DNA of 64,000 nt from an uncultured Bacteroidota bacterium (GTDB taxonomy: Bacteria; Bacteroidota; Bacteroidia; Flavobacteriales; Flavobacteriaceae): the NCBI GenBank assembly GCA_902597545.1, contig CACJYD010000001.1:124001-188000 (forward strand), given 5' to 3'. The position numbers were made by a program, and so were the translations under genes. Positions 1 to 64,000 of the stretch are shown in pieces. The number at the start of each line of letters is the position of its first letter. Position 1 is the stretch's first letter. The notes beneath the pieces were generated by a model. The model worked only from the letters and a program-made list of their open reading frames with translations, was not told where the DNA came from and made no database searches.

Positions 1-87
1 GTTTATAAGACTATCAATTTTATTTATGTCTTGCGAATGGTTTAACAAGCTTTTAAGAATAAAAAGTAAAACAATAAATATTCTCAT
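1..87 (-). CDS. Secreted protein of unknown function, N-terminal fragment
   Basis: This is the first 29 codons of a minus-strand gene cut by the left edge. The start ATG overlaps the stop codon of the upstream sulfatase in an ATGA arrangement, which implies translational coupling in one operon. The peptide starts MRIFIVLLFILKSL and continues NHSQDINKIDSLIN, so a short hydrophobic export signal is followed by a polar segment. Too little is present to assign a family. The gene call is supported by the ATGA overlap and the signal-peptide shape. Confidence 0.6.
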   Translation of the reverse strand, partial: MRIFIVLLFILKSLLNHSQDINKIDSLIN

Positions 88-1586
88 GAAATTTCTGGGA
101 TTTCAAGCTCAAAATCTTTAGCTTTTCTTTTCTCAATTATCAACTGAGTGTGTAACAAATTAATTTTGTCTTTATAAATTGGATTATTAATGTTATTCTC
201 ATTTTCGCCAGGATCAAGAATTAGGTCATAAAATTCCCAATTCGGAGAAGTTTTCGTTTGATTCGTTCCAGATTTTCCTAATCCTTCACCATAATTATAA
301 ATCAATTTAAAATTTTTAGATCTTATGCCTAAGTGTGCAGGTCTTTTTATATCGTGTTGCCAGTATCTGTAATAAATATAATCTCTTGATTTTTTATCCT
401 CATTCAATAAATTATTCTTGAAACTGTAACCTTGAAAACTATCAGGCTGAGAAATCCCAGCAAAATCTAACAAAAGTGAAGGGATATCAATATTTAATAT
501 TAGGTCATCTATTCTCTTTTCTTTTGGTAATTCATTAGGATAAGAAATAACAAAGGGCATCCTTGCAGACTCTTCATAAAACCATCTTTTATCCATGTAA
601 CCGTGCTCACCTAAAAAATATCCTTGGTCAGAAGTGTAAATTATAATTGTATTATCAATCATTTTCTCCTTTTCTAAGTAGTCTAATATTTTAACAATAT
701 TATCATCAATTGCTGCACCGCTTTTTAGAAAATCTCCAATGAATTTTTGATAAGTTTTAGACCTAATTTCTTTTTTATTTAGACCATCAACAGAAAAAGG
801 TAAACCAGGATATCGCCCAGTATTATTTTTGGTATCATTGACCCAACGTTCTGTTAAATTCTCAACAATCTGACCAATATGCTTTCTTCCAGATTGCAAT
901 GGATCAAATTCATAGAGTGAGCTTGGTTCAGGGAATACCATATTTTTATTTAAATCTTTGTTTCGTTCTGGATAATCGAATGGTTCATGTGTTGCTTTAA
1001 AATGAGTCATTAAAAAAAATGGCCTTGTGTTATCTATTTTCTTTAACCATTCTATTGAACTATCGCCAATTATGTCTGCTGAAAATCCCTTTTCCTTTTT
1101 TCCTCCTCTGCTTCCATCTTCCCAATTTTCTTTTGTTTTAAAATATGGATCGTTATATAAACCTTGCCCAGGAAGAACTTTATAATAGTCAAAACCGCTG
1201 GGCTCTTTTTTTAAATGCCATTTACCTACAATGGATGTTTGATAACCATTATTTTTTAAAATCTTAGCTACATTTAATGAATCTGGATCAAGAGCGTCAG
1301 GCAAATTATAGACGCCGTTTACATGGCTATATTGTCCGGTTAAAATTGAAGCTCTACTAGGTACACAAATTGCATTTGTACAAAACATATTGTCCAAGAC
1401 AACTCCTGACTTTTCAAGTCTTTTTATACCATCATTTTTAACATAATCTTTTAGTATACCACCATATATTCCCCATGATTGAGAAGTGTGGTCATCTGAC
1501 ATTATAAACAATATATTAGGCTTATTAATTTCATCATTTTTGCAACTTACTATGATAAATGCTATTAGTAATAGTACTTTTTTCAT
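84..1586 (-). CDS. Sulfatase lipoprotein (formylglycine type, S1 family)
   Basis: Predicted to hydrolyse sulfate esters on an extracellular or periplasmic substrate. Residues 1-15 are a lipoprotein signal ending at Cys15 (IIVSC). The alkaline-phosphatase-fold sulfatase core follows: metal-binding DD at 31-32, the CVPSR motif at 74-78 whose Cys is converted to formylglycine in this family, GKWHL near 120, and TSDQGYFLGEHG in the C-terminal half. At 500 aa it is full length. No sulfatase-maturation enzyme lies in the window, so activation depends on one elsewhere. It is coupled by ATGA to the partial gene at the left edge and is divergent from the DUF255 gene. The S1 subfamily and substrate cannot be set by eye. 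Confidence 0.93.
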   Translation of the reverse strand: MKKVLLLIAFIIVSCKNDEINKPNILFIMSDDHTSQSWGIYGGILKDYVKNDGIKRLEKSGVVLDNMFCTNAICVPSRASILTGQYSHVNGVYNLPDALDPDSLNVAKILKNNGYQTSIVGKWHLKKEPSGFDYYKVLPGQGLYNDPYFKTKENWEDGSRGGKKEKGFSADIIGDSSIEWLKKIDNTRPFFLMTHFKATHEPFDYPERNKDLNKNMVFPEPSSLYEFDPLQSGRKHIGQIVENLTERWVNDTKNNTGRYPGLPFSVDGLNKKEIRSKTYQKFIGDFLKSGAAIDDNIVKILDYLEKEKMIDNTIIIYTSDQGYFLGEHGYMDKRWFYEESARMPFVISYPNELPKEKRIDDLILNIDIPSLLLDFAGISQPDSFQGYSFKNNLLNEDKKSRDYIYYRYWQHDIKRPAHLGIRSKNFKLIYNYGEGLGKSGTNQTKTSPNWEFYDLILDPGENENNINNPIYKDKINLLHTQLIIEKRKAKDFELEIPEIS

Positions 1587-1661
1587 AATTTATTATAAGT
1601 GTTTATTTTAATAAATTAAAGAGTAAATTAGGAATTAATTTCCAAATCATTAATTTAATTG

Positions 1662-3755
1662 ATGAGAACAGAAAAAATATTTTTTTTAGTCATTGCTTTT
1701 TTCTTTTCACTAACTAGCTATGCTCAAAATAGGATGAATAAACTCAGTAATGAAAAAAGTTTATACTTGAAGCAGCACTCTACAAATCCAGTGGATTGGA
1801 TGCCTTGGAATCAGAGCGCCTTAAAACTTGCATCTAAGCAAAACAAGTTATTAATCATTAGTGTCGGATATTCATCGTGTCATTGGTGCCATGTGATGGA
1901 GGAAGAAACATTTAGTGATGAACAAGCTGCAGAAATTATGAACTCAAAATTTATAAATATCAAAGTTGACAGAGAAGAAAGACCTGATATTGATGAACTT
2001 TATATGAAATCATTGGTTTTGATGACAGGCAGTGGAGGTTGGCCAATGAATATAATTGCACTTCCGGATGGTTCTCCCATTTGGGGAGGAACATACTTAC
2101 CAAAAGAAAATTGGATTACTGTCTTAAACCAAATTAGTGATTTATACAATGAGAGATATGATGATGTTTTAGAATACTCAGTGAAGTTAAAAGAAGGACT
2201 ATCTCCGAAAAAAATCATTAACTATGAAATTAAGGAATCAGAATTATTTTCTCAAATTAGAGATGCAAGTGATTTTGCATACAAATCTCTTGATACAGAT
2301 AATGGGGGATTAAAATCAAATCAAAAATTTCATTTACCGTCTTTAATTGATTTTTTTCAAAAAGGTAGTTATCATTTCAAAGAAAGAAAGTATTTAGAAT
2401 TTACAGACTTAACATTAAAAAACATAGCATATGGTGGTATTAATGATCATGTTGATGGAGGATTGCATAGATATACTGTAGATTCAATTTGGCACATTCC
2501 TCACTTTGAAAAAATGCTTTATGATAATGCACAAATGCTTTCGGTTTTTTCCAGAGCTTACAAAAGAAATAATGATAAAGTGTATAAAAAACTAATTGAT
2601 GATATATTCGACTTTTTAGAAAACAATTTGACAGGGGATAATGGTTTAATTTTTTCAAGTATTTCAGCTGTGACAGAAATTGGTAAAAATAAAATTGAGG
2701 GGGATTATTATGTTTGGGATAAAGATGAAGTAAAGGATATTTTGCAAGAAGATTTTGATTTGTTTAAGGAATATTTCAATTTAAATCAAGATGGACTGTG
2801 GGAAAAAAATAAATATGTATTAAAAAGAATTAATGATGATGATTTTTTTACTAAAAAATATAATATCTCATCAAAAAAATTAAAATCTGTCATTTCGGAG
2901 TCTATCACAAAGCTTAGAAAATCAAAAGAAAAAAGAGAAAAGCCAATCATTGATAAAAAGGTCCTAACAGCGTGGAATGCTCTGACGGCAATAGGCATGT
3001 CCAATGCATTTCAATCAACTGGAGAAAAAAAATTCATTGAAAAAGCTGTAGATATTGTTTACGCAATTGAGGAAAATTTAATTAATAATGATTTAACAGT
3101 AAAAAGATCATTATCAATTTCCAATGAAAATATTCTATTCTTGGAAGATTATAGTTATTTGATTTCAGCATACTTAAGTTTATATCAATCAACTTTTAAT
3201 TATGATTTTATCGATAAAGCTGATGCATTGTCAAAGAAGGCTATTGCAATCTTTGCTGATAAAAACTCTTCCTTTTTAAAGTTTAGCTCTGATCAATCAT
3301 TGTTATTTTCAGAAAATTTATTTGTAAATCAAGATGGTGTTGTGCCTTCGGCAAATTCTGTAATGTGTAAGAATTTATTTTTATTGTCTCATCACACTGG
3401 AAATAGAGATTTTTTAAATATTGGCAAATCCATGTTAAATGAAATTTCGACTCAGCTAATTAGTAACCCACTTGATTATATGAACTGGCTGAGCGTATCA
3501 TTAGACTATTATGATAAGTTCTATGAAGTTGTTATTTCAGGTAAAAAATCAATCGAAATGGCCAATGAAATTAATTCAATTTACCTACCAAATATATTAA
3601 TTGCTACATCAAAAAAAGATAGCGAAAAATATTTGCTTAAAAATAGATATATTAAAGGTGAAAATCTCATTTATGTATGTGTAAATAACACTTGTAAATA
3701 TCCTGTAAATAATGTAGAAGCAGCTTTGAAATTAATAACTAATAACAATGAATAA
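1662..3755 (+). CDS. DUF255 (YyaL/SPATA20-type) thioredoxin-fold protein
   Basis: A 697-aa protein of the DUF255 family, which joins an N-terminal thioredoxin-like domain to a C-terminal (alpha/alpha)6 barrel like that of GlcNAc 2-epimerases. Its biochemical role is not established. The thioredoxin part shows NPVDWMPW and a CHWC redox motif at about residues 73-76, then KVDREERPDID and GSGGWPMN, all typical of the family. Residues 1-22 form a cleavable signal peptide (ending SYAQ), so this copy is exported. The ATG at 1662 is chosen over the TTG one codon earlier. Its end overlaps the next sulfatase by 8 bases, so the two are co-translated. Confidence 0.88.
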   Translation: MRTEKIFFLVIAFFFSLTSYAQNRMNKLSNEKSLYLKQHSTNPVDWMPWNQSALKLASKQNKLLIISVGYSSCHWCHVMEEETFSDEQAAEIMNSKFINIKVDREERPDIDELYMKSLVLMTGSGGWPMNIIALPDGSPIWGGTYLPKENWITVLNQISDLYNERYDDVLEYSVKLKEGLSPKKIINYEIKESELFSQIRDASDFAYKSLDTDNGGLKSNQKFHLPSLIDFFQKGSYHFKERKYLEFTDLTLKNIAYGGINDHVDGGLHRYTVDSIWHIPHFEKMLYDNAQMLSVFSRAYKRNNDKVYKKLIDDIFDFLENNLTGDNGLIFSSISAVTEIGKNKIEGDYYVWDKDEVKDILQEDFDLFKEYFNLNQDGLWEKNKYVLKRINDDDFFTKKYNISSKKLKSVISESITKLRKSKEKREKPIIDKKVLTAWNALTAIGMSNAFQSTGEKKFIEKAVDIVYAIEENLINNDLTVKRSLSISNENILFLEDYSYLISAYLSLYQSTFNYDFIDKADALSKKAIAIFADKNSSFLKFSSDQSLLFSENLFVNQDGVVPSANSVMCKNLFLLSHHTGNRDFLNIGKSMLNEISTQLISNPLDYMNWLSVSLDYYDKFYEVVISGKKSIEMANEINSIYLPNILIATSKKDSEKYLLKNRYIKGENLIYVCVNNTCKYPVNNVEAALKLITNNNE

Positions 3756-5166
3756 TAAAACTTTAAAATACTTTTCGGTCATACTCATAATTTTTCTTTT
3801 TGGGTGTAATAAATCAATTGAAAAATCACCTAACATTGTATTTATTTTAACTGATGATTTAGCTTACGCAGATTTAAGTTCATATGGTTCGGAATTTATA
3901 GAAACACCAAACCTTGATAAAATGGCTGAAGAGGGTGTTAAAATGACTTCATATTATGCAGCTCAAGCTGTTTGTTCAGCTTCACGAGCAGCAATTTTAA
4001 CAGGATGTTATCCAAATAGATTGGGTATTAGCGGTGCTTTTGGCCCAAAATCAAAAAGAGGTATAAATCCAGAAGAATTATTATTATCTGAAATGTTAAA
4101 GGAAAATAATTATAAAACTGGCATTTTTGGAAAATGGCATTTGGGAGATGCAGAAAAATTCCTACCCACAAATCATGGATTTGATGAATTTTATGGGATA
4201 CTTTTTTCTAATGACATGTGGAAATTCCATCCTGAGAGACCGCAAGATTATCCTGATGATTTGATGCTTTACAGAAACGAAACCCCAATACAATCGATAA
4301 TAGACCAATCGGATTTAACCAAAGACATCACAGACGAAAGCATAAGATTTATTGAAGAAAATAAGGATAATCAATTTTTCTTATATATAGCACATCCTCA
4401 ACCTCATGTTCCACTTTTTGCATCAAAAGATTTTAATGGTAGCACTGGAAATGGTTTGTTTGCAGATGTTATTTCTGAAATCGATTTTTCAACAGGTAGA
4501 GTTATTGAAGCGTTGGAAAAACATAATTTAACGGAAAATACTATTGTTGTTTTTACATCAGATAATGGTCCATGGCTTTCCTATGGGGACCATGCAGGTT
4601 CATCAGGTATATACAGAGAGGGTAAAGGTACTGCTTGGGAAGGCGGTCAAAGAGTTCCATGTATAATAAAGTATCCAAAAGAAATAAAAGCTAAAACAAT
4701 AATTGATGAACCAGTAATGGGTATAGATTGGATGCCAACTTTCTCACATATTACGGGCTCAAAATTATCAACCAATAAAATCGATGGAAAAAATATTTGG
4801 CCATTACTAACTCAAAAAGAAAATAAATCTCCTCACAAAGAATTATATTTTTATTATAGACAAAATGAACTACATGCAGTGCGATCAGGAGATTGGAAAT
4901 TATATTTTCCAAGGTCATATAGAACATTAAATGGAAAACCAGGAGGAAAAGATGGTGTACCTGTTAAATATGAAAATAATATTGTAAAATCTAATGAACT
5001 GTATAATTTAAAAGAGGATCCTAGCGAAACAACAAATGTTTACTCTGAATATATAGAAAAAGCTAAAGAGCTTGAGAAAATGGGAGAAAATGCGAGACAA
5101 GAATTAGGAGACGCACTAACCTCTAGAGTCGGTAGTGGTGTTAGAAAAATTGGATCAATAGATTAA
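3748..5166 (+). CDS. Sulfatase lipoprotein (arylsulfatase A-like)
   Basis: Second S1-family sulfatase of the locus, 472 aa. A lipoprotein signal ends at Cys20 (FLFGC). The metal-binding DD is at 36-37, and the formylglycine motif is CSASR at 76-80, the CxAxR variant of the motif, followed by AAILTG. GKWHLGD and FTSDNGPW complete the active-site set. The sequence differs clearly from the other sulfatase, so the two probably act on different sulfate positions or sugars. It starts inside the end of the DUF255 gene and is followed 10 bases later by the asparaginase-like gene, so it belongs to a plus-strand operon reaching at least to 8265. Confidence 0.93.
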   Translation: MNNKTLKYFSVILIIFLFGCNKSIEKSPNIVFILTDDLAYADLSSYGSEFIETPNLDKMAEEGVKMTSYYAAQAVCSASRAAILTGCYPNRLGISGAFGPKSKRGINPEELLLSEMLKENNYKTGIFGKWHLGDAEKFLPTNHGFDEFYGILFSNDMWKFHPERPQDYPDDLMLYRNETPIQSIIDQSDLTKDITDESIRFIEENKDNQFFLYIAHPQPHVPLFASKDFNGSTGNGLFADVISEIDFSTGRVIEALEKHNLTENTIVVFTSDNGPWLSYGDHAGSSGIYREGKGTAWEGGQRVPCIIKYPKEIKAKTIIDEPVMGIDWMPTFSHITGSKLSTNKIDGKNIWPLLTQKENKSPHKELYFYYRQNELHAVRSGDWKLYFPRSYRTLNGKPGGKDGVPVKYENNIVKSNELYNLKEDPSETTNVYSEYIEKAKELEKMGENARQELGDALTSRVGSGVRKIGSID

Positions 5167-5176
5167 AATAATAAGG

Positions 5177-6151
5177 GTGAGTAGAAGAAAATTTATAACA
5201 AATACTTTTTTAGGTTCCATTGCAACAAGTAGCATAGGTTTTAATTTAAATGATTCAAATCTTAAAAAGTTTAGTGTTCCTAGAATTATTTCAACATGGA
5301 ATCATGGGTTAGGTGCTAACAAAGTTGCATGGACAAATTTGAAAGATGGAAAAGGAGGTCTTACTGCCGTTGAACAAGGAGTTCGAGTTTCTGAGGATGA
5401 TCCGAACGAACGATCAGTTGGTCTTGGCGGGCTTCCAGATAGAAAAGGAAATGTCACTCTTGATGCCTGTATAATGGATAAAAATAATGATTGTGGTGCA
5501 GTCAGTTTTTTGCAAAATATTAAAAATCCGATATCAGTGGCTAGGCTTGTTATGGAAAAAACACCTCATGTTATGTTAACAGGAAAAGGAGCCTATGATT
5601 TTGCTATTGAACAAGGTTTTAAATCTGAAAATTTATTAACTGAAAAATCTAAGGAAGATTGGCTTAAATGGTTAGAGAAATCAAATTATAAACCAACAAT
5701 AAATATAGAAAATCATGATACAATAAGTATGTTATTAATTGATTCAAATAGAGACATCTTTGGAGCTTGTACTACCAGTGGAGCTGCATGGAAAATTCAT
5801 GGAAGAGTTGGTGATTCTCCAATTATTGGTGCAGGCCTTTTTTTAGATAATGATGTTGGAGCAGCAGCAGCAACAGGTCTAGGAGAAGCTGTGATCAGAA
5901 CTGCAGGCAGTGCAATGGTCGTAGAAATCATGAGACAAGGTGCATCACCATTAGAAGCTTGTAAAGAAGTTGTGAATAGAATATCAAAAATTCATCGAAA
6001 CAGGCCTGAGTGGGAATATCTTCAGGTTGGTTTTATTGCTCTAAACAAGAATGGAGAACACGCTGGCTACAGTCTAAAAAAAGGATTCAATTACGCTTTA
6101 AAAGATGATGAAAATGAAAAAATGATAGACGCAAATTTTAAAATTAAATAA
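5177..6151 (+). CDS. Glycosylasparaginase (N4-GlcNAc-asparaginase) homologue, Ntn hydrolase
   Basis: 324 aa, closely resembling bacterial aspartylglucosaminidases, which cleave the GlcNAc-Asn bond after glycoprotein breakdown and mature by self-cleavage before a nucleophilic Thr. That Thr is seen at 182 in HDTISM, followed by ACTTSGAAWKIHGRVGDSP, which supplies the substrate-binding Arg and Asp, and by TGLGEAVIRT. The N-terminus SRRKFITNTFLGSIATSS is a twin-arginine-like export signal, so it is expected to be exported folded. The start is GTG at 5177; no ATG fits. It overlaps the next gene by one base (TAATG). A plain isoaspartyl peptidase is less likely given the glycosylasparaginase-type motifs. 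Confidence 0.88.
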   Translation: MSRRKFITNTFLGSIATSSIGFNLNDSNLKKFSVPRIISTWNHGLGANKVAWTNLKDGKGGLTAVEQGVRVSEDDPNERSVGLGGLPDRKGNVTLDACIMDKNNDCGAVSFLQNIKNPISVARLVMEKTPHVMLTGKGAYDFAIEQGFKSENLLTEKSKEDWLKWLEKSNYKPTINIENHDTISMLLIDSNRDIFGACTTSGAAWKIHGRVGDSPIIGAGLFLDNDVGAAAATGLGEAVIRTAGSAMVVEIMRQGASPLEACKEVVNRISKIHRNRPEWEYLQVGFIALNKNGEHAGYSLKKGFNYALKDDENEKMIDANFKIK

Positions 6152-8265
6152 TGGAAGAAATAATTAAATATTTAGGAAATTTCCATCCTGTTATTTTACA
6201 CCTTCCAATCGGTGCTTTCTTATTTACTTTACTGCTTTTTATTTATGGAAAGTTTAGTAAAATTGAACTTACAATTCCAATTCGATTAGGTTTAGTATTT
6301 TCTTTTATTTCTGCTATAATTTCATCCATACTTGGATTTATACTACAGTACTATGGAGATTATGATGGGAACTTGATTGATTTTCATATGTGGCTTGGTA
6401 TATCAACTACAATTTTATTCGGTATAATTTATTATTTACATAAGCAGAACAATAATCATAAATATTTGCCTCAATTTTTTGGTGTTTCATCTCTATTATT
6501 GGTTTTTACTGGTCATTTTGGAGGGTCAATTACGCATGGGAAGGATTATCTAAAGTTGCCTGAATTTGAACAGAAAGTTCAATTTGTTAATTATGATAGT
6601 ATTCAGGTTTTTAAACAGGTAATATCTCCAATAATTAACACAAAATGTGTTAAATGTCACAACATGTCAAAAAGTAAAGGGGGGCTAATGTTAGCGAGCT
6701 CTTTTGATATTCTAAAAGGAGGTGAAAATGGGCAGATTTTTACAGCTAATAATTCTGCAGAAAGCAAGCTTTATTACTATTTAAATTTACCACTAGACGA
6801 TAAGATGCATATGCCACCTGATGGTAATTCACAACTTAACGATAATGAGAAAAATTTGATTAAAATGTGGATAGACAGTGGAGCTCCATTTGAAGGGCAC
6901 ATGAAAATTTCTGACAATTCATTTTCAACAGAAATTTTAAATTATCTACCTCCAATAAACACTTATGTCGATCCTCCTTCAAAGAAAAATCTAATCAATC
7001 TTTTGGAAAATGACTTTAGAATTGAAAAAGTAAGTGCTGAATCTAATTTTATTGATGTAAAATATTTAGGAAATTCTTTTAACTCAAAAAAACTTAATCT
7101 ACTTTTAAAAATATCAGAAAATATTCAAAGACTTGACTTGTCAAATATTGATCTATCAAGTGTCAATATATCAAAGTTAAAAGAGTTAAAAAACATTAAA
7201 TATTTAAATCTATCAAAAACAAATTTATCAGGAAAAAATTTAGAAATACTTCCTGAAAATTTAGAACTTTTGATAATCAACAGTAATCCTATTCAAGCTC
7301 CCCAATTAATAAAGATTGCAAATAATCCTTTTGTCAATAAAATTTTTGCTTACAATACTGTAAATAATGAAAAATTGGAGAAATCATTAACTAGTGAAAC
7401 AAATAATAAATTGTTTTTTGGAATGTCGCTAAAAGATTTTTCTAGCCTTGAAGGTTTTCCCCTTGAAAAACCAATCATTGAGGCTAACGGAATCGAGGTG
7501 AATCCAAATCCAATTACTGATATAAATCCATCATTTAATAGGATATTATTTGTTGACTCTTTGGAGGTTAGGGTTAATAGAGCGATTTCGGATCCAACTT
7601 ATCGATTCACAACTAATGAGACAGAACCTGATAGCCTTTCTAGTATATATAATGAATCTATAATTTTTACTAAATCAGGGAATTTTAACGTTAAGGCATT
7701 CAAAGAAGGATATCGTAACAGTGTAACAAAATCTTTCTATTTTGATAAAATAAAAGCAAATGTCGATAACTATAATTTATTAACTAAACCTTACGACCCT
7801 TACAACAATGATATTTTATTTGATGGTCAATTAGGATCCCTTGACTTTCGTGATGGAAAATGGAATGGAGTTTTTTACGAGGAAGATGAAGAAAAGGCAA
7901 AACAACAGGGAAGAAAAGAAAATTCTGGAAATTTAATTGTTGATTTTGACTTGCCTAAAAATAAAAATGTTTCTGAAATTGCAGTTTCCTGTATGGAGAG
8001 CATCAATGTAGGATTTATTCTCCACCCTGAATCAATAAGTTTATATGACATTTCAAATGGATCAGAAAAACTAATTTCTTCCATTTCTATACCTAAATCT
8101 GATGTTGATGAGCCAGACTCAAAAAAGGTTTTTAAATTAAGCTTAAATCAAAAAAATATTGAAAGGGTTAGACTAAAGATTATTAGCAATAAAAAACTTC
8201 CTAAAGGCCATGTTGCTGAAGGTGAGCCTGCATGGGTATTTGTAGATGAAATATTTTTGCTATAA
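6151..8265 (+). CDS. Membrane protein with DUF2231-like helices, CxxCH cytochrome-type site and C-terminal sugar-binding-like domains
   Basis: 704 aa. About four transmembrane helices fill residues 10-125 and resemble DUF2231 membrane domains (FHPVILHLPIGAF). A planctomycete-type cytochrome c domain follows, with haem motif CVKCH at 166-170 and a later MHMPPDG that could give the distal Met. Residues 310-420 are leucine-rich. Residues about 440-520 look like a chitobiase C-terminal domain, and the last 150 residues like a galactose-binding or discoidin domain. It may couple a redox centre to surface carbohydrate binding, but no function is known. It overlaps the asparaginase gene by one base. 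A 167-base gap separates it from susC. Confidence 0.75.
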   Translation: MEEIIKYLGNFHPVILHLPIGAFLFTLLLFIYGKFSKIELTIPIRLGLVFSFISAIISSILGFILQYYGDYDGNLIDFHMWLGISTTILFGIIYYLHKQNNNHKYLPQFFGVSSLLLVFTGHFGGSITHGKDYLKLPEFEQKVQFVNYDSIQVFKQVISPIINTKCVKCHNMSKSKGGLMLASSFDILKGGENGQIFTANNSAESKLYYYLNLPLDDKMHMPPDGNSQLNDNEKNLIKMWIDSGAPFEGHMKISDNSFSTEILNYLPPINTYVDPPSKKNLINLLENDFRIEKVSAESNFIDVKYLGNSFNSKKLNLLLKISENIQRLDLSNIDLSSVNISKLKELKNIKYLNLSKTNLSGKNLEILPENLELLIINSNPIQAPQLIKIANNPFVNKIFAYNTVNNEKLEKSLTSETNNKLFFGMSLKDFSSLEGFPLEKPIIEANGIEVNPNPITDINPSFNRILFVDSLEVRVNRAISDPTYRFTTNETEPDSLSSIYNESIIFTKSGNFNVKAFKEGYRNSVTKSFYFDKIKANVDNYNLLTKPYDPYNNDILFDGQLGSLDFRDGKWNGVFYEEDEEKAKQQGRKENSGNLIVDFDLPKNKNVSEIAVSCMESINVGFILHPESISLYDISNGSEKLISSISIPKSDVDEPDSKKVFKLSLNQKNIERVRLKIISNKKLPKGHVAEGEPAWVFVDEIFLL

Positions 8266-8375
8266 TCTTAAATAATCACCCCAGAAATTACTGAAAATCA
8301 AAAATTTAGAGTTTTTTTTACCATTTTCATAAATAAATATGCTATTTACTTCCATATTATCAATTAAAAAATTCG

Positions 8376-8383
8376 TAAATTGC
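8376..8383 (+). promoter_or_regulatory. Possible susC promoter -7 element
   Basis: TAAATTGC followed by ACCC lies 50 bases before the susC ATG. It resembles the Bacteroidetes -7 box TAnnTTTGC but lacks one T, and no clear TTG sits 19-20 bases upstream. The surrounding 167-base gap (8266-8432) holds no gene and no clear hairpin, so this is the best candidate start signal for susCD. Confidence 0.35.
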
Positions 8384-8432
8384 ACCCTAATTAACTAAAT
8401 AATTATTTAACAATTAATTAAAATAAACACTT

Positions 8433-11400
8433 ATGAAAACAAAATTCACGAAAATCTGTGTTAGTTTTTTGATGTTTTTTGCGTTGACATTGTCAGCGTA
8501 TGCACAACAAATTACTGGTACGGTGTCTGACGAGAATGGTGTTCCATTACCTGGAGCTACTGTTATCGTTCAGGGAACTTCGAACGGAGTTTCAACGGAT
8601 TTTGATGGTAACTATTCAATTAGTGCTTCTCAAGGGGATACCCTTGTATTTAGCTTCGTTGGATACGCATCTCAGTCTGTTGTAGTTGGTTCATCAACAA
8701 CTCTCAATGTTTCATTAGAGCCAGACAACACCTTGGAAGAGGTAGTTGTTACTGCACTTGGTGTACAAAGAAACACTAAAGCGCTTGGTTACTCTGTGAC
8801 TAACGTTGATGGTGATGAACTCAGCGCTAACCCTTCTACGAATGCAATCAACGCTTTACAAGGTAAAGTTGCCGGAGTTAATATTACCGGTGGTGCCATG
8901 GGAGCGAAAGGTTCTTCAAGGGTAGTAATTCGTGGTTCAAGTTCATTAACAGGAAATAACCAACCACTATATGTTGTGGATGGTATTACAATTAATAACG
9001 ATAACCTAGGTGCTGCAGGTATGTGGGGTGGAACTGACTTTGGTGATGGTATTTCAAGTATCAACCCAGACGATGTTGCTAATATCACCGTCTTAAAAGG
9101 TGGTGCCGCTGCTGCACTTTATGGTTCAAGAGCATCAAATGGTGTAATCATTGTTACAACCAAAAATGGTCTTGGATCTGAAGGTTTAGGTATCGAAATT
9201 AATTCAACTTCACAGTTCGATATGTTAAACACAAGTCTTTGGGATACTCAAAGCATTTATGGGTCAGGTTCTCTTGGTGCAGCTCCAACAAATGCAGCTT
9301 CAGCAATGGATAACGTCTGGAGTGCTTGGGGAGGTCAAATGAATGGACAATTAGTTCCTCAATTTGATGGAGTTAGTAGACCATATACATATTATGACAA
9401 CAAAGATTCGTTCTATGAAACTGGTACTACATTTTCAAATACAGTTTCCTTCTCCACAGCTGGAGATAACGGAAATACAAGATTTTCATTAACTAACTTA
9501 GATAATGATGATATTTCACCAAATTCTACTCTTGATAGAAATTCTATTGGTATTAACACATCACAAAATGTTGGAAAAAACATTAGAATTGATGCAAATC
9601 TTAAGTATTTGTTAGAGGATCAATCAGGTAACCCTAGATTATCTGACGGTCCAGGTAACGCAAACTGGATTATTAACCACACTTCACCATCTGTAGATGT
9701 GAACTGGGGTAAAGGTCCTAATGGAGACGGTAGAAATGATGACTTGTCTGAATATCAAATGACGCCAAGTATCTATATTCAGAACCCATGGTTTGCTCAA
9801 AATTATTACGTTAACGACTCTGAAAAAGAAAGATTCATTGGATCGATCAACATGAGATGGGATTTAACCGATTGGTTATATGCTAGAGCTCGAGTTGGTG
9901 CTGATAGATATGATCTTCACAGAACTCAATCTGAGCCTTTCGGAACTGGTTATAAGCCAAAAGGTGGTATTAACCATTATAAGTTAGCGTTTAAACAATT
10001 TGATTCTGACTTCTTCTTAGGTACAGACAACCTTTCTTTAACAGATGATGTTGCATTAACAGCATTTGTTGGAGTTGGTTCTAACGTACAAGAGGCAGAA
10101 TCATTAAGCGTAAATGGTAATGACTTTATTGTACCTGGTTTAGTTTCTATAAATAACGTAGCAAATAAATCTGCAGGATATGGTTATTCTAAAAAGCAAA
10201 TTAACTCCGCATACGGATCTGCTGAATTAGGTTTCCAAGATTATGCCTTTTTAACTGTTACAGCTAGAAATGACTGGTTCTCAACATTATCACTTGCTGG
10301 TAAAGATTCACCAAACAATGATCTTTATACATCTGCAACTTTATCATTAATATTATCTGATGCACTTGATTTAGGAGAAGCAGTTTCTTTCCTTAAGTTA
10401 AGAGCAGGTATTTCTGAAGTTGCTGGTGGTGCTGATAACCCATATGCTTTAAGCTTAACGTATGGTATTACAGGTCAGGGTCACTTAGGTGCTTCTTTAG
10501 GTCAAATTAATGGTGGTCAAATTCCTAACTCAGAAATTACTCCATTCCAAAAGAATGAAACAGAGTTTGGTTTTGATTTCAGATTATTTGATAACAAGGT
10601 AAGTCTAGATGCAACTTTCTATGACAACGAAACTGTTGGAGATATTGTAGGTGTAAGTGCGTCTGCAACATCTGGTTTTGGAAGTGCTCTTGCTAACCTT
10701 GGTAAGATTAGCAATACTGGTATAGAATTATTACTTAGAGTTAAGCCTGTGGTAACTGATGATTTTGCTATGGAAGTTTCATTTAACTATACTAACAACG
10801 ATAGTGAAGTTGTTGCTACTAATGATACTGATGGTAATATTTCATTAGATGAACCAAGGGAAAGAACTTTAAGAGTTACGCACATTGTTGGTGAAAAATA
10901 TGGTGCTTTATTTGGTACATATTTTAACCGTGATGATCAAGGAAGAATTATCCACGAAATGTCACAAGGTTATCCTAGACCTAGTTTGAATACAAGCAGA
11001 AAAATCTTAGGATTTGGAGTTCCACCACAACAACTTGGTATTGGAGCTTCATTCAGATACAAAGATTGGAATGCAAGTTTCTTAGTTGAAGGAAAATCTG
11101 GTGCTCAAGTATTCTCAGGTACTAACGTACGTCTAATTGGATATGGTCTACATCAAATGACTGTACCATCTGGAGGAAGAGAAGCTGGATTCGTTCCTGA
11201 TGGTGTACTTGAAGATGGTACACCTATTACTCAATCATTAGATTACACTCAGCAACAAAATTACTGGGGAAGATATAATGATGTAGCTGAGGCTGGTATT
11301 TATGACTCAGACTACTTTAGAATGAGACAAATGAGTGTTGGATATACGTTCCCAAAAACTATGTTGGAAGGTACATTTATTCAATCTGCAAGTGTATCAT

Positions 11401-11549
11401 TAATTGGTAAGAACTTGTTCTTTATACACAATAGTGTTCCTAACGTTGACCCTGAGTCTGCTTACAACAATAGCAACTCACAAGGTCTTGAGTTTGCAGG
11501 TATGCCAGTACCTACAACTGTTGGTATAAATGTTAATCTTAAATTTTAA
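8433..11549 (+). CDS. SusC/RagA-family TonB-dependent outer-membrane transporter
   Basis: 1038-aa outer-membrane importer that with its SusD partner takes up oligomers using TonB energy. A signal peptide (cleaved near AYAQQ), a carboxypeptidase-regulatory-like domain (residues about 26-95, ITGTVSDENGVPLPGATV), a TonB-box-like LEEVVVTALG, a plug domain (KVAGVNITGG, YVVDGITINN) and a 22-strand-type barrel ending in an aromatic (VNLKF) are all visible. It sits 4 bases ahead of susD. The DNA is much less AT-rich than its neighbours and uses GGT, GTT and AAC codons heavily, as expected of a very highly expressed gene. The substrate cannot be read from the sequence. Confidence 0.96.
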   Translation: MKTKFTKICVSFLMFFALTLSAYAQQITGTVSDENGVPLPGATVIVQGTSNGVSTDFDGNYSISASQGDTLVFSFVGYASQSVVVGSSTTLNVSLEPDNTLEEVVVTALGVQRNTKALGYSVTNVDGDELSANPSTNAINALQGKVAGVNITGGAMGAKGSSRVVIRGSSSLTGNNQPLYVVDGITINNDNLGAAGMWGGTDFGDGISSINPDDVANITVLKGGAAAALYGSRASNGVIIVTTKNGLGSEGLGIEINSTSQFDMLNTSLWDTQSIYGSGSLGAAPTNAASAMDNVWSAWGGQMNGQLVPQFDGVSRPYTYYDNKDSFYETGTTFSNTVSFSTAGDNGNTRFSLTNLDNDDISPNSTLDRNSIGINTSQNVGKNIRIDANLKYLLEDQSGNPRLSDGPGNANWIINHTSPSVDVNWGKGPNGDGRNDDLSEYQMTPSIYIQNPWFAQNYYVNDSEKERFIGSINMRWDLTDWLYARARVGADRYDLHRTQSEPFGTGYKPKGGINHYKLAFKQFDSDFFLGTDNLSLTDDVALTAFVGVGSNVQEAESLSVNGNDFIVPGLVSINNVANKSAGYGYSKKQINSAYGSAELGFQDYAFLTVTARNDWFSTLSLAGKDSPNNDLYTSATLSLILSDALDLGEAVSFLKLRAGISEVAGGADNPYALSLTYGITGQGHLGASLGQINGGQIPNSEITPFQKNETEFGFDFRLFDNKVSLDATFYDNETVGDIVGVSASATSGFGSALANLGKISNTGIELLLRVKPVVTDDFAMEVSFNYTNNDSEVVATNDTDGNISLDEPRERTLRVTHIVGEKYGALFGTYFNRDDQGRIIHEMSQGYPRPSLNTSRKILGFGVPPQQLGIGASFRYKDWNASFLVEGKSGAQVFSGTNVRLIGYGLHQMTVPSGGREAGFVPDGVLEDGTPITQSLDYTQQQNYWGRYNDVAEAGIYDSDYFRMRQMSVGYTFPKTMLEGTFIQSASVSLIGKNLFFIHNSVPNVDPESAYNNSNSQGLEFAGMPVPTTVGINVNLKF

Positions 11550-11553
11550 TAAT

Positions 11554-13047
11554 ATGAAAAAAGTATATATAGCATTTTTATCTTTCGCTTTTGCTCTTAC
11601 TTCTTGTGAGTTTGATGCAGGATTTGAGGATATGAATGTAAATCCAAATGCCGCTAACAATGTAGCTGTAGCGAACAAGTTTGCAAAAACTGTTCTTGAT
11701 ACAAGTGGAGGTAGGTATGAAAACTGGAGAAATAGTTTGATCTATAACTCTGTTTTAATTCAGCACTACTCTACTACTGCTAGTTATTGGGCTGGAGATA
11801 AATATTTCAGATATGATAGTTATGCTACTTCTTTATGGGATAGAAATTATCCAACTGCTGTAAAAGGTATTGAGGATATTATCAACCAATTGAATCAGGA
11901 AGGTAATTCCGGATCAGAGATGGGTATAGCTAGAATCTTGAGAGTCTTTATTTATCATAGACTAACTGATACTCACGGAGATGTACCATATTCTGAAGCA
12001 GGTAAAGGATACATTGATGGTATCTTAAAGCCTAAGTATGATGCTCAACAAGACATTTATATGGATATGTTGAAAGAACTAGAAGAAGCTGTTGCTCAGA
12101 TCGGTTCTTCATCATCAATGGGTAATGCTGATGCAATATTTGGTGGTAATACTACTAAATGGAAAGCCTTTGGTAACTCCATGATGCTCAGATTAGCTAT
12201 GAGAATGACTAAAGCTGATGTTTCAGCTGCTCAAGCTTGGGCAGTTAAGGCTATTAGCGCAGGTACTATGACTTCAAATGATCATATTGCTGCAGTTACT
12301 CATACTGATGGACCTGAAGGAATTAACAAAAATGGTCATGGTGAAGTATTTGATGTAGATTCTCAAATGAGATTAAGTGCTACATTTGAATCTCACCTGT
12401 CAGGTGATCCAAGATTGTCAGTATTATTTGCTCCTGGTAGTAGTAATTCAGTAATTGTTGGTATGCCTAATGGTAGTACATCAGATACTTATGTAGGTAC
12501 TGATGGCGTTTCAGTTCCTGGAGTAACTGATAGACATGTCTACGCTCAAACGCATTCTGCTTTGAAAGGTAAAGATGTTCCTATGGTATTCCAAACTTAC
12601 GCTGAAGTAGAATTCTTAAAAGCTGAAGCTGCCATCAGAGGATGGATTTCATCTTCTGCTGAGGAGCATTACAACAAGGGAGTTACTGCTGCGATGAAAA
12701 TGCTTAAGCAACTTTATCCAGCTTCAACTGCTATAACTGATGCTGAAATTTCTGCTTACTTAGCTGGACCAGGTGCTTATGATGCATCTAAAGGCTGGGA
12801 AATGGCTATGAATGAGTATTGGAAAGCTACTTTCTTAAATGAATACGAAGCTTATGCTAACTGGAGAAGAACTGGATATCCAACTCTTACTCCAACTAAA
12901 CACCCGAACAGTGTGTCAAATAATCAAATCTTTAGAAGAATGATTTACCCAGGTGGTGAATCTGCAACTAACGGCGACAATTATGCTGCTGCAGTTGCTA
13001 GACAAGGTGCTGATGATTTCACAACTAGAATGTGGTGGGATAAGTAG
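11554..13047 (+). CDS. SusD/RagB-family surface lipoprotein
   Basis: 497-aa substrate-binding lid of the adjacent SusC. The start is the ATG at 11554, which gives a classic lipoprotein signal (MKKVYIAFLSFAFALTSC, lipidated Cys18); the in-frame TTG 24 bases earlier lies inside susC and is rejected. The body is alpha-helical with TPR-like stretches (TDTHGDVPYSEA, YAEVEFLKAEAA, FLNEYEAYANWRRTGYP), matching the SusD-like_2 branch. Codon use is biased like susC. A strong terminator follows 28 bases after the stop. Confidence 0.95.
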   Translation: MKKVYIAFLSFAFALTSCEFDAGFEDMNVNPNAANNVAVANKFAKTVLDTSGGRYENWRNSLIYNSVLIQHYSTTASYWAGDKYFRYDSYATSLWDRNYPTAVKGIEDIINQLNQEGNSGSEMGIARILRVFIYHRLTDTHGDVPYSEAGKGYIDGILKPKYDAQQDIYMDMLKELEEAVAQIGSSSSMGNADAIFGGNTTKWKAFGNSMMLRLAMRMTKADVSAAQAWAVKAISAGTMTSNDHIAAVTHTDGPEGINKNGHGEVFDVDSQMRLSATFESHLSGDPRLSVLFAPGSSNSVIVGMPNGSTSDTYVGTDGVSVPGVTDRHVYAQTHSALKGKDVPMVFQTYAEVEFLKAEAAIRGWISSSAEEHYNKGVTAAMKMLKQLYPASTAITDAEISAYLAGPGAYDASKGWEMAMNEYWKATFLNEYEAYANWRRTGYPTLTPTKHPNSVSNNQIFRRMIYPGGESATNGDNYAAAVARQGADDFTTRMWWDK

Positions 13048-13075
13048 TAAACTTTAGTTTATTATAATTATATTT

Positions 13076-13106
13076 AAGGGAGGATTTTTATCCTCCCTTT
13101 TTTTTT
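13076..13106 (+). terminator. Intrinsic terminator after susD
   Basis: AAGGGAGGA (13076-13084), loop TTTTTA, TCCTCCCTT (13091-13099), then T's to 13106: a perfect 9-base-pair stem with a U tract. It ends only 5 bases before the ATG of the next gene, so it must limit readthrough from susCD into the downstream genes. Confidence 0.93.
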
Positions 13107-13111
13107 AAAAT

Positions 13112-16100
13112 ATGAGGAAATTAATATCAGTTTTCATTTTATTTTTTTCTTTTTTTTTAAGTTCTCAGGAGCCTTTATTCACTTTAATTGATAGTGAAAA
13201 AACCGGGATTACTTTTTCAAACGATTTAGTTGATACTAAGGACCATAGTATTTTTTTATATGCTAATTATTATGGTGGAGCTGGGGTTGGAATAGGAGAT
13301 TTTGATAATGACGGCTTAGATGATATTTTTTTAGCTGCGAATCTGATTGATGATAAAATTTATAAAAACCTTGGTAATTTTCAATTTGAGGATAAAACAA
13401 AATTGTCTGGGATTATTAATAATGGATCATGGTCCACTGGTGTTACTGTTGCAGACGTTAATAATGACGGATTATTAGATATATATGTTAGCTGTGAACT
13501 TTACGATGATGCTCCATTTCTTAGAACAAATAAATTATATATAAATAAAGGAGATTTTAAATTTGTTGAATCTGCTAAAAAGTGGGGGGTTGATGTAGAT
13601 AGAAGAACAAGACACTCAGTATTTTTTGACTATAATAATGATGGGCTATTAGATTTATACTTATTAAATCATCCTCCAAATACTGGTAATTTTTCTCCAT
13701 TTTTTGGATCGGACATGACTTTACCTGAATATAATCTTCAACTTTTTGAAAATAAAGGAGACCATTTTGTAGATGTTACTGAGAAAGCAGGCCTAAATAG
13801 AGCAGGTTTCCCAAATGCAGCAGTGATTGGAGACTTTAATAAAGATGGTTGGGCTGATATATATGTTGCAAATGATTTTGATGCACCTGACTTTCTTTAC
13901 TTTAATAATAAAGATGGATCATTCAGTTACAAAACAGAATCATCTCTAAGACATACATCGTTTTACAGTATGGGTGTAGATGCTGCTGATATCAACAATG
14001 ATTCTTATTTAGATTTAATGGTATTAGATATGACAGCTGAAGACAATTTTAGATTAAAATCCAATATGAGTGGTATGAATCCTGATTCCTTTTGGAATGT
14101 TGTAAATGGTGGAGGACATTATCAATATATGTTTAATACTTTGCAGTTAAACAATGGCAATAATACTTTTAGTGATATTGCCCAATTTACAGGAACTGCT
14201 GCTACAGATTGGAGTTGGGCAAGTTTAGTAGCTGATTTTGATAATGATGGAAATAAGGATATTTATATAACCAACGGACTTTTAAGAGATATTAGAAATA
14301 CTGATGCAGATAAAAAAATTTCAGAGATAGTTTCAAAAAAAATCAACGAATACATTATCAAAAACCCTAACGATAATGATATAAGTCTTTGGGATGTAGT
14401 TAATCTAAAAGAACTACTTGATATTCTCCCCTCACAAAAATTAAAAAACTATTACTATAAGAATCACGGTAACTTACAATTTTCAAATATTACAGATGAT
14501 ACAGGACTGAATCAGCCATCTTTTTCTCATGGAGCCTCATATGTGGATTTAGATAATGATGGAGATTTGGATTTGGTAGTGAATAATGTTAATGAACAAG
14601 CATTTATTTATAGAAATAACTCTGAAAAAAATGGTAATTCCTATTTAAGATTAAAACTTATTGATGATAAACCAACATTTGGCTCCAAAGTATCTTTATT
14701 CCAAGGAGATGAATTCCAATATTTTGAAACAACTAATGTTAGAGGGATTTATTCAAATAGTGAAAATATTGTTCATTTTGGTTTAGGAAACTCAAGTTCA
14801 GTTGATAGTATTATAATAGAGTGGCCTGATAGAAAAATTCAAAAGATTTTCAATCCTAAAAAAAATAAGCTACATACTATTAAAAAGAAAGCAAAATCTC
14901 TTAACGAAAATAAGTTAAAAGAGTCCAAAATATTTAAAGAGGATAGAGAAATATTAAAGCACGTACATAAAGAAAATTACTTTGATGATTATGGTAAACA
15001 GGTATTGCTTCCTCACAAATTATCTCAATTAGGCCCTGCTTTGGTAAAAGGAGATGTTAATGGAGATGGAATGGAAGATTTATTTGTTGGTGGGGCTTCT
15101 GGTCAAGAGGCTACACTATACTTACAACTGGAGGATCAATCATTTGCAGAAAAACAAAACGATATTTTTAACAGACATAAATCATTAGAAGATATTGACG
15201 CTGTATTTTTTGATTCGGATAATGATGGAGACTTAGATTTGTATGTTGTATCGGGGGGGAATGAGTTTATGCCTAATTCTAGTACATATTTAGATAGATT
15301 ATACATTAATGATGGTAAGGGAAATTTTATTTTTAAAAGGGAACTCTTACCTTCTGTTTTTGAAAGTGGCTCAATTGTAAAACCTCACGATTTTGATATG
15401 GATGGAGATTTAGATTTATTTATTGGTACTAGAATGAAACCATGGAATTACCCAGAGCCAGCTTCTAGTTATTTGCTTATAAATGAAAATGGAAAGTTTA
15501 GTAAATATGATTCTAATTCACTTGTTGACTTAGGGTTAGTTACAGATGCTGAATGGTTTGATTATGATAATGATGGAGATTCTGATATTGTAGTTGTTGG
15601 TGAATGGATGCCAATCACTATTATAAAAAACGATAATGGGAATTTTACGAAAGAGGAAATAAACACCAACCTTGGATGCTCATCAACAGGCTGGTGGTAT
15701 AGTGTTGAAGTTGGTGATTTGAATAATGATAATCTTCCAGATTTAGTTGTTGGGAATTTAGGTTTAAATTATAAGTACAAAGCCTCCGTTGATGAACCTT
15801 TTGAAGTTTTTTATGATGATTTTGATGATAATGGATCTAAAGATATTGTTCTTGCATATTATAACTACGGAATACAATTTCCTCTAAGAGGCTTTTCATG
15901 TTCCTCACAACAAGTCCCTGACTTGAAAGATAAATTTAAAAAGTATGATATTTTTGCTTCTTTAGACGTACAAGAAGTATATGGCGAAGAGAATCTTGAA
16001 AATGCATTAAGACTATCTGTAAATACATTTGAAAGTGCAGTACTTATAAATAATGAATCGTTTTTTGACTTTAAACCACTACCTAATTATGCACAATTTT

Positions 16101-16384
16101 CATCAACAAATGATATAATAATTCAGGATTTTAATAATGATAAAATAAATGATATTGTACTAGTCGGCAACATGTATCATGCTGAAATCGAAACCACACG
16201 AAATGATTCAGGTAACGGTTTACTTTTACAAGGCATTGGCAATGGAGATTTTAAGGAAATTTCTGTGTCCGAATCTGGTTTTTTTGCACCTGGTGATTCA
16301 AAAAAAATCATTTCCTTAAAAAGTAAAAATGATAACCTTTTAATAATAGCCAATAATGACGATCGTCTGCAGATTTTTAAATAA
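13112..16384 (+). CDS. FG-GAP/VCBS-repeat protein with ASPIC-UnbV domain (CRTAC1-like)
   Basis: 1090-aa exported protein with a signal peptide (ISVFILFFSFFLSSQ). At least a dozen DxDxDGxxD-type calcium motifs mark seven-bladed propeller repeats, for example DFDNDGLDD, DVNNDGLLD, DFNKDGWAD, DLDNDGDLD, DVNGDGMED and DYDNDGDSD. Between the two propeller halves, at about residues 500-590, lies an ASPIC-UnbV domain (GSKVSLFQGDE, VHFGLGNSSSVDSIIIEWP). The family is common next to SusCD pairs and is thought to bind surface ligands; its exact role is unknown. It starts 5 bases after the susD terminator, so its mRNA comes from partial readthrough or a promoter inside the 64-base gap. It overlaps the alternative ATG of the phosphatase gene. 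Confidence 0.9.
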   Translation: MRKLISVFILFFSFFLSSQEPLFTLIDSEKTGITFSNDLVDTKDHSIFLYANYYGGAGVGIGDFDNDGLDDIFLAANLIDDKIYKNLGNFQFEDKTKLSGIINNGSWSTGVTVADVNNDGLLDIYVSCELYDDAPFLRTNKLYINKGDFKFVESAKKWGVDVDRRTRHSVFFDYNNDGLLDLYLLNHPPNTGNFSPFFGSDMTLPEYNLQLFENKGDHFVDVTEKAGLNRAGFPNAAVIGDFNKDGWADIYVANDFDAPDFLYFNNKDGSFSYKTESSLRHTSFYSMGVDAADINNDSYLDLMVLDMTAEDNFRLKSNMSGMNPDSFWNVVNGGGHYQYMFNTLQLNNGNNTFSDIAQFTGTAATDWSWASLVADFDNDGNKDIYITNGLLRDIRNTDADKKISEIVSKKINEYIIKNPNDNDISLWDVVNLKELLDILPSQKLKNYYYKNHGNLQFSNITDDTGLNQPSFSHGASYVDLDNDGDLDLVVNNVNEQAFIYRNNSEKNGNSYLRLKLIDDKPTFGSKVSLFQGDEFQYFETTNVRGIYSNSENIVHFGLGNSSSVDSIIIEWPDRKIQKIFNPKKNKLHTIKKKAKSLNENKLKESKIFKEDREILKHVHKENYFDDYGKQVLLPHKLSQLGPALVKGDVNGDGMEDLFVGGASGQEATLYLQLEDQSFAEKQNDIFNRHKSLEDIDAVFFDSDNDGDLDLYVVSGGNEFMPNSSTYLDRLYINDGKGNFIFKRELLPSVFESGSIVKPHDFDMDGDLDLFIGTRMKPWNYPEPASSYLLINENGKFSKYDSNSLVDLGLVTDAEWFDYDNDGDSDIVVVGEWMPITIIKNDNGNFTKEEINTNLGCSSTGWWYSVEVGDLNNDNLPDLVVGNLGLNYKYKASVDEPFEVFYDDFDDNGSKDIVLAYYNYGIQFPLRGFSCSSQQVPDLKDKFKKYDIFASLDVQEVYGEENLENALRLSVNTFESAVLINNESFFDFKPLPNYAQFSSTNDIIIQDFNNDKINDIVLVGNMYHAEIETTRNDSGNGLLLQGIGNGDFKEISVSESGFFAPGDSKKIISLKSKNDNLLIIANNDDRLQIFK

Positions 16385-16394
16385 TTTTAAAACA

Positions 16395-17726
16395 GTGAAT
16401 AAGTTTCAATCTATTTTTATACTTGCTTTTATTTATAGTTTATTTATTAATGCACAAGAATTTTCTCATTTTAACAAGGATCACCGATTAGGTTTACATC
16501 ATTGGGAAATACCAAGCAAGGATCCTGATAGAATAATGCTTAATTTCAATGGAGACCCTTCTTCTACAAGAGCAGTGACTTGGCGAACGGATTCATCTGT
16601 AAAAAATGCAATTGCTCAAATAGCAATTTCCGGAGTTAATTCAAAATTTACTGAAAATGCTAAAAACTACAATGCAATTACTGAGGAATTTGATTTAGGA
16701 GTTTATAAGACAAACAAGTCTTTTGTAGTGAATTATCATAGTGTAATTTTTGATAATCTTAACCCAAATACAATATATGCATATAGAGTTGGAGATGGAA
16801 AAAATTGGTCAGAATGGATTCAATTTAAAACTGCAAAAACTGGGTACAGTCCTACTCAATTTGTTTATTTTGGGGATGCACAAAATGATATATTAAATCA
16901 CTGGTCAAGAGTAATTAGGATGGCTTATCAAACTGCTCCAAATGCTGCTTTTGTTATACATGCAGGTGATATGGTTGATACAGCTCATAGAGATTATGAG
17001 TGGGCACAGTGGTTTAAGGCTGGTGGTTTCATACATAGTCAGTGGACAGCAATTCCTGTTGTTGGAAATCATGAATTTCAAAGAATTAAAGGATTAAGCC
17101 CTAAACGACTATCTGTACAATGGAGACCTCAATTTACTTTGCCTGTTGAGGAGAGTTTACACGAAAAATTACATGAAACAGTTTACACAGTAGAATATCA
17201 GGACGTACTAATACTCGTCTTGAATTCTACAGATTTTCTTGAAAAGCAAACGGCATTTATTGAAGAAAAATTGAGTAAAAGCGATGCAAAATGGAAGATT
17301 GTAACTTGTCATCATTCAGTTTTTTCACCCGCAGAGGGAAGAGATTTTGAATTTGCTAGAAAAAATTGGAAGCCATTGTTTGACAAATATGGTGTTGATT
17401 TGGTACTTAATGGTCATGATCATACATACGCTAGAGGCCATGTACCAGTAAAATCTCAGGATGAAAATAAAACAGGAAATTTCAACACGTTATATATTAC
17501 TTCAGTTAGTGGCCCCAAGCAATACAAAATTGGTTTACAACAATTGGAGGAGTATAAGACTGATGGATATTTATCTAACAAGATTGGAGAACAAACGCAA
17601 TTTTTTCAAGTTATTTCAATTGAAAATGAATCATTGATATATAAAGCTTATACAGCCTTAGGTGATGAATATGATACAGCTACTATTACTAAAGATTTTA
17701 GTACTGGCATTAAAACTTTAGAATAA
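16395..17726 (+). CDS. Purple acid phosphatase-like metallophosphoesterase
   Basis: 443 aa if started at GTG 16395, which gives a clean signal peptide ending FINAQ. An ATG at 16356 would add 13 residues in front of it and overlap the previous gene by 29 bases. An N-terminal fibronectin-like domain of purple acid phosphatases (residues about 40-148, ending DGKNWSEWIQF) precedes the two-metal catalytic domain: FGDAQ at 159-163, AGD at 190-192, GNHE at 224-227, CHHSVFSP, and NGHDHTYARGH. All metal ligands except the first-motif variation (Q for G) look intact. It probably releases phosphate from phosphoesters outside the cytoplasm. Confidence 0.9.
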   Translation: MNKFQSIFILAFIYSLFINAQEFSHFNKDHRLGLHHWEIPSKDPDRIMLNFNGDPSSTRAVTWRTDSSVKNAIAQIAISGVNSKFTENAKNYNAITEEFDLGVYKTNKSFVVNYHSVIFDNLNPNTIYAYRVGDGKNWSEWIQFKTAKTGYSPTQFVYFGDAQNDILNHWSRVIRMAYQTAPNAAFVIHAGDMVDTAHRDYEWAQWFKAGGFIHSQWTAIPVVGNHEFQRIKGLSPKRLSVQWRPQFTLPVEESLHEKLHETVYTVEYQDVLILVLNSTDFLEKQTAFIEEKLSKSDAKWKIVTCHHSVFSPAEGRDFEFARKNWKPLFDKYGVDLVLNGHDHTYARGHVPVKSQDENKTGNFNTLYITSVSGPKQYKIGLQQLEEYKTDGYLSNKIGEQTQFFQVISIENESLIYKAYTALGDEYDTATITKDFSTGIKTLE

Positions 17727-17753
17727 ATATCTAACTAGACTTTTAATTTTTTA

Positions 17754-19592
17754 ATGCGGTTAAATAAAATCATACTATTTCTTGTTATAATTTTTTTTTC
17801 ATGTGATGAATCAACTAAATATGATGTAATAATTGTTGGTGGAGGAGCAGGTGGAACATCTGCTGCTATAGAGTCGTCTAGAAATGGCGCCAAGACACTT
17901 CTAATTGAAGAGACTGATTGGTTAGGAGGTATGCTTACATCAGCTGGAGTTAGTGCAGTAGATGGTAATTATAAACTCCCATCAGGTTTCTGGGGTGAAT
18001 TCAAAGATAGCTTAGTATCTCATTATGGTAGCCTAGATGCTTTGAAAACCGGATGGGTTAGTAATGTTTTATTTGAGCCAAGAGTTGGAAATGAAATTTT
18101 AAAAGCAATTACAAGTAAAGAAAAGAATTTAAAAATATTATATAGTTCCAAAGTAAACTCTGTTGTTCAAACAGGAGGAAATAATTATAATTTCAATGTA
18201 AAATCTTCAAAAGGTAATTTTTCATCAAAGGTTCTTATAGATGCCACTGAGCTTGGAGATATTCTTCCAATGTTAGATGAAGATTATGACATTGGTATGG
18301 ATAACAAAATAATGTATGGTGAAGATATTGCACCAGACGAGAAGAATGATATTATCCAAGATTTAACTTATGTAATGATTTTAAAGAATTTTGGAAAGAG
18401 CATGAAAATTGAAAAGCCTATTAATTATGATCCATCAGAATTTTATTGCTCAACCGCGTCAATCAACTGCCCTGAATCTGATAAAGCTTTATGGTCACCA
18501 GATCAAATGATGAATTATGGCAAATTACCAAATGATAAAATAATGATCAACTGGCCAATCTATGGAAATGATTATTATTCAAATCTTTTGGAGATGAACG
18601 AAGATCAAAGAAAAGTAGTTTTTAAAAAAGCTAAGGAAAAATCAATGAGATACCTGTACTATATTCAAAATGAATTAGGTTTTGATAATTATTCAATCAG
18701 TGATGAAGAATACGATACGAAAGATAATTTTCCTTTAATTCCATATTACAGAGAAGCTAGAAGAATTAGTGGTATCACGACTTTTTCTCTTAATTACATA
18801 AAGAAACCATATGATCAGGTAAATCCTTTATATAGAACTGGTGTTTTAGTTGGAGATTATCCAGTAGATCATCATCACGATGCTCATCCAAATAAAAAAA
18901 TGTTACCACAGCTCTCATTTTATCCAATTCCATCGTACACCTTACCAATTGGCTCAATCATTTCAAAAAAGAATCCTAATTTTTTGGTGGCAGAAAAATC
19001 AATTTCTGTTTCAAATTTGGTAAATGGAACGACCAGACTTCAACCTGTAGTTTTACAGATTGGACAAATTGCAGGATTAATAGCATCTGAAGCAGTCAAT
19101 AAAAATATAAACACACAACAAATAGACATTAGAACTATTCAAACAAAATTTTTAAATAGGGGAGGATATATTCAGCCCTTCCTTGATGTAGAAAAAAACC
19201 ATACTTTTTTTAAAGCATACCAAAGAATTGGTTCAACTGGTATACTTAAAGGAACCGGTTTAAATGTAGGATGGTCTAATCAAACTTGGTTTTATCCAGA
19301 GAATGATATTGAATTAAATTTATTGAGGTCAGACCTTACAGATTATTATGACTTAGATGAGTTTCCATTAAGTGATTTAAAAATTTATTCAGTTTTTAAA
19401 TGGATCTCATTAATATTAAACCAAGAAATTAAAAATCACAATCAAGTCTGGTCAGATTTAGGTCTTTCCAATTTTAATAAAAATAGACTTGTAAATAGAG
19501 GAGAATTTGCTATCATTGTGGATTATTTTTTGAATCCTTTCGAAAATTTTAAAGTCAATTTCAAAGGTGAATTAGTTCAAAATGAGCAGTAA
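17754..19592 (+). CDS. FAD-dependent oxidoreductase, predicted lipoprotein
   Basis: 612 aa. A lipoprotein signal ends at Cys17 (IIFFSC). A Rossmann FAD-binding motif follows directly (YDVIIVGGGAGGTSAA, residues 23-38) with the downstream acidic end of strand beta2 in LLIEE. Later conserved patches are GGMLTSAGVS, DATELGD and DHHHDAHPNKK, consistent with the FAD_oxidored family (PF12831). The substrate is unknown. Its position behind the phosphatase, 27 bases away, suggests co-transcription with the uptake locus. A flavoprotein outside the cytoplasm implies either Tat-independent folding with external FAD or unusual loading. Confidence 0.85.
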   Translation: MRLNKIILFLVIIFFSCDESTKYDVIIVGGGAGGTSAAIESSRNGAKTLLIEETDWLGGMLTSAGVSAVDGNYKLPSGFWGEFKDSLVSHYGSLDALKTGWVSNVLFEPRVGNEILKAITSKEKNLKILYSSKVNSVVQTGGNNYNFNVKSSKGNFSSKVLIDATELGDILPMLDEDYDIGMDNKIMYGEDIAPDEKNDIIQDLTYVMILKNFGKSMKIEKPINYDPSEFYCSTASINCPESDKALWSPDQMMNYGKLPNDKIMINWPIYGNDYYSNLLEMNEDQRKVVFKKAKEKSMRYLYYIQNELGFDNYSISDEEYDTKDNFPLIPYYREARRISGITTFSLNYIKKPYDQVNPLYRTGVLVGDYPVDHHHDAHPNKKMLPQLSFYPIPSYTLPIGSIISKKNPNFLVAEKSISVSNLVNGTTRLQPVVLQIGQIAGLIASEAVNKNINTQQIDIRTIQTKFLNRGGYIQPFLDVEKNHTFFKAYQRIGSTGILKGTGLNVGWSNQTWFYPENDIELNLLRSDLTDYYDLDEFPLSDLKIYSVFKWISLILNQEIKNHNQVWSDLGLSNFNKNRLVNRGEFAIIVDYFLNPFENFKVNFKGELVQNEQ

Positions 19593-20103
19593 TAATATTT
19601 ATATAAGAAAAGCTATTCAGGAGGATCTTGACGCTGTAATGCAAATAATTAAATCCTGTACAGAGGATATGATATCAAAAAAAATTTATCAATGGAATGA
19701 TAAATACCCTAACAGAGAAACTTTTTTTAATGACATTGAAAATGAAGATTTGCTTTTACTCGTTGAGGGTAATCAGTTACTAGGCTGTGTATCAGTTACT
19801 AATAAAATGGATGACTTTTACAGTACAATTGATTGGATTGCTACAACCCAAAAAAATATTTATGTTCATAGATTAGCTATTCACCCCAAATATCAGGGAC
19901 TTGGTTATGCAAAAAGAATAATGAAACATATTGAAAATGATGCAATTGAAAATAATTGTGATTCTATTAGATTAGATACGTTCAGTATGAACAAAAAAAA
20001 TAATAATTTTTATTCTAACATTGGTTATGAAAAGTTAGGACAAATATATTTCAGAGACCAAAGTGATATGCCTTTTAATTGCTATGAAAAGCGCTTAAAA
20101 TAG
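19582..20103 (+). CDS. GNAT-family N-acetyltransferase
   Basis: 173 aa. The GNAT acetyl-CoA-binding loop is seen as RLAIHPKYQGLGYAKRIM near residues 95-112, preceded by the typical beta4 strand and followed by NNFYSNIGYEKLG, a common GNAT C-terminal pattern. It overlaps the end of the oxidoreductase gene by 11 bases. It probably acetylates a small molecule or a protein N-terminus; the acceptor is unknown. It closes the plus-strand run that starts at 13112. Confidence 0.88.
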   Translation: MSSNNIYIRKAIQEDLDAVMQIIKSCTEDMISKKIYQWNDKYPNRETFFNDIENEDLLLLVEGNQLLGCVSVTNKMDDFYSTIDWIATTQKNIYVHRLAIHPKYQGLGYAKRIMKHIENDAIENNCDSIRLDTFSMNKKNNNFYSNIGYEKLGQIYFRDQSDMPFNCYEKRLK

Positions 20104-20109
20104 ATTGTT

Positions 20110-20117
20110 TAATTTTG
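20110..20117 (+). promoter_or_regulatory. -7 promoter element for the DUF2452-lpxH-hflX operon
   Basis: TAATTTTG matches the Bacteroidetes -7 consensus TAnnTTTG and ends 10 bases before the ATG at 20128. No TTG is seen 19-20 bases upstream, so only half the promoter is supported. Confidence 0.5.
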
Positions 20118-20127
20118 TTTTATAATT

Positions 20128-20517
20128 ATGGCAAAAAAAAAACCAGATCAAGTAGCAGATAATCCGAATATTCTTCCATACGCTTCAAATGTTGGGGCAC
20201 CAGTTATTAAGCCAACTGACCTTACATCTTTTAAACAAGAAAAAATCTTAAAAACAAATAATTACTTTAAGTCTAAGTATGAAGAAATAAAAAAAGAGTA
20301 TCAAGATTTAATTGACTCATATGAATGGAATAAATTAATCTATAACTCTAGCTTTAGTTTTAAGCCTGAGAAGGGTGAAATTTATCATTTATATCAAAGA
20401 AAAGATGAAAAACTTTTTTTATCAATTATTAGCCCAGATGAATGGAACATGGTATATATTGGCTCTTTCAGGTTAGATTCAAATGATAAGTGGGAAAAAA
20501 TTGACTTAGAATCTTAA
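20128..20517 (+). CDS. DUF2452 family protein
   Basis: 129-aa small soluble protein of unknown function. Patterns typical of DUF2452 are PYASNVGAPVIKPTD near the N-terminus, a central helix (FKSKYEEIKKEYQDLIDSYEWN) and the C-terminal stretch LSIISPDEW then SFRLDSNDKWEKI. No signal peptide or membrane segment is seen. Its stop overlaps the lpxH start by one base, so the two are translationally coupled. Confidence 0.85.
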   Translation: MAKKKPDQVADNPNILPYASNVGAPVIKPTDLTSFKQEKILKTNNYFKSKYEEIKKEYQDLIDSYEWNKLIYNSSFSFKPEKGEIYHLYQRKDEKLFLSIISPDEWNMVYIGSFRLDSNDKWEKIDLES

Positions 20518-21281
20518 TGATCAATATTAAATTAAATAAGGGTAAGAGTATATATTTTTCATCAGATAATCATCTTGGAGCCCCAAACTATTCAGATAGC
20601 CTAATTAGAGAAAAGTTATTTATATCATGGCTTGACAAAATTAAAAAGGATGCTCAAGTAATTTTTTTATTAGGGGATCTTTTTGATTTTTGGTTTGAGT
20701 ATTATAAATCGGTTCCTAAAGGCTTCACTAGAGTTCTTGGAAAACTTTCTGAACTTTCCGATTCAGGAATTAAAATTTATTTTTTTGTTGGTAATCACGA
20801 TTATTGGACTAGGGATTATTTTCAAAAAGAGATCGGTATGGAAGTATTAAAAAAGCCCACTGAGTTTAAAATTAATAATAAGTTATTTTTTATTGGCCAT
20901 GGAGATGGCTTGGGCCCCGGTGATTTTAAATATAAATTCTTAAAGAGAATTTTCAGAAATCCACTATTTATTTTTCTTTTTAGAATAAATTATCCATGGT
21001 TTGGTATTCCATTAGGCAACTTTTTTTCAAGGAAAAATAAGATTCTTTCCGGAAATAATATAAAATTTATATCTAAAGAAAATGAAATTCTATATCATTT
21101 CTGTAAGAAAAAGTTAAATGTTAAACATTACGATTTCTTTGTATTTGGACATAGACATTTGCCTTTAAAAATTGAATTAGGCAATAATTCCTACTATTTT
21201 AACACAGGTGATTGGATAAATCATTACTCTTTTCTTCATTTCAAAGATGATTCACTTGAACTTAAATATTTTAAAAATTAA
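20517..21281 (+). CDS. lpxH: UDP-2,3-diacylglucosamine hydrolase (LpxH type)
   Basis: 254 aa. Removes UMP from UDP-2,3-diacylglucosamine to give lipid X, the fourth step of lipid A synthesis, at the inner face of the membrane. The calcineurin-like metal motifs are present in order: SSDNHLG (Asp17, His19), LLGDLFDFW (Asp54), VGNHDYW (93-95), IGHGDGLGPGD and FGHRHLP. LpxH and LpxH2 are close relatives; the HGDGLGPGD pattern is typical of Bacteroidetes members. It begins at a TAATG overlap with the DUF2452 gene. Confidence 0.9.
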   Translation: MINIKLNKGKSIYFSSDNHLGAPNYSDSLIREKLFISWLDKIKKDAQVIFLLGDLFDFWFEYYKSVPKGFTRVLGKLSELSDSGIKIYFFVGNHDYWTRDYFQKEIGMEVLKKPTEFKINNKLFFIGHGDGLGPGDFKYKFLKRIFRNPLFIFLFRINYPWFGIPLGNFFSRKNKILSGNNIKFISKENEILYHFCKKKLNVKHYDFFVFGHRHLPLKIELGNNSYYFNTGDWINHYSFLHFKDDSLELKYFKN

Positions 21282-21284
21282 AAT

Positions 21285-22421
21285 TTGATTGAAACTAATA
21301 AAATTAGCTATGAGAAAGCTATTTTGATTGGAATAATCAATAGTGTTCAGAGTGAAATAATTGTAAATGAATATTTAAATGAATTATCATTTTTAACTGA
21401 AACTGCCGGAGGTTATGTGTCGAAAAGATTTATACAAAGGGTAGATAAACCAAACCCAAAAACCTTTATTGGATCTGGAAAAATAATTGAAATTCAAAAC
21501 TATTGTATTAAAAACGATATTGGTTCAGTCATTTTTGATGATGAGCTGTCGCCTACTCAACAATTAAACTTAGAAAAGATTTTACGTTCAAAAATAATTG
21601 ATCGAACAGGTTTAATTTTGGACATTTTTGCTCAAAGAGCAAAAACTAGCTATGCTAAAAATCAAGTAGAATTGGCTCAATATCAGTACTTAATGCCAAG
21701 ATTGAAAGGACTTTGGACTCACCTTGAAAGACAGAAAGGGGGTATTGGCATGAGAGGACCTGGTGAAACTGAAATCGAGACTGATAGAAGGATTGTCCGT
21801 GATAAAATTAGTCTACTAAAAAAAAGACTATCAAATATAGATAAGCAAATGTCAGTTCAAAGAGGAAACAGAGGAAGTTTGGTTCGTGTGGCATTGGTAG
21901 GCTACACAAACGTTGGTAAATCGACATTAATGAATTTAATAACTAAGTCAGATGTATTTGCTGAAAATAAGCTTTTCGCAACTCTTGACACAACAGTGAG
22001 AAAAATGGTAATTGGTAATCTTCCGTTTTTATTGACAGATACTGTTGGATTTATTAGAAAGCTACCAACCCAACTTGTTGAATCATTTAAAAGTACACTT
22101 AATGAAATTACAGAGTCTGATTTATTGTTGCATATTGTAGATATTTCACACCCTAATTATGAAGAACATATTGATTCTGTAAATGAAATATTAGGACAAA
22201 TTGATAGTATTGATAAGCCTTCTATTTTAGTATTTAATAAAATCGACAGATTAGAAGATGACTCATTTATAAAATCAAACAAGTTAAAAAGTAGAGTATA
22301 TATATCAGCTGAAAAAAAAATAAATATTAATGAGTTGAAACAAAAAATTTATAAATATGTACGAAGCATCCATGTCAAAAGATTTCCTTACAATAATTTC
22401 TTATACCCTGAAATAGACTAG
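21285..22421 (+). CDS. hflX: Ribosome-associated GTPase HflX
   Basis: 378 aa. HflX binds stalled or heat-damaged 70S ribosomes and splits them. The N-terminal HflX domain shows PKTFIGSGKI and DDELSPTQQ; the middle shows GIGMRGPGETEIETDRR; the G domain shows G1 GYTNVGKST, G3 DTVGF and G4 NKID. The start is TTG at 21285, 4 bases after the lpxH stop. The encoded MIETNKISYEKAILIGI fits family N-termini, and no ATG is available before conserved residues. The stop TAG lies inside a CTAG palindrome shared with the convergent DUF3078 gene. Confidence 0.93.
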   Translation: MIETNKISYEKAILIGIINSVQSEIIVNEYLNELSFLTETAGGYVSKRFIQRVDKPNPKTFIGSGKIIEIQNYCIKNDIGSVIFDDELSPTQQLNLEKILRSKIIDRTGLILDIFAQRAKTSYAKNQVELAQYQYLMPRLKGLWTHLERQKGGIGMRGPGETEIETDRRIVRDKISLLKKRLSNIDKQMSVQRGNRGSLVRVALVGYTNVGKSTLMNLITKSDVFAENKLFATLDTTVRKMVIGNLPFLLTDTVGFIRKLPTQLVESFKSTLNEITESDLLLHIVDISHPNYEEHIDSVNEILGQIDSIDKPSILVFNKIDRLEDDSFIKSNKLKSRVYISAEKKININELKQKIYKYVRSIHVKRFPYNNFLYPEID

Positions 22422-23317
22422 ATATCTAAGCTAATTCCAATACCCATGACTTCTCTTACTTGAAGTCTTTTAACAGAGTTATCATCATATATAAATTGAA
22501 TAATAAGATTAGTAGTAAGATACTTGTTAACTTTCATTACTGTATTTATGGTATAGTCTAGATCAATATTAGATGGATTATTTAAGTAGTCAGAGTATAA
22601 ACTTATTCTATTTGTAACATCTACATTTTCTAGTAGCTCAAATTTAAAAAAGGATCTTATGGAAGCTCCTAACTCAAATCTGCTATTTTGTCCTTTTTTA
22701 ACACCAAAATATTCTTTGTTAGGCTGTAGGTTATTAGTAAAAAATCGATTTACAATGATTAATCGTCCAGTAACTGGTGCAATATTTATCCAAAGATCTT
22801 TATTTTTTTTCCAATATAAACCTACACCAATTTGAAGATATGCAGGAGATAAAAATCTTGTTAGTTCAGTTCTTTCTTCTTGCCCTTCACTATTTTTTCT
22901 AAATCTGTATCCTTTGGTCCATTGTGTCTTAAAATTTATAAAACTAGAATAGCTCCAGTTTCCAATAAGATTGTTAGTAAATTGTTTTCCCAAAAGGGAG
23001 TTAATTTCAAGCTTGTCATCGGTCTTCTTTAAAAATTTACTTCCACCAATGCTATTGAGTCCATAGGCTGTAATTAATTTAGTATCCCAATTCCATCCAT
23101 TGTTTTCATAATTAAAATCATAATCAATTTTTACTGTTCCAGAAACGCTTGTTTGGCCTCCCGCAGTCCAATAACTATAACTTGATTGGTTACCTAAAAA
23201 AGTAAATTTTCCTGAAAGCGACCAGTTTAAATTCAGAGAATCTTTAACTTCATCATTTTGAGATAAAACAGGAGATATATATAAAATCAGCGTAAAAAAA
23301 AATAATAAAATTCTCAT
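22418..23317 (-). CDS. DUF3078 predicted outer-membrane beta-barrel protein
   Basis: 299 aa with a cleaved signal peptide (FFTLILYISPVLSQ). The body has alternating polar and aromatic strands typical of a small outer-membrane barrel, and the DUF3078 signature SGKFTFLGNQSSYSYWTAGG near residue 36. The function is unknown. It is the last gene of the suf operon and overlaps the preceding DUF2480 gene by 4 bases (ATGA). Being behind SUF genes may reflect co-regulation only. Confidence 0.85.
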   Translation of the reverse strand: MRILLFFFTLILYISPVLSQNDEVKDSLNLNWSLSGKFTFLGNQSSYSYWTAGGQTSVSGTVKIDYDFNYENNGWNWDTKLITAYGLNSIGGSKFLKKTDDKLEINSLLGKQFTNNLIGNWSYSSFINFKTQWTKGYRFRKNSEGQEERTELTRFLSPAYLQIGVGLYWKKNKDLWINIAPVTGRLIIVNRFFTNNLQPNKEYFGVKKGQNSRFELGASIRSFFKFELLENVDVTNRISLYSDYLNNPSNIDLDYTINTVMKVNKYLTTNLIIQFIYDDNSVKRLQVREVMGIGISLDI

Positions 23318-23823
23318 TTTTTTGCTTTAAATATGGGTACTGATGAACATGCTTCTCCGAACATAATACTTTTAGCAACAGGTTGAATCTTATCAATTAA
23401 TAGTGAATAGAAATATTTTTTGAATTTCTTATTTGTACAACCTTTTATAATAACTGGTTTATTTTTATATGTGGATAAATCAAGAGAATTAATAGACTCA
23501 ATCATTAATATATCTTCAAAATCTTCTACTGATCCGATGAAATTTTTAATATTTAATTTATTTAATTCTGATGAAATCAACATAAATGCCCAGTCAGGAA
23601 TTATAGCATCAGTTGAACAACTTATTGAAACAAGTTTGTTTTTGTAAATTGACCAATCAAATGATTTAACATGATTTCTAAAATCTTTTTCAATTAAAAT
23701 CAGATCATCCTTTAACCAGTTCCTAATATCAAAAGTGTCAAATTCTTTATTTATTAGAAAATCTGATAAATCAATTGACTGAATAGGACTTTTTGAAACT
23801 CTATTTTCTATCTCAAAGCTCAT
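23314..23823 (-). CDS. DUF2480 family protein
   Basis: 169 aa, soluble, no signal peptide. It starts MSFEIENRVSKSPIQSIDLSDF, which is the recognisable N-terminus of DUF2480 proteins of Bacteroidetes. Features include KLVSISCSTDAIIPDWAFML and two C-terminal Cys residues. The function is unknown. It sits immediately after the SufT-like gene with no spacer and overlaps DUF3078 by ATGA. The steady location in SUF operons of flavobacteria makes a role in iron-sulfur metabolism plausible, but this is inference. Confidence 0.82.
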   Translation of the reverse strand: MSFEIENRVSKSPIQSIDLSDFLINKEFDTFDIRNWLKDDLILIEKDFRNHVKSFDWSIYKNKLVSISCSTDAIIPDWAFMLISSELNKLNIKNFIGSVEDFEDILMIESINSLDLSTYKNKPVIIKGCTNKKFKKYFYSLLIDKIQPVAKSIMFGEACSSVPIFKAKK

Positions 23824-24150
23824 TTATAAAAAACCTAATTCTAGTTTGGCTTCTTCACTCATTAAATCTCTTGTCCATGGTGGATCAAAAGTCATCTCAA
23901 CTTCTGAACTTTTTACACCTTCGATATCTGCAATTTTATTTTTAACCTCTAAAGGTAAACTCTCAGCTACAGGACAATTAGGTGTTGTTAAGGTCATTAA
24001 AATTTTTACATCATTGTCCTCATTTACAAATACATCATAAATTAATCCAAGTTCATATATATCAACTGGTATTTCTGGATCAAAAATTGTTTTTAAAACC
24101 TTTACAATTTCTTCACCTAATTTATTTGGGTCTATAATTTTTTCACTCAT
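23824..24150 (-). CDS. SufT/MIP18-type (DUF59) iron-sulfur assembly factor
   Basis: 108 aa. The DUF59 signature is clear: FDPEIPVDIYELGLIYDV near residue 22-39 and TLTTPNCPVAESL with the conserved Cys at about 59. Members such as SufT and MIP18 help deliver Fe-S clusters to target proteins. Its place between sufE and DUF2480 in the SUF operon supports that role. A PaaD-type phenylacetate role is unlikely because no paa genes are nearby. Confidence 0.9.
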   Translation of the reverse strand: MSEKIIDPNKLGEEIVKVLKTIFDPEIPVDIYELGLIYDVFVNEDNDVKILMTLTTPNCPVAESLPLEVKNKIADIEGVKSSEVEMTFDPPWTRDLMSEEAKLELGFL

Positions 24151-24153
24151 TAT

Positions 24154-24570
24154 TTATTTTTTACTAAATGCAATTGCATAAAATTTTATTTGCTTTATCA
24201 TTGAATATAATCCATTAGCTCTATTTGGTGATAGATGCTCTTTAAGCCCAATCTTTTCTATAAAGTTAGTATCAGATTCAATAATTTCTTTGGGCGTTCT
24301 ATTATTAAAAATTGTAAGAAGTATTGCAATAATTCCTCTGGTAATAATAGCTTCACTATCAGCTAAAAATTTAATTTTTCCTTCATTCAACTCAGCATGT
24401 AACCAAACTTTACTTTGACATCCCTTTATTATGTTTTTATCATTTTTCATTTGCTCATCCATTTTTTCAAGCCCTTTTGAAAGCTCAATCATATACTCGT
24501 ATCTTTGAGTCCAGTCCTCAAAAAATGAAAAATCTTCAATTAAGTTTTGCTGTAAATTTTCAATTGTCAT
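24154..24570 (-). CDS. sufE: SufE cysteine desulfuration protein
   Basis: 138 aa. SufE takes the persulfide sulfur from SufS and passes it to the SufBCD scaffold. The acceptor Cys51 is in the family motif KGCQSKVW, and the conserved ADSEAIITRGIIAILL follows. The length is normal. It lies 19 bases downstream of sufS and 3 bases before the DUF59 gene. Confidence 0.95.
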   Translation of the reverse strand: MTIENLQQNLIEDFSFFEDWTQRYEYMIELSKGLEKMDEQMKNDKNIIKGCQSKVWLHAELNEGKIKFLADSEAIITRGIIAILLTIFNNRTPKEIIESDTNFIEKIGLKEHLSPNRANGLYSMIKQIKFYAIAFSKK

Positions 24571-24589
24571 ACCTAATCAAAGATACGAA

Positions 24590-25807
24590 TTAGCTTAACA
24601 TTGACTTTGCTTTTAATAGAGCTTCACAAAGAATATCAATTTCATCAAATGTATTTAGAAATGATAATGAGACTCTTACAGTTCCAGGAATATTAAAATA
24701 ATCCATAATAGGTTGGGCGCAATGCTGACCAGTTCTGACAGCAACACCATATTTATCTAAAATTGATCCAATATCGTAAGAATGTATTCCAATAATATTA
24801 AATGAAATTACAGAGGTTTTGTTTTTTACATCACCATAAATTTTCAGACCGTCAATTTTTTTAAGTTTTGTCGTAGCGTAATCTAGGAGTTCCAATTCAT
24901 ATTTTTCAATATTATTAAAACCAATTTTGTTCAAATAATCAATAGCAACTCCAAAGGCGATAACACCAGAAATATTAGGCGTTCCAGCTTCAAACTTATG
25001 AGGAAGATCAGCATATGATGTTTTTTCAAATGTTACATCAGAAATCATTTCACCTCCACCCATTAATGGCTCAATTTTATTTAATAATTCTTTTTTTCCA
25101 TATAAAAATCCAATTCCAGTAGGACCACAGAGCTTGTGTGCAGATGCAGTGAAAAAGTCTACATCAAGATGTTGTAAATCAATTTTGAAATGAGCTGCAC
25201 TTTGTGCTCCGTCAATAAGGACATATGCTCCATTTTCATGAGACAATTTAATTATTTCTTTAATTGGATTAATTATTCCTAATGCATTTGATACATGATT
25301 AAGGAAAACAATCTTAGTTTTTTTAGAAACTATTTTTTTAAACTCATCAAGGTCTAACTCACCATCATCATTTATTGGAATTACATTAAGTTTTGCATTG
25401 TTTTTCTCACACATCATTTGCCAAGGAACAATATTAGAATGATGTTCTAAGCCAGATACTATAATTTCATCACCTTTACCAATCAGTTTAACAAATCCGT
25501 TAGATACTATATTAATCGAATGAGTTGAACCTGATGTAAATATTATTTCTTCTTTATGTTTTGCATTAAAATGTGCTCTAATTTTTTCTCTTGAATCTTC
25601 GTATGATTCAGTTGCCTGTTCGCTTAATGAATGAACACCCCTGTGGATATTGGAATTGTAATTTTTATAATAATCAGAGATTGAATCAATTACACAACTG
25701 GGTGTTTGTGATGTTGCTGCATTGTCGAAATATATTAATTGCTTTCCATTAATCTTTTTTTTTAAAATGGGAAAGTCAGATCTGATTTTATTTATATCAA
25801 AATTCAT
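24590..25807 (-). CDS. sufS: Cysteine desulfurase SufS
   Basis: 405 aa, a pyridoxal-phosphate enzyme that converts cysteine to alanine and an enzyme-bound persulfide for Fe-S assembly. The PLP lysine lies in ASAHKLCGPTGIGFLYG, the substrate-binding patch is SGLEHHSNIVPWQ, and the active-site Cys is in RTGQHCAQP near residue 365. The start overlaps the sufD stop by one base. Confidence 0.96.
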   Translation of the reverse strand: MNFDINKIRSDFPILKKKINGKQLIYFDNAATSQTPSCVIDSISDYYKNYNSNIHRGVHSLSEQATESYEDSREKIRAHFNAKHKEEIIFTSGSTHSINIVSNGFVKLIGKGDEIIVSGLEHHSNIVPWQMMCEKNNAKLNVIPINDDGELDLDEFKKIVSKKTKIVFLNHVSNALGIINPIKEIIKLSHENGAYVLIDGAQSAAHFKIDLQHLDVDFFTASAHKLCGPTGIGFLYGKKELLNKIEPLMGGGEMISDVTFEKTSYADLPHKFEAGTPNISGVIAFGVAIDYLNKIGFNNIEKYELELLDYATTKLKKIDGLKIYGDVKNKTSVISFNIIGIHSYDIGSILDKYGVAVRTGQHCAQPIMDYFNIPGTVRVSLSFLNTFDEIDILCEALLKAKSMLS

Positions 25808-27156
25808 TACAATTCAAAACCAAGATTAACGCCAATCTTTCTAGCAATAATCTTTTTAATTTTTGTTTTTAAAACTTGCATTTTAACATTTTCTAAGACA
25901 TTGTTCGCAAATGCATAAGTCAGTAAGCCTTTAGCCTCTTTTTCAGCTATTCCTCTTGTTTTTAAATAAAACAGGGCAGATTTATCTAATTGACCAATGG
26001 TGCATCCATGAGAACATTTCACATCATCAGCAAAAATTTCTAGTTGAGGCTTAGTATTAACAGATGAATGATCTCCAATTAAAAGATTATTATTTTGTTG
26101 AAATGCATTAATTTTCTGAGCAATTTTATCGACTACAACTTTTCCATTAAAAACCCCAGTAGATTTATCATTGTAAATTCCTTTGTATTCTTGATAACTT
26201 TCACAATTTGGACTTGCATGATGAACAAGAGTATGATGATCTGTATGTTGATTAGAGCCAAGAATAGTAATTCCTTTCATAATGGAGTTGATATTCTTAC
26301 CATTCTGGAAAAAATTAAGATTGTTTCTAACAATATTGCCTCCAAAAGAGAATGTATGACAACTCGCAGTACTATTCTTTTTCTGATTTATATAGGTGTT
26401 ATCAATAATTGAAGTTGTTTCTAAATCATTTTGAATCTTGTAGTAATCAAGATTTGCATTTTCCTCTAAATGAATTTCAGTTAGTGTATTTGTAAGTGGG
26501 TCAATATATCCAGGAAATGTATATGGTGAAATATTATTTCCAATTAAGGAATAGTGACTCTCAACAATTTGAGCTTTTGATCCTTTTTCAAGAATTATTA
26601 AATTTCTTGGTTGAAGCATTAATGAGGATTCACCACCAGAATTAATATGAATTATTTCAATAGGCTTATCTAGTTCAACATTTTTTGGAACATGTATATA
26701 TGCGCCTTCTTTGGAAAAAGAGCTATTAAGCAAACTAAAAGATTCTTTGTCATCGATAATTTGGTTAAAATATTTTGATATGACATTAGAGTATTTTTCA
26801 TTTTCAAGTACAGAGGAAAGAATACAAATATCTGCTCCTTTGTGGGTGGTATTTGACCAAAGAGGATCGTACATTCCATCTATCAATACAATTTTATAAG
26901 ACTCGATACCTCCTAAAAAGAAATCTTTAACTTTTTCAAATTCGATTAGGTGTCTTTTCTTTTTAAAAATTGTTAATTTCTCATTTAAGACTTTTTTAAT
27001 TGGAGTGTATTTCCAATATTCATGTTTTTTGTCAGGGAAACCAATTTTCTCAAACTCTTTGATTGATTTTGACCTAATATCATGGACATCAGAATTAATA
27101 TCAGCATCCAATTCAAATGCTAAAAATGATGATACTAATTTTTCTTTTAAAGACAT
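25807..27156 (-). CDS. sufD: Fe-S cluster assembly protein SufD
   Basis: 449 aa. SufD forms the scaffold with SufB and the SufC ATPase. The C-terminal SufBD beta-helix is clear (HHTLVHHASPNCES, YKGIYNDKSTGVFNGK, DDVKCSHGCTIGQLD), including the conserved Cys-His near CSHGCT. The N-terminal helical part is divergent, as is usual for SufD. It lies 10 bases after sufC. Confidence 0.95.
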   Translation of the reverse strand: MSLKEKLVSSFLAFELDADINSDVHDIRSKSIKEFEKIGFPDKKHEYWKYTPIKKVLNEKLTIFKKKRHLIEFEKVKDFFLGGIESYKIVLIDGMYDPLWSNTTHKGADICILSSVLENEKYSNVISKYFNQIIDDKESFSLLNSSFSKEGAYIHVPKNVELDKPIEIIHINSGGESSLMLQPRNLIILEKGSKAQIVESHYSLIGNNISPYTFPGYIDPLTNTLTEIHLEENANLDYYKIQNDLETTSIIDNTYINQKKNSTASCHTFSFGGNIVRNNLNFFQNGKNINSIMKGITILGSNQHTDHHTLVHHASPNCESYQEYKGIYNDKSTGVFNGKVVVDKIAQKINAFQQNNNLLIGDHSSVNTKPQLEIFADDVKCSHGCTIGQLDKSALFYLKTRGIAEKEAKGLLTYAFANNVLENVKMQVLKTKIKKIIARKIGVNLGFEL

Positions 27157-27166
27157 AAATTATAAT

Positions 27167-27901
27167 TTAAATCCAATCATAACCTTTTTCTTCAAGCTGA
27201 AGAGCTAGGTTTTTATCGCCTGATTTAGCAATTTTTCCATCTTGCAATACATGGACATAATCAGGAATAATATGATCTAATAGTCTCTGATAGTGGGTTA
27301 TGACAATTATGGCATTATTTTCATTTCTAAGTTTGTTAACACCATTTGCTACAATTCTCAATGCATCAATATCTAATCCAGAGTCTGTTTCATCTAGAAT
27401 AGCTAGGGTCGGATTTAGCATCGCCATTTGAAAAATTTCATTTCTCTTTTTTTCACCCCCAGAAAATCCTTCATTCAAGGATCTTGACAAAAACTTAGAA
27501 TCAATTTCTAAAAGAGCCGCTTTGTCCCTTATGTTTTTTAACATTTCATTGGCAGGCATTTCTTTTTGACCTCTTGCTTTTAGATTAGAATTAATTGCAG
27601 TTTTTATAAAATTAGTTACTGTCACTCCTGGTATTTCGACAGGATATTGGAATGACATGAAAATTCCCTTATGTGCTCTTTCCTCAGCTGACAAATCTTC
27701 GATATTTTCATCTTTGTAAAAAATATTTCCTTTTGTAACTTCATAATCTTCATTTCCAGCAATTACTGCAGAAAGAGTACTTTTACCAGATCCATTAGGT
27801 CCCATAATTGCGTGAACCTCTCCTGGATTTACTTCTAAGTTTAAACCATTTAGTATTGATTTATCTTCAATACTTACATGTAAATTTTCAATTTTTAACA
27901 T
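27167..27901 (-). CDS. sufC: Fe-S assembly ATPase SufC
   Basis: 244 aa cytosolic ABC ATPase of the SufBCD complex. Walker A GPNGSGKST is near residue 35, the ABC signature is FSGGEKKRNE, Walker B is LAILDETDSGLDID, and the switch His is in VITHYQR. It sits 9 bases after sufB. Confidence 0.97.
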   Translation of the reverse strand: MLKIENLHVSIEDKSILNGLNLEVNPGEVHAIMGPNGSGKSTLSAVIAGNEDYEVTKGNIFYKDENIEDLSAEERAHKGIFMSFQYPVEIPGVTVTNFIKTAINSNLKARGQKEMPANEMLKNIRDKAALLEIDSKFLSRSLNEGFSGGEKKRNEIFQMAMLNPTLAILDETDSGLDIDALRIVANGVNKLRNENNAIIVITHYQRLLDHIIPDYVHVLQDGKIAKSGDKNLALQLEEKGYDWI

Positions 27902-27910
27902 AATATAATT

Positions 27911-29356
27911 TTAACCGACAGATCCCTCAAGAGATATTTCTAATAATTTTTGAGCTTCAACAGCAAATTCCATTGGAAGTTTATTTAATACTTCTTTACT
28001 AAAACCATTCACAATCAAAGCAATTGCCTTTTCTACATCGATACCTCTTTGATTACAATAAAAAATTTGATCTTCTCCAATCTTACTCGTTGTTGCTTCA
28101 TGTTCAATTTGGGCAGATTTATTTTTAGCCTCTATGTATGGAAAAGTGTGTGCACCGCAATTGTTTCCCATTAATAGAGAATCACACTGGGAAAAATTTC
28201 TAGCATTTTCTGCATTTTTTCCAATTTGAACAAGACCTCTGTAGCTGTTTTGAGATTTTCCAGCAGATATTCCCTTAGATATAATTGTACTCTTAGTGTT
28301 TTTGCCAAGATGAATCATTTTTGTTCCAGTATCTGCTTGCTGATAATTATTTGTAACAGCAATTGAATAAAATTCACCAATGCTATTGTCACCTTTTAAA
28401 ATACATGATGGATATTTCCATGTTACAGCAGATCCAGTTTCAACTTGCGTCCATGAAATTTTAGAGTTATTATGGCATAAACCTCTTTTTGTTACAAAGT
28501 TAAAAACCCCGCCCTTGCCATGCTTATTCCCTGGATACCAATTTTGAACAGTAGAGTACTTAATTTCTGCGTTATCGTGGGCAATCAGTTCAACTACGGC
28601 AGCATGCAATTGGTTCTCATCTCTACTTGGGGCGGTACAACCCTCAAGATAACTTACGTAACTTCCTTCATCAGCAATTACTAAGGTTCTTTCAAATTGG
28701 CCAGTACCAGCTTGATTTATTCTGAAATAAGTAGATAACTCCATAGGACATTTAACACCTTTAGGTATGTAGCAAAAAGATCCATCAGAGAAAACAGCTG
28801 AATTTAATGCAGCGTAATAATTATCTTTTTTCGGGATGACCTTACCAATATATTTTTTTACTAAATCAGGATATTCTTTAATTGCTTCAGAAATTGAGCA
28901 AAAAATAATTCCATCTTTAGCTAAAGTTTCTCTAAATGTAGTCGCAACAGAAACTGAGTCCATTACAATATCGACAGCAACTCCAGAAAGTTTTTTTTGT
29001 TCATCAATCGAAATACCAAGCTTATTAAAGGTTTTAATAAGTTCAGGATCAACTTCATCTAGACTTTTGTATTTATTATTAGTTTTTGGAGCTGAAAAAT
29101 ATGAAATAGCTTGAAAATCAGGTTTTTTATAATGAATGTTTGCCCACTTAGGTTCATCCATTTCTTTCCAAGCTGCATATGCATCAAGCCGCCAATTGGT
29201 CATCCATTCTGGTTCATTTTTTTTCTTGGAGATAGAACGAACAATATCTTCATTAAGTCCAATGGGAAAAGTCTCAGATTCAATATCAGTTGTAAAACCG
29301 TATTGATACTCCTGTTGTTCTAGTTCTTTTTTTAATTCTTCTTCTGTATACGCCAT
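27911..29356 (-). CDS. sufB: Fe-S cluster scaffold protein SufB
   Basis: 481 aa. Core SUF scaffold on which clusters form. Typical patches are [54 protein letters not shown], and the C-terminal [18 protein letters not shown]. Length and order are normal for the family. It follows the A-type carrier gene by 9 bases, which places it second in the operon. Confidence 0.97.
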
Positions 29357-29365
29357 ATTATATTG

Positions 29366-29695
29366 TTATAAGGAGAAACTTTCACCACAACCACAAGTTC
29401 GTGAAGCATTGGGATTTTTAAAAATAAATCCTTTTCCATTCAAACCTCCAGAGTATTCAAGTGTTGTTCCTATCAAGTATAAAAAACTTTTTTTATCAAC
29501 TACAATTTTTATACCATTATGCTCAAAAACCTTATCATTGTCTAGCTTATTTTTATCAAAATTTAACTCATAAGACAGACCTGAACATCCACCACTTTTT
29601 ACACCAACTCTGATAAAATCTTTACTTGGGCTAAAACCATCCATTTTCATCAGTTTTGATACTTGATTTTTTGCTGTATCTGCTACTTTAATCAT
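29366..29695 (-). CDS. A-type iron-sulfur carrier (HesB/IscA/SufA family)
   Basis: 109 aa. Carries Fe-S clusters from the scaffold to targets. Three ligand cysteines are present in GGCSGLSY (near residue 39) and TCGCGES at the C-terminus. The start is the ATG at 29695 (MIKVADTAKNQV); an in-frame TTG three codons earlier overlaps the -7 promoter element and is rejected. It is the first gene of the suf operon. The -7 box ends only 6 bases before the ATG, so the mRNA may have little or no leader. Confidence 0.94.
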   Translation of the reverse strand: MIKVADTAKNQVSKLMKMDGFSPSKDFIRVGVKSGGCSGLSYELNFDKNKLDNDKVFEHNGIKIVVDKKSFLYLIGTTLEYSGGLNGKGFIFKNPNASRTCGCGESFSL

Positions 29696-29701
29696 ATTTT
29701 G

Positions 29702-29709
29702 CAAATATA
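29702..29709 (-). promoter_or_regulatory. -7 element of the suf operon promoter
   Basis: Read on the minus strand, TATATTTG followed by C is a perfect match to the Bacteroidetes -7 consensus. It ends 6 bases before the carrier-gene ATG. No TTG lies at the expected -33 distance. Confidence 0.6.
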
Positions 29710-29734
29710 AACCTTTAAAAAATAATTATTACTC

Positions 29735-29742
29735 TAAATTTG
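29735..29742 (+). promoter_or_regulatory. -7 element upstream of thiL
   Basis: TAAATTTG fits TAnnTTTG and lies 21 bases before the thiL ATG. It is back to back with the suf promoter in a 67-base divergent gap. There is no room for a TPP riboswitch. The -33 element is not recognisable. Confidence 0.5.
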
Positions 29743-29762
29743 AAATTCAATTGCGAATCTAA

Positions 29763-30797
29763 ATGCCCAAAAAAACAAAAAAACTTACTGATATAGCGGA
29801 AATAGGTGAATTTGGTCTAATTGAGCTGTTAACTAAAGAATTTACTTCAAAAAATACTTCTACCCAGCTCTCTGTTGGTGATGATGCTGCTGTAATAGCT
29901 TTCGATAAAAAAAATACACTTATTTCAACTGATATGTTGGTTGAAGGGATTCATTTTGATCTGTCATATTTCCCACTAAAACATCTTGGTTATAAGGCCA
30001 TAACCTCATCTATTTCGGACATATGTGCAATGAATGGTATCTGTAGCCAAGTAACAGTTTCTATAGCTATGTCTAATAGGTTTAAAATTGAATCACTGAA
30101 AGATCTTTATTCAGGTATTAAAGTAGCCTGTGAAAATTATAATGTTGATTTAGTAGGAGGGGATACAACCTCATCAAACAAAGGACTTATAATTTCTGTA
30201 ACTGCAATAGGGTTTTCATGTGAAAATGGATTTGTAAAAAGGTCAGGAGCAAAAACCAATGATTTAATTGTTGTTTCTGGCACTTTAGGCGGAGCTTACC
30301 TAGGGCTACAAGTATTAGAAAGAGAAAAACAGGTCTTTCTAGTAAATCCAAATAATAAGCCTGATTTGACAGCTTATAAAAATATTATTCAAAAACAACT
30401 AAGACCTGAAGCTAGAAATGATATTATTGAGTTTTTTCAGGAATGTAAAATTAAACCAACATCCATGATTGATATTTCTGATGGACTTTCATCAGAAATC
30501 ATTCACCTATGTAAAAGTTCAAATAAAGGATGTAAAATTTATGAAGATAAAATACCAATAAGTGATGATTCTTTTAAGGCTTGTAAAGAATTTAATTTAG
30601 AACCTACAACAATTGCATTATCAGGCGGGGAGGATTATCAACTATTATTTACAGTTGGTCAAGAAAATTTAGAAAAAATTCAAAATAATTTAAACCTTTC
30701 AGTAATTGGACATATTACTTCGTCCAAAGAGATGATTTTAATGGAAAAATCAGGAAGAAATATAATGATAGAATCGTTGGGTTGGAAATCTTTTTAA
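29763..30797 (+). CDS. thiL: Thiamine-monophosphate kinase
   Basis: 344 aa. Phosphorylates thiamine monophosphate to thiamine pyrophosphate with ATP, the last step of cofactor synthesis. The AIRS-like motifs are present: EFGLIELL, SVGDDAAVI, STDMLVEGIHFD, ISDICAMNG, DLVGGDTTSS and SGGEDYQLLF. It is monocistronic. Its TAA stop shares the TTAA palindrome with the convergent aminopeptidase gene. Confidence 0.95.
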   Translation: MPKKTKKLTDIAEIGEFGLIELLTKEFTSKNTSTQLSVGDDAAVIAFDKKNTLISTDMLVEGIHFDLSYFPLKHLGYKAITSSISDICAMNGICSQVTVSIAMSNRFKIESLKDLYSGIKVACENYNVDLVGGDTTSSNKGLIISVTAIGFSCENGFVKRSGAKTNDLIVVSGTLGGAYLGLQVLEREKQVFLVNPNNKPDLTAYKNIIQKQLRPEARNDIIEFFQECKIKPTSMIDISDGLSSEIIHLCKSSNKGCKIYEDKIPISDDSFKACKEFNLEPTTIALSGGEDYQLLFTVGQENLEKIQNNLNLSVIGHITSSKEMILMEKSGRNIMIESLGWKSF

Positions 30798-32086
30798 CCA
30801 TTGTTCATGATTGCTTCAATTTCTTCAATCTGAATTGGTATGTTTTTCATTAAGTTAGTTGGGTCTCCTGAACTATTAATAACTACATCATCCTCTAATC
30901 TTATTCCAAAATCTTCATCCTTAATATAAATTCCAGGTTCAACCGTTAATACCATATTTTTTTCAAAAGGCATATCTAAATCACAATAGTCATGAGTATC
31001 TAAGCCTAAATGATGTGATGTTCCATGACTAAAATATTTTTTATAAGCTGGTTTCTCTTTAGTTTGATTTTGTACGTCAGCTTTATCTAAAAGTTTAATT
31101 CTTAATAATTCAGAGGTCATAATTTTACCAACCTCAAAATGAAAGTCTTTCCACAAAATTCCTGGTCTTAACAATGAAGTAGCTTCATTTTTAACATTTA
31201 AAACAGCATTATAAATAATTTTCTGTCTATCGCTAAATTTTCCGTTTACAGGGACAGTTCTAGTCATATCACTTGAATAATTTGCATATTCAGCACCAAC
31301 ATCCATCAATACTATTTCCCCATCTAGACATTGCCTGTTATTTTCGATATAATGCAAAAAATTCGAATTTCTGCCCGAAGCAATAATTGGGCTGTAGGCA
31401 AATTTTTTAGACCTATTTTTTAAGAATTCGTGTGAAAATTCAGCTTCTATTTCATACTCCCAAACACCAGGTTTCACAAATTTTAAAATTCTTTCAAAGC
31501 CTTTACGAGTTATTTCACAGGCATGCTCGATTAACTTAATTTCAATCTCATCTTTAATGGATCTTTGTTTTTGAAGAATAGGGTTACTTTTTTTAAAATT
31601 AATACCACCAATTTTTTTAAGCTTTTCAATAAATCTATCTTCTCTTGTTTGAGTCTCTACATTTTGCCTGTAGTGTTCATTGGTATTTATATATATATTA
31701 TTTGATTGTTTGATTATCTGAATAAGAATATTTTCAAATTCATTTGTCCAATAAATATTATTTATTCCAGAAATATCTTTAGCTTTCTCTTTAGTTAATT
31801 TCTCACCTTCCCAGTGGGTGATATGATCATTAGTCTCTCTAATGAATAGCATTTCTTTAAAGCTGTTTTTTTTAGAATCTGGAAATAAAACCAGGATACT
31901 TTCTTCTTGATCAATACCACTCAAATAAAAAATATCTCTATGTTGTTCAAATGGAAGCGTAGAATCAGCACTTACTGGATATATATCATTAGAGTTAAAA
32001 AAAGCAATACTATTTGATTCTAGCTTTTTTACAAAATTTTTACGATTTTTAATGAATAAGCTACTATCTATTTTATTGTATTTCAT
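30794..32086 (-). CDS. Xaa-Pro aminopeptidase (M24 family)
   Basis: 430 aa cytosolic two-metal peptidase that removes N-terminal residues before proline. An N-terminal creatinase-like domain (DIFYLSGIDQEESILVLFP) precedes the pita-bread catalytic domain with metal ligands in MDVGAEYANYSSDMTR (two Asp), HGTSHHLGLDTHD (His), TVEPGIY (Glu) and RLEDDVV (Glu). All ligands are intact. It is divergent from the BNR-repeat gene. Confidence 0.93.
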   Translation of the reverse strand: MKYNKIDSSLFIKNRKNFVKKLESNSIAFFNSNDIYPVSADSTLPFEQHRDIFYLSGIDQEESILVLFPDSKKNSFKEMLFIRETNDHITHWEGEKLTKEKAKDISGINNIYWTNEFENILIQIIKQSNNIYINTNEHYRQNVETQTREDRFIEKLKKIGGINFKKSNPILQKQRSIKDEIEIKLIEHACEITRKGFERILKFVKPGVWEYEIEAEFSHEFLKNRSKKFAYSPIIASGRNSNFLHYIENNRQCLDGEIVLMDVGAEYANYSSDMTRTVPVNGKFSDRQKIIYNAVLNVKNEATSLLRPGILWKDFHFEVGKIMTSELLRIKLLDKADVQNQTKEKPAYKKYFSHGTSHHLGLDTHDYCDLDMPFEKNMVLTVEPGIYIKDEDFGIRLEDDVVINSSGDPTNLMKNIPIQIEEIEAIMNNG

Positions 32087-32103
32087 TTAAAATTGATATC
32101 AGT

Positions 32104-32111
32104 CAAATTTA
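32104..32111 (-). promoter_or_regulatory. -7 element upstream of the M24 aminopeptidase gene
   Basis: On the minus strand TAAATTTG matches TAnnTTTG and ends 17 bases before the ATG at 32086. No -33 TTG is evident. Confidence 0.45.
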
Positions 32112-32125
32112 ACAAATTAAAAAAG

Positions 32126-34951
32126 ATGAAAAATATAAGTTTTTTTATAATCTTATTCTCCATTTTTTGCCAGTCACAAAATAATTATACATCTGCAGAA
32201 TTAATAGAGAAATCTGAGCTCCAATATAAAAATCAATTAGAAAACTCTATTGTAAAAAATATTCAATTTGTAAATATCGGACCAAGTGTAATGAGTGGTC
32301 GGGTTACAGATATTGAAGTTAACCCTAAGAATTCAATAGAATTTTATGTCGCATATGCTTCGGGTGGATTATGGCACACAATAAACAACGGTACAACATT
32401 TGAGCCAATTATGGATAACAGTATAACACAAAACATAGGAGATTTTGCAATAGATTGGGAATCAAAAACAATTTTTGTTGGCACAGGCGAAAGTAATTCA
32501 TCGAGATCATCATATCCTGGAATTGGAGTAATAAAATCTACGGATAATGGCAAGACCTGGCAGAATGTTGGCCTAAGAGATTCTCATCATGTTAGTAGAA
32601 TTCTTATAAACCCAAAGGATAATCAACATATTGTAGTAGCAGTAATTGGCCATTTATATTCAAAAAACAAAGAAAGAGGAATTTTTAATTCATTTGACGG
32701 AGGAAAAACATGGACTAAATCTTTATATATTAAAGATAACACAGGAGCAATTGATATAGTTTATGATCCAAGTAATTTTAATATTCAATATGCTGCTTTT
32801 TGGGAAAGAGAGAGAAATGCATGGAATTTTTTAGGAAGTGGTGCCAATTCAGGAATTTATAAGACCATCGACGGAGGTAAAAACTGGAAGAAAATATCGA
32901 CTGCTGATTCTGGGTTCCCAGTAGGCGATGGGGTTGGTAGAATAGGATTAGCAATTTATGATTCTTCTATTATTTATGCTGTTTTAGATAATCAGTTCAG
33001 AAGAAAACTAGAAAATAAATATGAAGGATTACAAAGAATAGATTTTAAAGAAATGTCTAAACAAAGTTTTATGGCTTTAGAAAATGATCAGCTAAACAAG
33101 TTTATTAAGCAAAACGGTTTTCCAAAAAACTTAGATGCTGTTTCGCTAAAATCTAAAATAGATTCAAACAATTTAATTCCAGAAGACATTTATAAGTTTT
33201 TAACGGATGCTAATGCTGAATTGTTTGATACACCTGTAATAGGAGCAGAAGTCTATAAATCGATAGATGGAGGGATTACTTGGCAAAAACAAAACTCTAA
33301 TTATTTGGATGGTGTTTACAACAGTTACGGATATTATTTTGGAAGAATACATGTTTCACCAAGTAATTCAAATCAAATATATATTTATGGTGTCCCAATA
33401 TTAAAATCAAATGATTCAGGAAAAACTTTTAAAAGAATTGGAGCAAGTAATGTTCACGTTGATCATCACGATTTATGGATCAATCCAAAAAATACAAATC
33501 ATCTAGTTTTAGGAAATGATGGGGGTGTTAATATTTCGTATGATCAAGGAAATAATTGGATTAAATTAAACCAGCCCTCTGTTGGACAATTCTATTCAAT
33601 TAATGTTGACAATTCTAATCCATACAATGTTTATGGCGGACTGCAAGACAATGGAGTTTGGATGGCAAAAAATAATTCGATAGAATCTCCATCATGGTAT
33701 GAAACAGGCCATAATAATTGGACTAAAATTATGGGAGGAGATGGCATGCAAATTCAAATCGATAACCGAGATAATAATATTGTTTACACAGGATTACAGT
33801 TTGGAAATTATTATAGATTAGATTTATTTAATAATGAAAGAAAAAGTATTAAACCTAAACATAAGCTTGGAGACTCTCCTTTAAGATTCAATTGGCAAAC
33901 ACCAATATTAATATCTCCTCATAATCAAGATATTATATATTTTGGGAGTAATAAATTACATAGATCATTTAATAAAGGAGATGATTGGGAAGAAATTTCT
34001 AAAGACCTAACATCTGGTGGGAAAAAAGGAAACGTGCCATATGGCACTATAACCAGTTTTGATGAATCTAATTTTCAGTTTGGAAAATTAATTGTTGGCT
34101 CTGATGATGGGATTGTAAGCATTAGTAATGACTCTGGAAAAACCTGGAAATCAGTCAGTGATAATTTACCACCTGATCTTTGGGTTAGTAGAGTGATTTT
34201 TTCAAAACATGAAAAAAATACGATTTATTTATCATTGAATGGATATAGATATAATGATTTCAAACCTTACATATATGTAAGTAATGATAATGGAGATAGT
34301 TGGGAAAATATTTCATCTAATCTTCCTTTGTCACCTGTCAATGTTATAAGAGAGGATATTAATAGAAAAGAAATTCTTTATGTAGGTACAGACAATGGTT
34401 TATTTATTTCATTTAATGGTGGAAAAAAATGGCACCCATTTGAGTCATCATTAAATAGAGTTGCCGTCCATGATTTAGTTATTCAAAACGAAAAAAATGA
34501 TTTATTAGTTGGAACACACGGAAGATCTATCTACAAAACAAATTTAGATTTGTTCAATGATTTCATGATTGAAAAAAATGGAGAAAAACCCTTAATTATT
34601 TTTGAAATAAATGATTTAAGACACTCAAATTCATGGGGAAAAAGATCTAATTATTCAGATGATGTTTTTAAACCCTCAGTTAAAACAATAGTGTACTCAG
34701 ACAAATCAATAATATATGATTACACAATCACGGATAACTTTAATAATATTCTAAATAAAGGTAAGTTGAATTTGGATAAAGGATTTAATAATATAGAAAT
34801 AATACCAATGATTAATTACTCAATTGCTACAAAGAAATTTAAGAAGATTGGGATAAGCTCAGAAAAATCTGAAGATGGAAATATTTATTTACCCAAGGGC
34901 GATTATATTTTAAAAATTAATGATTTTTCAAGAAAATTTTCTATTAAATAG
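32126..34951 (+). CDS. Exported BNR/Asp-box repeat protein (VPS10/sortilin-like propeller)
   Basis: 941 aa from the ATG at 32126, which starts a signal peptide (ISFFIILFSIFCQSQ); the earlier TTG is rejected because it places 11 polar residues in front. At least nine Asp-box repeats (S-x-D-x-G-x-x-W) form propeller blades: STDNGKTW, SFDGGKTW, TIDGGKNW, SIDGGITW, SNDSGKTF, SYDQGNNW, SNDSGKTW, SNDNGDSW, SFNGGKKW. Bacteroidetes have many such roughly 1000-aa proteins, annotated as glycosyl hydrolases or sortilin-like. No catalytic residues can be assigned, so a binding role is as likely as an enzymatic one. A -7 box for its own promoter was not identified. Confidence 0.88.
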   Translation: MKNISFFIILFSIFCQSQNNYTSAELIEKSELQYKNQLENSIVKNIQFVNIGPSVMSGRVTDIEVNPKNSIEFYVAYASGGLWHTINNGTTFEPIMDNSITQNIGDFAIDWESKTIFVGTGESNSSRSSYPGIGVIKSTDNGKTWQNVGLRDSHHVSRILINPKDNQHIVVAVIGHLYSKNKERGIFNSFDGGKTWTKSLYIKDNTGAIDIVYDPSNFNIQYAAFWERERNAWNFLGSGANSGIYKTIDGGKNWKKISTADSGFPVGDGVGRIGLAIYDSSIIYAVLDNQFRRKLENKYEGLQRIDFKEMSKQSFMALENDQLNKFIKQNGFPKNLDAVSLKSKIDSNNLIPEDIYKFLTDANAELFDTPVIGAEVYKSIDGGITWQKQNSNYLDGVYNSYGYYFGRIHVSPSNSNQIYIYGVPILKSNDSGKTFKRIGASNVHVDHHDLWINPKNTNHLVLGNDGGVNISYDQGNNWIKLNQPSVGQFYSINVDNSNPYNVYGGLQDNGVWMAKNNSIESPSWYETGHNNWTKIMGGDGMQIQIDNRDNNIVYTGLQFGNYYRLDLFNNERKSIKPKHKLGDSPLRFNWQTPILISPHNQDIIYFGSNKLHRSFNKGDDWEEISKDLTSGGKKGNVPYGTITSFDESNFQFGKLIVGSDDGIVSISNDSGKTWKSVSDNLPPDLWVSRVIFSKHEKNTIYLSLNGYRYNDFKPYIYVSNDNGDSWENISSNLPLSPVNVIREDINRKEILYVGTDNGLFISFNGGKKWHPFESSLNRVAVHDLVIQNEKNDLLVGTHGRSIYKTNLDLFNDFMIEKNGEKPLIIFEINDLRHSNSWGKRSNYSDDVFKPSVKTIVYSDKSIIYDYTITDNFNNILNKGKLNLDKGFNNIEIIPMINYSIATKKFKKIGISSEKSEDGNIYLPKGDYILKINDFSRKFSIK

Positions 34952-34961
34952 TTATAAATTC

Positions 34962-34992
34962 TTGTTTGTAATTTCATTGTGAGTTAATTTTG
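34962..34992 (+). promoter_or_regulatory. Promoter of the sdh operon
   Basis: TTG at 34962-34964, a 20-base spacer, and TAATTTTG at 34985-34992 make a complete Bacteroidetes-type promoter. It ends 17 bases before the sdhC ATG. Confidence 0.75.
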
Positions 34993-35009
34993 TAGATTGA
35001 AATTTAACT

Positions 35010-35672
35010 ATGAACAAGCTTTTTAGTTCCTCAATTGGTAGAAAAATTGCAATGGCTCTTTCTGGAGTTTTTTTAATAGTTTTTTTAACTCAACATTTCT
35101 TAATAAACATTACCTCGGTTTTCAGTGAAGGTATTTTCAATATGCTTTCACATTTCATGGGAAATAATCCATTAGTACAGTTTATTCTACAGCCAATATT
35201 AATTGTTGGTGTTATATTTCATTTTGTAATGGGTTTTGTTTTAGATTGGCAAAATCGGAAAGCTAGGCCAGTAAAATATGCAGTTTACAAAGGATCAAGA
35301 AACTCAATGTTTGTATCAAGAAATATGATTATATCAGGAATCGTTATTTTATCCTTTATGGCTTTACATTTTTATGATTTTTGGGTACCAGAAATGGATT
35401 ACAAATATATTCAAGTATTACCAGAGGACCCTGACAGATATTATGAAGAATTAATACATAAGTTTGAAAATCCTGTTAGAGTAGGCTTATACTGTTTATC
35501 ATTTATTTTTTTGTCGTTACATTTAATACATGGACTTTCGTCATCAACCCAATCATTAGGAACCAACAATAAATATTCATCAACTATAAATAAGATAAGT
35601 TATGCATTCGGTATTGGAATACCTGCTGGATTTTGTTTTATAGCATTATTTCATTTTTTTACACATTTATAA
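35010..35672 (+). CDS. sdhC: Succinate dehydrogenase cytochrome b subunit
   Basis: 220-aa diheme-type membrane anchor of succinate:quinone oxidoreductase, as found in Bacteroidetes. Five transmembrane helices are visible, and the helix-borne His residues are in LTQHFLIN, IFHFVMGF, MALHFYDFW and LHLIHGLSSSTQSLG. The start MNKLFSSSIGRKIAMALSG is typical. The stop codon lies inside the left arm of a 12-base inverted repeat. Normally sdhA follows within a few dozen bases; here the gap is 143 bases. Confidence 0.95.
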   Translation: MNKLFSSSIGRKIAMALSGVFLIVFLTQHFLINITSVFSEGIFNMLSHFMGNNPLVQFILQPILIVGVIFHFVMGFVLDWQNRKARPVKYAVYKGSRNSMFVSRNMIISGIVILSFMALHFYDFWVPEMDYKYIQVLPEDPDRYYEELIHKFENPVRVGLYCLSFIFLSLHLIHGLSSSTQSLGTNNKYSSTINKISYAFGIGIPAGFCFIALFHFFTHL

Positions 35673-35724
35673 CACATAATGTACTTAAATGTAACACATT
35701 ATAAAATTATACATGTGTTATAAA
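35666..35724. repeat. 12-bp inverted repeat behind sdhC
   Basis: TTTATAACACAT (35666-35677) and ATGTGTTATAAA (35713-35724) are perfect inverted copies separated by 35 bases. A further TAACACAT at 35692-35699 can pair with the same right arm with a 13-base loop. No T tract follows the right arm, so it is not a typical terminator. It could act as a binding dyad, an RNA hairpin, or a remnant of an attachment site. Confidence 0.8.
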
Positions 35725-35811
35725 TTATTCATTTTATAAGGTTTATTTAGTGTTAAAAAATTATTTTTATCTATTTTTTTATATTTTGTTATTTATTATT
35801 AATTTTAACAC
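35670..35811. repeat. Cluster of five TAACAC/GTGTTA motifs in the sdhC-sdhA gap
   Basis: TAACAC occurs at 35670, 35692 and 35806 on the plus strand and GTGTTA at 35715 and 35750. The first two and the copy at 35715 extend to TAACACAT; the last is TAACACGT and ends 3 bases before the fusion ATG. The gap (35673-35815) otherwise holds no gene and no clear promoter. The pattern resembles arm-type sites bound by tyrosine recombinases, which is an inference. Confidence 0.6.
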
Positions 35812-35815
35812 GTGA

Positions 35816-38119
35816 ATGAAAAAAATAACTTATTCTTTAAATTATCGTAAACCAAAGGAAGACTATAAAGATGATGATACTTTGACTGTCTGCGTAAGGT
35901 ATTATCATAGGTTCGATAATGGTATTCAAAAGGTAATTAAAAAAAGTACAGGAGTTAAATGTAAACTTAAGGATTGGGATTCTGACTGGCATAAATCTGA
36001 TAACAGACATCCTATAAAGTCTACTGACCCAAATTATTTAGAAAAAAATAGACTTATTAGGAATAAATCCATCGATTTACATTCTCTTATTAAGAATATA
36101 AAGCCCTTACAATCCAAATCAACTTTAAAATCAAATATACCTGATGGTCCTCTTGATCTTAAGTGGAGCAGTCATAAAAATAATGTTCGTTTGGTAAGTC
36201 CTGCTAATAAAAGAAATATTGATATAATTGTTGTTGGTACTGGTTTGGCAGGTGGTTCTGCTTCTGCTACATTAGCAGAGCAAGGTTATAATGTTAAAGC
36301 CTTTTGTTTTCAAGACTCATCCAGGCGTGCTCATTCTATTGCAGCGCAAGGTGGGATTAACGCTGCTAAAAATTATCAAGGTGATGGTGATTCAGTTTAC
36401 AGGTTATTTTATGACACTATCAAGGGTGGCGATTACAGATCTAGAGAGGCCAATGTTTATAGATTAGCAGAAGTCTCATCTAGTATTATTGATCAATGTG
36501 TTGCTCAAGGAGTTCCATTTGCAAGAGAATATGGAGGTTTTTTAGATAATAGATCGTTTGGTGGGGTTTTAGTTTCTAGAACTTTTTATGCAAAAGGACA
36601 AACTGGACAGCAATTATTACTGGGCGCATATTCTGCAATGAATAGACAAGTAGCAAGAGGTAAAATAAAAATGTTTACAAGACATGAAATGATGGATATA
36701 GTTATTGTTGATGGTAAAGCTAGAGGAATAATCACTCGTAATTTAATTACTGGAGAGATTGAAAGTCATTCTGCTCATGCAGTTGTCTTAGCGTCAGGTG
36801 GTTATGGGAATTTATTTTATTTATCTACTAATGCTATGGGAAGCAACGTGTCTGCAGCTTGGAAAGTTCATAAAAAAGGAGCTCTTTTTGCAAATCCTTC
36901 TTTCACACAAATCCATCCAACTTGCATACCTGTTTCAGGAGATTACCAGTCTAAACTTACCTTAATGTCCGAATCTTTGAGAAATGATGGTAGGATTTGG
37001 GTTCCAAAAAAAATTGATGATGCAAAAAAGATAAGAGAGGGTAAACTTAAGCCAACTGATTTGAGTGAAGATGAAAGGGATTATTATTTAGAAAGAAGAT
37101 ACCCCGCTTTTGGAAACCTAGTACCACGTGATGTTGCATCAAGAGCTGCGAAAGAAAGATGTGACGCTGGATTTGGTGTTAATAAAACAGGCGAAGCTGT
37201 TTTTCTAGATTTTTCTTCTTCTATAATAAGGTATGGAAAAGAGAAAGCTTTAATTAAAGGATTAGATACAGCTGATATTAATTTAGTTAGATCTTTGGGA
37301 GAGCAAGTTATTAAGGCTAAATATGGAAATTTATTTCAGATGTATGAAAAAATTGTTGATGAAAATCCATACAAAACTCCAATGATGATTTATCCTGCTG
37401 TTCACTATACAATGGGAGGATTATGGGTTGATTACAATTTAATGACTACCATTCCAGGTTGCTATGCTATTGGTGAAGCCAATTTTTCAGATCATGGAGC
37501 AAATAGGCTCGGAGCATCAGCACTAATGCAAGGATTAGCTGATGGTTATTTTGTACTTCCAAATACAATAAATGATTTTCTAGCGGATGATATTAAAACT
37601 GGACCAATTTCATCAGATTTAGCTGAATTCAAAGAGGCAAAAAAATTAGTTGAAGAAAAAATTGATAAAATTATGTCTAATAGAGGATCTAAATCTGTTG
37701 ACTATTTCCATAAGAAATTGGGTAAAATAATTTGGAATAATTGTGGAATGTCAAGAAATAAAAAGGATTTAAAAAAAGCGATTAAAGACATTCAAAATTT
37801 GAGAAAAGATTTTTATAAAAACTTAAAAATTCCTGGCGAAAAATTTTCTTTCAATGAATCATTAGCAAAAGCCTTGAGGGTTGCTGATTTTATGGAATTA
37901 GGTGAATTATTTGCTTTAGATGCACTTAATAGAAATGAGTCTTGTGGAGGTCATTTCAGAGAAGAATATCAAACTAAAGAAGGTGAAGCTTTAAGAAATG
38001 ATGATGAATTTAGATTTGTTTCAGCTTGGGAGCATAACCCTAATATAGAGTTGTCTAAATTACACAAGGAACAATTACAATTTGAGAATGTTGAATTAAA
38101 AAGTAGATCATATAAATAA
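35816..38119 (+). CDS. sdhA: Succinate dehydrogenase flavoprotein with N-terminal integrase arm-type DNA-binding-like domain
   Basis: 767 aa; flavobacterial SdhA proteins are about 667. From residue about 105 ([11 protein letters not shown]) it is a normal SdhA, which oxidises succinate to fumarate with covalently bound FAD: GTGLAGG at 141-147, [12 protein letters not shown] with the FAD-linking His173, [17 protein letters not shown] and [12 protein letters not shown]. Residues 1 to about 97 are extra and resemble the arm DNA-binding domain of Bacteroidetes tyrosine recombinases: beta strands with VRYYHRF, then [27 protein letters not shown] and a helix. No ATG or GTG exists between the fusion start and the FAD motif; only a TTG at 36191 (residue 126). 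The frame is unbroken. It overlaps sdhB by one base. Confidence 0.9.
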
Positions 38120-38865
38120 TGAAATTGTATTTAAAAATATGGAGACAAAAAAATAACCAATCAAAAGGTAGTATGATTGATTATGAGATTGATAATATTT
38201 CACCTGATATGTCATTTCTTGAAATGATGGATGTGCTAAATGAAAAAATAATTGAGGAGAATGGTGACCCTGTTGCATTTGATCATGATTGTAGAGAGGG
38301 TATTTGTGGTTCTTGCTCCATGTTTATAAATGGTGAGCCTCATGGTCCTGATAAATTAATTACTACTTGTCAGCTTCATATGAGGAAATTCAAAGATGGT
38401 GACACTATATATATTGAGCCATTTAGAGCCAAAGCTTTCCCGATTATTAAAGATTTAGTTGTTGATAGATCAGCTTTTGATAGAATACAACAATCAGGTG
38501 GATTCATCTCAATTAATACATCTGGGAATACTTTAGATGCTAATACAATACCGATTGAAAAAGAAAATGCTGATAAAGCATTTGATGCTGCAACTTGTAT
38601 TGGTTGTGGTGCATGTGTTGCTAGTTGTAAAAACTCATCTGCAATGCTTTTTGTATCAGCAAAAGTTTCCCAATTCTCTCTTTTACCACAAGGTAAAGTT
38701 GAAGCTACCGACAGAGTTTTAAATATGGTTAATCAAATGGATCAAGAAGGTTTTGGAAATTGTACAAATACAGGGGCATGTCATGTTGAATGCCCAAAGG
38801 GCATTTCATTAGATTATATTGCTAAGCTTAATAGAGAATATGTTAAAGCAAACATTAAAAAATAA
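38119..38865 (+). CDS. sdhB: Succinate dehydrogenase iron-sulfur subunit
   Basis: 248 aa. Passes electrons from the SdhA flavin to quinone through three Fe-S clusters. The [2Fe-2S] ligands are in CREGICGSC and TTCQLHM, the [4Fe-4S] set in [11 protein letters not shown], and the [3Fe-4S] set in [12 protein letters not shown]. All are intact, so the complex should be functional. It starts at a TAATG overlap with sdhA and ends 4 bases from the convergent Ig-like gene. Confidence 0.97.
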
Positions 38866-38869
38866 TAGA

Positions 38870-40468
38870 TTATATTTTTTCACGAATAACCCAATTTGCT
38901 CTGATTTTTATTTTTTCTAAACTGTGTATTGTTTCTTCAGGTTTAATTTTATTTAAATAATTTCCAGAGTCCCATTTATAATTTTCATTTTTGTCATGAA
39001 TCAATCTTAAATTATAGTCCCCTGGATTAATATTTTCAAAAATACATTCTTCAAATTGACTTTGAATATATTTAGATTGAATAATTTTTTCCTTAGTATC
39101 TAATAGTTCAACAATAATTGGATACTTTTTCAATGTTTCAATATCAACAATTAACAATCCGTAATCGGAACTCTTTTTTGTATTAAACGAGTATTTAAGT
39201 GTATCAATAGTATTATCAAAAAAATCAAGGATTGCATTAGGTAAGACATTAATGGTATACTTATCATTTGGTATAATCTCAAAATCAAAAATGATATCAA
39301 TTCCATTTTCAATGCGAGTTGAAAATTCAATTCTTACTGAATCTTTATTATAAATACTTATGTATTGGTCATCAATTTTTGATATAGGAATGTTACTATT
39401 TAAAATAAATTTTTCTCCCAAATCGATAGAGTTTTGTGTATCGCTATTGATTTGAAGAGAGTCTCTTTCTAATTTTTTTCTTGGATACGGAACTTTAAAT
39501 TGTTCATTGAATTTTTTATTTTTTATATCTAAATAAATAGTATCATAATCGAATTCCTTAAACCAAAAATTTAAGGTATCAGTTTCTTTTTCTAATGTTA
39601 TTCGTGATGAATCAATAATGTTTTTATTAGAAATTTTTATATCTAAACTGTCAGTACTTCCTCTATATCCAAATGACAGTTTGTTATAGGATGTTTGGAA
39701 TGGTTTGAAAATGAAAAATTCTGGATTTTCTTTAAAAATTCTCAAATCAATTTCATACTCTCCTGGAAGATTTACTATGCTATCATAATAGGCAATTTTA
39801 TCGATTAAAGGATCAAATAAAAAATTATTGTTGTTATCCTTAAGTGCTATTAGATGATACTTGCCTGTCTTTACATTAGTAAAATTAAAATATGTACTAT
39901 CCAGAGTGCTAGCAACATAAGTTGGTTTTTCTTTATATATTATTGAATCATAAAATTTTTCGTTTTTTGGATAAAGCATAACCGTTATTAATTCATCTGT
40001 TTTTGCAGAATAACTATCTTTAATTAAGCCATCAATCTCTAGAGAATCTATGTATGAACCAGTCGAGAATGCATACTTGTAAAATGGTAATTTATTACCT
40101 TCATTATTATCCTCTATACTTTGTCCAAAATTGAAGACATAAGTTGTACTATCATTTAATGACTCGTTAATTTCTATATCAATATATTTTGAAGCACCAC
40201 CTTGTGGGAAAATGGAATATTTACTTTTATCAATAGGAGGAGATACAACAAGCTGAGAATTTAATTTTTCTAATTTTATGTATTCATCAAAAAAAATTCT
40301 AATCTTATCATCATTAAAATAAATAGAATTGTTATCCGGAAGTTCTCTTACAATTTCTGGCGGATTTTCATCTTTAGGCCCACCATCAGGTGTCCCTCTT
40401 TTTGCACAAGAGTTCAAAAAAATAATTACTGTTAGTAATAGTAGAGGGGACTGAACTTTCATAAACAT
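38870..40468 (-). CDS. Lipoprotein with N-terminal bacterial Ig-like domain
   Basis: 532 aa. A lipoprotein signal ends in FLNSC then AKRGTPDGGPKDENPP, the characteristic N-terminus of a conserved Bacteroidetes family with a Big_5/SbsA-type Ig-like domain (residues about 35-140: FFDEYIKLEKLNSQLVVSPP, TYVFNFGQSIEDNNEGN). The remainder is beta-rich and includes a second domain with DNNNNFLFDP and DKNENYKWDSG, calcium-like turns. The function is unknown; it is probably anchored at the outer membrane. Either ATG 40468 or ATG 40462 (MKVQSP) could start it. Confidence 0.82.
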   Translation of the reverse strand: MFMKVQSPLLLLTVIIFLNSCAKRGTPDGGPKDENPPEIVRELPDNNSIYFNDDKIRIFFDEYIKLEKLNSQLVVSPPIDKSKYSIFPQGGASKYIDIEINESLNDSTTYVFNFGQSIEDNNEGNKLPFYKYAFSTGSYIDSLEIDGLIKDSYSAKTDELITVMLYPKNEKFYDSIIYKEKPTYVASTLDSTYFNFTNVKTGKYHLIALKDNNNNFLFDPLIDKIAYYDSIVNLPGEYEIDLRIFKENPEFFIFKPFQTSYNKLSFGYRGSTDSLDIKISNKNIIDSSRITLEKETDTLNFWFKEFDYDTIYLDIKNKKFNEQFKVPYPRKKLERDSLQINSDTQNSIDLGEKFILNSNIPISKIDDQYISIYNKDSVRIEFSTRIENGIDIIFDFEIIPNDKYTINVLPNAILDFFDNTIDTLKYSFNTKKSSDYGLLIVDIETLKKYPIIVELLDTKEKIIQSKYIQSQFEECIFENINPGDYNLRLIHDKNENYKWDSGNYLNKIKPEETIHSLEKIKIRANWVIREKI

Positions 40469-40523
40469 AATAACTAAAAGAATTTATTTTTAATTATTAA
40501 AATCATAATAAAGATGAATATAG

Positions 40524-40531
40524 TATTTTTG
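40524..40531 (+). promoter_or_regulatory. -7 element abutting the glyS start codon
   Basis: TATTTTTG matches TAnnTTTG and is followed by TTAC and then the glyS ATG at 40536. The expected transcription start therefore falls at or within a few bases of the start codon. Confidence 0.5.
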
Positions 40532-40535
40532 TTAC

Positions 40536-42062
40536 ATGTCTGAAGAAAAATTCAAAAAAATAATTTCACATGCTAAAGAATATGGTTTTGTTTTTCAGTC
40601 CAGTGAAATTTATGATGGATTGAGCGCAGTATATGATTATGGTCAAAATGGTGTTTTACTAAAAAATAATATTAAAGATTATTGGTGGAAATCAATGATA
40701 AATATGAATGATAATATTGTTGGATTAGATTCAGCTATATTTTCTCATCCAACTACATGGAAAGCAAGCGGTCATTTGGATGCTTTTAATGATCCACTTA
40801 TTGATAACAAGGATTCAAAAAAGAGATATCGTGCAGATAATTTAATTGAAGATTTTATTGATAAAGTTCAAAATAAGTTAAATAAGGAAGTTTTAAAGAA
40901 TGAAAAAAGAATTGGAGAAAAATTTGATTTAAACATGTTTTTATCTACGAATGAAAGAGCCAAAAAATATAATTCTCAAATCAATAATCTAAAAGATAGA
41001 TTAAATAAAGCACTAAATGAAGACAATTTAAATGAGCTTAAACAGATAATATTAGATAATAATATTCTTTGTCCAATCTCAGGATCATGCAATTGGACAG
41101 ATGTAAAGCAGTTTAATTTAATGTTTAACACAAAATTTGGAGCATCTCTTGAAAGTTCATCTGATTTATATCTTAGACCTGAAACTGCACAAGGAATATT
41201 TCTTAATTACATGAATGTTTTAAAAACAGGTCGAATGAAAATCCCGTTTGGTATAGCTCAAATTGGTAAAGCATTTAGAAATGAGATTATAGCGAGACAA
41301 TTTATCTTTAGGATGCGTGAATTTGAACAGATGGAAATGCAATTTTTTATTAAGCCTGGAGATCAAAAAAAATGGTATGAGTTCTGGAAAGACAATAGGA
41401 TGAAATGGCACCTTTCATTAGGTATCGACCAGAATAAGTTTAGGTTTCATGACCATGAAAAACTTGCTCATTATGCTGATGCTGCTTGTGATATTGAATT
41501 TGATTTTCCATTTGGCTTTAAAGAGCTTGAAGGTATTCACTCAAGAACTGATTTTGATTTATCAAATCATGAAAATTTTTCCTCAAAACAAATTAAATAT
41601 TTTGATCCAGTTGATGAAAAAAAATATACACCATACGTTATCGAAACTTCAATCGGTCTAGATAGAATGTTTCTAGCTGTTTTCTCACAATCCCTGAATA
41701 TTGAAAAATTAAGCGATGGAACTGAAAGAACAGTTTTAAAAATCCCAAAAATCTTAGCATCTAATAAATGTGCGATCTTCCCGTTGGTCAAAAAAGATGG
41801 ATTACCTGAAATTGCATCTAGTTTAAAAGATCAATTGAAATTAAAATACAATGTGATTTATGATGAAAAAGATGCAATTGGTAAAAGATATAGAAGGCAA
41901 GATGCAATTGGAACACCATATTGTATTACGATTGATCATCAAACTAATGAAGATAATACGGTTACAATAAGAGATAGAGATTCAATGGTACAAGAAAGGA
42001 TTCCAATTGAAAATATTGAAAGTTTTCTTTCTCAATCTCTTGATATTTCAAATTGGCTTTAA
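40536..42062 (+). CDS. glyS: Glycine--tRNA ligase, single-chain dimeric type
   Basis: 508 aa class II synthetase of the alpha-2 type, charging tRNA-Gly. Motifs include SGHLDAFNDPLIDN, FNLMFNTKFG, DLYLRPETAQGIFLNY (motif 2 region), FRNEIIARQFIFRMREFEQ and the motif 3 ETSIGLDRMFLA, followed by an anticodon-binding domain in the last 100 residues. The length is normal. The ORF ends 8 bases before the TTG start of xth. Confidence 0.96.
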   Translation: MSEEKFKKIISHAKEYGFVFQSSEIYDGLSAVYDYGQNGVLLKNNIKDYWWKSMINMNDNIVGLDSAIFSHPTTWKASGHLDAFNDPLIDNKDSKKRYRADNLIEDFIDKVQNKLNKEVLKNEKRIGEKFDLNMFLSTNERAKKYNSQINNLKDRLNKALNEDNLNELKQIILDNNILCPISGSCNWTDVKQFNLMFNTKFGASLESSSDLYLRPETAQGIFLNYMNVLKTGRMKIPFGIAQIGKAFRNEIIARQFIFRMREFEQMEMQFFIKPGDQKKWYEFWKDNRMKWHLSLGIDQNKFRFHDHEKLAHYADAACDIEFDFPFGFKELEGIHSRTDFDLSNHENFSSKQIKYFDPVDEKKYTPYVIETSIGLDRMFLAVFSQSLNIEKLSDGTERTVLKIPKILASNKCAIFPLVKKDGLPEIASSLKDQLKLKYNVIYDEKDAIGKRYRRQDAIGTPYCITIDHQTNEDNTVTIRDRDSMVQERIPIENIESFLSQSLDISNWL

Positions 42063-42070
42063 ATAATAAA

Positions 42071-42835
42071 TTGATTAAAATTCTCTCATATAATATAAAC
42101 GGGATTCGCGCAGCGTTAAGAAAAAATTTATTGGAATGGTTAAAAGATTATAATCCTGATATAGTTTGTTTTCAAGAAATTAAAGCTAATGAAGATCAGT
42201 TTGACAAATCAAAATTTACTGATTTAGGTTATCATAGTTATTGGTTTTCCGCACAAAAGAAAGGATACAGTGGAGTTGGAATAATAACTAAAATGAAGCC
42301 TTTAAATGTAGAATATGGAACTGGAATTGATTATATGGATTTTGAAGGTAGAAATTTGAGAATAGATTTTAAAAATTTTTCGGTTATGAGTTTATATTTG
42401 CCCTCAGGAACCAACATTAATCGTTTAGCATTTAAGTTTCAATACATGGATGATTTTAAAGCATATATAAATAATTTGACTTCAAATGTCCCAAACTTGA
42501 TTATAGGGGGAGATTTCAACATATGTCATAAAGCCATTGACATTCATGATCCAATTAGAAACGCTAAAGTTTCAGGTTTTTTACCAAAAGAGAGAGATTG
42601 GATTGATAATTTTATAAATGATGGATTCGTTGATTCATTTAGGATATTTAATAATAAACCACATAAATATTCCTGGTGGAGCTATAGAGCAAATTCTAGG
42701 AATAATAATAAGGGTTGGAGAATTGATTATTTATTAGCTGCAGAAAAATTGAAGAAAAATATTTCAGAGTCTTATATTTTAGACGATGTAGTCCATTCAG
42801 ATCATTGTCCAATTGGGTTAAATTTAAAAATATAA
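42071..42835 (+). CDS. xth: Exodeoxyribonuclease III / AP endonuclease
   Basis: 254 aa from TTG 42071 (MIKILSYNINGIRAAL), which matches the usual start of this family; the upstream in-frame TTG at 42053 lies inside glyS. It repairs abasic sites in DNA. Catalytic residues are seen in CFQEIKA (Glu), GGDFNICHKAID (Asp, Asn), WRIDYLLA and SDHCPIGL (Asp, His). Its stop overlaps the following gene start by one base (TAATG). Confidence 0.93.
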   Translation: MIKILSYNINGIRAALRKNLLEWLKDYNPDIVCFQEIKANEDQFDKSKFTDLGYHSYWFSAQKKGYSGVGIITKMKPLNVEYGTGIDYMDFEGRNLRIDFKNFSVMSLYLPSGTNINRLAFKFQYMDDFKAYINNLTSNVPNLIIGGDFNICHKAIDIHDPIRNAKVSGFLPKERDWIDNFINDGFVDSFRIFNNKPHKYSWWSYRANSRNNNKGWRIDYLLAAEKLKKNISESYILDDVVHSDHCPIGLNLKI

Positions 42836-43866
42836 TGGAATATAATTTTTTGCCAACAACAGACATAAAAGTCAGTAAAATTTGTCTAGGTACTATGACT
42901 TGGGGAAGACAGAATTCTGCTAGTGAGGCATTTGATCAAATGAATTTTAGTATTGATAATGGAGTAAATTTTTTTGATACTGCTGAACTTTATCCTGTCC
43001 CAGCAACTGCGGACAAATATGCCGTCACTGAGGAAATAATTGGAAAGTGGTTTAATGATAGTAAAAAGAGAGAGAAGGTAATTCTAGCAACAAAAATAGC
43101 TGGACCTGGCTCGTATACAGCACATATAAGGAAATCAGGGTTTAAAGGAAATTCTATTGAAGAAGCAGTTGAAGGCAGTCTCAAGAGACTCAACACAGAC
43201 TATATTGATCTTTACCAATTGCATTGGCCTGAAAGAATTACAAACACTTTTGGAAACAGAAGCTTTCAGTATGTTAAAGATTCATGGGAGGAAAACTTTT
43301 TAGAAATACTAGAAAAATTAAATAAACTTATACTTTCAGGAAAAATAAGGCATATTGGGTTGTCAAATGAAAACCCATGGGCTATTATGAAGTTCAATGA
43401 ATATTCAAAAAAATCTTTACCTAAAATGATTACAATTCAAAATCCTTATTCACTTCTTAATAGGTTATTTGAAATAGGAAGCTCAGAAATATGTAAATAT
43501 GAAAATTTAGGTTTGCTGGCTTACTCTCCACTTGCGTTTGGAGTTTTAACAGGAAAATATTTCAACAATAAAATTCCAAAAAAAAGTAGACTTGATTTAT
43601 TTCCAAATTTAAAAAGATACAATGGAAAGAACTCAATGAATGCTGCACTTATGTACAACCAAATTGCTAAAAAATATAATATTTCATTAACAAACCTTGC
43701 ATTATCTTTTGTTAATGATAGGCCTTTTGTCACAAGTAATATTATAGGAGCAACTAGTATTAATCAATTAAAAGAAAATATTGAAAGTATAAACGTTAAG
43801 CTCTCTGAAGAAATTATTAAAGACATTAATCAAGTTCAAGAACTATTTCCTAATCCTGCACCATAG
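42835..43866 (+). CDS. Aldo/keto reductase (Tas-like)
   Basis: 343 aa from the ATG at 42835. A NADPH-dependent TIM-barrel oxidoreductase. The catalytic tetrad is visible: Asp and Tyr in FFDTAELYP, Lys in LATKIAG and His in LYQLHWPER. CLGTMTWG at the N-terminus and the C-terminal NIIGATSINQLKENI fit the Tas branch. The substrate is unknown. It ends 2 bases from the convergent panC gene. Confidence 0.92.
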   Translation: MEYNFLPTTDIKVSKICLGTMTWGRQNSASEAFDQMNFSIDNGVNFFDTAELYPVPATADKYAVTEEIIGKWFNDSKKREKVILATKIAGPGSYTAHIRKSGFKGNSIEEAVEGSLKRLNTDYIDLYQLHWPERITNTFGNRSFQYVKDSWEENFLEILEKLNKLILSGKIRHIGLSNENPWAIMKFNEYSKKSLPKMITIQNPYSLLNRLFEIGSSEICKYENLGLLAYSPLAFGVLTGKYFNNKIPKKSRLDLFPNLKRYNGKNSMNAALMYNQIAKKYNISLTNLALSFVNDRPFVTSNIIGATSINQLKENIESINVKLSEEIIKDINQVQELFPNPAP

Positions 43867-43868
43867 AT

Positions 43869-44717
43869 TTAATTCTTAAAAAGTAAATTATCTATCAATC
43901 TAATTCCCTCAACTTTAACTGATATAAATCCTCGGAAACTTTTTTTTTCGCCTTTGCAAAAAAGATCTAATTTTTCCTCATCTCTAATTTCAAAATATTC
44001 AAGCTTAAACTCATCTAAAATCTCAATCTTTTTTCTAATCTCCTCAAGTAAAATTGGAAAATCAGTTTTTTCATAATTTGCTTTTGCAAATTGCAATGTC
44101 TCAAAAATTATTTTACATTTTGATAATAATTTTTTTGAAATTAATTGATTTCTTGAGCTTAGAGCTAAGCCATCTTTATTTCTAATTGTTGGACAAACAA
44201 AAATTTTAATCTTGGGGTAATACCAAGATATTAATCTTTTAATAATTAAAGTTTGTTGAAAATCTTTTTCTCCAAAAAATACCATATTAGGGGAAAATAA
44301 ATCAAAAAGTTTTTTGACTATTATTGCAACTCCATTAAAGTGACCAGGTCTATACTTCCCCTCTAAAACATTTCCAATTTGCTCAAATTCATAATTTTCA
44401 TCAAATTTTTTATCAGGATACATTTCATTTGTTGATGGGATAAAAATTTTTATGTGCTTTGAAATTGAGAAAATTTTTTTTACATCATTATCGATGTCCT
44501 TTGGGTAAGCATTAAAATCATCTAAGCTATTAAACTGTTTAGGGTTAATAAAAATAGTTACCCAAACAAAATCACATTTATTACTTGCATTCCTAATTAA
44601 TGAAAGATGGCCCTCATGTAATGATCCCATTGTTGGAACTAGTCCAATTTTATTGGATTTAGACTGTTGTTTTACCAAAGTTGTATTTAAATCACTAATA
44701 GTTTTTACAATACTCAT
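43869..44717 (-). CDS. panC: Pantothenate synthetase
   Basis: 282 aa. Joins pantoate and beta-alanine with ATP to make pantothenate, the precursor of coenzyme A. The nucleotidyltransferase signature is PTMGSLHEGHLSLI, then FINPKQFN, EGKYRPGHFNGVA, FFGEKDFQQ and RNKDGLALSSRN. No panB is in the window. It is divergent from the glycogen-synthase-like gene. Confidence 0.96.
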   Translation of the reverse strand: MSIVKTISDLNTTLVKQQSKSNKIGLVPTMGSLHEGHLSLIRNASNKCDFVWVTIFINPKQFNSLDDFNAYPKDIDNDVKKIFSISKHIKIFIPSTNEMYPDKKFDENYEFEQIGNVLEGKYRPGHFNGVAIIVKKLFDLFSPNMVFFGEKDFQQTLIIKRLISWYYPKIKIFVCPTIRNKDGLALSSRNQLISKKLLSKCKIIFETLQFAKANYEKTDFPILLEEIRKKIEILDEFKLEYFEIRDEEKLDLFCKGEKKSFRGFISVKVEGIRLIDNLLFKN

Positions 44718-44739
44718 TTAAGAAAATTTTAACAGCATG

Positions 44740-44747
44740 CAAACATA
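44740..44747 (-). promoter_or_regulatory. -7 element upstream of panC
   Basis: On the minus strand TATGTTTG followed by C matches TAnnTTTGC and ends 22 bases before the panC ATG at 44717. No -33 TTG was recognised. Confidence 0.5.
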
Positions 44748-44778
44748 ACACTTTACATCTAATCTTATTTAATTTTTG

Positions 44779-44786
44779 TAATTTTG
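44779..44786 (+). promoter_or_regulatory. -7 element upstream of the glycogen-synthase-like gene
   Basis: TAATTTTG matches TAnnTTTG and lies 25 bases before the ATG at 44812. It faces away from the panC element in a 94-base divergent gap. Confidence 0.5.
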
Positions 44787-44811
44787 TAGTCTTTAATTCT
44801 AGATAGGATAT

Positions 44812-45624
44812 ATGAAAGGAAAAAAGATTTTATTCATTTCCTCTGAGGTCATCCCTTATATGCCTCAAACTGAAATAGCTACCATGACTTATGCATTGCC
44901 AAAGATGGTAAATGAACACGGTGGCCAAACTAGAATATTTATCCCAAAATATGGAATCATAAATGAAAGAAGACATCAGTTGCACGAAGTTATTAGGCTT
45001 TCAGGAATAAATCTTATAATTGATGATATGGATATGCCCTTAATTTTGAAAGTTGCATCCATACCTAAAGAGAGAATGCAAGTATACTTTATTGATAGTG
45101 AAGATTATTTTAAAAATCGTCTAGTAAAATTTGATAAAAATAATAAGCTATACAAGGATAACGATGAAAGATCTATATTCTTTGCAAAAGGTGTAATTGA
45201 GACAATAAAGAAATTAAATTGGGCGCCTGATTTAATCCATGTTCACGGTTGGATAGCTTCATTACTCCCATTATATTTGAAAAATTTTTATAAAGATGAT
45301 CCTATGTTTGAAAAGACAAAGGTCATTGTTTCGTTATATGATAATCAAATCAAAGGAAAGCTTGATAAGAAGGTTGTAGATAAATTAAAATTTGATGAAA
45401 TTCAAGATAAAAATTTATCTATTCTTGATGATCCTACTTACGAAAATTTGTACAACATTTCATTGGCACTCGCTGATGGCGTTATTTTTGCTTCTGATAT
45501 CAAGAGTAAATACAAAGATTTGTTAAAGAAAATAAAAATTCCAGAGCTAGAATGTTATTCTGATGATGATTTTGATAAACAATACCTTGACTTTTACAAC
45601 AAATTTTTAGGTGATGAAAGTTAA
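44812..45624 (+). CDS. Truncated glycogen/starch synthase-like (GT5 N-terminal domain) protein
   Basis: 270 aa, against about 480 for glycogen synthases. It matches only the N-terminal Rossmann half: ILFISSEVIPYMPQTEIA, HGGQTRIFIPKYGIINER and WAPDLIHVHGWIASLLPLYL. The ADP-glucose-binding K-T-G-G-L motif, normally right after the first strand, is replaced by PQTEIA, and the C-terminal nucleotide-binding half is absent. Glycogen synthesis is therefore unlikely; a binding or regulatory role is possible. This short form beside panC and a DUF4270 gene is known in flavobacteria. It overlaps the DUF4270 gene by 11 bases. Confidence 0.85.
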   Translation: MKGKKILFISSEVIPYMPQTEIATMTYALPKMVNEHGGQTRIFIPKYGIINERRHQLHEVIRLSGINLIIDDMDMPLILKVASIPKERMQVYFIDSEDYFKNRLVKFDKNNKLYKDNDERSIFFAKGVIETIKKLNWAPDLIHVHGWIASLLPLYLKNFYKDDPMFEKTKVIVSLYDNQIKGKLDKKVVDKLKFDEIQDKNLSILDDPTYENLYNISLALADGVIFASDIKSKYKDLLKKIKIPELECYSDDDFDKQYLDFYNKFLGDES

Positions 45625-47419
45625 ATTTTACATAGTATGTTTTTTATTTTTTATTTCTTGTAATAAGGAATACAACACTATTGGAACGGATTTTCTTAGA
45701 TCTGATACATTTGATACAAATGTTGAATATGTTGATGTTGCAGTAAAACAAAAACGAATTCCACCATTTAAGTCCATTGCTCTTCCAATATATCAATTAG
45801 GTAAAATACAAGATCAAATTTTTGGAAATAGAGATGCAACATTTGTTACTCAACTAGGGCTAGAAGAATTAAATCCAATTTTTGGAATAACAAGTCAAAC
45901 TAAAGAGGAAGAGGGGGATGATTCCAATATTTTGATTATCAAAGAAAATGAACTTGTTGTTGATGCATATTTAGATATTCCTTTTTATAACAATACATTT
46001 GATAGCGATGGTGATGGTGTTATTGATGAATATGATGTAGATCCATTTGATATATACAGCGATAGTGATGGTGATGGTTTAGCCGATGTTTTGGAAAGAA
46101 GTAATGGAACAGATCCGTTGGATCCTGATACTGATGATGATGGTATACTCGATAATGTAGATACTGATACAATTAATCCTAGACAAGGAGCTACTGTTTA
46201 TGATATTGATTCTTTGATTGGAAATAGGGAAGCTAGTTTCAAGGTTAAGGTCCAAGAACTAGATTATTTTTTAAGTACATATGACCCATCCAATAATTTT
46301 GAAACATTTCTTAAATATTATTCCAATGATCAGGTTATAGAAAATTTTACTGGAAAAGTTCTTTTCGATGGTGAGGTTGAAATTAATACCGAAGAAATTG
46401 TTATTTATAAAGAAGATGACCCAGATACTGATGATGTTGATGAATCTACTCAGGTAAAGGAAAGACTTACGCCAAGACTTAGAATCCCAATTGATAAAGA
46501 TTATATGCAGTCAAAAATTATTGATATGGAAGGAAATATTGATTTGTCCAACCAGGATAATTTTAACTTGTATTTCAAAGGTTTATTTTTAAGTGCCTAT
46601 GATTTCTCTGATCCTCTTTTATTAATATTAAATTATGCCGATGCCTCTATTAATATTGTTTATGAGTATGATAGATACAATAGAAATGATACAACTGATG
46701 ACACCTCTGACGATACTATTGATAGAGAAGAAAAGACATTCAAATTAAATTTAACTGGTAATCAAATAAATATCTTAAAACAAGATCCTTTGTCACCAGA
46801 AATCTCAAAAGCTTTAAATAGTAATTCAGAAGATTTAAAAAGAGTTTATTTAAAAGGGGGTGAAGGTATTATGATGGAAATTGATTTATTTGATGATGGT
46901 ACTGGAAATGATATTCTTGGTGAAATTAAATCTAACGGATGGTTGATAAATGAAGCAAATCTTACTATGTATATTGATAAAGAAGCTATTGATATGAGTG
47001 GAGGTATTATTGAGCCATCTAGACTATTTTTATATGATATTGAAAGTAAAGCACCTGTGGTTGATTATTTTATTGACCAGTCTCAGGGTCAAAAACCAAA
47101 AGATCAGAAAGCAGTTCACAGCGGATTAATTGAAATCGATGAAGATAGAAAAGGAATTAAGTATAAAATAAGAATTTCAGAACATGTTAAAAACATAATT
47201 AGAAATGATTCGTTAAATAAAAAATTGGCATTGGTAGTAACATCTGATATAACTAATGCAGTAAATACTGAGCTTAAAAATAATGATGAATTAGAATATA
47301 TACCTATTTCATCTGTAATTAATCCTTTAGGTACTATTCTCTATGGGCCAAACCCTGAGCCAATTAACCACGATAAGAGATTTAGGCTAGAATTATTTTA
47401 TACTGAGATTAATAATTAA
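45614..47419 (+). CDS. DUF4270 lipoprotein with calcium-binding-type repeats
   Basis: 601 aa from the ATG at 45614 (a GTG one codon earlier is the alternative). The lipoprotein signal ends FLFFISC at Cys16. DUF4270 patterns include IGTDFL, PIYQLGKIQDQIFG and the C-terminal IPISSVINPLGTILYG. Inserted at residues about 130-190 are thrombospondin type 3-like repeats (DSDGDGVIDEYDVDP, DSDGDGLADVLERSNG, DPDTDDDGILDN), which should bind calcium. The role is unknown; an outer-surface location is likely. Its TAA stop shares a TTAA with the convergent glycosyltransferase. Confidence 0.88.
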   Translation: MKVKFYIVCFLFFISCNKEYNTIGTDFLRSDTFDTNVEYVDVAVKQKRIPPFKSIALPIYQLGKIQDQIFGNRDATFVTQLGLEELNPIFGITSQTKEEEGDDSNILIIKENELVVDAYLDIPFYNNTFDSDGDGVIDEYDVDPFDIYSDSDGDGLADVLERSNGTDPLDPDTDDDGILDNVDTDTINPRQGATVYDIDSLIGNREASFKVKVQELDYFLSTYDPSNNFETFLKYYSNDQVIENFTGKVLFDGEVEINTEEIVIYKEDDPDTDDVDESTQVKERLTPRLRIPIDKDYMQSKIIDMEGNIDLSNQDNFNLYFKGLFLSAYDFSDPLLLILNYADASINIVYEYDRYNRNDTTDDTSDDTIDREEKTFKLNLTGNQINILKQDPLSPEISKALNSNSEDLKRVYLKGGEGIMMEIDLFDDGTGNDILGEIKSNGWLINEANLTMYIDKEAIDMSGGIIEPSRLFLYDIESKAPVVDYFIDQSQGQKPKDQKAVHSGLIEIDEDRKGIKYKIRISEHVKNIIRNDSLNKKLALVVTSDITNAVNTELKNNDELEYIPISSVINPLGTILYGPNPEPINHDKRFRLELFYTEINN

Positions 47420-48291
47420 TTTCCTAGAATTTTTTTTAGTATATCTCTTTTTTCTTTAACAAATATTGATAAAATTAATAATTCAGTAGCTTGAGATATG
47501 TATAGAATTAGACTAATAATATTTCTAGATAACCCTTTGTAATGCTTTTTAATGTATATGTGTGATGATTTTATAACTTGAGCTTTGGAATTAACTTTTA
47601 TATCATAATCAAATCTTGATGATTTACCATGCATATGGTAACAAAATATGCTATTATAAAATTTTGTTTTTATATTTAATATTCTTGCTCTTTTGCAAAT
47701 ATCCATGTCCTCGTAATACATGAAAAAATCTTCATCCCAGCCACCAATTTCATCAAAATCTTTTTTTTGTAAAAGGACAAATGATCCAGAGATCCAATCA
47801 GGACTAAAAAATTCTTTTTTCTTAAGCTTATCCTTTGATATATTTTTTAACATTCGATAAAAAAATCGGAATATACCATTTATGGTATACCAGTTTAAAA
47901 AGTTACCATATGCATAAGTGTCTTTTCCTTCTTTATTGATTTGTTTAATTCCAATGATTTGCTTTTCAAGAGGCTCTACTTTATTCATTAATTTTCTAAG
48001 ACAATCCTTGGGAATTATTGTATCTGGATTTAAAAATAGTATCCATTTTGAGGTTGCTAATTTTGCACCAATATTACAAGCTTTAGAGAAACCAAAATTT
48101 TTTTCATTTCTTATCCAAACAATTGAATTATATTTTGATTCAAATTTATTTAATTCATCATTATCTTGTGAATCATTATCCACAACAATTATTTTTGGGT
48201 TTATATTATTTTGATTTAATAAACTATCTAAACATTCAGTCAATGGCAGCCATGATTTATAATTGACAATTACTATTGATAGGCTTATCAT
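47416..48291 (-). CDS. Family 2 glycosyltransferase
   Basis: 291 aa. The GT-A nucleotide-sugar fold is seen in SIVIVNYKSWLPLTECLDSL and IIVVDNDSQDN, with the metal-binding motif in LFLNPDT and the acceptor region WDEDFFMYYEDMDICKRA. This resembles rhamnosyltransferases of the WbbL group. Two hydrophobic segments near the C-terminus may associate it with the membrane. The acceptor is unknown, probably a surface polysaccharide or glycan. The start overlaps the rpoN stop by one base. Confidence 0.92.
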   Translation of the reverse strand: MISLSIVIVNYKSWLPLTECLDSLLNQNNINPKIIVVDNDSQDNDELNKFESKYNSIVWIRNEKNFGFSKACNIGAKLATSKWILFLNPDTIIPKDCLRKLMNKVEPLEKQIIGIKQINKEGKDTYAYGNFLNWYTINGIFRFFYRMLKNISKDKLKKKEFFSPDWISGSFVLLQKKDFDEIGGWDEDFFMYYEDMDICKRARILNIKTKFYNSIFCYHMHGKSSRFDYDIKVNSKAQVIKSSHIYIKKHYKGLSRNIISLILYISQATELLILSIFVKEKRDILKKILGN

Positions 48292-49739
48292 TATAACTTT
48301 CTTCTAAGTCTGGCAACAGGAGCTCCAATCATTTCTCTGTATTTGGCAACAGTTCTTCTTGCAATTGGATAACCTTCTTTATTCAGCAATTTAGTTAATT
48401 GATCATCTGTTAATGGTTTTTGTTTATTCTCAGATTCTATAATTGCTTCAAGAGTCTTTTTAACTTCAATAGTAGAAATTTCCTCACCTTTAGAATTTTT
48501 TATACCCTCAGAAAAAAAGGATTTTATTAATTTGGTACCATAAGGCGTATCTACGTATTTACTGTTAGCAACTCTGGAAATTGTAGATATGTCCATAGTT
48601 ATTTCTTCAGCAATGTCCTTTAGAATCATTGGTTTTAATTTTTTTTCATCTCCACTTAAAAAATATTCTTTCTGAAAATTTACAATTGCTGACATCGTCA
48701 TAATTAATGTCTGATTTCTTTGTTTGATTGCTTCAATAAACCATTTCGCAGAGTCAAGCTTTTGTTTAATAAACATCACTGCATCTTTTTGACTTTTACT
48801 TTTTTCTTTTGATTCAGAGTAACCAGACAACATATTTTTATATTCTTCAGAAACATACAAATCGGGAGCATTTCTTGAATTTAGTTTTAGTTTAACTTCG
48901 CCATCAATGACTTCAACTGTAAAGTCAGGAACTATTGAAGAATTAATTTTTGTAGTCTCATTGTATGCTCCACCGGGTTTTGGGTTTAGCTTTTCAATTT
49001 GATAGATACTTTCTTTAAGATCCTCATCACTAATATTTAATTTGGACTTTATTTTATCAAAATGTCTTTTTGAAAATTCATCAAATAAGTCTTTTATTAT
49101 CTTGGTAGCATATGAAACATTTTTATTAATTTTCTTTCTCTTTAATTGTAGAAGTAAACATTGTTGAAGATCTTTTGCTCCAATACCAGCAGGATCTAAA
49201 AGGTAAATTTTATCTAATATTTTTTGAATCCTATTTTCATCAGCATCAATACCCATGGTAAATGCTAAGTCATCAGATATATCAATTAACTCCCTTCTTA
49301 AATATCCAAACTGATCTAAACTTCCTAAAATAAATTCAGCAATTTTTAATTCCTCATCTTTAAATGAAAATGAATGCAGTTGGTTTTTTAAAAATTGATT
49401 GAATGATGTCCCTGCTGCATAAGGAATTGCTTTTTCATTTTCTTCACTGTAATTATTAGTTCTTAAATTATATTCTGGTATATCATCATCAGTCAAATAG
49501 TCTGAAATATCAATTTCATCATCAGATGATTCTTGTTTTTCATTGTTTTCTTCAAAATCAAATTCACCTTTTTCAATTTCATTATTGTCATTTACTGTAT
49601 CAAGAGCTGGATTTTCCTCAATTTCTCTTGAAAGTCTTTGTTCAAATTCAAGAGTTGATAATTGAATTAATTTCATCAACTGAATCTGTTGAGGAGATAG
49701 TTTTTGTGAAAGTTTTAATTGTAGCTTTTGATTTAACAT
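48291..49739 (-). CDS. rpoN: RNA polymerase sigma-54 factor
   Basis: 482 aa. The glutamine-rich activator-interacting region I is MLNQKLQLKLSQKLSPQQ, followed by an acidic region II, the core-binding domain, and the C-terminal RpoN box ARRTVAKYRE with the final GAPVARLRRKL. It directs RNA polymerase to -24/-12 promoters and needs AAA+ activators, none of which lies in the window. Confidence 0.97.
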   Translation of the reverse strand: MLNQKLQLKLSQKLSPQQIQLMKLIQLSTLEFEQRLSREIEENPALDTVNDNNEIEKGEFDFEENNEKQESSDDEIDISDYLTDDDIPEYNLRTNNYSEENEKAIPYAAGTSFNQFLKNQLHSFSFKDEELKIAEFILGSLDQFGYLRRELIDISDDLAFTMGIDADENRIQKILDKIYLLDPAGIGAKDLQQCLLLQLKRKKINKNVSYATKIIKDLFDEFSKRHFDKIKSKLNISDEDLKESIYQIEKLNPKPGGAYNETTKINSSIVPDFTVEVIDGEVKLKLNSRNAPDLYVSEEYKNMLSGYSESKEKSKSQKDAVMFIKQKLDSAKWFIEAIKQRNQTLIMTMSAIVNFQKEYFLSGDEKKLKPMILKDIAEEITMDISTISRVANSKYVDTPYGTKLIKSFFSEGIKNSKGEEISTIEVKKTLEAIIESENKQKPLTDDQLTKLLNKEGYPIARRTVAKYREMIGAPVARLRRKL

Positions 49740-49753
49740 AGATATTAATGAAT

Positions 49754-49761
49754 CAAAATTA
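49754..49761 (-). promoter_or_regulatory. -7 element upstream of rpoN
   Basis: On the minus strand TAATTTTG matches TAnnTTTG and ends 14 bases before the rpoN ATG, within the 43-base gap after asnS. No -33 TTG is seen. Confidence 0.45.
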
Positions 49762-49782
49762 CAAAATAACAGGGGATATAAT

Positions 49783-51219
49783 TTAGAATTCTGCGTTTTT
49801 AGGTGTTCTTGGAAATGGAATTACGTCACGTATATTTCCCATACCTGTGATAAATAAAATAAGTCTTTCTAATCCCAAACCAAAGCCACTATGTTTTACA
49901 GTTCCAAATTTTCTCAAATCTAGATACCACCATAATTCTTTTTCATCAATATTTAACGATTTAATCCTTTCCTTTAATACATCAATTCTTTCTTCCCTTT
50001 GTGAACCTCCAACAATTTCTCCAATGCCAGGAAAAAGTATATCCATTGCTTTTACTGTTTTTTTATCATCGTTCATTCTCATGTAAAATGCCTTTATCTT
50101 TGATGGATAATCATATACAACCACAGGGCATTTAAAATATTTTTCAACAAGAAACCTTTCATGCTCACTTTGAAAATCAACACCCCACTCATTTAATGGA
50201 AATTTAAATTTTCCTTTTTTATTTGGTTTAGAGTTCTTTAGGATATCAAATGCCTCGCTATATGTTATTCTAATAAAATCATTATTTATAACAAAGTTTA
50301 TTCTTTCCTCCAAGCTAAAATCATTTCTTTCATTTTTGGGAATATTTTGTTCTTCTTTTTCCAATCTGCCACTTAGAAAAACAATTTCATTTTTGCATTT
50401 ATCATATACATACTTAATTATATACTTAATAAATTGTTCAGCAAGATTTATATTGTCGTCAAGTTCATAAAAAGCCATTTCTGGTTCAATCATCCAAAAT
50501 TCAGCAAGGTGTCTAGAGGTATTTGAATTTTCAGCTCTGAAAGTTGGTCCAAATGTGTAAACTTTTCCTAAGCCAAGCGCCATAGATTCAGCTTCTAATT
50601 GTCCTGAAACTGTCAGATTTGTTTCCTTTGAGAAAAAATCTTTAGTAAAGTCAATTTTTCCATCAGAATCTTTAGGAACTTTATTTAAATCAAGAGTAGT
50701 TACTCTAAACATTTCACCTGCACCCTCTGCATCACTACCAGTTATAATTGGAGTATGTACATAATAAAAATTATTTTCATTAAAGAATTTGTGAATAGCA
50801 TATGAAAGTTCAGACCTGATTCTCATAACAGAACTAATTGTTTTAGTTCTAACTCTGAGATGAGCATTATCTCTCAAAAATTCAAAAGAATGTTTTTTGG
50901 GTTGAATTGGGTACTCATCTGGGTTACTTAAGCCAAGAATATTAATTTCTTTAACTGATATCTCAATGTTTTGACCCTTTCCTTGACTTTCTACAACTTT
51001 TCCTCCAATATTTAAAGATGTCCCCGTATTTATTTTTGATAAAATTTCTTTATCAAACTCTTCAAAATTAATAACACATTGAATATCCTCTAAGCATGAA
51101 CCATCATTTAAAGCAATAAACCTATTTGATCTAAATGTTTTTACCCAACCATTGATTGATATATTATCACCAATATTTTTACTTTCAAAAACACTTTTTA
51201 TTTCAGTCTTTTGTGGCAT
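49783..51219 (-). CDS. asnS: Asparagine--tRNA ligase
   Basis: 478 aa class IIb synthetase. An N-terminal OB-fold binds the anticodon (NGWVKTFRSNRFIALNDGS). Class II motifs are visible: FFNENNFYYVHTPII, GPTFRAENSNTSRHLAEFWM (motif 2) and GFGLGLERLILFITG (motif 3). The Asn-specific pattern EPEMAFYELDDN separates it from AspRS. It follows frr by one base. Confidence 0.96.
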   Translation of the reverse strand: MPQKTEIKSVFESKNIGDNISINGWVKTFRSNRFIALNDGSCLEDIQCVINFEEFDKEILSKINTGTSLNIGGKVVESQGKGQNIEISVKEINILGLSNPDEYPIQPKKHSFEFLRDNAHLRVRTKTISSVMRIRSELSYAIHKFFNENNFYYVHTPIITGSDAEGAGEMFRVTTLDLNKVPKDSDGKIDFTKDFFSKETNLTVSGQLEAESMALGLGKVYTFGPTFRAENSNTSRHLAEFWMIEPEMAFYELDDNINLAEQFIKYIIKYVYDKCKNEIVFLSGRLEKEEQNIPKNERNDFSLEERINFVINNDFIRITYSEAFDILKNSKPNKKGKFKFPLNEWGVDFQSEHERFLVEKYFKCPVVVYDYPSKIKAFYMRMNDDKKTVKAMDILFPGIGEIVGGSQREERIDVLKERIKSLNIDEKELWWYLDLRKFGTVKHSGFGLGLERLILFITGMGNIRDVIPFPRTPKNAEF

Positions 51220-51220
51220 G

Positions 51221-51772
51221 TTATATTGATAAAATTTCTTTTTCTTTTATAGCTAAAATATTATCAGTTTTACTAATATATTTATCAGTAAGATCTTGAA
51301 TATCTTGCTCATAATTACTTTTTAAATCTTCTGAAAAATCTGACTTTCTTATTTCATTATTTGCTTCTTTTCGTGCATTTCTAATACTTACTTTGGCTTT
51401 TTCTACCTCTGACTTTGCAACTTTTACTAATTCAATTCTTCTTTCTTCTGTAAGGGGGGGTATATTAATTAAAATTGATTCACCATTATTCATTGGATTA
51501 AATCCTAAATTACTACTAAGAATAGCTTTTTCGATATCTTGTAATTTATCTTTCTCCCAAGGTTGGATTGAGATAGTTTGAGAGTCTGGGGTATTTATAT
51601 TAGAAATCTGGCTAAGAGGTGTCATAACCCCGTAATATTCGACATTAACTGATGATAACATATTAGGATTTGCTTTACCAGCTCTAATATTTACAAGTTC
51701 TTTTTCTAAATATATAATTGAATTATCCATTAATTCTTTTGAGCTTTCAATTATAAAATCTAATTCTTCCAT
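51221..51772 (-). CDS. frr: Ribosome recycling factor
   Basis: 183 aa. Releases ribosomes after termination together with EF-G. Conserved patterns are LVNIRAGKANPNML, YYGVMTPLSQISNI, IQPWEK and the LTEERRIELVKVAKSEVEKAKVSIRN hinge-helix region (shown here only in part in the sequence at about residues 110-135). Normal length. It lies one base after pyrH. Confidence 0.95.
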   Translation of the reverse strand: MEELDFIIESSKELMDNSIIYLEKELVNIRAGKANPNMLSSVNVEYYGVMTPLSQISNINTPDSQTISIQPWEKDKLQDIEKAILSSNLGFNPMNNGESILINIPPLTEERRIELVKVAKSEVEKAKVSIRNARKEANNEIRKSDFSEDLKSNYEQDIQDLTDKYISKTDNILAIKEKEILSI

Positions 51773-51773
51773 A

Positions 51774-52478
51774 TTAATTTACTATTGTACCAACTTCTTT
51801 TCCATTAATAATTTTTTTAAGATTACCTGGTTTATTCATATTAAAAACAATAATTGGTAGTTCATTTTCTTTACTTAATGTGAACGCCGTTGAATCCATA
51901 ACTTTAAGCTTCTTGGCTATTGCTTCATCATAACTAATCTGCTTAAATTTAACAGCATCTTTATTTTTTTCAGGATCATTATTGTATATTCCATCTACTC
52001 TTGTTCCTTTTAATATAATATCAGCATTTATTTCAATAGCCCTTAATACTGCGGCTGAGTCTGTTGTAAAAAAAGGATTTCCAGTACCTCCACTGAATAT
52101 TACAACTCTTTTCTTTTCTAAATGTCTGACAGCTTTTCTTTTAATATAAGGTTCAGCAACTGCCTCAATTTTAAAAGCAGTTTGTAATCTAGTCTGCACT
52201 TTAAGATCTTCAAGACTGCTTTGAAGTGCTAATCCATTAATTACAGTTGCAAGCATTCCCATATAATCTGCCTGTACCCTATCAATTCCATTACTTGCAC
52301 CAGAAACACCTCTAAAAATATTACCTCCACCAATTACAATTGCAATCTCAACACCAGAATCAATAATCTCTTTAATCTCTTCACTGTATGCAAGGATTCT
52401 TTTTGGATCAACACCATATGATTTTTCACCCAATAATGCTTCACCACTTAACTTTAATAAAACTCTTTTATAAGACAT
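51774..52478 (-). CDS. pyrH: UMP kinase
   Basis: 234 aa. Makes UDP from UMP in pyrimidine nucleotide synthesis. The amino-acid-kinase fold is clear: RVLLKLSGEALLG, IVIGGGNIFRG, VIFSGGTGNPFFTTDSAAVLRA and LKVMDSTAFTLSKEN. The order tsf-pyrH-frr is conserved in bacteria. A small dyad lies between tsf and its start. Confidence 0.96.
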   Translation of the reverse strand: MSYKRVLLKLSGEALLGEKSYGVDPKRILAYSEEIKEIIDSGVEIAIVIGGGNIFRGVSGASNGIDRVQADYMGMLATVINGLALQSSLEDLKVQTRLQTAFKIEAVAEPYIKRKAVRHLEKKRVVIFSGGTGNPFFTTDSAAVLRAIEINADIILKGTRVDGIYNNDPEKNKDAVKFKQISYDEAIAKKLKVMDSTAFTLSKENELPIIVFNMNKPGNLKKIINGKEVGTIVN

Positions 52479-52482
52479 TTTA

Positions 52483-52506
52483 TATGATTATGTAAATATA
52501 ATCATA
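52483..52506. repeat. 9-bp dyad just upstream of pyrH
   Basis: TATGATTAT (52483-52491), loop GTAAAT, ATAATCATA (52498-52506) is a perfect dyad 5 bases from the pyrH start in the 64-base tsf-pyrH gap. No U tract follows on the minus strand, so a terminator is unlikely. It may be an operator, an RNA hairpin, or chance in AT-rich DNA. Confidence 0.6.
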
Positions 52507-52542
52507 CTATTTCAATAAGGTCTTTTGATTTATTTTAAAAAA

Positions 52543-53367
52543 TTAAACCAGTGCAACACGTTTAAAATCTGTTATTTCACAGTCTTGATTAACAGATTTT
52601 ACGTAATCATAAACACTTGATTTATTATCTTTTATATAGGCTTGGTTAATTAGCGTACTTTCTTTGAAAAACTTTTTTAATTTACCTTTAGCTATATTAT
52701 CAAGCATAGCTTCAGGCTTTCCTTCTGCTCTTAATTGTTCTTTTGCAATTTCGATTTCCTTTTCAATAATAGCGTTACTGACACCATCTTGATTCAATGC
52801 GATGGGATTCATAGCCGCAACTTGCATAGCAATATTTTTTGATAATTCTTCAGAACCTTCAAATTTATTTGAGAGACCAACCAATGTACCAATCTTGTTT
52901 CCGGCATGAATATAAAATCCTACATACTCTGAATTAATTAATTCAAAAGATCCAATCTCCAATTTTTCACCAATAACTCCAGTCTGTTCAATAAGTTTTT
53001 CACTTACATTCATTGATTCGTATTCTGATGACAAAAGCTCTTCAATTGATGAACAATTTATTGCTATTTTACATAATGATTTTGCAAATTCAATAAAAGA
53101 CTCATTTTTTGCTACAAAATCTGTTTCACAATTTAATGATATAACAACGCCCTTATTCATACTATCATTAACCATAGCTATCACAGCCCCCTCACTTGAC
53201 TCACGGTCAGCTCTTTTAGCAGCAACTTTTTGACCTTTTTTTCTCAAGTTCTCAATAGCAGCTTCGAAATTTCCATCAGCCTCTACAAGAGCTTTTTTAC
53301 AATCCATCATTCCTGCTCCAGTTGCTTTTCTTAATTTATTTACTTCAGCGGCGGTAATCTTACTCAT
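52543..53367 (-). CDS. tsf: Elongation factor Ts
   Basis: 274 aa from the ATG at 53367 (MSKITAAEVNKLRKATGAGM), which is the universal start of the family; the 25 extra in-frame residues upstream are lysine-rich, overlap rpsB, and are rejected. EF-Ts exchanges GDP for GTP on EF-Tu. The TDFVAKNESF motif that contacts EF-Tu is present near residue 80. It lies 4 bases after rpsB. Confidence 0.96.
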   Translation of the reverse strand: MSKITAAEVNKLRKATGAGMMDCKKALVEADGNFEAAIENLRKKGQKVAAKRADRESSEGAVIAMVNDSMNKGVVISLNCETDFVAKNESFIEFAKSLCKIAINCSSIEELLSSEYESMNVSEKLIEQTGVIGEKLEIGSFELINSEYVGFYIHAGNKIGTLVGLSNKFEGSEELSKNIAMQVAAMNPIALNQDGVSNAIIEKEIEIAKEQLRAEGKPEAMLDNIAKGKLKKFFKESTLINQAYIKDNKSSVYDYVKSVNQDCEITDFKRVALV

Positions 53368-53371
53368 AATT

Positions 53372-54130
53372 TTATTTTTTATCCTTGTTTTCAGTTTCAT
53401 CATCACCTTTTTCTTTTTTGGCTTCACTTTCAATTTTTTCATTTTCCCTTGTTGAAAGACCTTTTTTAATTGATTCAGTGATGTGCTTTAATATAATCTC
53501 AATTGACTTTGTTGCATCATCATTAGCTGGTATTCCAAAATTAACTTGACTAGGGTCTGTATTGGTATCTACCAGTGCAAAAATTGGAATATTTAATTTA
53601 TTTGCTTCTCTAACAGCAATATGTTCTCTTCTAATATCTACAACAAATAATGCGCCTGGAAGCCTAGTCATTGAAGTTATAGATCCTAAATTTTTTTCAA
53701 GCTTAGCCCTAGTTCGGTCTACTCTTAATTTTTCTTTTTTAGAAAGTGTTTCAAAAGTACCATCTTCCTTTGTTCTATCAATTGCTGACATCTTTTTTAC
53801 TGCTTTTCTGATGGTAACAAAATTTGTTAACATTCCACCAGGCCATCTTTCAGTAATATAGGGCATATTAACCTCTGATGCACTTTTTGCTACAATATCC
53901 TTAGCTTGTTTTTTTGTTGCAACAAATAAAATTTTTCTCCCAGACGAGGAAATTTTTTCTAGTGCTCCACAAGCTTCCTCTAGCTTATTGATAGTCTTGT
54001 ATAGATTAATTATGTGAATGCCATTTTTTTCTGAATATATAAATGGCGACATATTTGGGTTCCATTTTCTGGTTAAGTGACCAAAGTGAACTCCTGCTTT
54101 TACTAACTCTTTTATTTCAATTTTACTCAT
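53372..54130 (-). CDS. rpsB: 30S ribosomal protein S2
   Basis: 252 aa. Core S2 motifs: KAGVHFGHLTRKWNPNM, ITERWPGGMLTNF, LPGALFVVDIRREHIAVREA and FALVDTNTDPS. The C-terminal 30 residues are a charged Lys/Glu tail. It starts the rpsB-tsf-pyrH-frr-asnS stretch, 95 bases after rpsI; that gap holds a short 6-bp dyad (54179-54193) but no clear promoter. Confidence 0.97.
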   Translation of the reverse strand: MSKIEIKELVKAGVHFGHLTRKWNPNMSPFIYSEKNGIHIINLYKTINKLEEACGALEKISSSGRKILFVATKKQAKDIVAKSASEVNMPYITERWPGGMLTNFVTIRKAVKKMSAIDRTKEDGTFETLSKKEKLRVDRTRAKLEKNLGSITSMTRLPGALFVVDIRREHIAVREANKLNIPIFALVDTNTDPSQVNFGIPANDDATKSIEIILKHITESIKKGLSTRENEKIESEAKKEKGDDETENKDKK

Positions 54131-54225
54131 ATTATTTAGTTTACGTTCTTAATATTTTAGCAACAAACTATTAAGCTTGTTTAGATGCTAAACTAAATTT
54201 CAATAAGAAAACAGTTGATAAAAAA

Positions 54226-54612
54226 TTATCTTTTTGAAAACTGAAATTTCTTTCTCGCTTTCTTTTGACCAAACTTTTTTCTCTCAACCATTCTTGGATC
54301 TCTTGTTAATAAGCCTAGTTTTTTTAATGCAGACTTGTTCTCATCAGACATTTCTGAAAGAGCTCTAGAAATCGCTAATCTTATTGCTTCTACTTGACCA
54401 GTTATTCCACCACCATAAACATTAACAGATAAATCAAATTTACCTAAGTTGTCAGTTATTTTAAAAGGTTGTAAAATTTTATACTGGAGAGAAGTCGTTG
54501 GAAAATAATCTTTAAAATCTTTTCCGTTAACAGTATACTTGTCTTTACCCTTTGAAAGATATATTCTAGCAACTGATGTTTTTCTTCTTCCTATTTTATG
54601 AATTACTTCCAC
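54226..54612 (-). CDS. rpsI: 30S ribosomal protein S9
   Basis: 128 aa. Family features: IGRRKTSVARIYL at the N-terminus, VYGGGITGQVEAIRLAISRAL in the middle, and the C-terminal tail KKFQFSKR, whose end reaches the P-site tRNA. It follows rplM by 2 bases. Confidence 0.97.
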   Translation of the reverse strand: MEVIHKIGRRKTSVARIYLSKGKDKYTVNGKDFKDYFPTTSLQYKILQPFKITDNLGKFDLSVNVYGGGITGQVEAIRLAISRALSEMSDENKSALKKLGLLTRDPRMVERKKFGQKKARKKFQFSKR

Positions 54613-54614
54613 AA

Positions 54615-55067
54615 CTAAAATTCGTTTATATTAATTGACTCTGGATTTTGAGAATTTTGATTATGATTTTCGTCATTGTAAACTCTCAAGTTCTTGAAGA
54701 TTGCTGCACCTAACTTATTTTTAGGCAACATTCCTTTAACAGCTTTCTCAATTAAAATTGAAGGGCTTTTCGCAAAAACTTCCTTAGCAGTTTTAATTTT
54801 TTGACCTCCAGGATAACCAGAATGACTCACATATGTTTTGTTATCCCATTTATTTCCTGAAAGATTTACTTTTTTGGCATTGATCACTACAACATTGTCT
54901 CCACAATCTACGTGAGGGGTAAAAGATGCTTTGTGTTTACCTCTCAAAATTTTCGCAATGTTAGAACACATTCTTCCAAGATTTTGGTCAGTAGCATCCA
55001 CTAGAAACCATTTTTTCTTGACATCTTCTTTCCTTAGTGATAATGTTTTAAAACTATTTGAATTCAA
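54615..55067 (-). CDS. rplM: 50S ribosomal protein L13
   Basis: 150 aa. Conserved LVDATDQNLGRMCSNIAKIL, RGKHKASFTPHVDCGDNV and SGYPGGQK show L13. The start is taken as TTG 55067 (MNSNSFKTLS), which gives the usual length of about 151 aa. The longer in-frame TTG at 55091 lies inside the -7 promoter box and cannot be translated from that promoter. No ATG is available near the expected N-terminus. Confidence 0.92.
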   Translation of the reverse strand: MNSNSFKTLSLRKEDVKKKWFLVDATDQNLGRMCSNIAKILRGKHKASFTPHVDCGDNVVVINAKKVNLSGNKWDNKTYVSHSGYPGGQKIKTAKEVFAKSPSILIEKAVKGMLPKNKLGAAIFKNLRVYNDENHNQNSQNPESININEF

Positions 55068-55088
55068 ATCAATTAATTTATTGGCCAG

Positions 55089-55119
55089 CAAAACTACAAT
55101 AAATAATCAAAAATGCAAA
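55089..55119 (-). promoter_or_regulatory. Promoter of the rplM-rpsI ribosomal operon
   Basis: On the minus strand TTTG (55119-55116), a 19-base spacer, and TAGTTTTG (55096-55089) form a full Bacteroidetes promoter. Its position fixes the rplM start downstream, at TTG 55067. It lies in the 50-base gap after polA. Confidence 0.8.
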
Positions 55120-55144
55120 TCTTTCTCCTATAAAAGAAGATTAT

Positions 55145-57781
55145 TTAATGAGCCTCGAGCCAGTTATTTCCGATGCCTAAATCAACTATTAGTGGAACTT
55201 TGAGTTTGTATGCATTTTCCATGTTTTCAATTATTATTTTTTTTATCAAATCAACTTCCTCTTGTGGAACATCAAAAACAAGTTCATCATGAACTTGTAA
55301 AATAAGCTTTGATTTTAATGAATGTTTTTTTAATTCTTCATTGATTTTAATCATTGATAATTTTATAATATCGGCTGCACTACCTTGAACAGGTGTATTA
55401 ATGGCATTCCTTTCAGCTGATGATCTAACCATACCATTTCTTGAATTTATATCATTTAAAAATCTTTTTCTACCTAGAATTGTTTGCACAAAGCCATTTT
55501 CTCTAGCAAAATTGATTTGATTTGTCATAAATTCTTTTAACGCCGGGTATGAATTATAATAGTTATCAATTATTAATTTTGATTCTGATCGATTAAGGTT
55601 TGTTTGGTTACTCAACCCAAATGCAGAAACTCCATAAATGATTCCAAAATTCACAATTTTCGCATGACTTCTTTGCTCTTTTGTGACTTTCCCTATTTCA
55701 ATATTAAATACTTTAGCAGCTGTAGAGGCATGTATATCTTCATTGTTGTTGAAAGCATTAATCATATTTTCATCACCACTCATCGAAGCAATTACCCTGA
55801 GCTCAATTTGTGAATAATCAGCAGAAATTAATACACTATTATTATCGCTCGACGTAAATGCTTTTCTAATTAATTTTCCATTATTGGTCCTTATTGGTAT
55901 ATTTTGAAGATTGGGATTATTGCTACTTAATCTGCCTGTTGATGTATTGGTTTGATTAAATATTGAATGAATTTTTTTTGTTTTTATATCCACTTGTTCT
56001 GGAAGAGCGTTTATGTATGTTGACATTAGCTTTTGCAATGACCTCCACTCCAATATTTTGGTTACAATTTCATGTTTTTTAGAAAGTTTTGAAAGAGTTT
56101 CTTCAGATGTTGAGTATTGACCTGTTTTTGTTTTTTTTGGGTTTGATTCTATTTTAAGATCATCAAATAATATTTCCCCAAGTTGCTTTGGTGAGGCGAG
56201 ATTGAATGTTTTTTTGCAAAAATCAAAAATGTAACTTTCTAATTGATTTAAATTTTCTTGGAATTGAACTTTTATTTCATAAATCAATTTTTCGTCTAAT
56301 TTTACTCCACTATATTCCATTTGCATCAAGACATTAGATAATGGCATTTCTAAATCATAAAATAAATCAATTAGATTATGCTTGATTAAGTCATTCTCAA
56401 GAATATTAAAGAGCTTGTTAATTAAAACAACCTTTGAATTTACTCTAAACTCTGTTGATTCAATATTCAAGTTAGTTTTGATAATAGATTCTAGATCATC
56501 TCTTCTTGAACTATCTGCAAGGTAATTTGCTATTTTAATATCAAAGAAATTGTTATTAAAATTTATGTTATTTTTCTTGAGTTCTTTTAAAAAGACTTTA
56601 TGATTATAGATTATTTTTAGAGATTTGCTTTCAAATAAATCCTTGAGGTTATTAAGAATATTATATAATTCTGAATATTCAAATTCAATATAATAAGACA
56701 CTTCATTATTTGAACAAAATGAGATAAATGAATAATCTTTTTCAAACTTGTAGTCGATGGCATAAGACTTTTTGGACAACATCTTATTAATTAATAATTC
56801 AATACCCATCTTGGATTCAACTTTTTGACTAAAGGTTTTATTTTCGTTTTCTAGTTTAAAATCCAATTCAAGACTTTGATGACTTTCCTGATTTTCAGAT
56901 TTACCAAATAGTTTTAGATAGTTTTCTTTTAGTCTTTTGAACTCAAGTTCATTAAAAATTGATAATACTTTTTCAGAATTAGAATTACTAATTTTTAATT
57001 CCTCAATTGAATATTCGATTGGAACATCAGTAATAATAGTTGCAAGTTTCTTAGACAATAACCCTAATTCCTTATTACTAGAAATTTTCTCTTTTAATTT
57101 CCCTTTAATATCATCAAGATTTTCATATAAATTTTCAATTGAACCATAATCCTTGATAAATTTTTTTGCCGTTTTTTCACCGACACCCGGCAAACCTGGA
57201 ATGTTGTCAACTGAATCACCCATCATACCTAAAAAATCAATAACCTGAATAGGGTTTTTTACTTCAAATTTGTTCTTTACTTCATCTACTCCCCAGATTT
57301 CAATTCCATTTCCAAATCTTGCGGGCTTGTAAAGAAAAGTTGAATCAGTAACTAATTGAGCAAAATCTTTATCCGGAGTAACCATATATGTTAATAGTCC
57401 CTCTTTCTCAGCTTTTTTTGCTACAGTTCCAATAATGTCATCGGCTTCGTATCCACTTAATTCAAGTATTTTAATTCCTAATTGTGTTAAAATTTCATGA
57501 ATAATTGGTACTGAATCTAGAATTGGTTCAGGTGTTGAGTCTCTGTTTGCCTTGTAATCTTCAAATATCTCAATTCTGTCACTTGATCCACCTTTGTCAA
57601 AAACGACTGAAAAATAGTCAGGACTTTCCCTTTTTAAGATATCGAAAATTGAGTTTAAAAAACCCATTATTGCGCTTGTATCAAATCCTTTTGAATTTAT
57701 CCTTGGATTTTTAATAAAGGCATAATATGCCCTGTATATTAGGGCGTAGGCATCTATTAAAAATAATTTTTTTTTCGACAT
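55145..57781 (-). CDS. polA: DNA polymerase I, proofreading domain apparently degenerate
   Basis: 878 aa. The 5'-3' exonuclease domain (residues 1-290) keeps GYEADDIIGT and GMMGDSVDNIPGLPGVGEKTA. The polymerase domain keeps DYSQIELRVIASMSGD, RSHAKIVNFGIIYGVSAFGLS and LQVHDELVFDVP. In the 3'-5' exonuclease domain (about 320-475) motif I DxE reads AIDYKFE at 341-347, and the Yaa-x-D-A-D motif III is not found; only an Asp like motif II remains (FFDIKIANYL). Strand replacement and repair synthesis should work, but proofreading probably not. It ends 77 bases before the rplM start. Confidence 0.95.
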   Translation of the reverse strand: MSKKKLFLIDAYALIYRAYYAFIKNPRINSKGFDTSAIMGFLNSIFDILKRESPDYFSVVFDKGGSSDRIEIFEDYKANRDSTPEPILDSVPIIHEILTQLGIKILELSGYEADDIIGTVAKKAEKEGLLTYMVTPDKDFAQLVTDSTFLYKPARFGNGIEIWGVDEVKNKFEVKNPIQVIDFLGMMGDSVDNIPGLPGVGEKTAKKFIKDYGSIENLYENLDDIKGKLKEKISSNKELGLLSKKLATIITDVPIEYSIEELKISNSNSEKVLSIFNELEFKRLKENYLKLFGKSENQESHQSLELDFKLENENKTFSQKVESKMGIELLINKMLSKKSYAIDYKFEKDYSFISFCSNNEVSYYIEFEYSELYNILNNLKDLFESKSLKIIYNHKVFLKELKKNNINFNNNFFDIKIANYLADSSRRDDLESIIKTNLNIESTEFRVNSKVVLINKLFNILENDLIKHNLIDLFYDLEMPLSNVLMQMEYSGVKLDEKLIYEIKVQFQENLNQLESYIFDFCKKTFNLASPKQLGEILFDDLKIESNPKKTKTGQYSTSEETLSKLSKKHEIVTKILEWRSLQKLMSTYINALPEQVDIKTKKIHSIFNQTNTSTGRLSSNNPNLQNIPIRTNNGKLIRKAFTSSDNNSVLISADYSQIELRVIASMSGDENMINAFNNNEDIHASTAAKVFNIEIGKVTKEQRSHAKIVNFGIIYGVSAFGLSNQTNLNRSESKLIIDNYYNSYPALKEFMTNQINFARENGFVQTILGRKRFLNDINSRNGMVRSSAERNAINTPVQGSAADIIKLSMIKINEELKKHSLKSKLILQVHDELVFDVPQEEVDLIKKIIIENMENAYKLKVPLIVDLGIGNNWLEAH

Positions 57782-57800
57782 TTATAGATCAACTAAAATA

Positions 57801-57808
57801 CAAACTTA
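57801..57808 (-). promoter_or_regulatory. -7 element upstream of polA
   Basis: On the minus strand TAAGTTTG matches TAnnTTTG and ends 19 bases before the polA ATG at 57781. No -33 TTG is evident. Confidence 0.45.
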
Positions 57809-57885
57809 TCACCTATTTTACAGATATTTAATATGAAATAAAACCTCAGTTAACTTCATTTAAATCAGTAGTTTATAAAAAATGT

Positions 57886-57893
57886 TATTTTTG
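57886..57893 (+). promoter_or_regulatory. -7 element upstream of the thioredoxin-like gene
   Basis: TATTTTTG followed by C matches TAnnTTTGC and ends 18 bases before the ATG at 57912. It faces away from the polA element within a 130-base divergent gap, which holds nothing else recognised. Confidence 0.5.
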
Positions 57894-57911
57894 CCGTAAA
57901 GATTTGATAAT

Positions 57912-58208
57912 ATGTCAAAATTTGGTGAACTAATAGATTCTGAATTACCAATACTATTGGATTTTTATACCGACTGGAATGAGTCATCAACTTCAATGCA
58001 CCCAGTGTTAAAGGATGTTGCTGCAGCTATTGGAGATAAAGGAAAGGTTATAAAAATTAATGTAGATAAGAATAATGAACTCGCTCAAGCATTAAGGATA
58101 AAAGGATTGCCAACATTAATGATCTATAAATCTGGAGAAATGGTTTGGCGTCAAAGCGGAGAACAAGACGCTAATACCTTAATTAACCTTATAAATGAGT
58201 TTATTTAA
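57912..58208 (+). CDS. Thioredoxin-fold protein without catalytic cysteines
   Basis: 98 aa. The thioredoxin fold is recognisable from PILLDFYTDWNE, VIKINVDKNNELAQALRIKGLPTLMIY with the cis-proline, and GEMVWRQSGEQDANTL. In the active-site place (WCGPC in thioredoxins) it has WNESSTS, and the whole protein has no Cys. It cannot do disulfide exchange and may act as a binding or chaperone-like module. The family is conserved in flavobacteria. Its end overlaps the convergent DUF2723 gene by 8 bases. Confidence 0.9.
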   Translation: MSKFGELIDSELPILLDFYTDWNESSTSMHPVLKDVAAAIGDKGKVIKINVDKNNELAQALRIKGLPTLMIYKSGEMVWRQSGEQDANTLINLINEFI

Positions 58209-61200
58209 TTAAAAACTCATTTATAAAATCTTTGTATTTCGTTGATTGAAAATCAATGTATTCTTTTTCTTCATAAACACTAATGATATCAATTAATCTT
58301 TTTGCTGATTCAATTTCTTCATCAAATAAATCACTCAAGTAACTAAAGTTAGATTCATCTTTAGCCGAGATAATTGTTTCTATTCTTGTAACAATTTGGT
58401 TAGAAATGTTTTCATATAATTTTCTAGCAGAATTATTTTCGTTAGAAACATATAATGGTTCAAGAAAACTGATCAAAAACATGTAATAATCATATTCTCC
58501 ATATATATCTTTAAAAATTTCAGTGTAGTTTATGAAATATTCGATAGATGGTATTACGAAAGTATAATTACCTAAATTTATTTGATCTTCAATCAAACCC
58601 CTGTATCTTTCAGTATATGTAAAAATATTTTCTGCAAATTCACCAATATCAAATATCTCTCCGTATTCTTTCATTGAGATAGAATAATATTTTATTTGAT
58701 CAAGATATTTTTCCTCAATTTTTTTGTATAAATTTTGCGCCTTATTGATTTTACCAATTTTGTGGTAGCTTGAAATATATGGTTCACTTAAGCTGTAATA
58801 TTCAAAAAAGTCAATCGGCATTTTTTTAAATGATAAGTCCATAATTTCTTCAGCCTTTTCATATTCTCCATTTCCAATGAATTTATTTGCTAGTCTATGT
58901 AAATTTCCTCTGAATGAAATACTATTTTTTCTAGTTTCAGGATCATGGTAAATACTAGAACTTTCAGAATTTCCCCATTCCCATTTTTTAATTATTTCAT
59001 ACATTCTATTGGGTTCAATTCTTCCCATTTGATATGGGTTTTCTTGATTTAAAGGTGTTTTAATAGGGACTAGCTTATAAACTAACCCGTCTAACTGAAG
59101 AAAATCTTTCATCCAAATATATTCAGAGTCTTTATAACTTCCACCAGTAAAATAAATTGGTCTTTTCCAGTCATTTTTTGAAAGAATGTCTAACATTAAA
59201 ATTTGATTTTTATAAAGACCACTTTTTGGTAAATCAATATCTATGTAATCAACAATTTTATCAATTTCAGAGTTATTTATTATTCCGCTATTTATCACGT
59301 TTTGTTTATTAACATAAAATCTAATTTTATTAGTTGGATAGTATATCATATTTTGAGTAAACATTGGTATTTCCTCTAAATCATCTTTATCGTAACCATA
59401 TTGCTCAAGTAAAAATTTATAGGTTGTCCTTTTATTATCGCTTGAAATCCAATTCATAAAATCTTTAAGATCCCAACGAACAGAGTCAATCAATTCTTCA
59501 TATTTAATGTAATCTCTATTTCCATATGCATATTGTTTATGTGTTAAATTTGAAAGAATTGGATCACTTTTGTAAGCTTTTCTTTTCATTTGATCCATAT
59601 ACCAATCAGTAGCTAATAAGCTGGTATTAATTGTTCTTACATCAGTCCTGTGATTTTCAATTTCTTGTGCATACCAAAGAGCAAAAGTGTCATTGTCACC
59701 AATTGTAAAAATCATAGCTTGTTTATCTTCGTCAATCGAGTCAAGATATGCTTTTGCTAATGTTTGGGCAGTATATCTGTTGGATCGATCATGATCATCC
59801 CAATTATTAAATGATAGGAGTATTGGAGATGTTACCGTGATTGCAATTGCAAACAAAAATGAAAAGTTATTTTTAAGATATTTTAAAAAGTATTCACTTA
59901 TTGCTATAAAACTGAATCCTATAAAAATACAATAAGTATAGAAGGAACCTACAAGTGCGTAATCTCTTTCTCTAGGTTCAAAAACTCTTTCATTTAAATA
60001 AAATTTTAGAGCTATACCTGTGAAAATAAATAATAAAAATATAGGCCAAAATATCTTTAAATTTTTCTTGAAAATAAAAATCAATCCGATTATTCCCAAT
60101 ATAAATGGTATCAAGTAATACTGATTTCTTGCTTTATTATTTATTACATCTGAAGGAAGATTTTTTTGAGGACCGAGCCTGTATTCATCAATTAAGTTAA
60201 TACCACTAATCCAATTTCCATTTTCTAAATCATACTTCCATTGTTTATCATTTTGTCTTCCACTGAAATTCCACATGAAATACCTAAAGTACATTTTACT
60301 GAGCTGAAAATTGATGAAGTAACTAATATTTGATAATAGTGAAGGTTTTTCAATGTCCAAGTAAGAACCAAAGTTTGACAAAAACTCATGATAATCTTCA
60401 GCATCAATATCATCATCTTCAATTCTGCTTTTAAAACTATCAACTAATTCAATTATTTGATTTTCATCCTTATACTCAGATTTAATTTCAAAATCAAGAA
60501 AACCATAATAATTTAAATAATTTACAGCATTATCAGAGCTCCACATTCTTGGAAAGAAGCCCTCATGGCTTTTATTTGAATTAATTTTGCCTCTTTCCCA
60601 GTCATTGACAATGATGTATTTATTTATGTCATAATCTCTTTCATATTTTGGTTTATCATCTTTGTAAGGGTTATCAGGATCCTGACCAGCATAAATATCA
60701 GAAAACATAGGCCCAAAAAATAAATATGTATCAGGATATTGTTCTAGATTATAATATGCTAGTAATGATCTTGCATCCTTTGGTGAATTTTCATTAATTA
60801 CTGTATCCGCATTAGATCGGATTGGAATCATAAGCCAAGATGAAAATCCTATAAAAATAAATGTTAATGAAAGTATGCTAGTATTGGCTAAGTAGTATCT
60901 TTTTTTTGCAGTGTAAGATAATCCATAGTAAATTGAGCAAATAATTAAAACTGCACTAAAGATAGTTCCAGAATTAAAGGGAAGACCTAAGTCATTTACA
61001 AAGAAAACCTCAAGGTTACCAAATAATGAAAGAGTTGAGGGTAATAGAAGTTTGAAAATAAAAAGTAAAATTCCAACAGATAAAATATTAGCAATTAAAA
61101 AACTTTTTAATTTAAAATTCTTATATTTTTTGAAATAAAAAACTAATCCAATTGACGGTATGGCAAGTAGCCCCATAAAATGAACTCCAAATGAAAGACC

Positions 61201-61755
61201 TACAACAAATGATATTAATATTAACCATTTAGTGGATCTTTCATTTTCAAAATCATCAGCCCATTTAAGGCCTAACCAAAAAAGGACAGATAAAATTAAG
61301 GTTGCCATTGCGTATACCTCCGCTTCAACAGCATTATACCAAAAACTATCAGTGAAAGTAAATGTTAATGAACCTAGAAAAGATGCTCCAAAAATTTTAA
61401 CCGAATCATTCTTATTAAGCATTTTTTTTGTACTCAATATTTCTTTTCCAATTAAGCTTATTGACCAAAAAAGAAACATTATAGTAAGGGAGCTTGAAAA
61501 AACAGACATCATATTTACAGCATAGGCTATCTGATTTGATTCTAATGCAAATATTGAAAAGATAGCTCCGAGCATTTGAAATAGAGGTGCTCCTGGTGGA
61601 TGGCCAATTTGAAGTTTTGCTGAAGTTGAAATATATTCAGCACAATCCCAATAGCTAGCAGTTGGTTCAACTGTCAATGAATAAATAATAAATGAGAATA
61701 TACCTACAGATAAACCAAAAATTTTATTGTATTTATAAAAGTCTATTCCTTTCAT
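58201..61755 (-). CDS. DUF2723 multi-pass membrane protein
   Basis: 1184 aa. The DUF2723 region is N-terminal (YSLTVEPTASYWDCAEYIS, LQIGHPPGAPLFQMLGA), with about a dozen transmembrane helices to residue 670. A large soluble C-terminal part (IGDNDTFALWYAQEIENHRTD, RPIYFTGGS) contains TPR-like helices at 950-1050. The arrangement resembles GT-C-type membrane glycosyltransferases such as TMEM260, a protein O-mannosyltransferase. A role in protein or lipid glycosylation is inferred; the acidic D-C-A-E near residue 38 sits where GT-C enzymes keep a catalytic Asp. Confidence 0.88.
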   Translation of the reverse strand: MKGIDFYKYNKIFGLSVGIFSFIIYSLTVEPTASYWDCAEYISTSAKLQIGHPPGAPLFQMLGAIFSIFALESNQIAYAVNMMSVFSSSLTIMFLFWSISLIGKEILSTKKMLNKNDSVKIFGASFLGSLTFTFTDSFWYNAVEAEVYAMATLILSVLFWLGLKWADDFENERSTKWLILISFVVGLSFGVHFMGLLAIPSIGLVFYFKKYKNFKLKSFLIANILSVGILLFIFKLLLPSTLSLFGNLEVFFVNDLGLPFNSGTIFSAVLIICSIYYGLSYTAKKRYYLANTSILSLTFIFIGFSSWLMIPIRSNADTVINENSPKDARSLLAYYNLEQYPDTYLFFGPMFSDIYAGQDPDNPYKDDKPKYERDYDINKYIIVNDWERGKINSNKSHEGFFPRMWSSDNAVNYLNYYGFLDFEIKSEYKDENQIIELVDSFKSRIEDDDIDAEDYHEFLSNFGSYLDIEKPSLLSNISYFINFQLSKMYFRYFMWNFSGRQNDKQWKYDLENGNWISGINLIDEYRLGPQKNLPSDVINNKARNQYYLIPFILGIIGLIFIFKKNLKIFWPIFLLFIFTGIALKFYLNERVFEPRERDYALVGSFYTYCIFIGFSFIAISEYFLKYLKNNFSFLFAIAITVTSPILLSFNNWDDHDRSNRYTAQTLAKAYLDSIDEDKQAMIFTIGDNDTFALWYAQEIENHRTDVRTINTSLLATDWYMDQMKRKAYKSDPILSNLTHKQYAYGNRDYIKYEELIDSVRWDLKDFMNWISSDNKRTTYKFLLEQYGYDKDDLEEIPMFTQNMIYYPTNKIRFYVNKQNVINSGIINNSEIDKIVDYIDIDLPKSGLYKNQILMLDILSKNDWKRPIYFTGGSYKDSEYIWMKDFLQLDGLVYKLVPIKTPLNQENPYQMGRIEPNRMYEIIKKWEWGNSESSSIYHDPETRKNSISFRGNLHRLANKFIGNGEYEKAEEIMDLSFKKMPIDFFEYYSLSEPYISSYHKIGKINKAQNLYKKIEEKYLDQIKYYSISMKEYGEIFDIGEFAENIFTYTERYRGLIEDQINLGNYTFVIPSIEYFINYTEIFKDIYGEYDYYMFLISFLEPLYVSNENNSARKLYENISNQIVTRIETIISAKDESNFSYLSDLFDEEIESAKRLIDIISVYEEKEYIDFQSTKYKDFINEFLIK

Positions 61756-61810
61756 TGATCACTAGCGAAAATAAACAATAGTATCTAAATAATGAATTAC
61801 TTAATTTAAT

Positions 61811-61841
61811 TTGTCCAGCCTATAACTTTATTTTAAATTTG
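61811..61841 (+). promoter_or_regulatory. Promoter of tRNA-Gln
   Basis: TTG (61811-61813), a 20-base spacer and TAAATTTG (61834-61841) form a full Bacteroidetes promoter ending 9 bases before the tRNA. Confidence 0.75.
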
Positions 61842-61850
61842 GAATCCAAT

Positions 61851-61923
61851 TGGCCTATGGTGTAACTGGCAACACGTCTGGTTTTGGTCCAGAAGAGTCT
61901 AGGTTCGATCCCTAGTAGGCCAA
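61851..61923 (+). tRNA. tRNA-Gln (anticodon UUG)
   Basis: A complete cloverleaf can be drawn. The acceptor stem is TGGCCTA with TAGGCCA and discriminator A; the anticodon stem is TCTGG/CCAGA around the loop TTTTGGT, giving anticodon TTG; the T-arm is CTAGG TTCGATC CCTAG. CCA is not encoded. It has its own promoter. Confidence 0.95.
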
Positions 61924-61946
61924 CTTTTAAGTGTAATTAATTTTAT

Positions 61947-61954
61947 TATATTTG
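61947..61954 (+). promoter_or_regulatory. -7 element upstream of nusA
   Basis: TATATTTG followed by C is a perfect -7 match, 65 bases before the nusA ATG. TTTT rather than TTTG lies at 61925-61928, 18 bases upstream. It would give nusA its own transcript with a leader of about 55-60 bases. Confidence 0.6.
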
Positions 61955-61972
61955 CACACTGGTAGAAAAATG

Positions 61973-61989
61973 AGGGGACTTTGTCCCCT
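61973..61989 (+). promoter_or_regulatory. Stable hairpin in the nusA leader
   Basis: AGGGGAC, loop TTT, GTCCCCT forms a 7-bp GC-rich stem, extendable by a G-T and a T-A pair. It is one of very few GC-rich spots in this gap and is followed by TATTTATTATATATAC, U-rich but not a clean U tract. It could be a weak terminator after tRNA-Gln or an attenuator in the nusA leader. Confidence 0.7.
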
Positions 61990-62019
61990 TATTTATTATA
62001 TATACTTAAAATATTTGAT

Positions 62020-63258
62020 ATGGATAATTTATCGTTGATTGAATCTTTTTCTGAGTTTAAAGATGAAAAATTTATTGATAGAGTTACTTTAATGTCAATT
62101 CTAGAGGAAGTTTTTAGAAATACATTAAAAAGAAAATTTGGAGATGATGACAATTTTGATGTCATAATAAATCCAGATAAAGGTGACTTAGAAATATGGA
62201 GAAACAGAATTGTTGTAAATGATGGAGAAGTTGAGGATGAGAACAGTCAAATTTCCTTGACTGATGCTCAAAAAATTGAACCTGATTTTGAAGTAGGAGA
62301 AGATGTTTCTGAGGAGGTAAAGCTTGTAAATCTAGGCAGAAGAGTTGTTTTATCTTTAAGACAAAATTTAGTAGCTAAAATACATGAGCATGATAATGGA
62401 ATTATCTACAAACAATTTGTTGATTTAGTCGGGGAAATTTATACTGCTGAAGTACATCATGTACGTCATAATGTTGTTATTCTTCTTGATGACGATGGCA
62501 ATGAAATTATTATGCCTAAAGACAGACAAATTCCCTCAGACTTTTACAGAAAAGGTGATTCTATTAGAGGAATAATTGAATCTGTCGAACTTAAGGGAAC
62601 AAAACCTACTATAATTATGTCTAGAACCTCTCCAAAATTTTTGGAAAAATTATTTGAACAAGATATACCTGAGGTTTTTGATGGTTTAATATCTATAAAG
62701 AAGGTTGTCAGAGTACCAGGTGAAAAGGCAAAAGTTGCAGTTGACTCATATGATGACAGAATAGATCCCGTTGGAGCGTGTGTTGGCATGAAGGGATCTA
62801 GAATTCATGGAATTGTTAGAGAACTAGGTAACGAAAATATTGATGTTGTTAATTACACGAATAATACTCAATTATTTATTAATCGAGCTCTAAGTCCTGC
62901 AAAAGTGACTTCTTTAAAAATTGATGAGGATAATAAAACAGTTCAAGTTTTTTTAGATGCTGATCAAGTCTCGAAAGCTATAGGTAGGGGTGGATACAAT
63001 ATAAAACTTGCTGGACAGTTAACTGGTTATGAAATTGATGTTTTCCGTGAGGGATCAGAGGAAGATGTTGAGTTAACAGAGTTCTCCGATGAAATAGAAG
63101 ATTGGATCATAGATGAATTTAAAAAAGTTGGTTTAGATACTGCAAAAAGTATTTTAGAACAGGATCTTGAGGATTTAGTTAAAAGAACTGACTTAGAGGA
63201 GGAAACAATTGTAGATGTAAGAAAAATTTTAAGTGAAGAATTTGATGAAAACAATTAG
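62020..63258 (+). CDS. nusA: Transcription termination/antitermination protein NusA
   Basis: 412 aa from ATG 62020 (MDNLSLIESFSEFKDEK); the upstream TTG falls in the leader hairpin and is rejected. NusA binds RNA polymerase and modulates pausing, termination and antitermination. The N-terminal domain, an S1 domain (residues about 130-195), KH1 (VGACVGMKGSRIHGIVREL) and KH2 (VSKAIGRGGYNIKLAGQL) are present, and a short acidic tail replaces the C-terminal repeats of E. coli. It lies 4 bases ahead of infB. Confidence 0.96.
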   Translation: MDNLSLIESFSEFKDEKFIDRVTLMSILEEVFRNTLKRKFGDDDNFDVIINPDKGDLEIWRNRIVVNDGEVEDENSQISLTDAQKIEPDFEVGEDVSEEVKLVNLGRRVVLSLRQNLVAKIHEHDNGIIYKQFVDLVGEIYTAEVHHVRHNVVILLDDDGNEIIMPKDRQIPSDFYRKGDSIRGIIESVELKGTKPTIIMSRTSPKFLEKLFEQDIPEVFDGLISIKKVVRVPGEKAKVAVDSYDDRIDPVGACVGMKGSRIHGIVRELGNENIDVVNYTNNTQLFINRALSPAKVTSLKIDEDNKTVQVFLDADQVSKAIGRGGYNIKLAGQLTGYEIDVFREGSEEDVELTEFSDEIEDWIIDEFKKVGLDTAKSILEQDLEDLVKRTDLEEETIVDVRKILSEEFDENN

Positions 63259-63262
63259 ATAA

Positions 63263-64000
63263 ATGTCAGAATTGAATAAAATCAGATTGAATAAGGTTTT
63301 GAGAGAATTTAATATTTCTCTTGAAAGAGTTGTAGAGTTTTTGTCCTCAAATGGTCATGAAATTGAAGCCAGACCTACTACTAAAATCTCTCAAATTCAA
63401 TATGATTTATTGTTAAATGAATTTAGTTCTGACAGAACAAGCAAGGTTGAGTCTGATGATTTAAGTGAAGAGAAAAAAAAGGAAAAGGAAGTAATTAGAG
63501 CTAAAGCTGAGCATGAAAAAGAATTAAAGATTCAAAGACAAGTTATTACCTCAAAATCTTCGTTTCAACAATTCAAAAAAGTTGGTGAAATTGATCTAAA
63601 TAAAACAAAGAAAGAGGAAAAATTAGACAATTCTAATCAAAACATCAATCAAGATAAAACTGATTTAGGTAATGTAAATGAAAAGCCCAAAACTAAAATT
63701 GATACTAAATATGAAAAGCTCTCTGGAATAAAGCAGACAGGTCAAACTATAAACCTTGATAATTTTAAAAAGTCAGAGCCCAAAGTTGATACTGATCAAA
63801 AAACAAAAAGAAAAAGGAGAAGAATAGCGAAAGACGTAGTTAATAAGGAATCAGTTACAGAGAAAAATAAAAATTTTAAATTAAATAAGGGAAAGATTCC
63901 TCCGTCAGCACCATCTGATGACGAAGTTCAAAAGCAAATAAAGGAGACTTTGGAGAAATTACAATCATCATCAAAATCAAAGGCTTCAAAGTACAGAAAA
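63263..64000 (+). CDS. infB: Translation initiation factor IF-2, N-terminal part
   Basis: The first 246 codons are present and the gene runs off the right edge. It starts ATG at 63263, 4 bases after nusA. The N-terminus MSELNKIRLNKVLREFNISL followed by ERVVEFLSSNGHEIEARPTT is the IF2_N helical domain of Bacteroidetes IF-2, and a long, highly charged Lys/Glu linker follows (residues about 75-246), also usual. The GTPase domain lies beyond the window. The nusA-infB order is conserved in bacteria. Confidence 0.93.
   Translation, partial: MSELNKIRLNKVLREFNISLERVVEFLSSNGHEIEARPTTKISQIQYDLLLNEFSSDRTSKVESDDLSEEKKKEKEVIRAKAEHEKELKIQRQVITSKSSFQQFKKVGEIDLNKTKKEEKLDNSNQNINQDKTDLGNVNEKPKTKIDTKYEKLSGIKQTGQTINLDNFKKSEPKVDTDQKTKRKRRRIAKDVVNKESVTEKNKNFKLNKGKIPPSAPSDDEVQKQIKETLEKLQSSSKSKASKYRK

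Follow-up and report, generated by a model that had tools for sequence, protein, structure and literature searches.

Does a flavobacterium make the flavoprotein of its succinate dehydrogenase as a fusion to a DNA-binding domain of integrase origin, and what would such a domain do on a core enzyme of respiration? Complex II is membrane-bound. The question is raised by the sdhCAB operon of an uncultured member of the Flavobacteriaceae, which lies in a 64,000-nucleotide stretch of contig CACJYD010000001.1 (the window). A first-pass annotation had noted that SdhA carries about 100 additional N-terminal residues, had likened them to the arm-binding domains of tyrosine recombinases, and had proposed either a scar of an integrative element or a redox-linked regulator like PutA. 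Here, we follow the fusion through related genomes and examine the DNA in front of it.

An integrase arm domain precedes a complete SdhA

The Pfam scan of the fused protein returns PF00890 (4.2e-53) and PF02910 (8.1e-36). Both FAD_binding_2 and Succ_DH_flav_C exceed their cut-offs and the gene stands in an operon with sdhC and sdhB (Table 1), placing the protein among SdhA flavoproteins. The NF005749 model matches at 1153.8 bits (cut-off 866) and aligns residues 101-767 to its positions 3-641. Because this alignment begins at residue 101, about 100 residues are extra, as annotated, and both motifs that had been quoted from the extension are present in the sequence. The span originally given to the fusion, 35816-36150, is right for the arm and left out the upstream sites at 35668-35811. 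The operon thus has the same three genes as sdhCAB of other Bacteroidota (b558-type complex II), with SdhA of NF005749 and SdhC of TIGR02046, and differs from it by the extra N-terminal residues, by the missing ATG where SdhA used to start and, for most fused genomes, by a long sdhC-sdhA gap with repeated sites.

Table 1. Features of the sdh locus in the window. Distances are those of the site cores from the sdhA ATG.
Feature	Coordinates	Strand	Basis or conservation
sdhC, cytochrome b558-type subunit	35010..35672	+	TIGR02046 154.2 bits, cut-off 96
Site 1, GTGTTATA (core -146), overlaps sdhC stop	35668..35675	-	7/7 loci L003-L009, -141 to -147
Site 2, GTGTTACA (-124)	35690..35697	-	7/7 loci L003-L009
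Site 3, GTGTTATA (-101), convergent with site 2	35715..35722	+	7/7 loci L003-L009
Site 4, GTGTTA core (-66)	35750..35755	+	6/7 loci L003-L009, missing in L005
Site 5, GTGTTA core (-10), adjoins start codon	35806..35811	-	7/7 loci L003-L009
Fused SdhA ORF	35816-38119	+	767 aa, ATG start, in-frame TGA directly 5' of ATG
Integrase-type arm DNA-binding domain (SdhA residues 1-101; Pfam match 14-96)	35816..36118	+	PF17293, AF2, BFVD, dN/dS
SdhA part of the fusion (FAD and C-terminal domains; no ATG of its own at the former N-terminus)	36119..38119	+	PF00890, PF02910, NF005749
sdhB, iron-sulfur subunit	38119..38865	+	NF005746 427.3 bits, cut-off 243

Searched alone, the first 104 amino acids match PF17293 (Arm-DNA-bind_5) over residues 14-96 at E 8.4e-6 and 26.7 bits, above the curated cut-off of 22.6; within the whole 767-aa protein the same match scores 20.8 bits, just below it. 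Thirteen of 16 type-1 arms match PF17293 at E 0.1 or better, and the other three weigh against the model proposed below, as does the arm of genome G158, which at 17.0 bits falls short of the cut-off. All three type-2 arms scanned (there are eight type-2 loci) exceed it. A full integrase from a congener (L023) is 39% identical over query residues 4-101. The AF2 model of the arm (pLDDT 89.9) folds as beta-beta-beta-alpha, a three-stranded sheet with a helix, and its best Foldseek match in BFVD is a phage integrase (probability 1.00, TMq 0.62, 94 columns, E 0.045); of the 50 listed viral structures, no other reaches that probability. Sequence and fold searches of the PDB with the arm gave no credible match, which also weighs against that model, and a PHROGs search returned no match. 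Profile search, congener integrase and predicted structure together uphold the proposed homology to integrase arm domains. The full-length AF2 model (pLDDT 59.5) is too poor to place the arm relative to the enzyme. The nine Pfam families listed at E 1 or better for the whole 767-aa sequence include neither the core-binding nor the catalytic (Phage_integrase) domain of recombinases, and judged by these domains the fused SdhA is not a tyrosine recombinase. The dN/dS of the arm is 0.011-0.083 in 14 of 20 pairs, with dS saturated in six. The arm is kept by purifying selection.

An in-frame start scan agrees with the annotation that no ATG or GTG lies between the fusion start and the FAD motif GTGLAG. 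The TTG at 36191, named as a possible alternative start, is indeed present, and a second in-frame TTG at 35882, inside the arm, had gone unmentioned. The spacing between start and GTGLAG in unfused SdhA indicates where the former start of a fused SdhA lay; in 38 fused genes, no ATG occurs up to about five codons to either side of that position. An ATG follows about 14 codons after that position in L010-L013 and a TTG lies near it in L005, L011, L012, L014, L016, L047 and L049, so that an internal start is possible in some fused genes. Six of the 38 (L006, L055, L057, L058, L060 and L068) contain no ATG, GTG or TTG from the first residues of the arm to the FAD motif; unless a rarer start is used, these make SdhA only as the fusion.

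The fusion recurs across genera and families

Fifteen of the 23 genomes of the window's genus (its own included) carry the arm. It is joined to SdhA in 14 of them, including G020, in which the SdhA C-terminus runs off the contig, and it extends to the contig end in G018. Three of the 23 have an ordinary, unfused SdhA (G009, G015 and G005), G004 is cut too early to judge, and four have no match. Eight of 299 family genomes match the arm query: five fused SdhA (G000, G003, G026, G077 and G089), a 131-aa arm ORF (G158), a 534-aa integrase (G074) and one weak match with a stop. A profile search of 395 genomes of the order gave nine matches, namely five fused SdhA in families f1, f8 and f11, three integrases and a ninth match whose frame is not integrase-like in appearance. 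Among named genomes, 27 fusions (19 with the window's arm type, eight with the second type) lie within the best 80 of 478 related stretches, which were chosen by N-terminal similarity, so that the proportion should not be read as a frequency. Many named contigs bear AG- codes, which we take to denote single-cell genomes. Locus L130 holds a fused gene truncated where its contig ends, and L019 is unfused; the loci in all of these counts are related and hence not independent.

We considered an assembly chimera, for which the first-pass annotation had suggested a check in related genomes, and rejected it, given the same fusion in many genomes of the genus and in other genera and families. The fusion is real and conserved: in many small-genome marine flavobacteria, a DNA-binding piece of an integrase is welded to the front of SdhA. 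It is probably also functional, as judged from the sequence comparisons that follow.

Repeated sites accompany the arm

Read at the level of sequence, the sites in front of sdhA, unseen in the first-pass annotation, are the strongest evidence for a function of the arm. The convergent pair formed by sites 2 and 3 has a single copy in the assembly from which the window comes (85% complete), at sdhA. Across the genus, it is found in seven of 23 genomes, in each case shortly before sdhA, and G016 has an additional copy; its exact form is missing from the fused genome G022 and from the L010-L016 subgroup. In G016, itself a fused genome, this second, closely spaced convergent GTGTTAYA pair lies away from sdhA (G016:C2:59919-59937). 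An Rfam search of 34900-36300 returned no known RNA element.

Fused and unfused loci contrast in the gap between sdhC and sdhA. In 31 of 31 unfused loci outside the genus with sdhC located, the gap measures 4-17 bp and contains no GTGTTA, whereas fused loci of the window's arm type mostly have gaps of 59-177 bp with one to four GTGTTAYA (in the exceptions, L049 and L116, sdhC and sdhA abut); this survey left out 17 unfused loci without a placed sdhC, L062, L075, L094, L097 and L105, and the type-2 loci. At least two GTGTTA lie in the 170 bp upstream of 24 of 25 loci (24 fused and one arm-only), a count that at most seven of 500 dinucleotide shuffles reach in each, and the exception, L026, has one GTGTTA, reached by 78 of 500 shuffles. 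The near-copies L011, L012, L016, L040 and L128, the genome G018 and the two gapless f11 genomes, for which separate counts are given below, were left out of this count.

Relative to the start, site positions are nearly fixed within each lineage. The element TAnnTTTG, with its -33/-7 layout, is the Bacteroidetes promoter. In L010-L016, sites at about -60 and -23 lie on either side of TAnnTTTG. L041-L046 have a tandem pair at about -82/-70 and TAnnTTTG at -22; L041 and L043 have this one pair, and L042, L044, L045 and L046 have two pairs, with a spacing of 11-12 bp, the other being at about -140/-129. The type-2 loci carry tandem GGGGYAC sites of their own. In all eight, these stand at -48 and -36 and TAnnTTTG at -12, which places the sites 24-36 bp upstream of it; their sdhC-sdhA gap is 51-54 bp in 8/8. 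G502 and G540 of family f11, which lack a gap between sdhC and sdhA, have four and five GTGTTA, respectively, in the 250 bp before sdhC (0 of 500 shuffles reach either count), and two further copies in G540 fall within the sdhA reading frame. In G026, sites occur both before sdhC and in the gap. The 250 bp before sdhC contain no GTGTTA in any of five unfused congeners (G470 and G342, and G009, G005 and G015 of the window's genus), the one GTGTTA of G470 being inside sdhC. The contrast between fused and unfused gaps, the sites before sdhC, the type-2 arms' own sites and the integrase tandems described below all suggest that the arm and its sites travel together.

G158 contains the 131-aa arm ORF, a short SdhA-like remnant, four upstream sites and then a different SDH flavoprotein (NF005866, 931 bits, cut-off 819). 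Its ancestral sdhA appears from these remains to have been replaced by another SDH type; as arm ORF and sites persist, the arm has outlived the enzyme to which it was joined, and this copy could be decaying. Among its congeners, G682 is fused, G683 is fused up to the contig end, and the other three genomes of the genus have no arm. By eye, the locus (L124, G158:C13:56000-63000) also shows a degraded end of sdhC.

Some integrases carry the same kind of site

Tandem repeats of 11-13 bp stand right before the start of seven of nine examined arm-domain integrases (L023, L030, L117-L119, L132 and L133; at most 3 of 100 shuffles), and L131 and L134 are negative. The eight that were scanned in Pfam all combine PF17293 with a recombinase domain; the ninth, L133, has a broken frame. 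By the same test, 12 of 14 regions upstream of fused SdhA score (at most 5 of 100 shuffles), the exceptions being the window's own region (37/100) and that of L010 (75/100). The score also picks out two of 11 unfused controls at no more than 4 of 100 shuffles (L089 and L107, by eye inside sdhC), which we count as false positives.

The tandem pattern GTGTTACA-N2-5-GTGTTACA, taken from the fused genes, occurs at 14 distinct places in nine of the 299 family genomes. Four of them lie directly before tyrosine integrases (L150, L151, L163 and L165), each with PF17293, PF13102 and PF00589 above cut-off; one lies at the fused sdhA of G077, one at a second SDH-type flavoprotein of G077, and eight elsewhere. 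Aligned, the integrase sites and the candidate sdhA operators agree, in a set that was picked by the motif. In G077, the pair at 1175-1193 (L170, G077:C25) stands directly before the ORF at 1211-2971, an SDH/fumarate-reductase-type flavoprotein that scores below the NCBIfam cut-offs and shares a contig with the fused sdhA. From its position, this flavoprotein is possibly a second target of the regulator. At L167 (G176:C2, 2040-2069), three tandem GTGTTACA sites precede, by about 330-360 bp, a reading frame that by eye resembles a transcription regulator at its C-terminus; in the 4.1 kb read there, no integrase-like frame was seen.

By arm sequence, the GTGTTACA integrases are not detectably those closest to SdhA (A3 against A5, E 0.14; type 2, E 0.042), and the nearest integrase arms found, in L023 and L030, use other sites, GGGTACTA, which argues against simple descent. 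L023 (G014) and L030 (G074) encode nearly identical 534-aa integrases in two genera, each downstream of a tRNA-like gene by eye, and probably belong to a recently mobile element. A viral donor was considered: viral contigs scanned with the arm types and the L023 integrase yielded no relative. The SdhA tree requires four label changes (fusion gains or losses), and the arm tree is compatible with a single origin of both arm types (p-AU 0.377). The history of the fusion may be one of an ancient capture followed by losses, of transfer of the module or of several captures.

A model of autoregulation by the fused flavoprotein

Two known systems frame the model. Trifunctional PutA is a membrane-associating flavoenzyme with an N-terminal DNA-binding domain that acts as autogenous repressor and switches between membrane enzyme and DNA-bound repressor; a laboratory fusion has put a DNA-binding domain onto a PutA (PMC5293562). 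The fused SdhA is likewise a flavoenzyme with a predicted N-terminal DNA-binding domain. PutA binds and represses its own gene, and candidate operators, identified by their sequence, precede fused sdhA. The enzyme differs (proline/P5C dehydrogenase in PutA, SDH flavoprotein here), as does the DNA-binding domain (ribbon-helix-helix there, integrase arm here), and regulation is here a prediction; neither ribbon-helix-helix nor PRODH/P5CDH occurs among the Pfam families listed for fused SdhA. By this analogy the fused SdhA may work like a PutA without being one. The arm domains of tyrosine recombinases recognise accessory arm sites, and an IntCTnDOT subgroup has been described (PMC8138268). Like the arm-binding recombinases (PF17293, PF13102 and PF00589), the fused SdhA has an arm domain and, next to the start of its gene, repeated arm-type sites; unlike them, it has no core-binding or catalytic domain and its arm is joined to SdhA.

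In the course of events that we infer, an ancestral sdhA would have captured the front end of a mobile element, comprising arm-type sites and the ~95 initial codons of a tyrosine integrase, and the arm would have joined SdhA in frame, just behind its lost start codon. The product would be an ordinary complex II flavoprotein bearing an N-terminal DNA-binding domain on a short linker. This arm would bind the arm-type sites before its own gene (GTGTTAYA in the window's lineage) and control expression of sdhA(B): SdhA outside the membrane complex would be free to sit on the operator and repress, and assembled, membrane-held SdhA would be withdrawn from it, as in trifunctional PutA. We put the probability of such PutA-like autoregulation, mostly repressing, at roughly 0.7.

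Several observations count against autoregulation. The distribution of the fusion is patchy. The window's sites lie 22-56 bp apart in both orientations and its upstream region has no short-lag tandem; TAnnTTTG is absent within 75 bp of the start in all seven loci of its subgroup (L003-L009), with no sigma-70 match on the + strand either. Eight of the 14 tandem places are away from both integrases and SDH-type genes, and only one of the five fused SdhA of the family set (G077) has the strict tandem. The window's failure in the tandem test and the lack of a strict tandem in most fused genomes of the family set make autoregulation slightly less credible, and the scar and decoy readings considered below slightly more.

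The sign of regulation might instead be positive, with arm-SdhA activating sdhA(B) or with the arm tethering the sdh locus to the membrane-bound complex. The tandem sites of L041-L046 occupy an activator-like place well upstream of TAnnTTTG. Repression appears likelier from the site positions, because the sites of L010-L016 flank TAnnTTTG and those of the type-2 loci lie where the -33 element is expected, and one of the window's sites abuts the start codon; we regard the positive variant as unlikely. That the arm is a scar, a tolerated extension without function, would agree with its homology to a mobile-element domain and with unfused congeners that live without it. Yet its low dN/dS, the sites kept in three families and placed before sdhC in G502 and G540, and the arm ORF retained with sites in G158 make a functionless arm very improbable; between the two possibilities first proposed, the PutA-like regulator is thus the best fit. 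Equally improbable is a role as decoy or immunity factor, in which abundant SdhA would occupy the arm-type sites of incoming elements and block their integration: the family does have integrases with the same GTGTTACA sites, but the three genomes with the four such integrases, of 3.0-3.9 Mb, show no arm-SdhA match, and a decoy leaves the sites before sdhA itself and their nearly fixed positions unexplained.

Implications

Full-text literature searches found no such fusion by title or start of abstract, in a scope that most subscription journals fall outside. A broader reading, which we offer tentatively and at somewhat less than even odds, is that a mobile-element control module, arm plus sites, was exapted, possibly more than once, making the complex II flavoprotein a regulator of transcription at its own operon and coupling the assembly or redox state of the complex to expression; in G077 and G158, a second SDH-type flavoprotein may be under its control as well. 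If autoregulation holds, the fused SdhA would be a DNA-binding subunit of a respiratory chain, and an integrase arm domain would serve a purpose other than recombination, its cognate sites being retained as an operator. This suggests that small-genome marine bacteria could regulate a core step of the TCA cycle and respiration by exapting parts of mobile elements.
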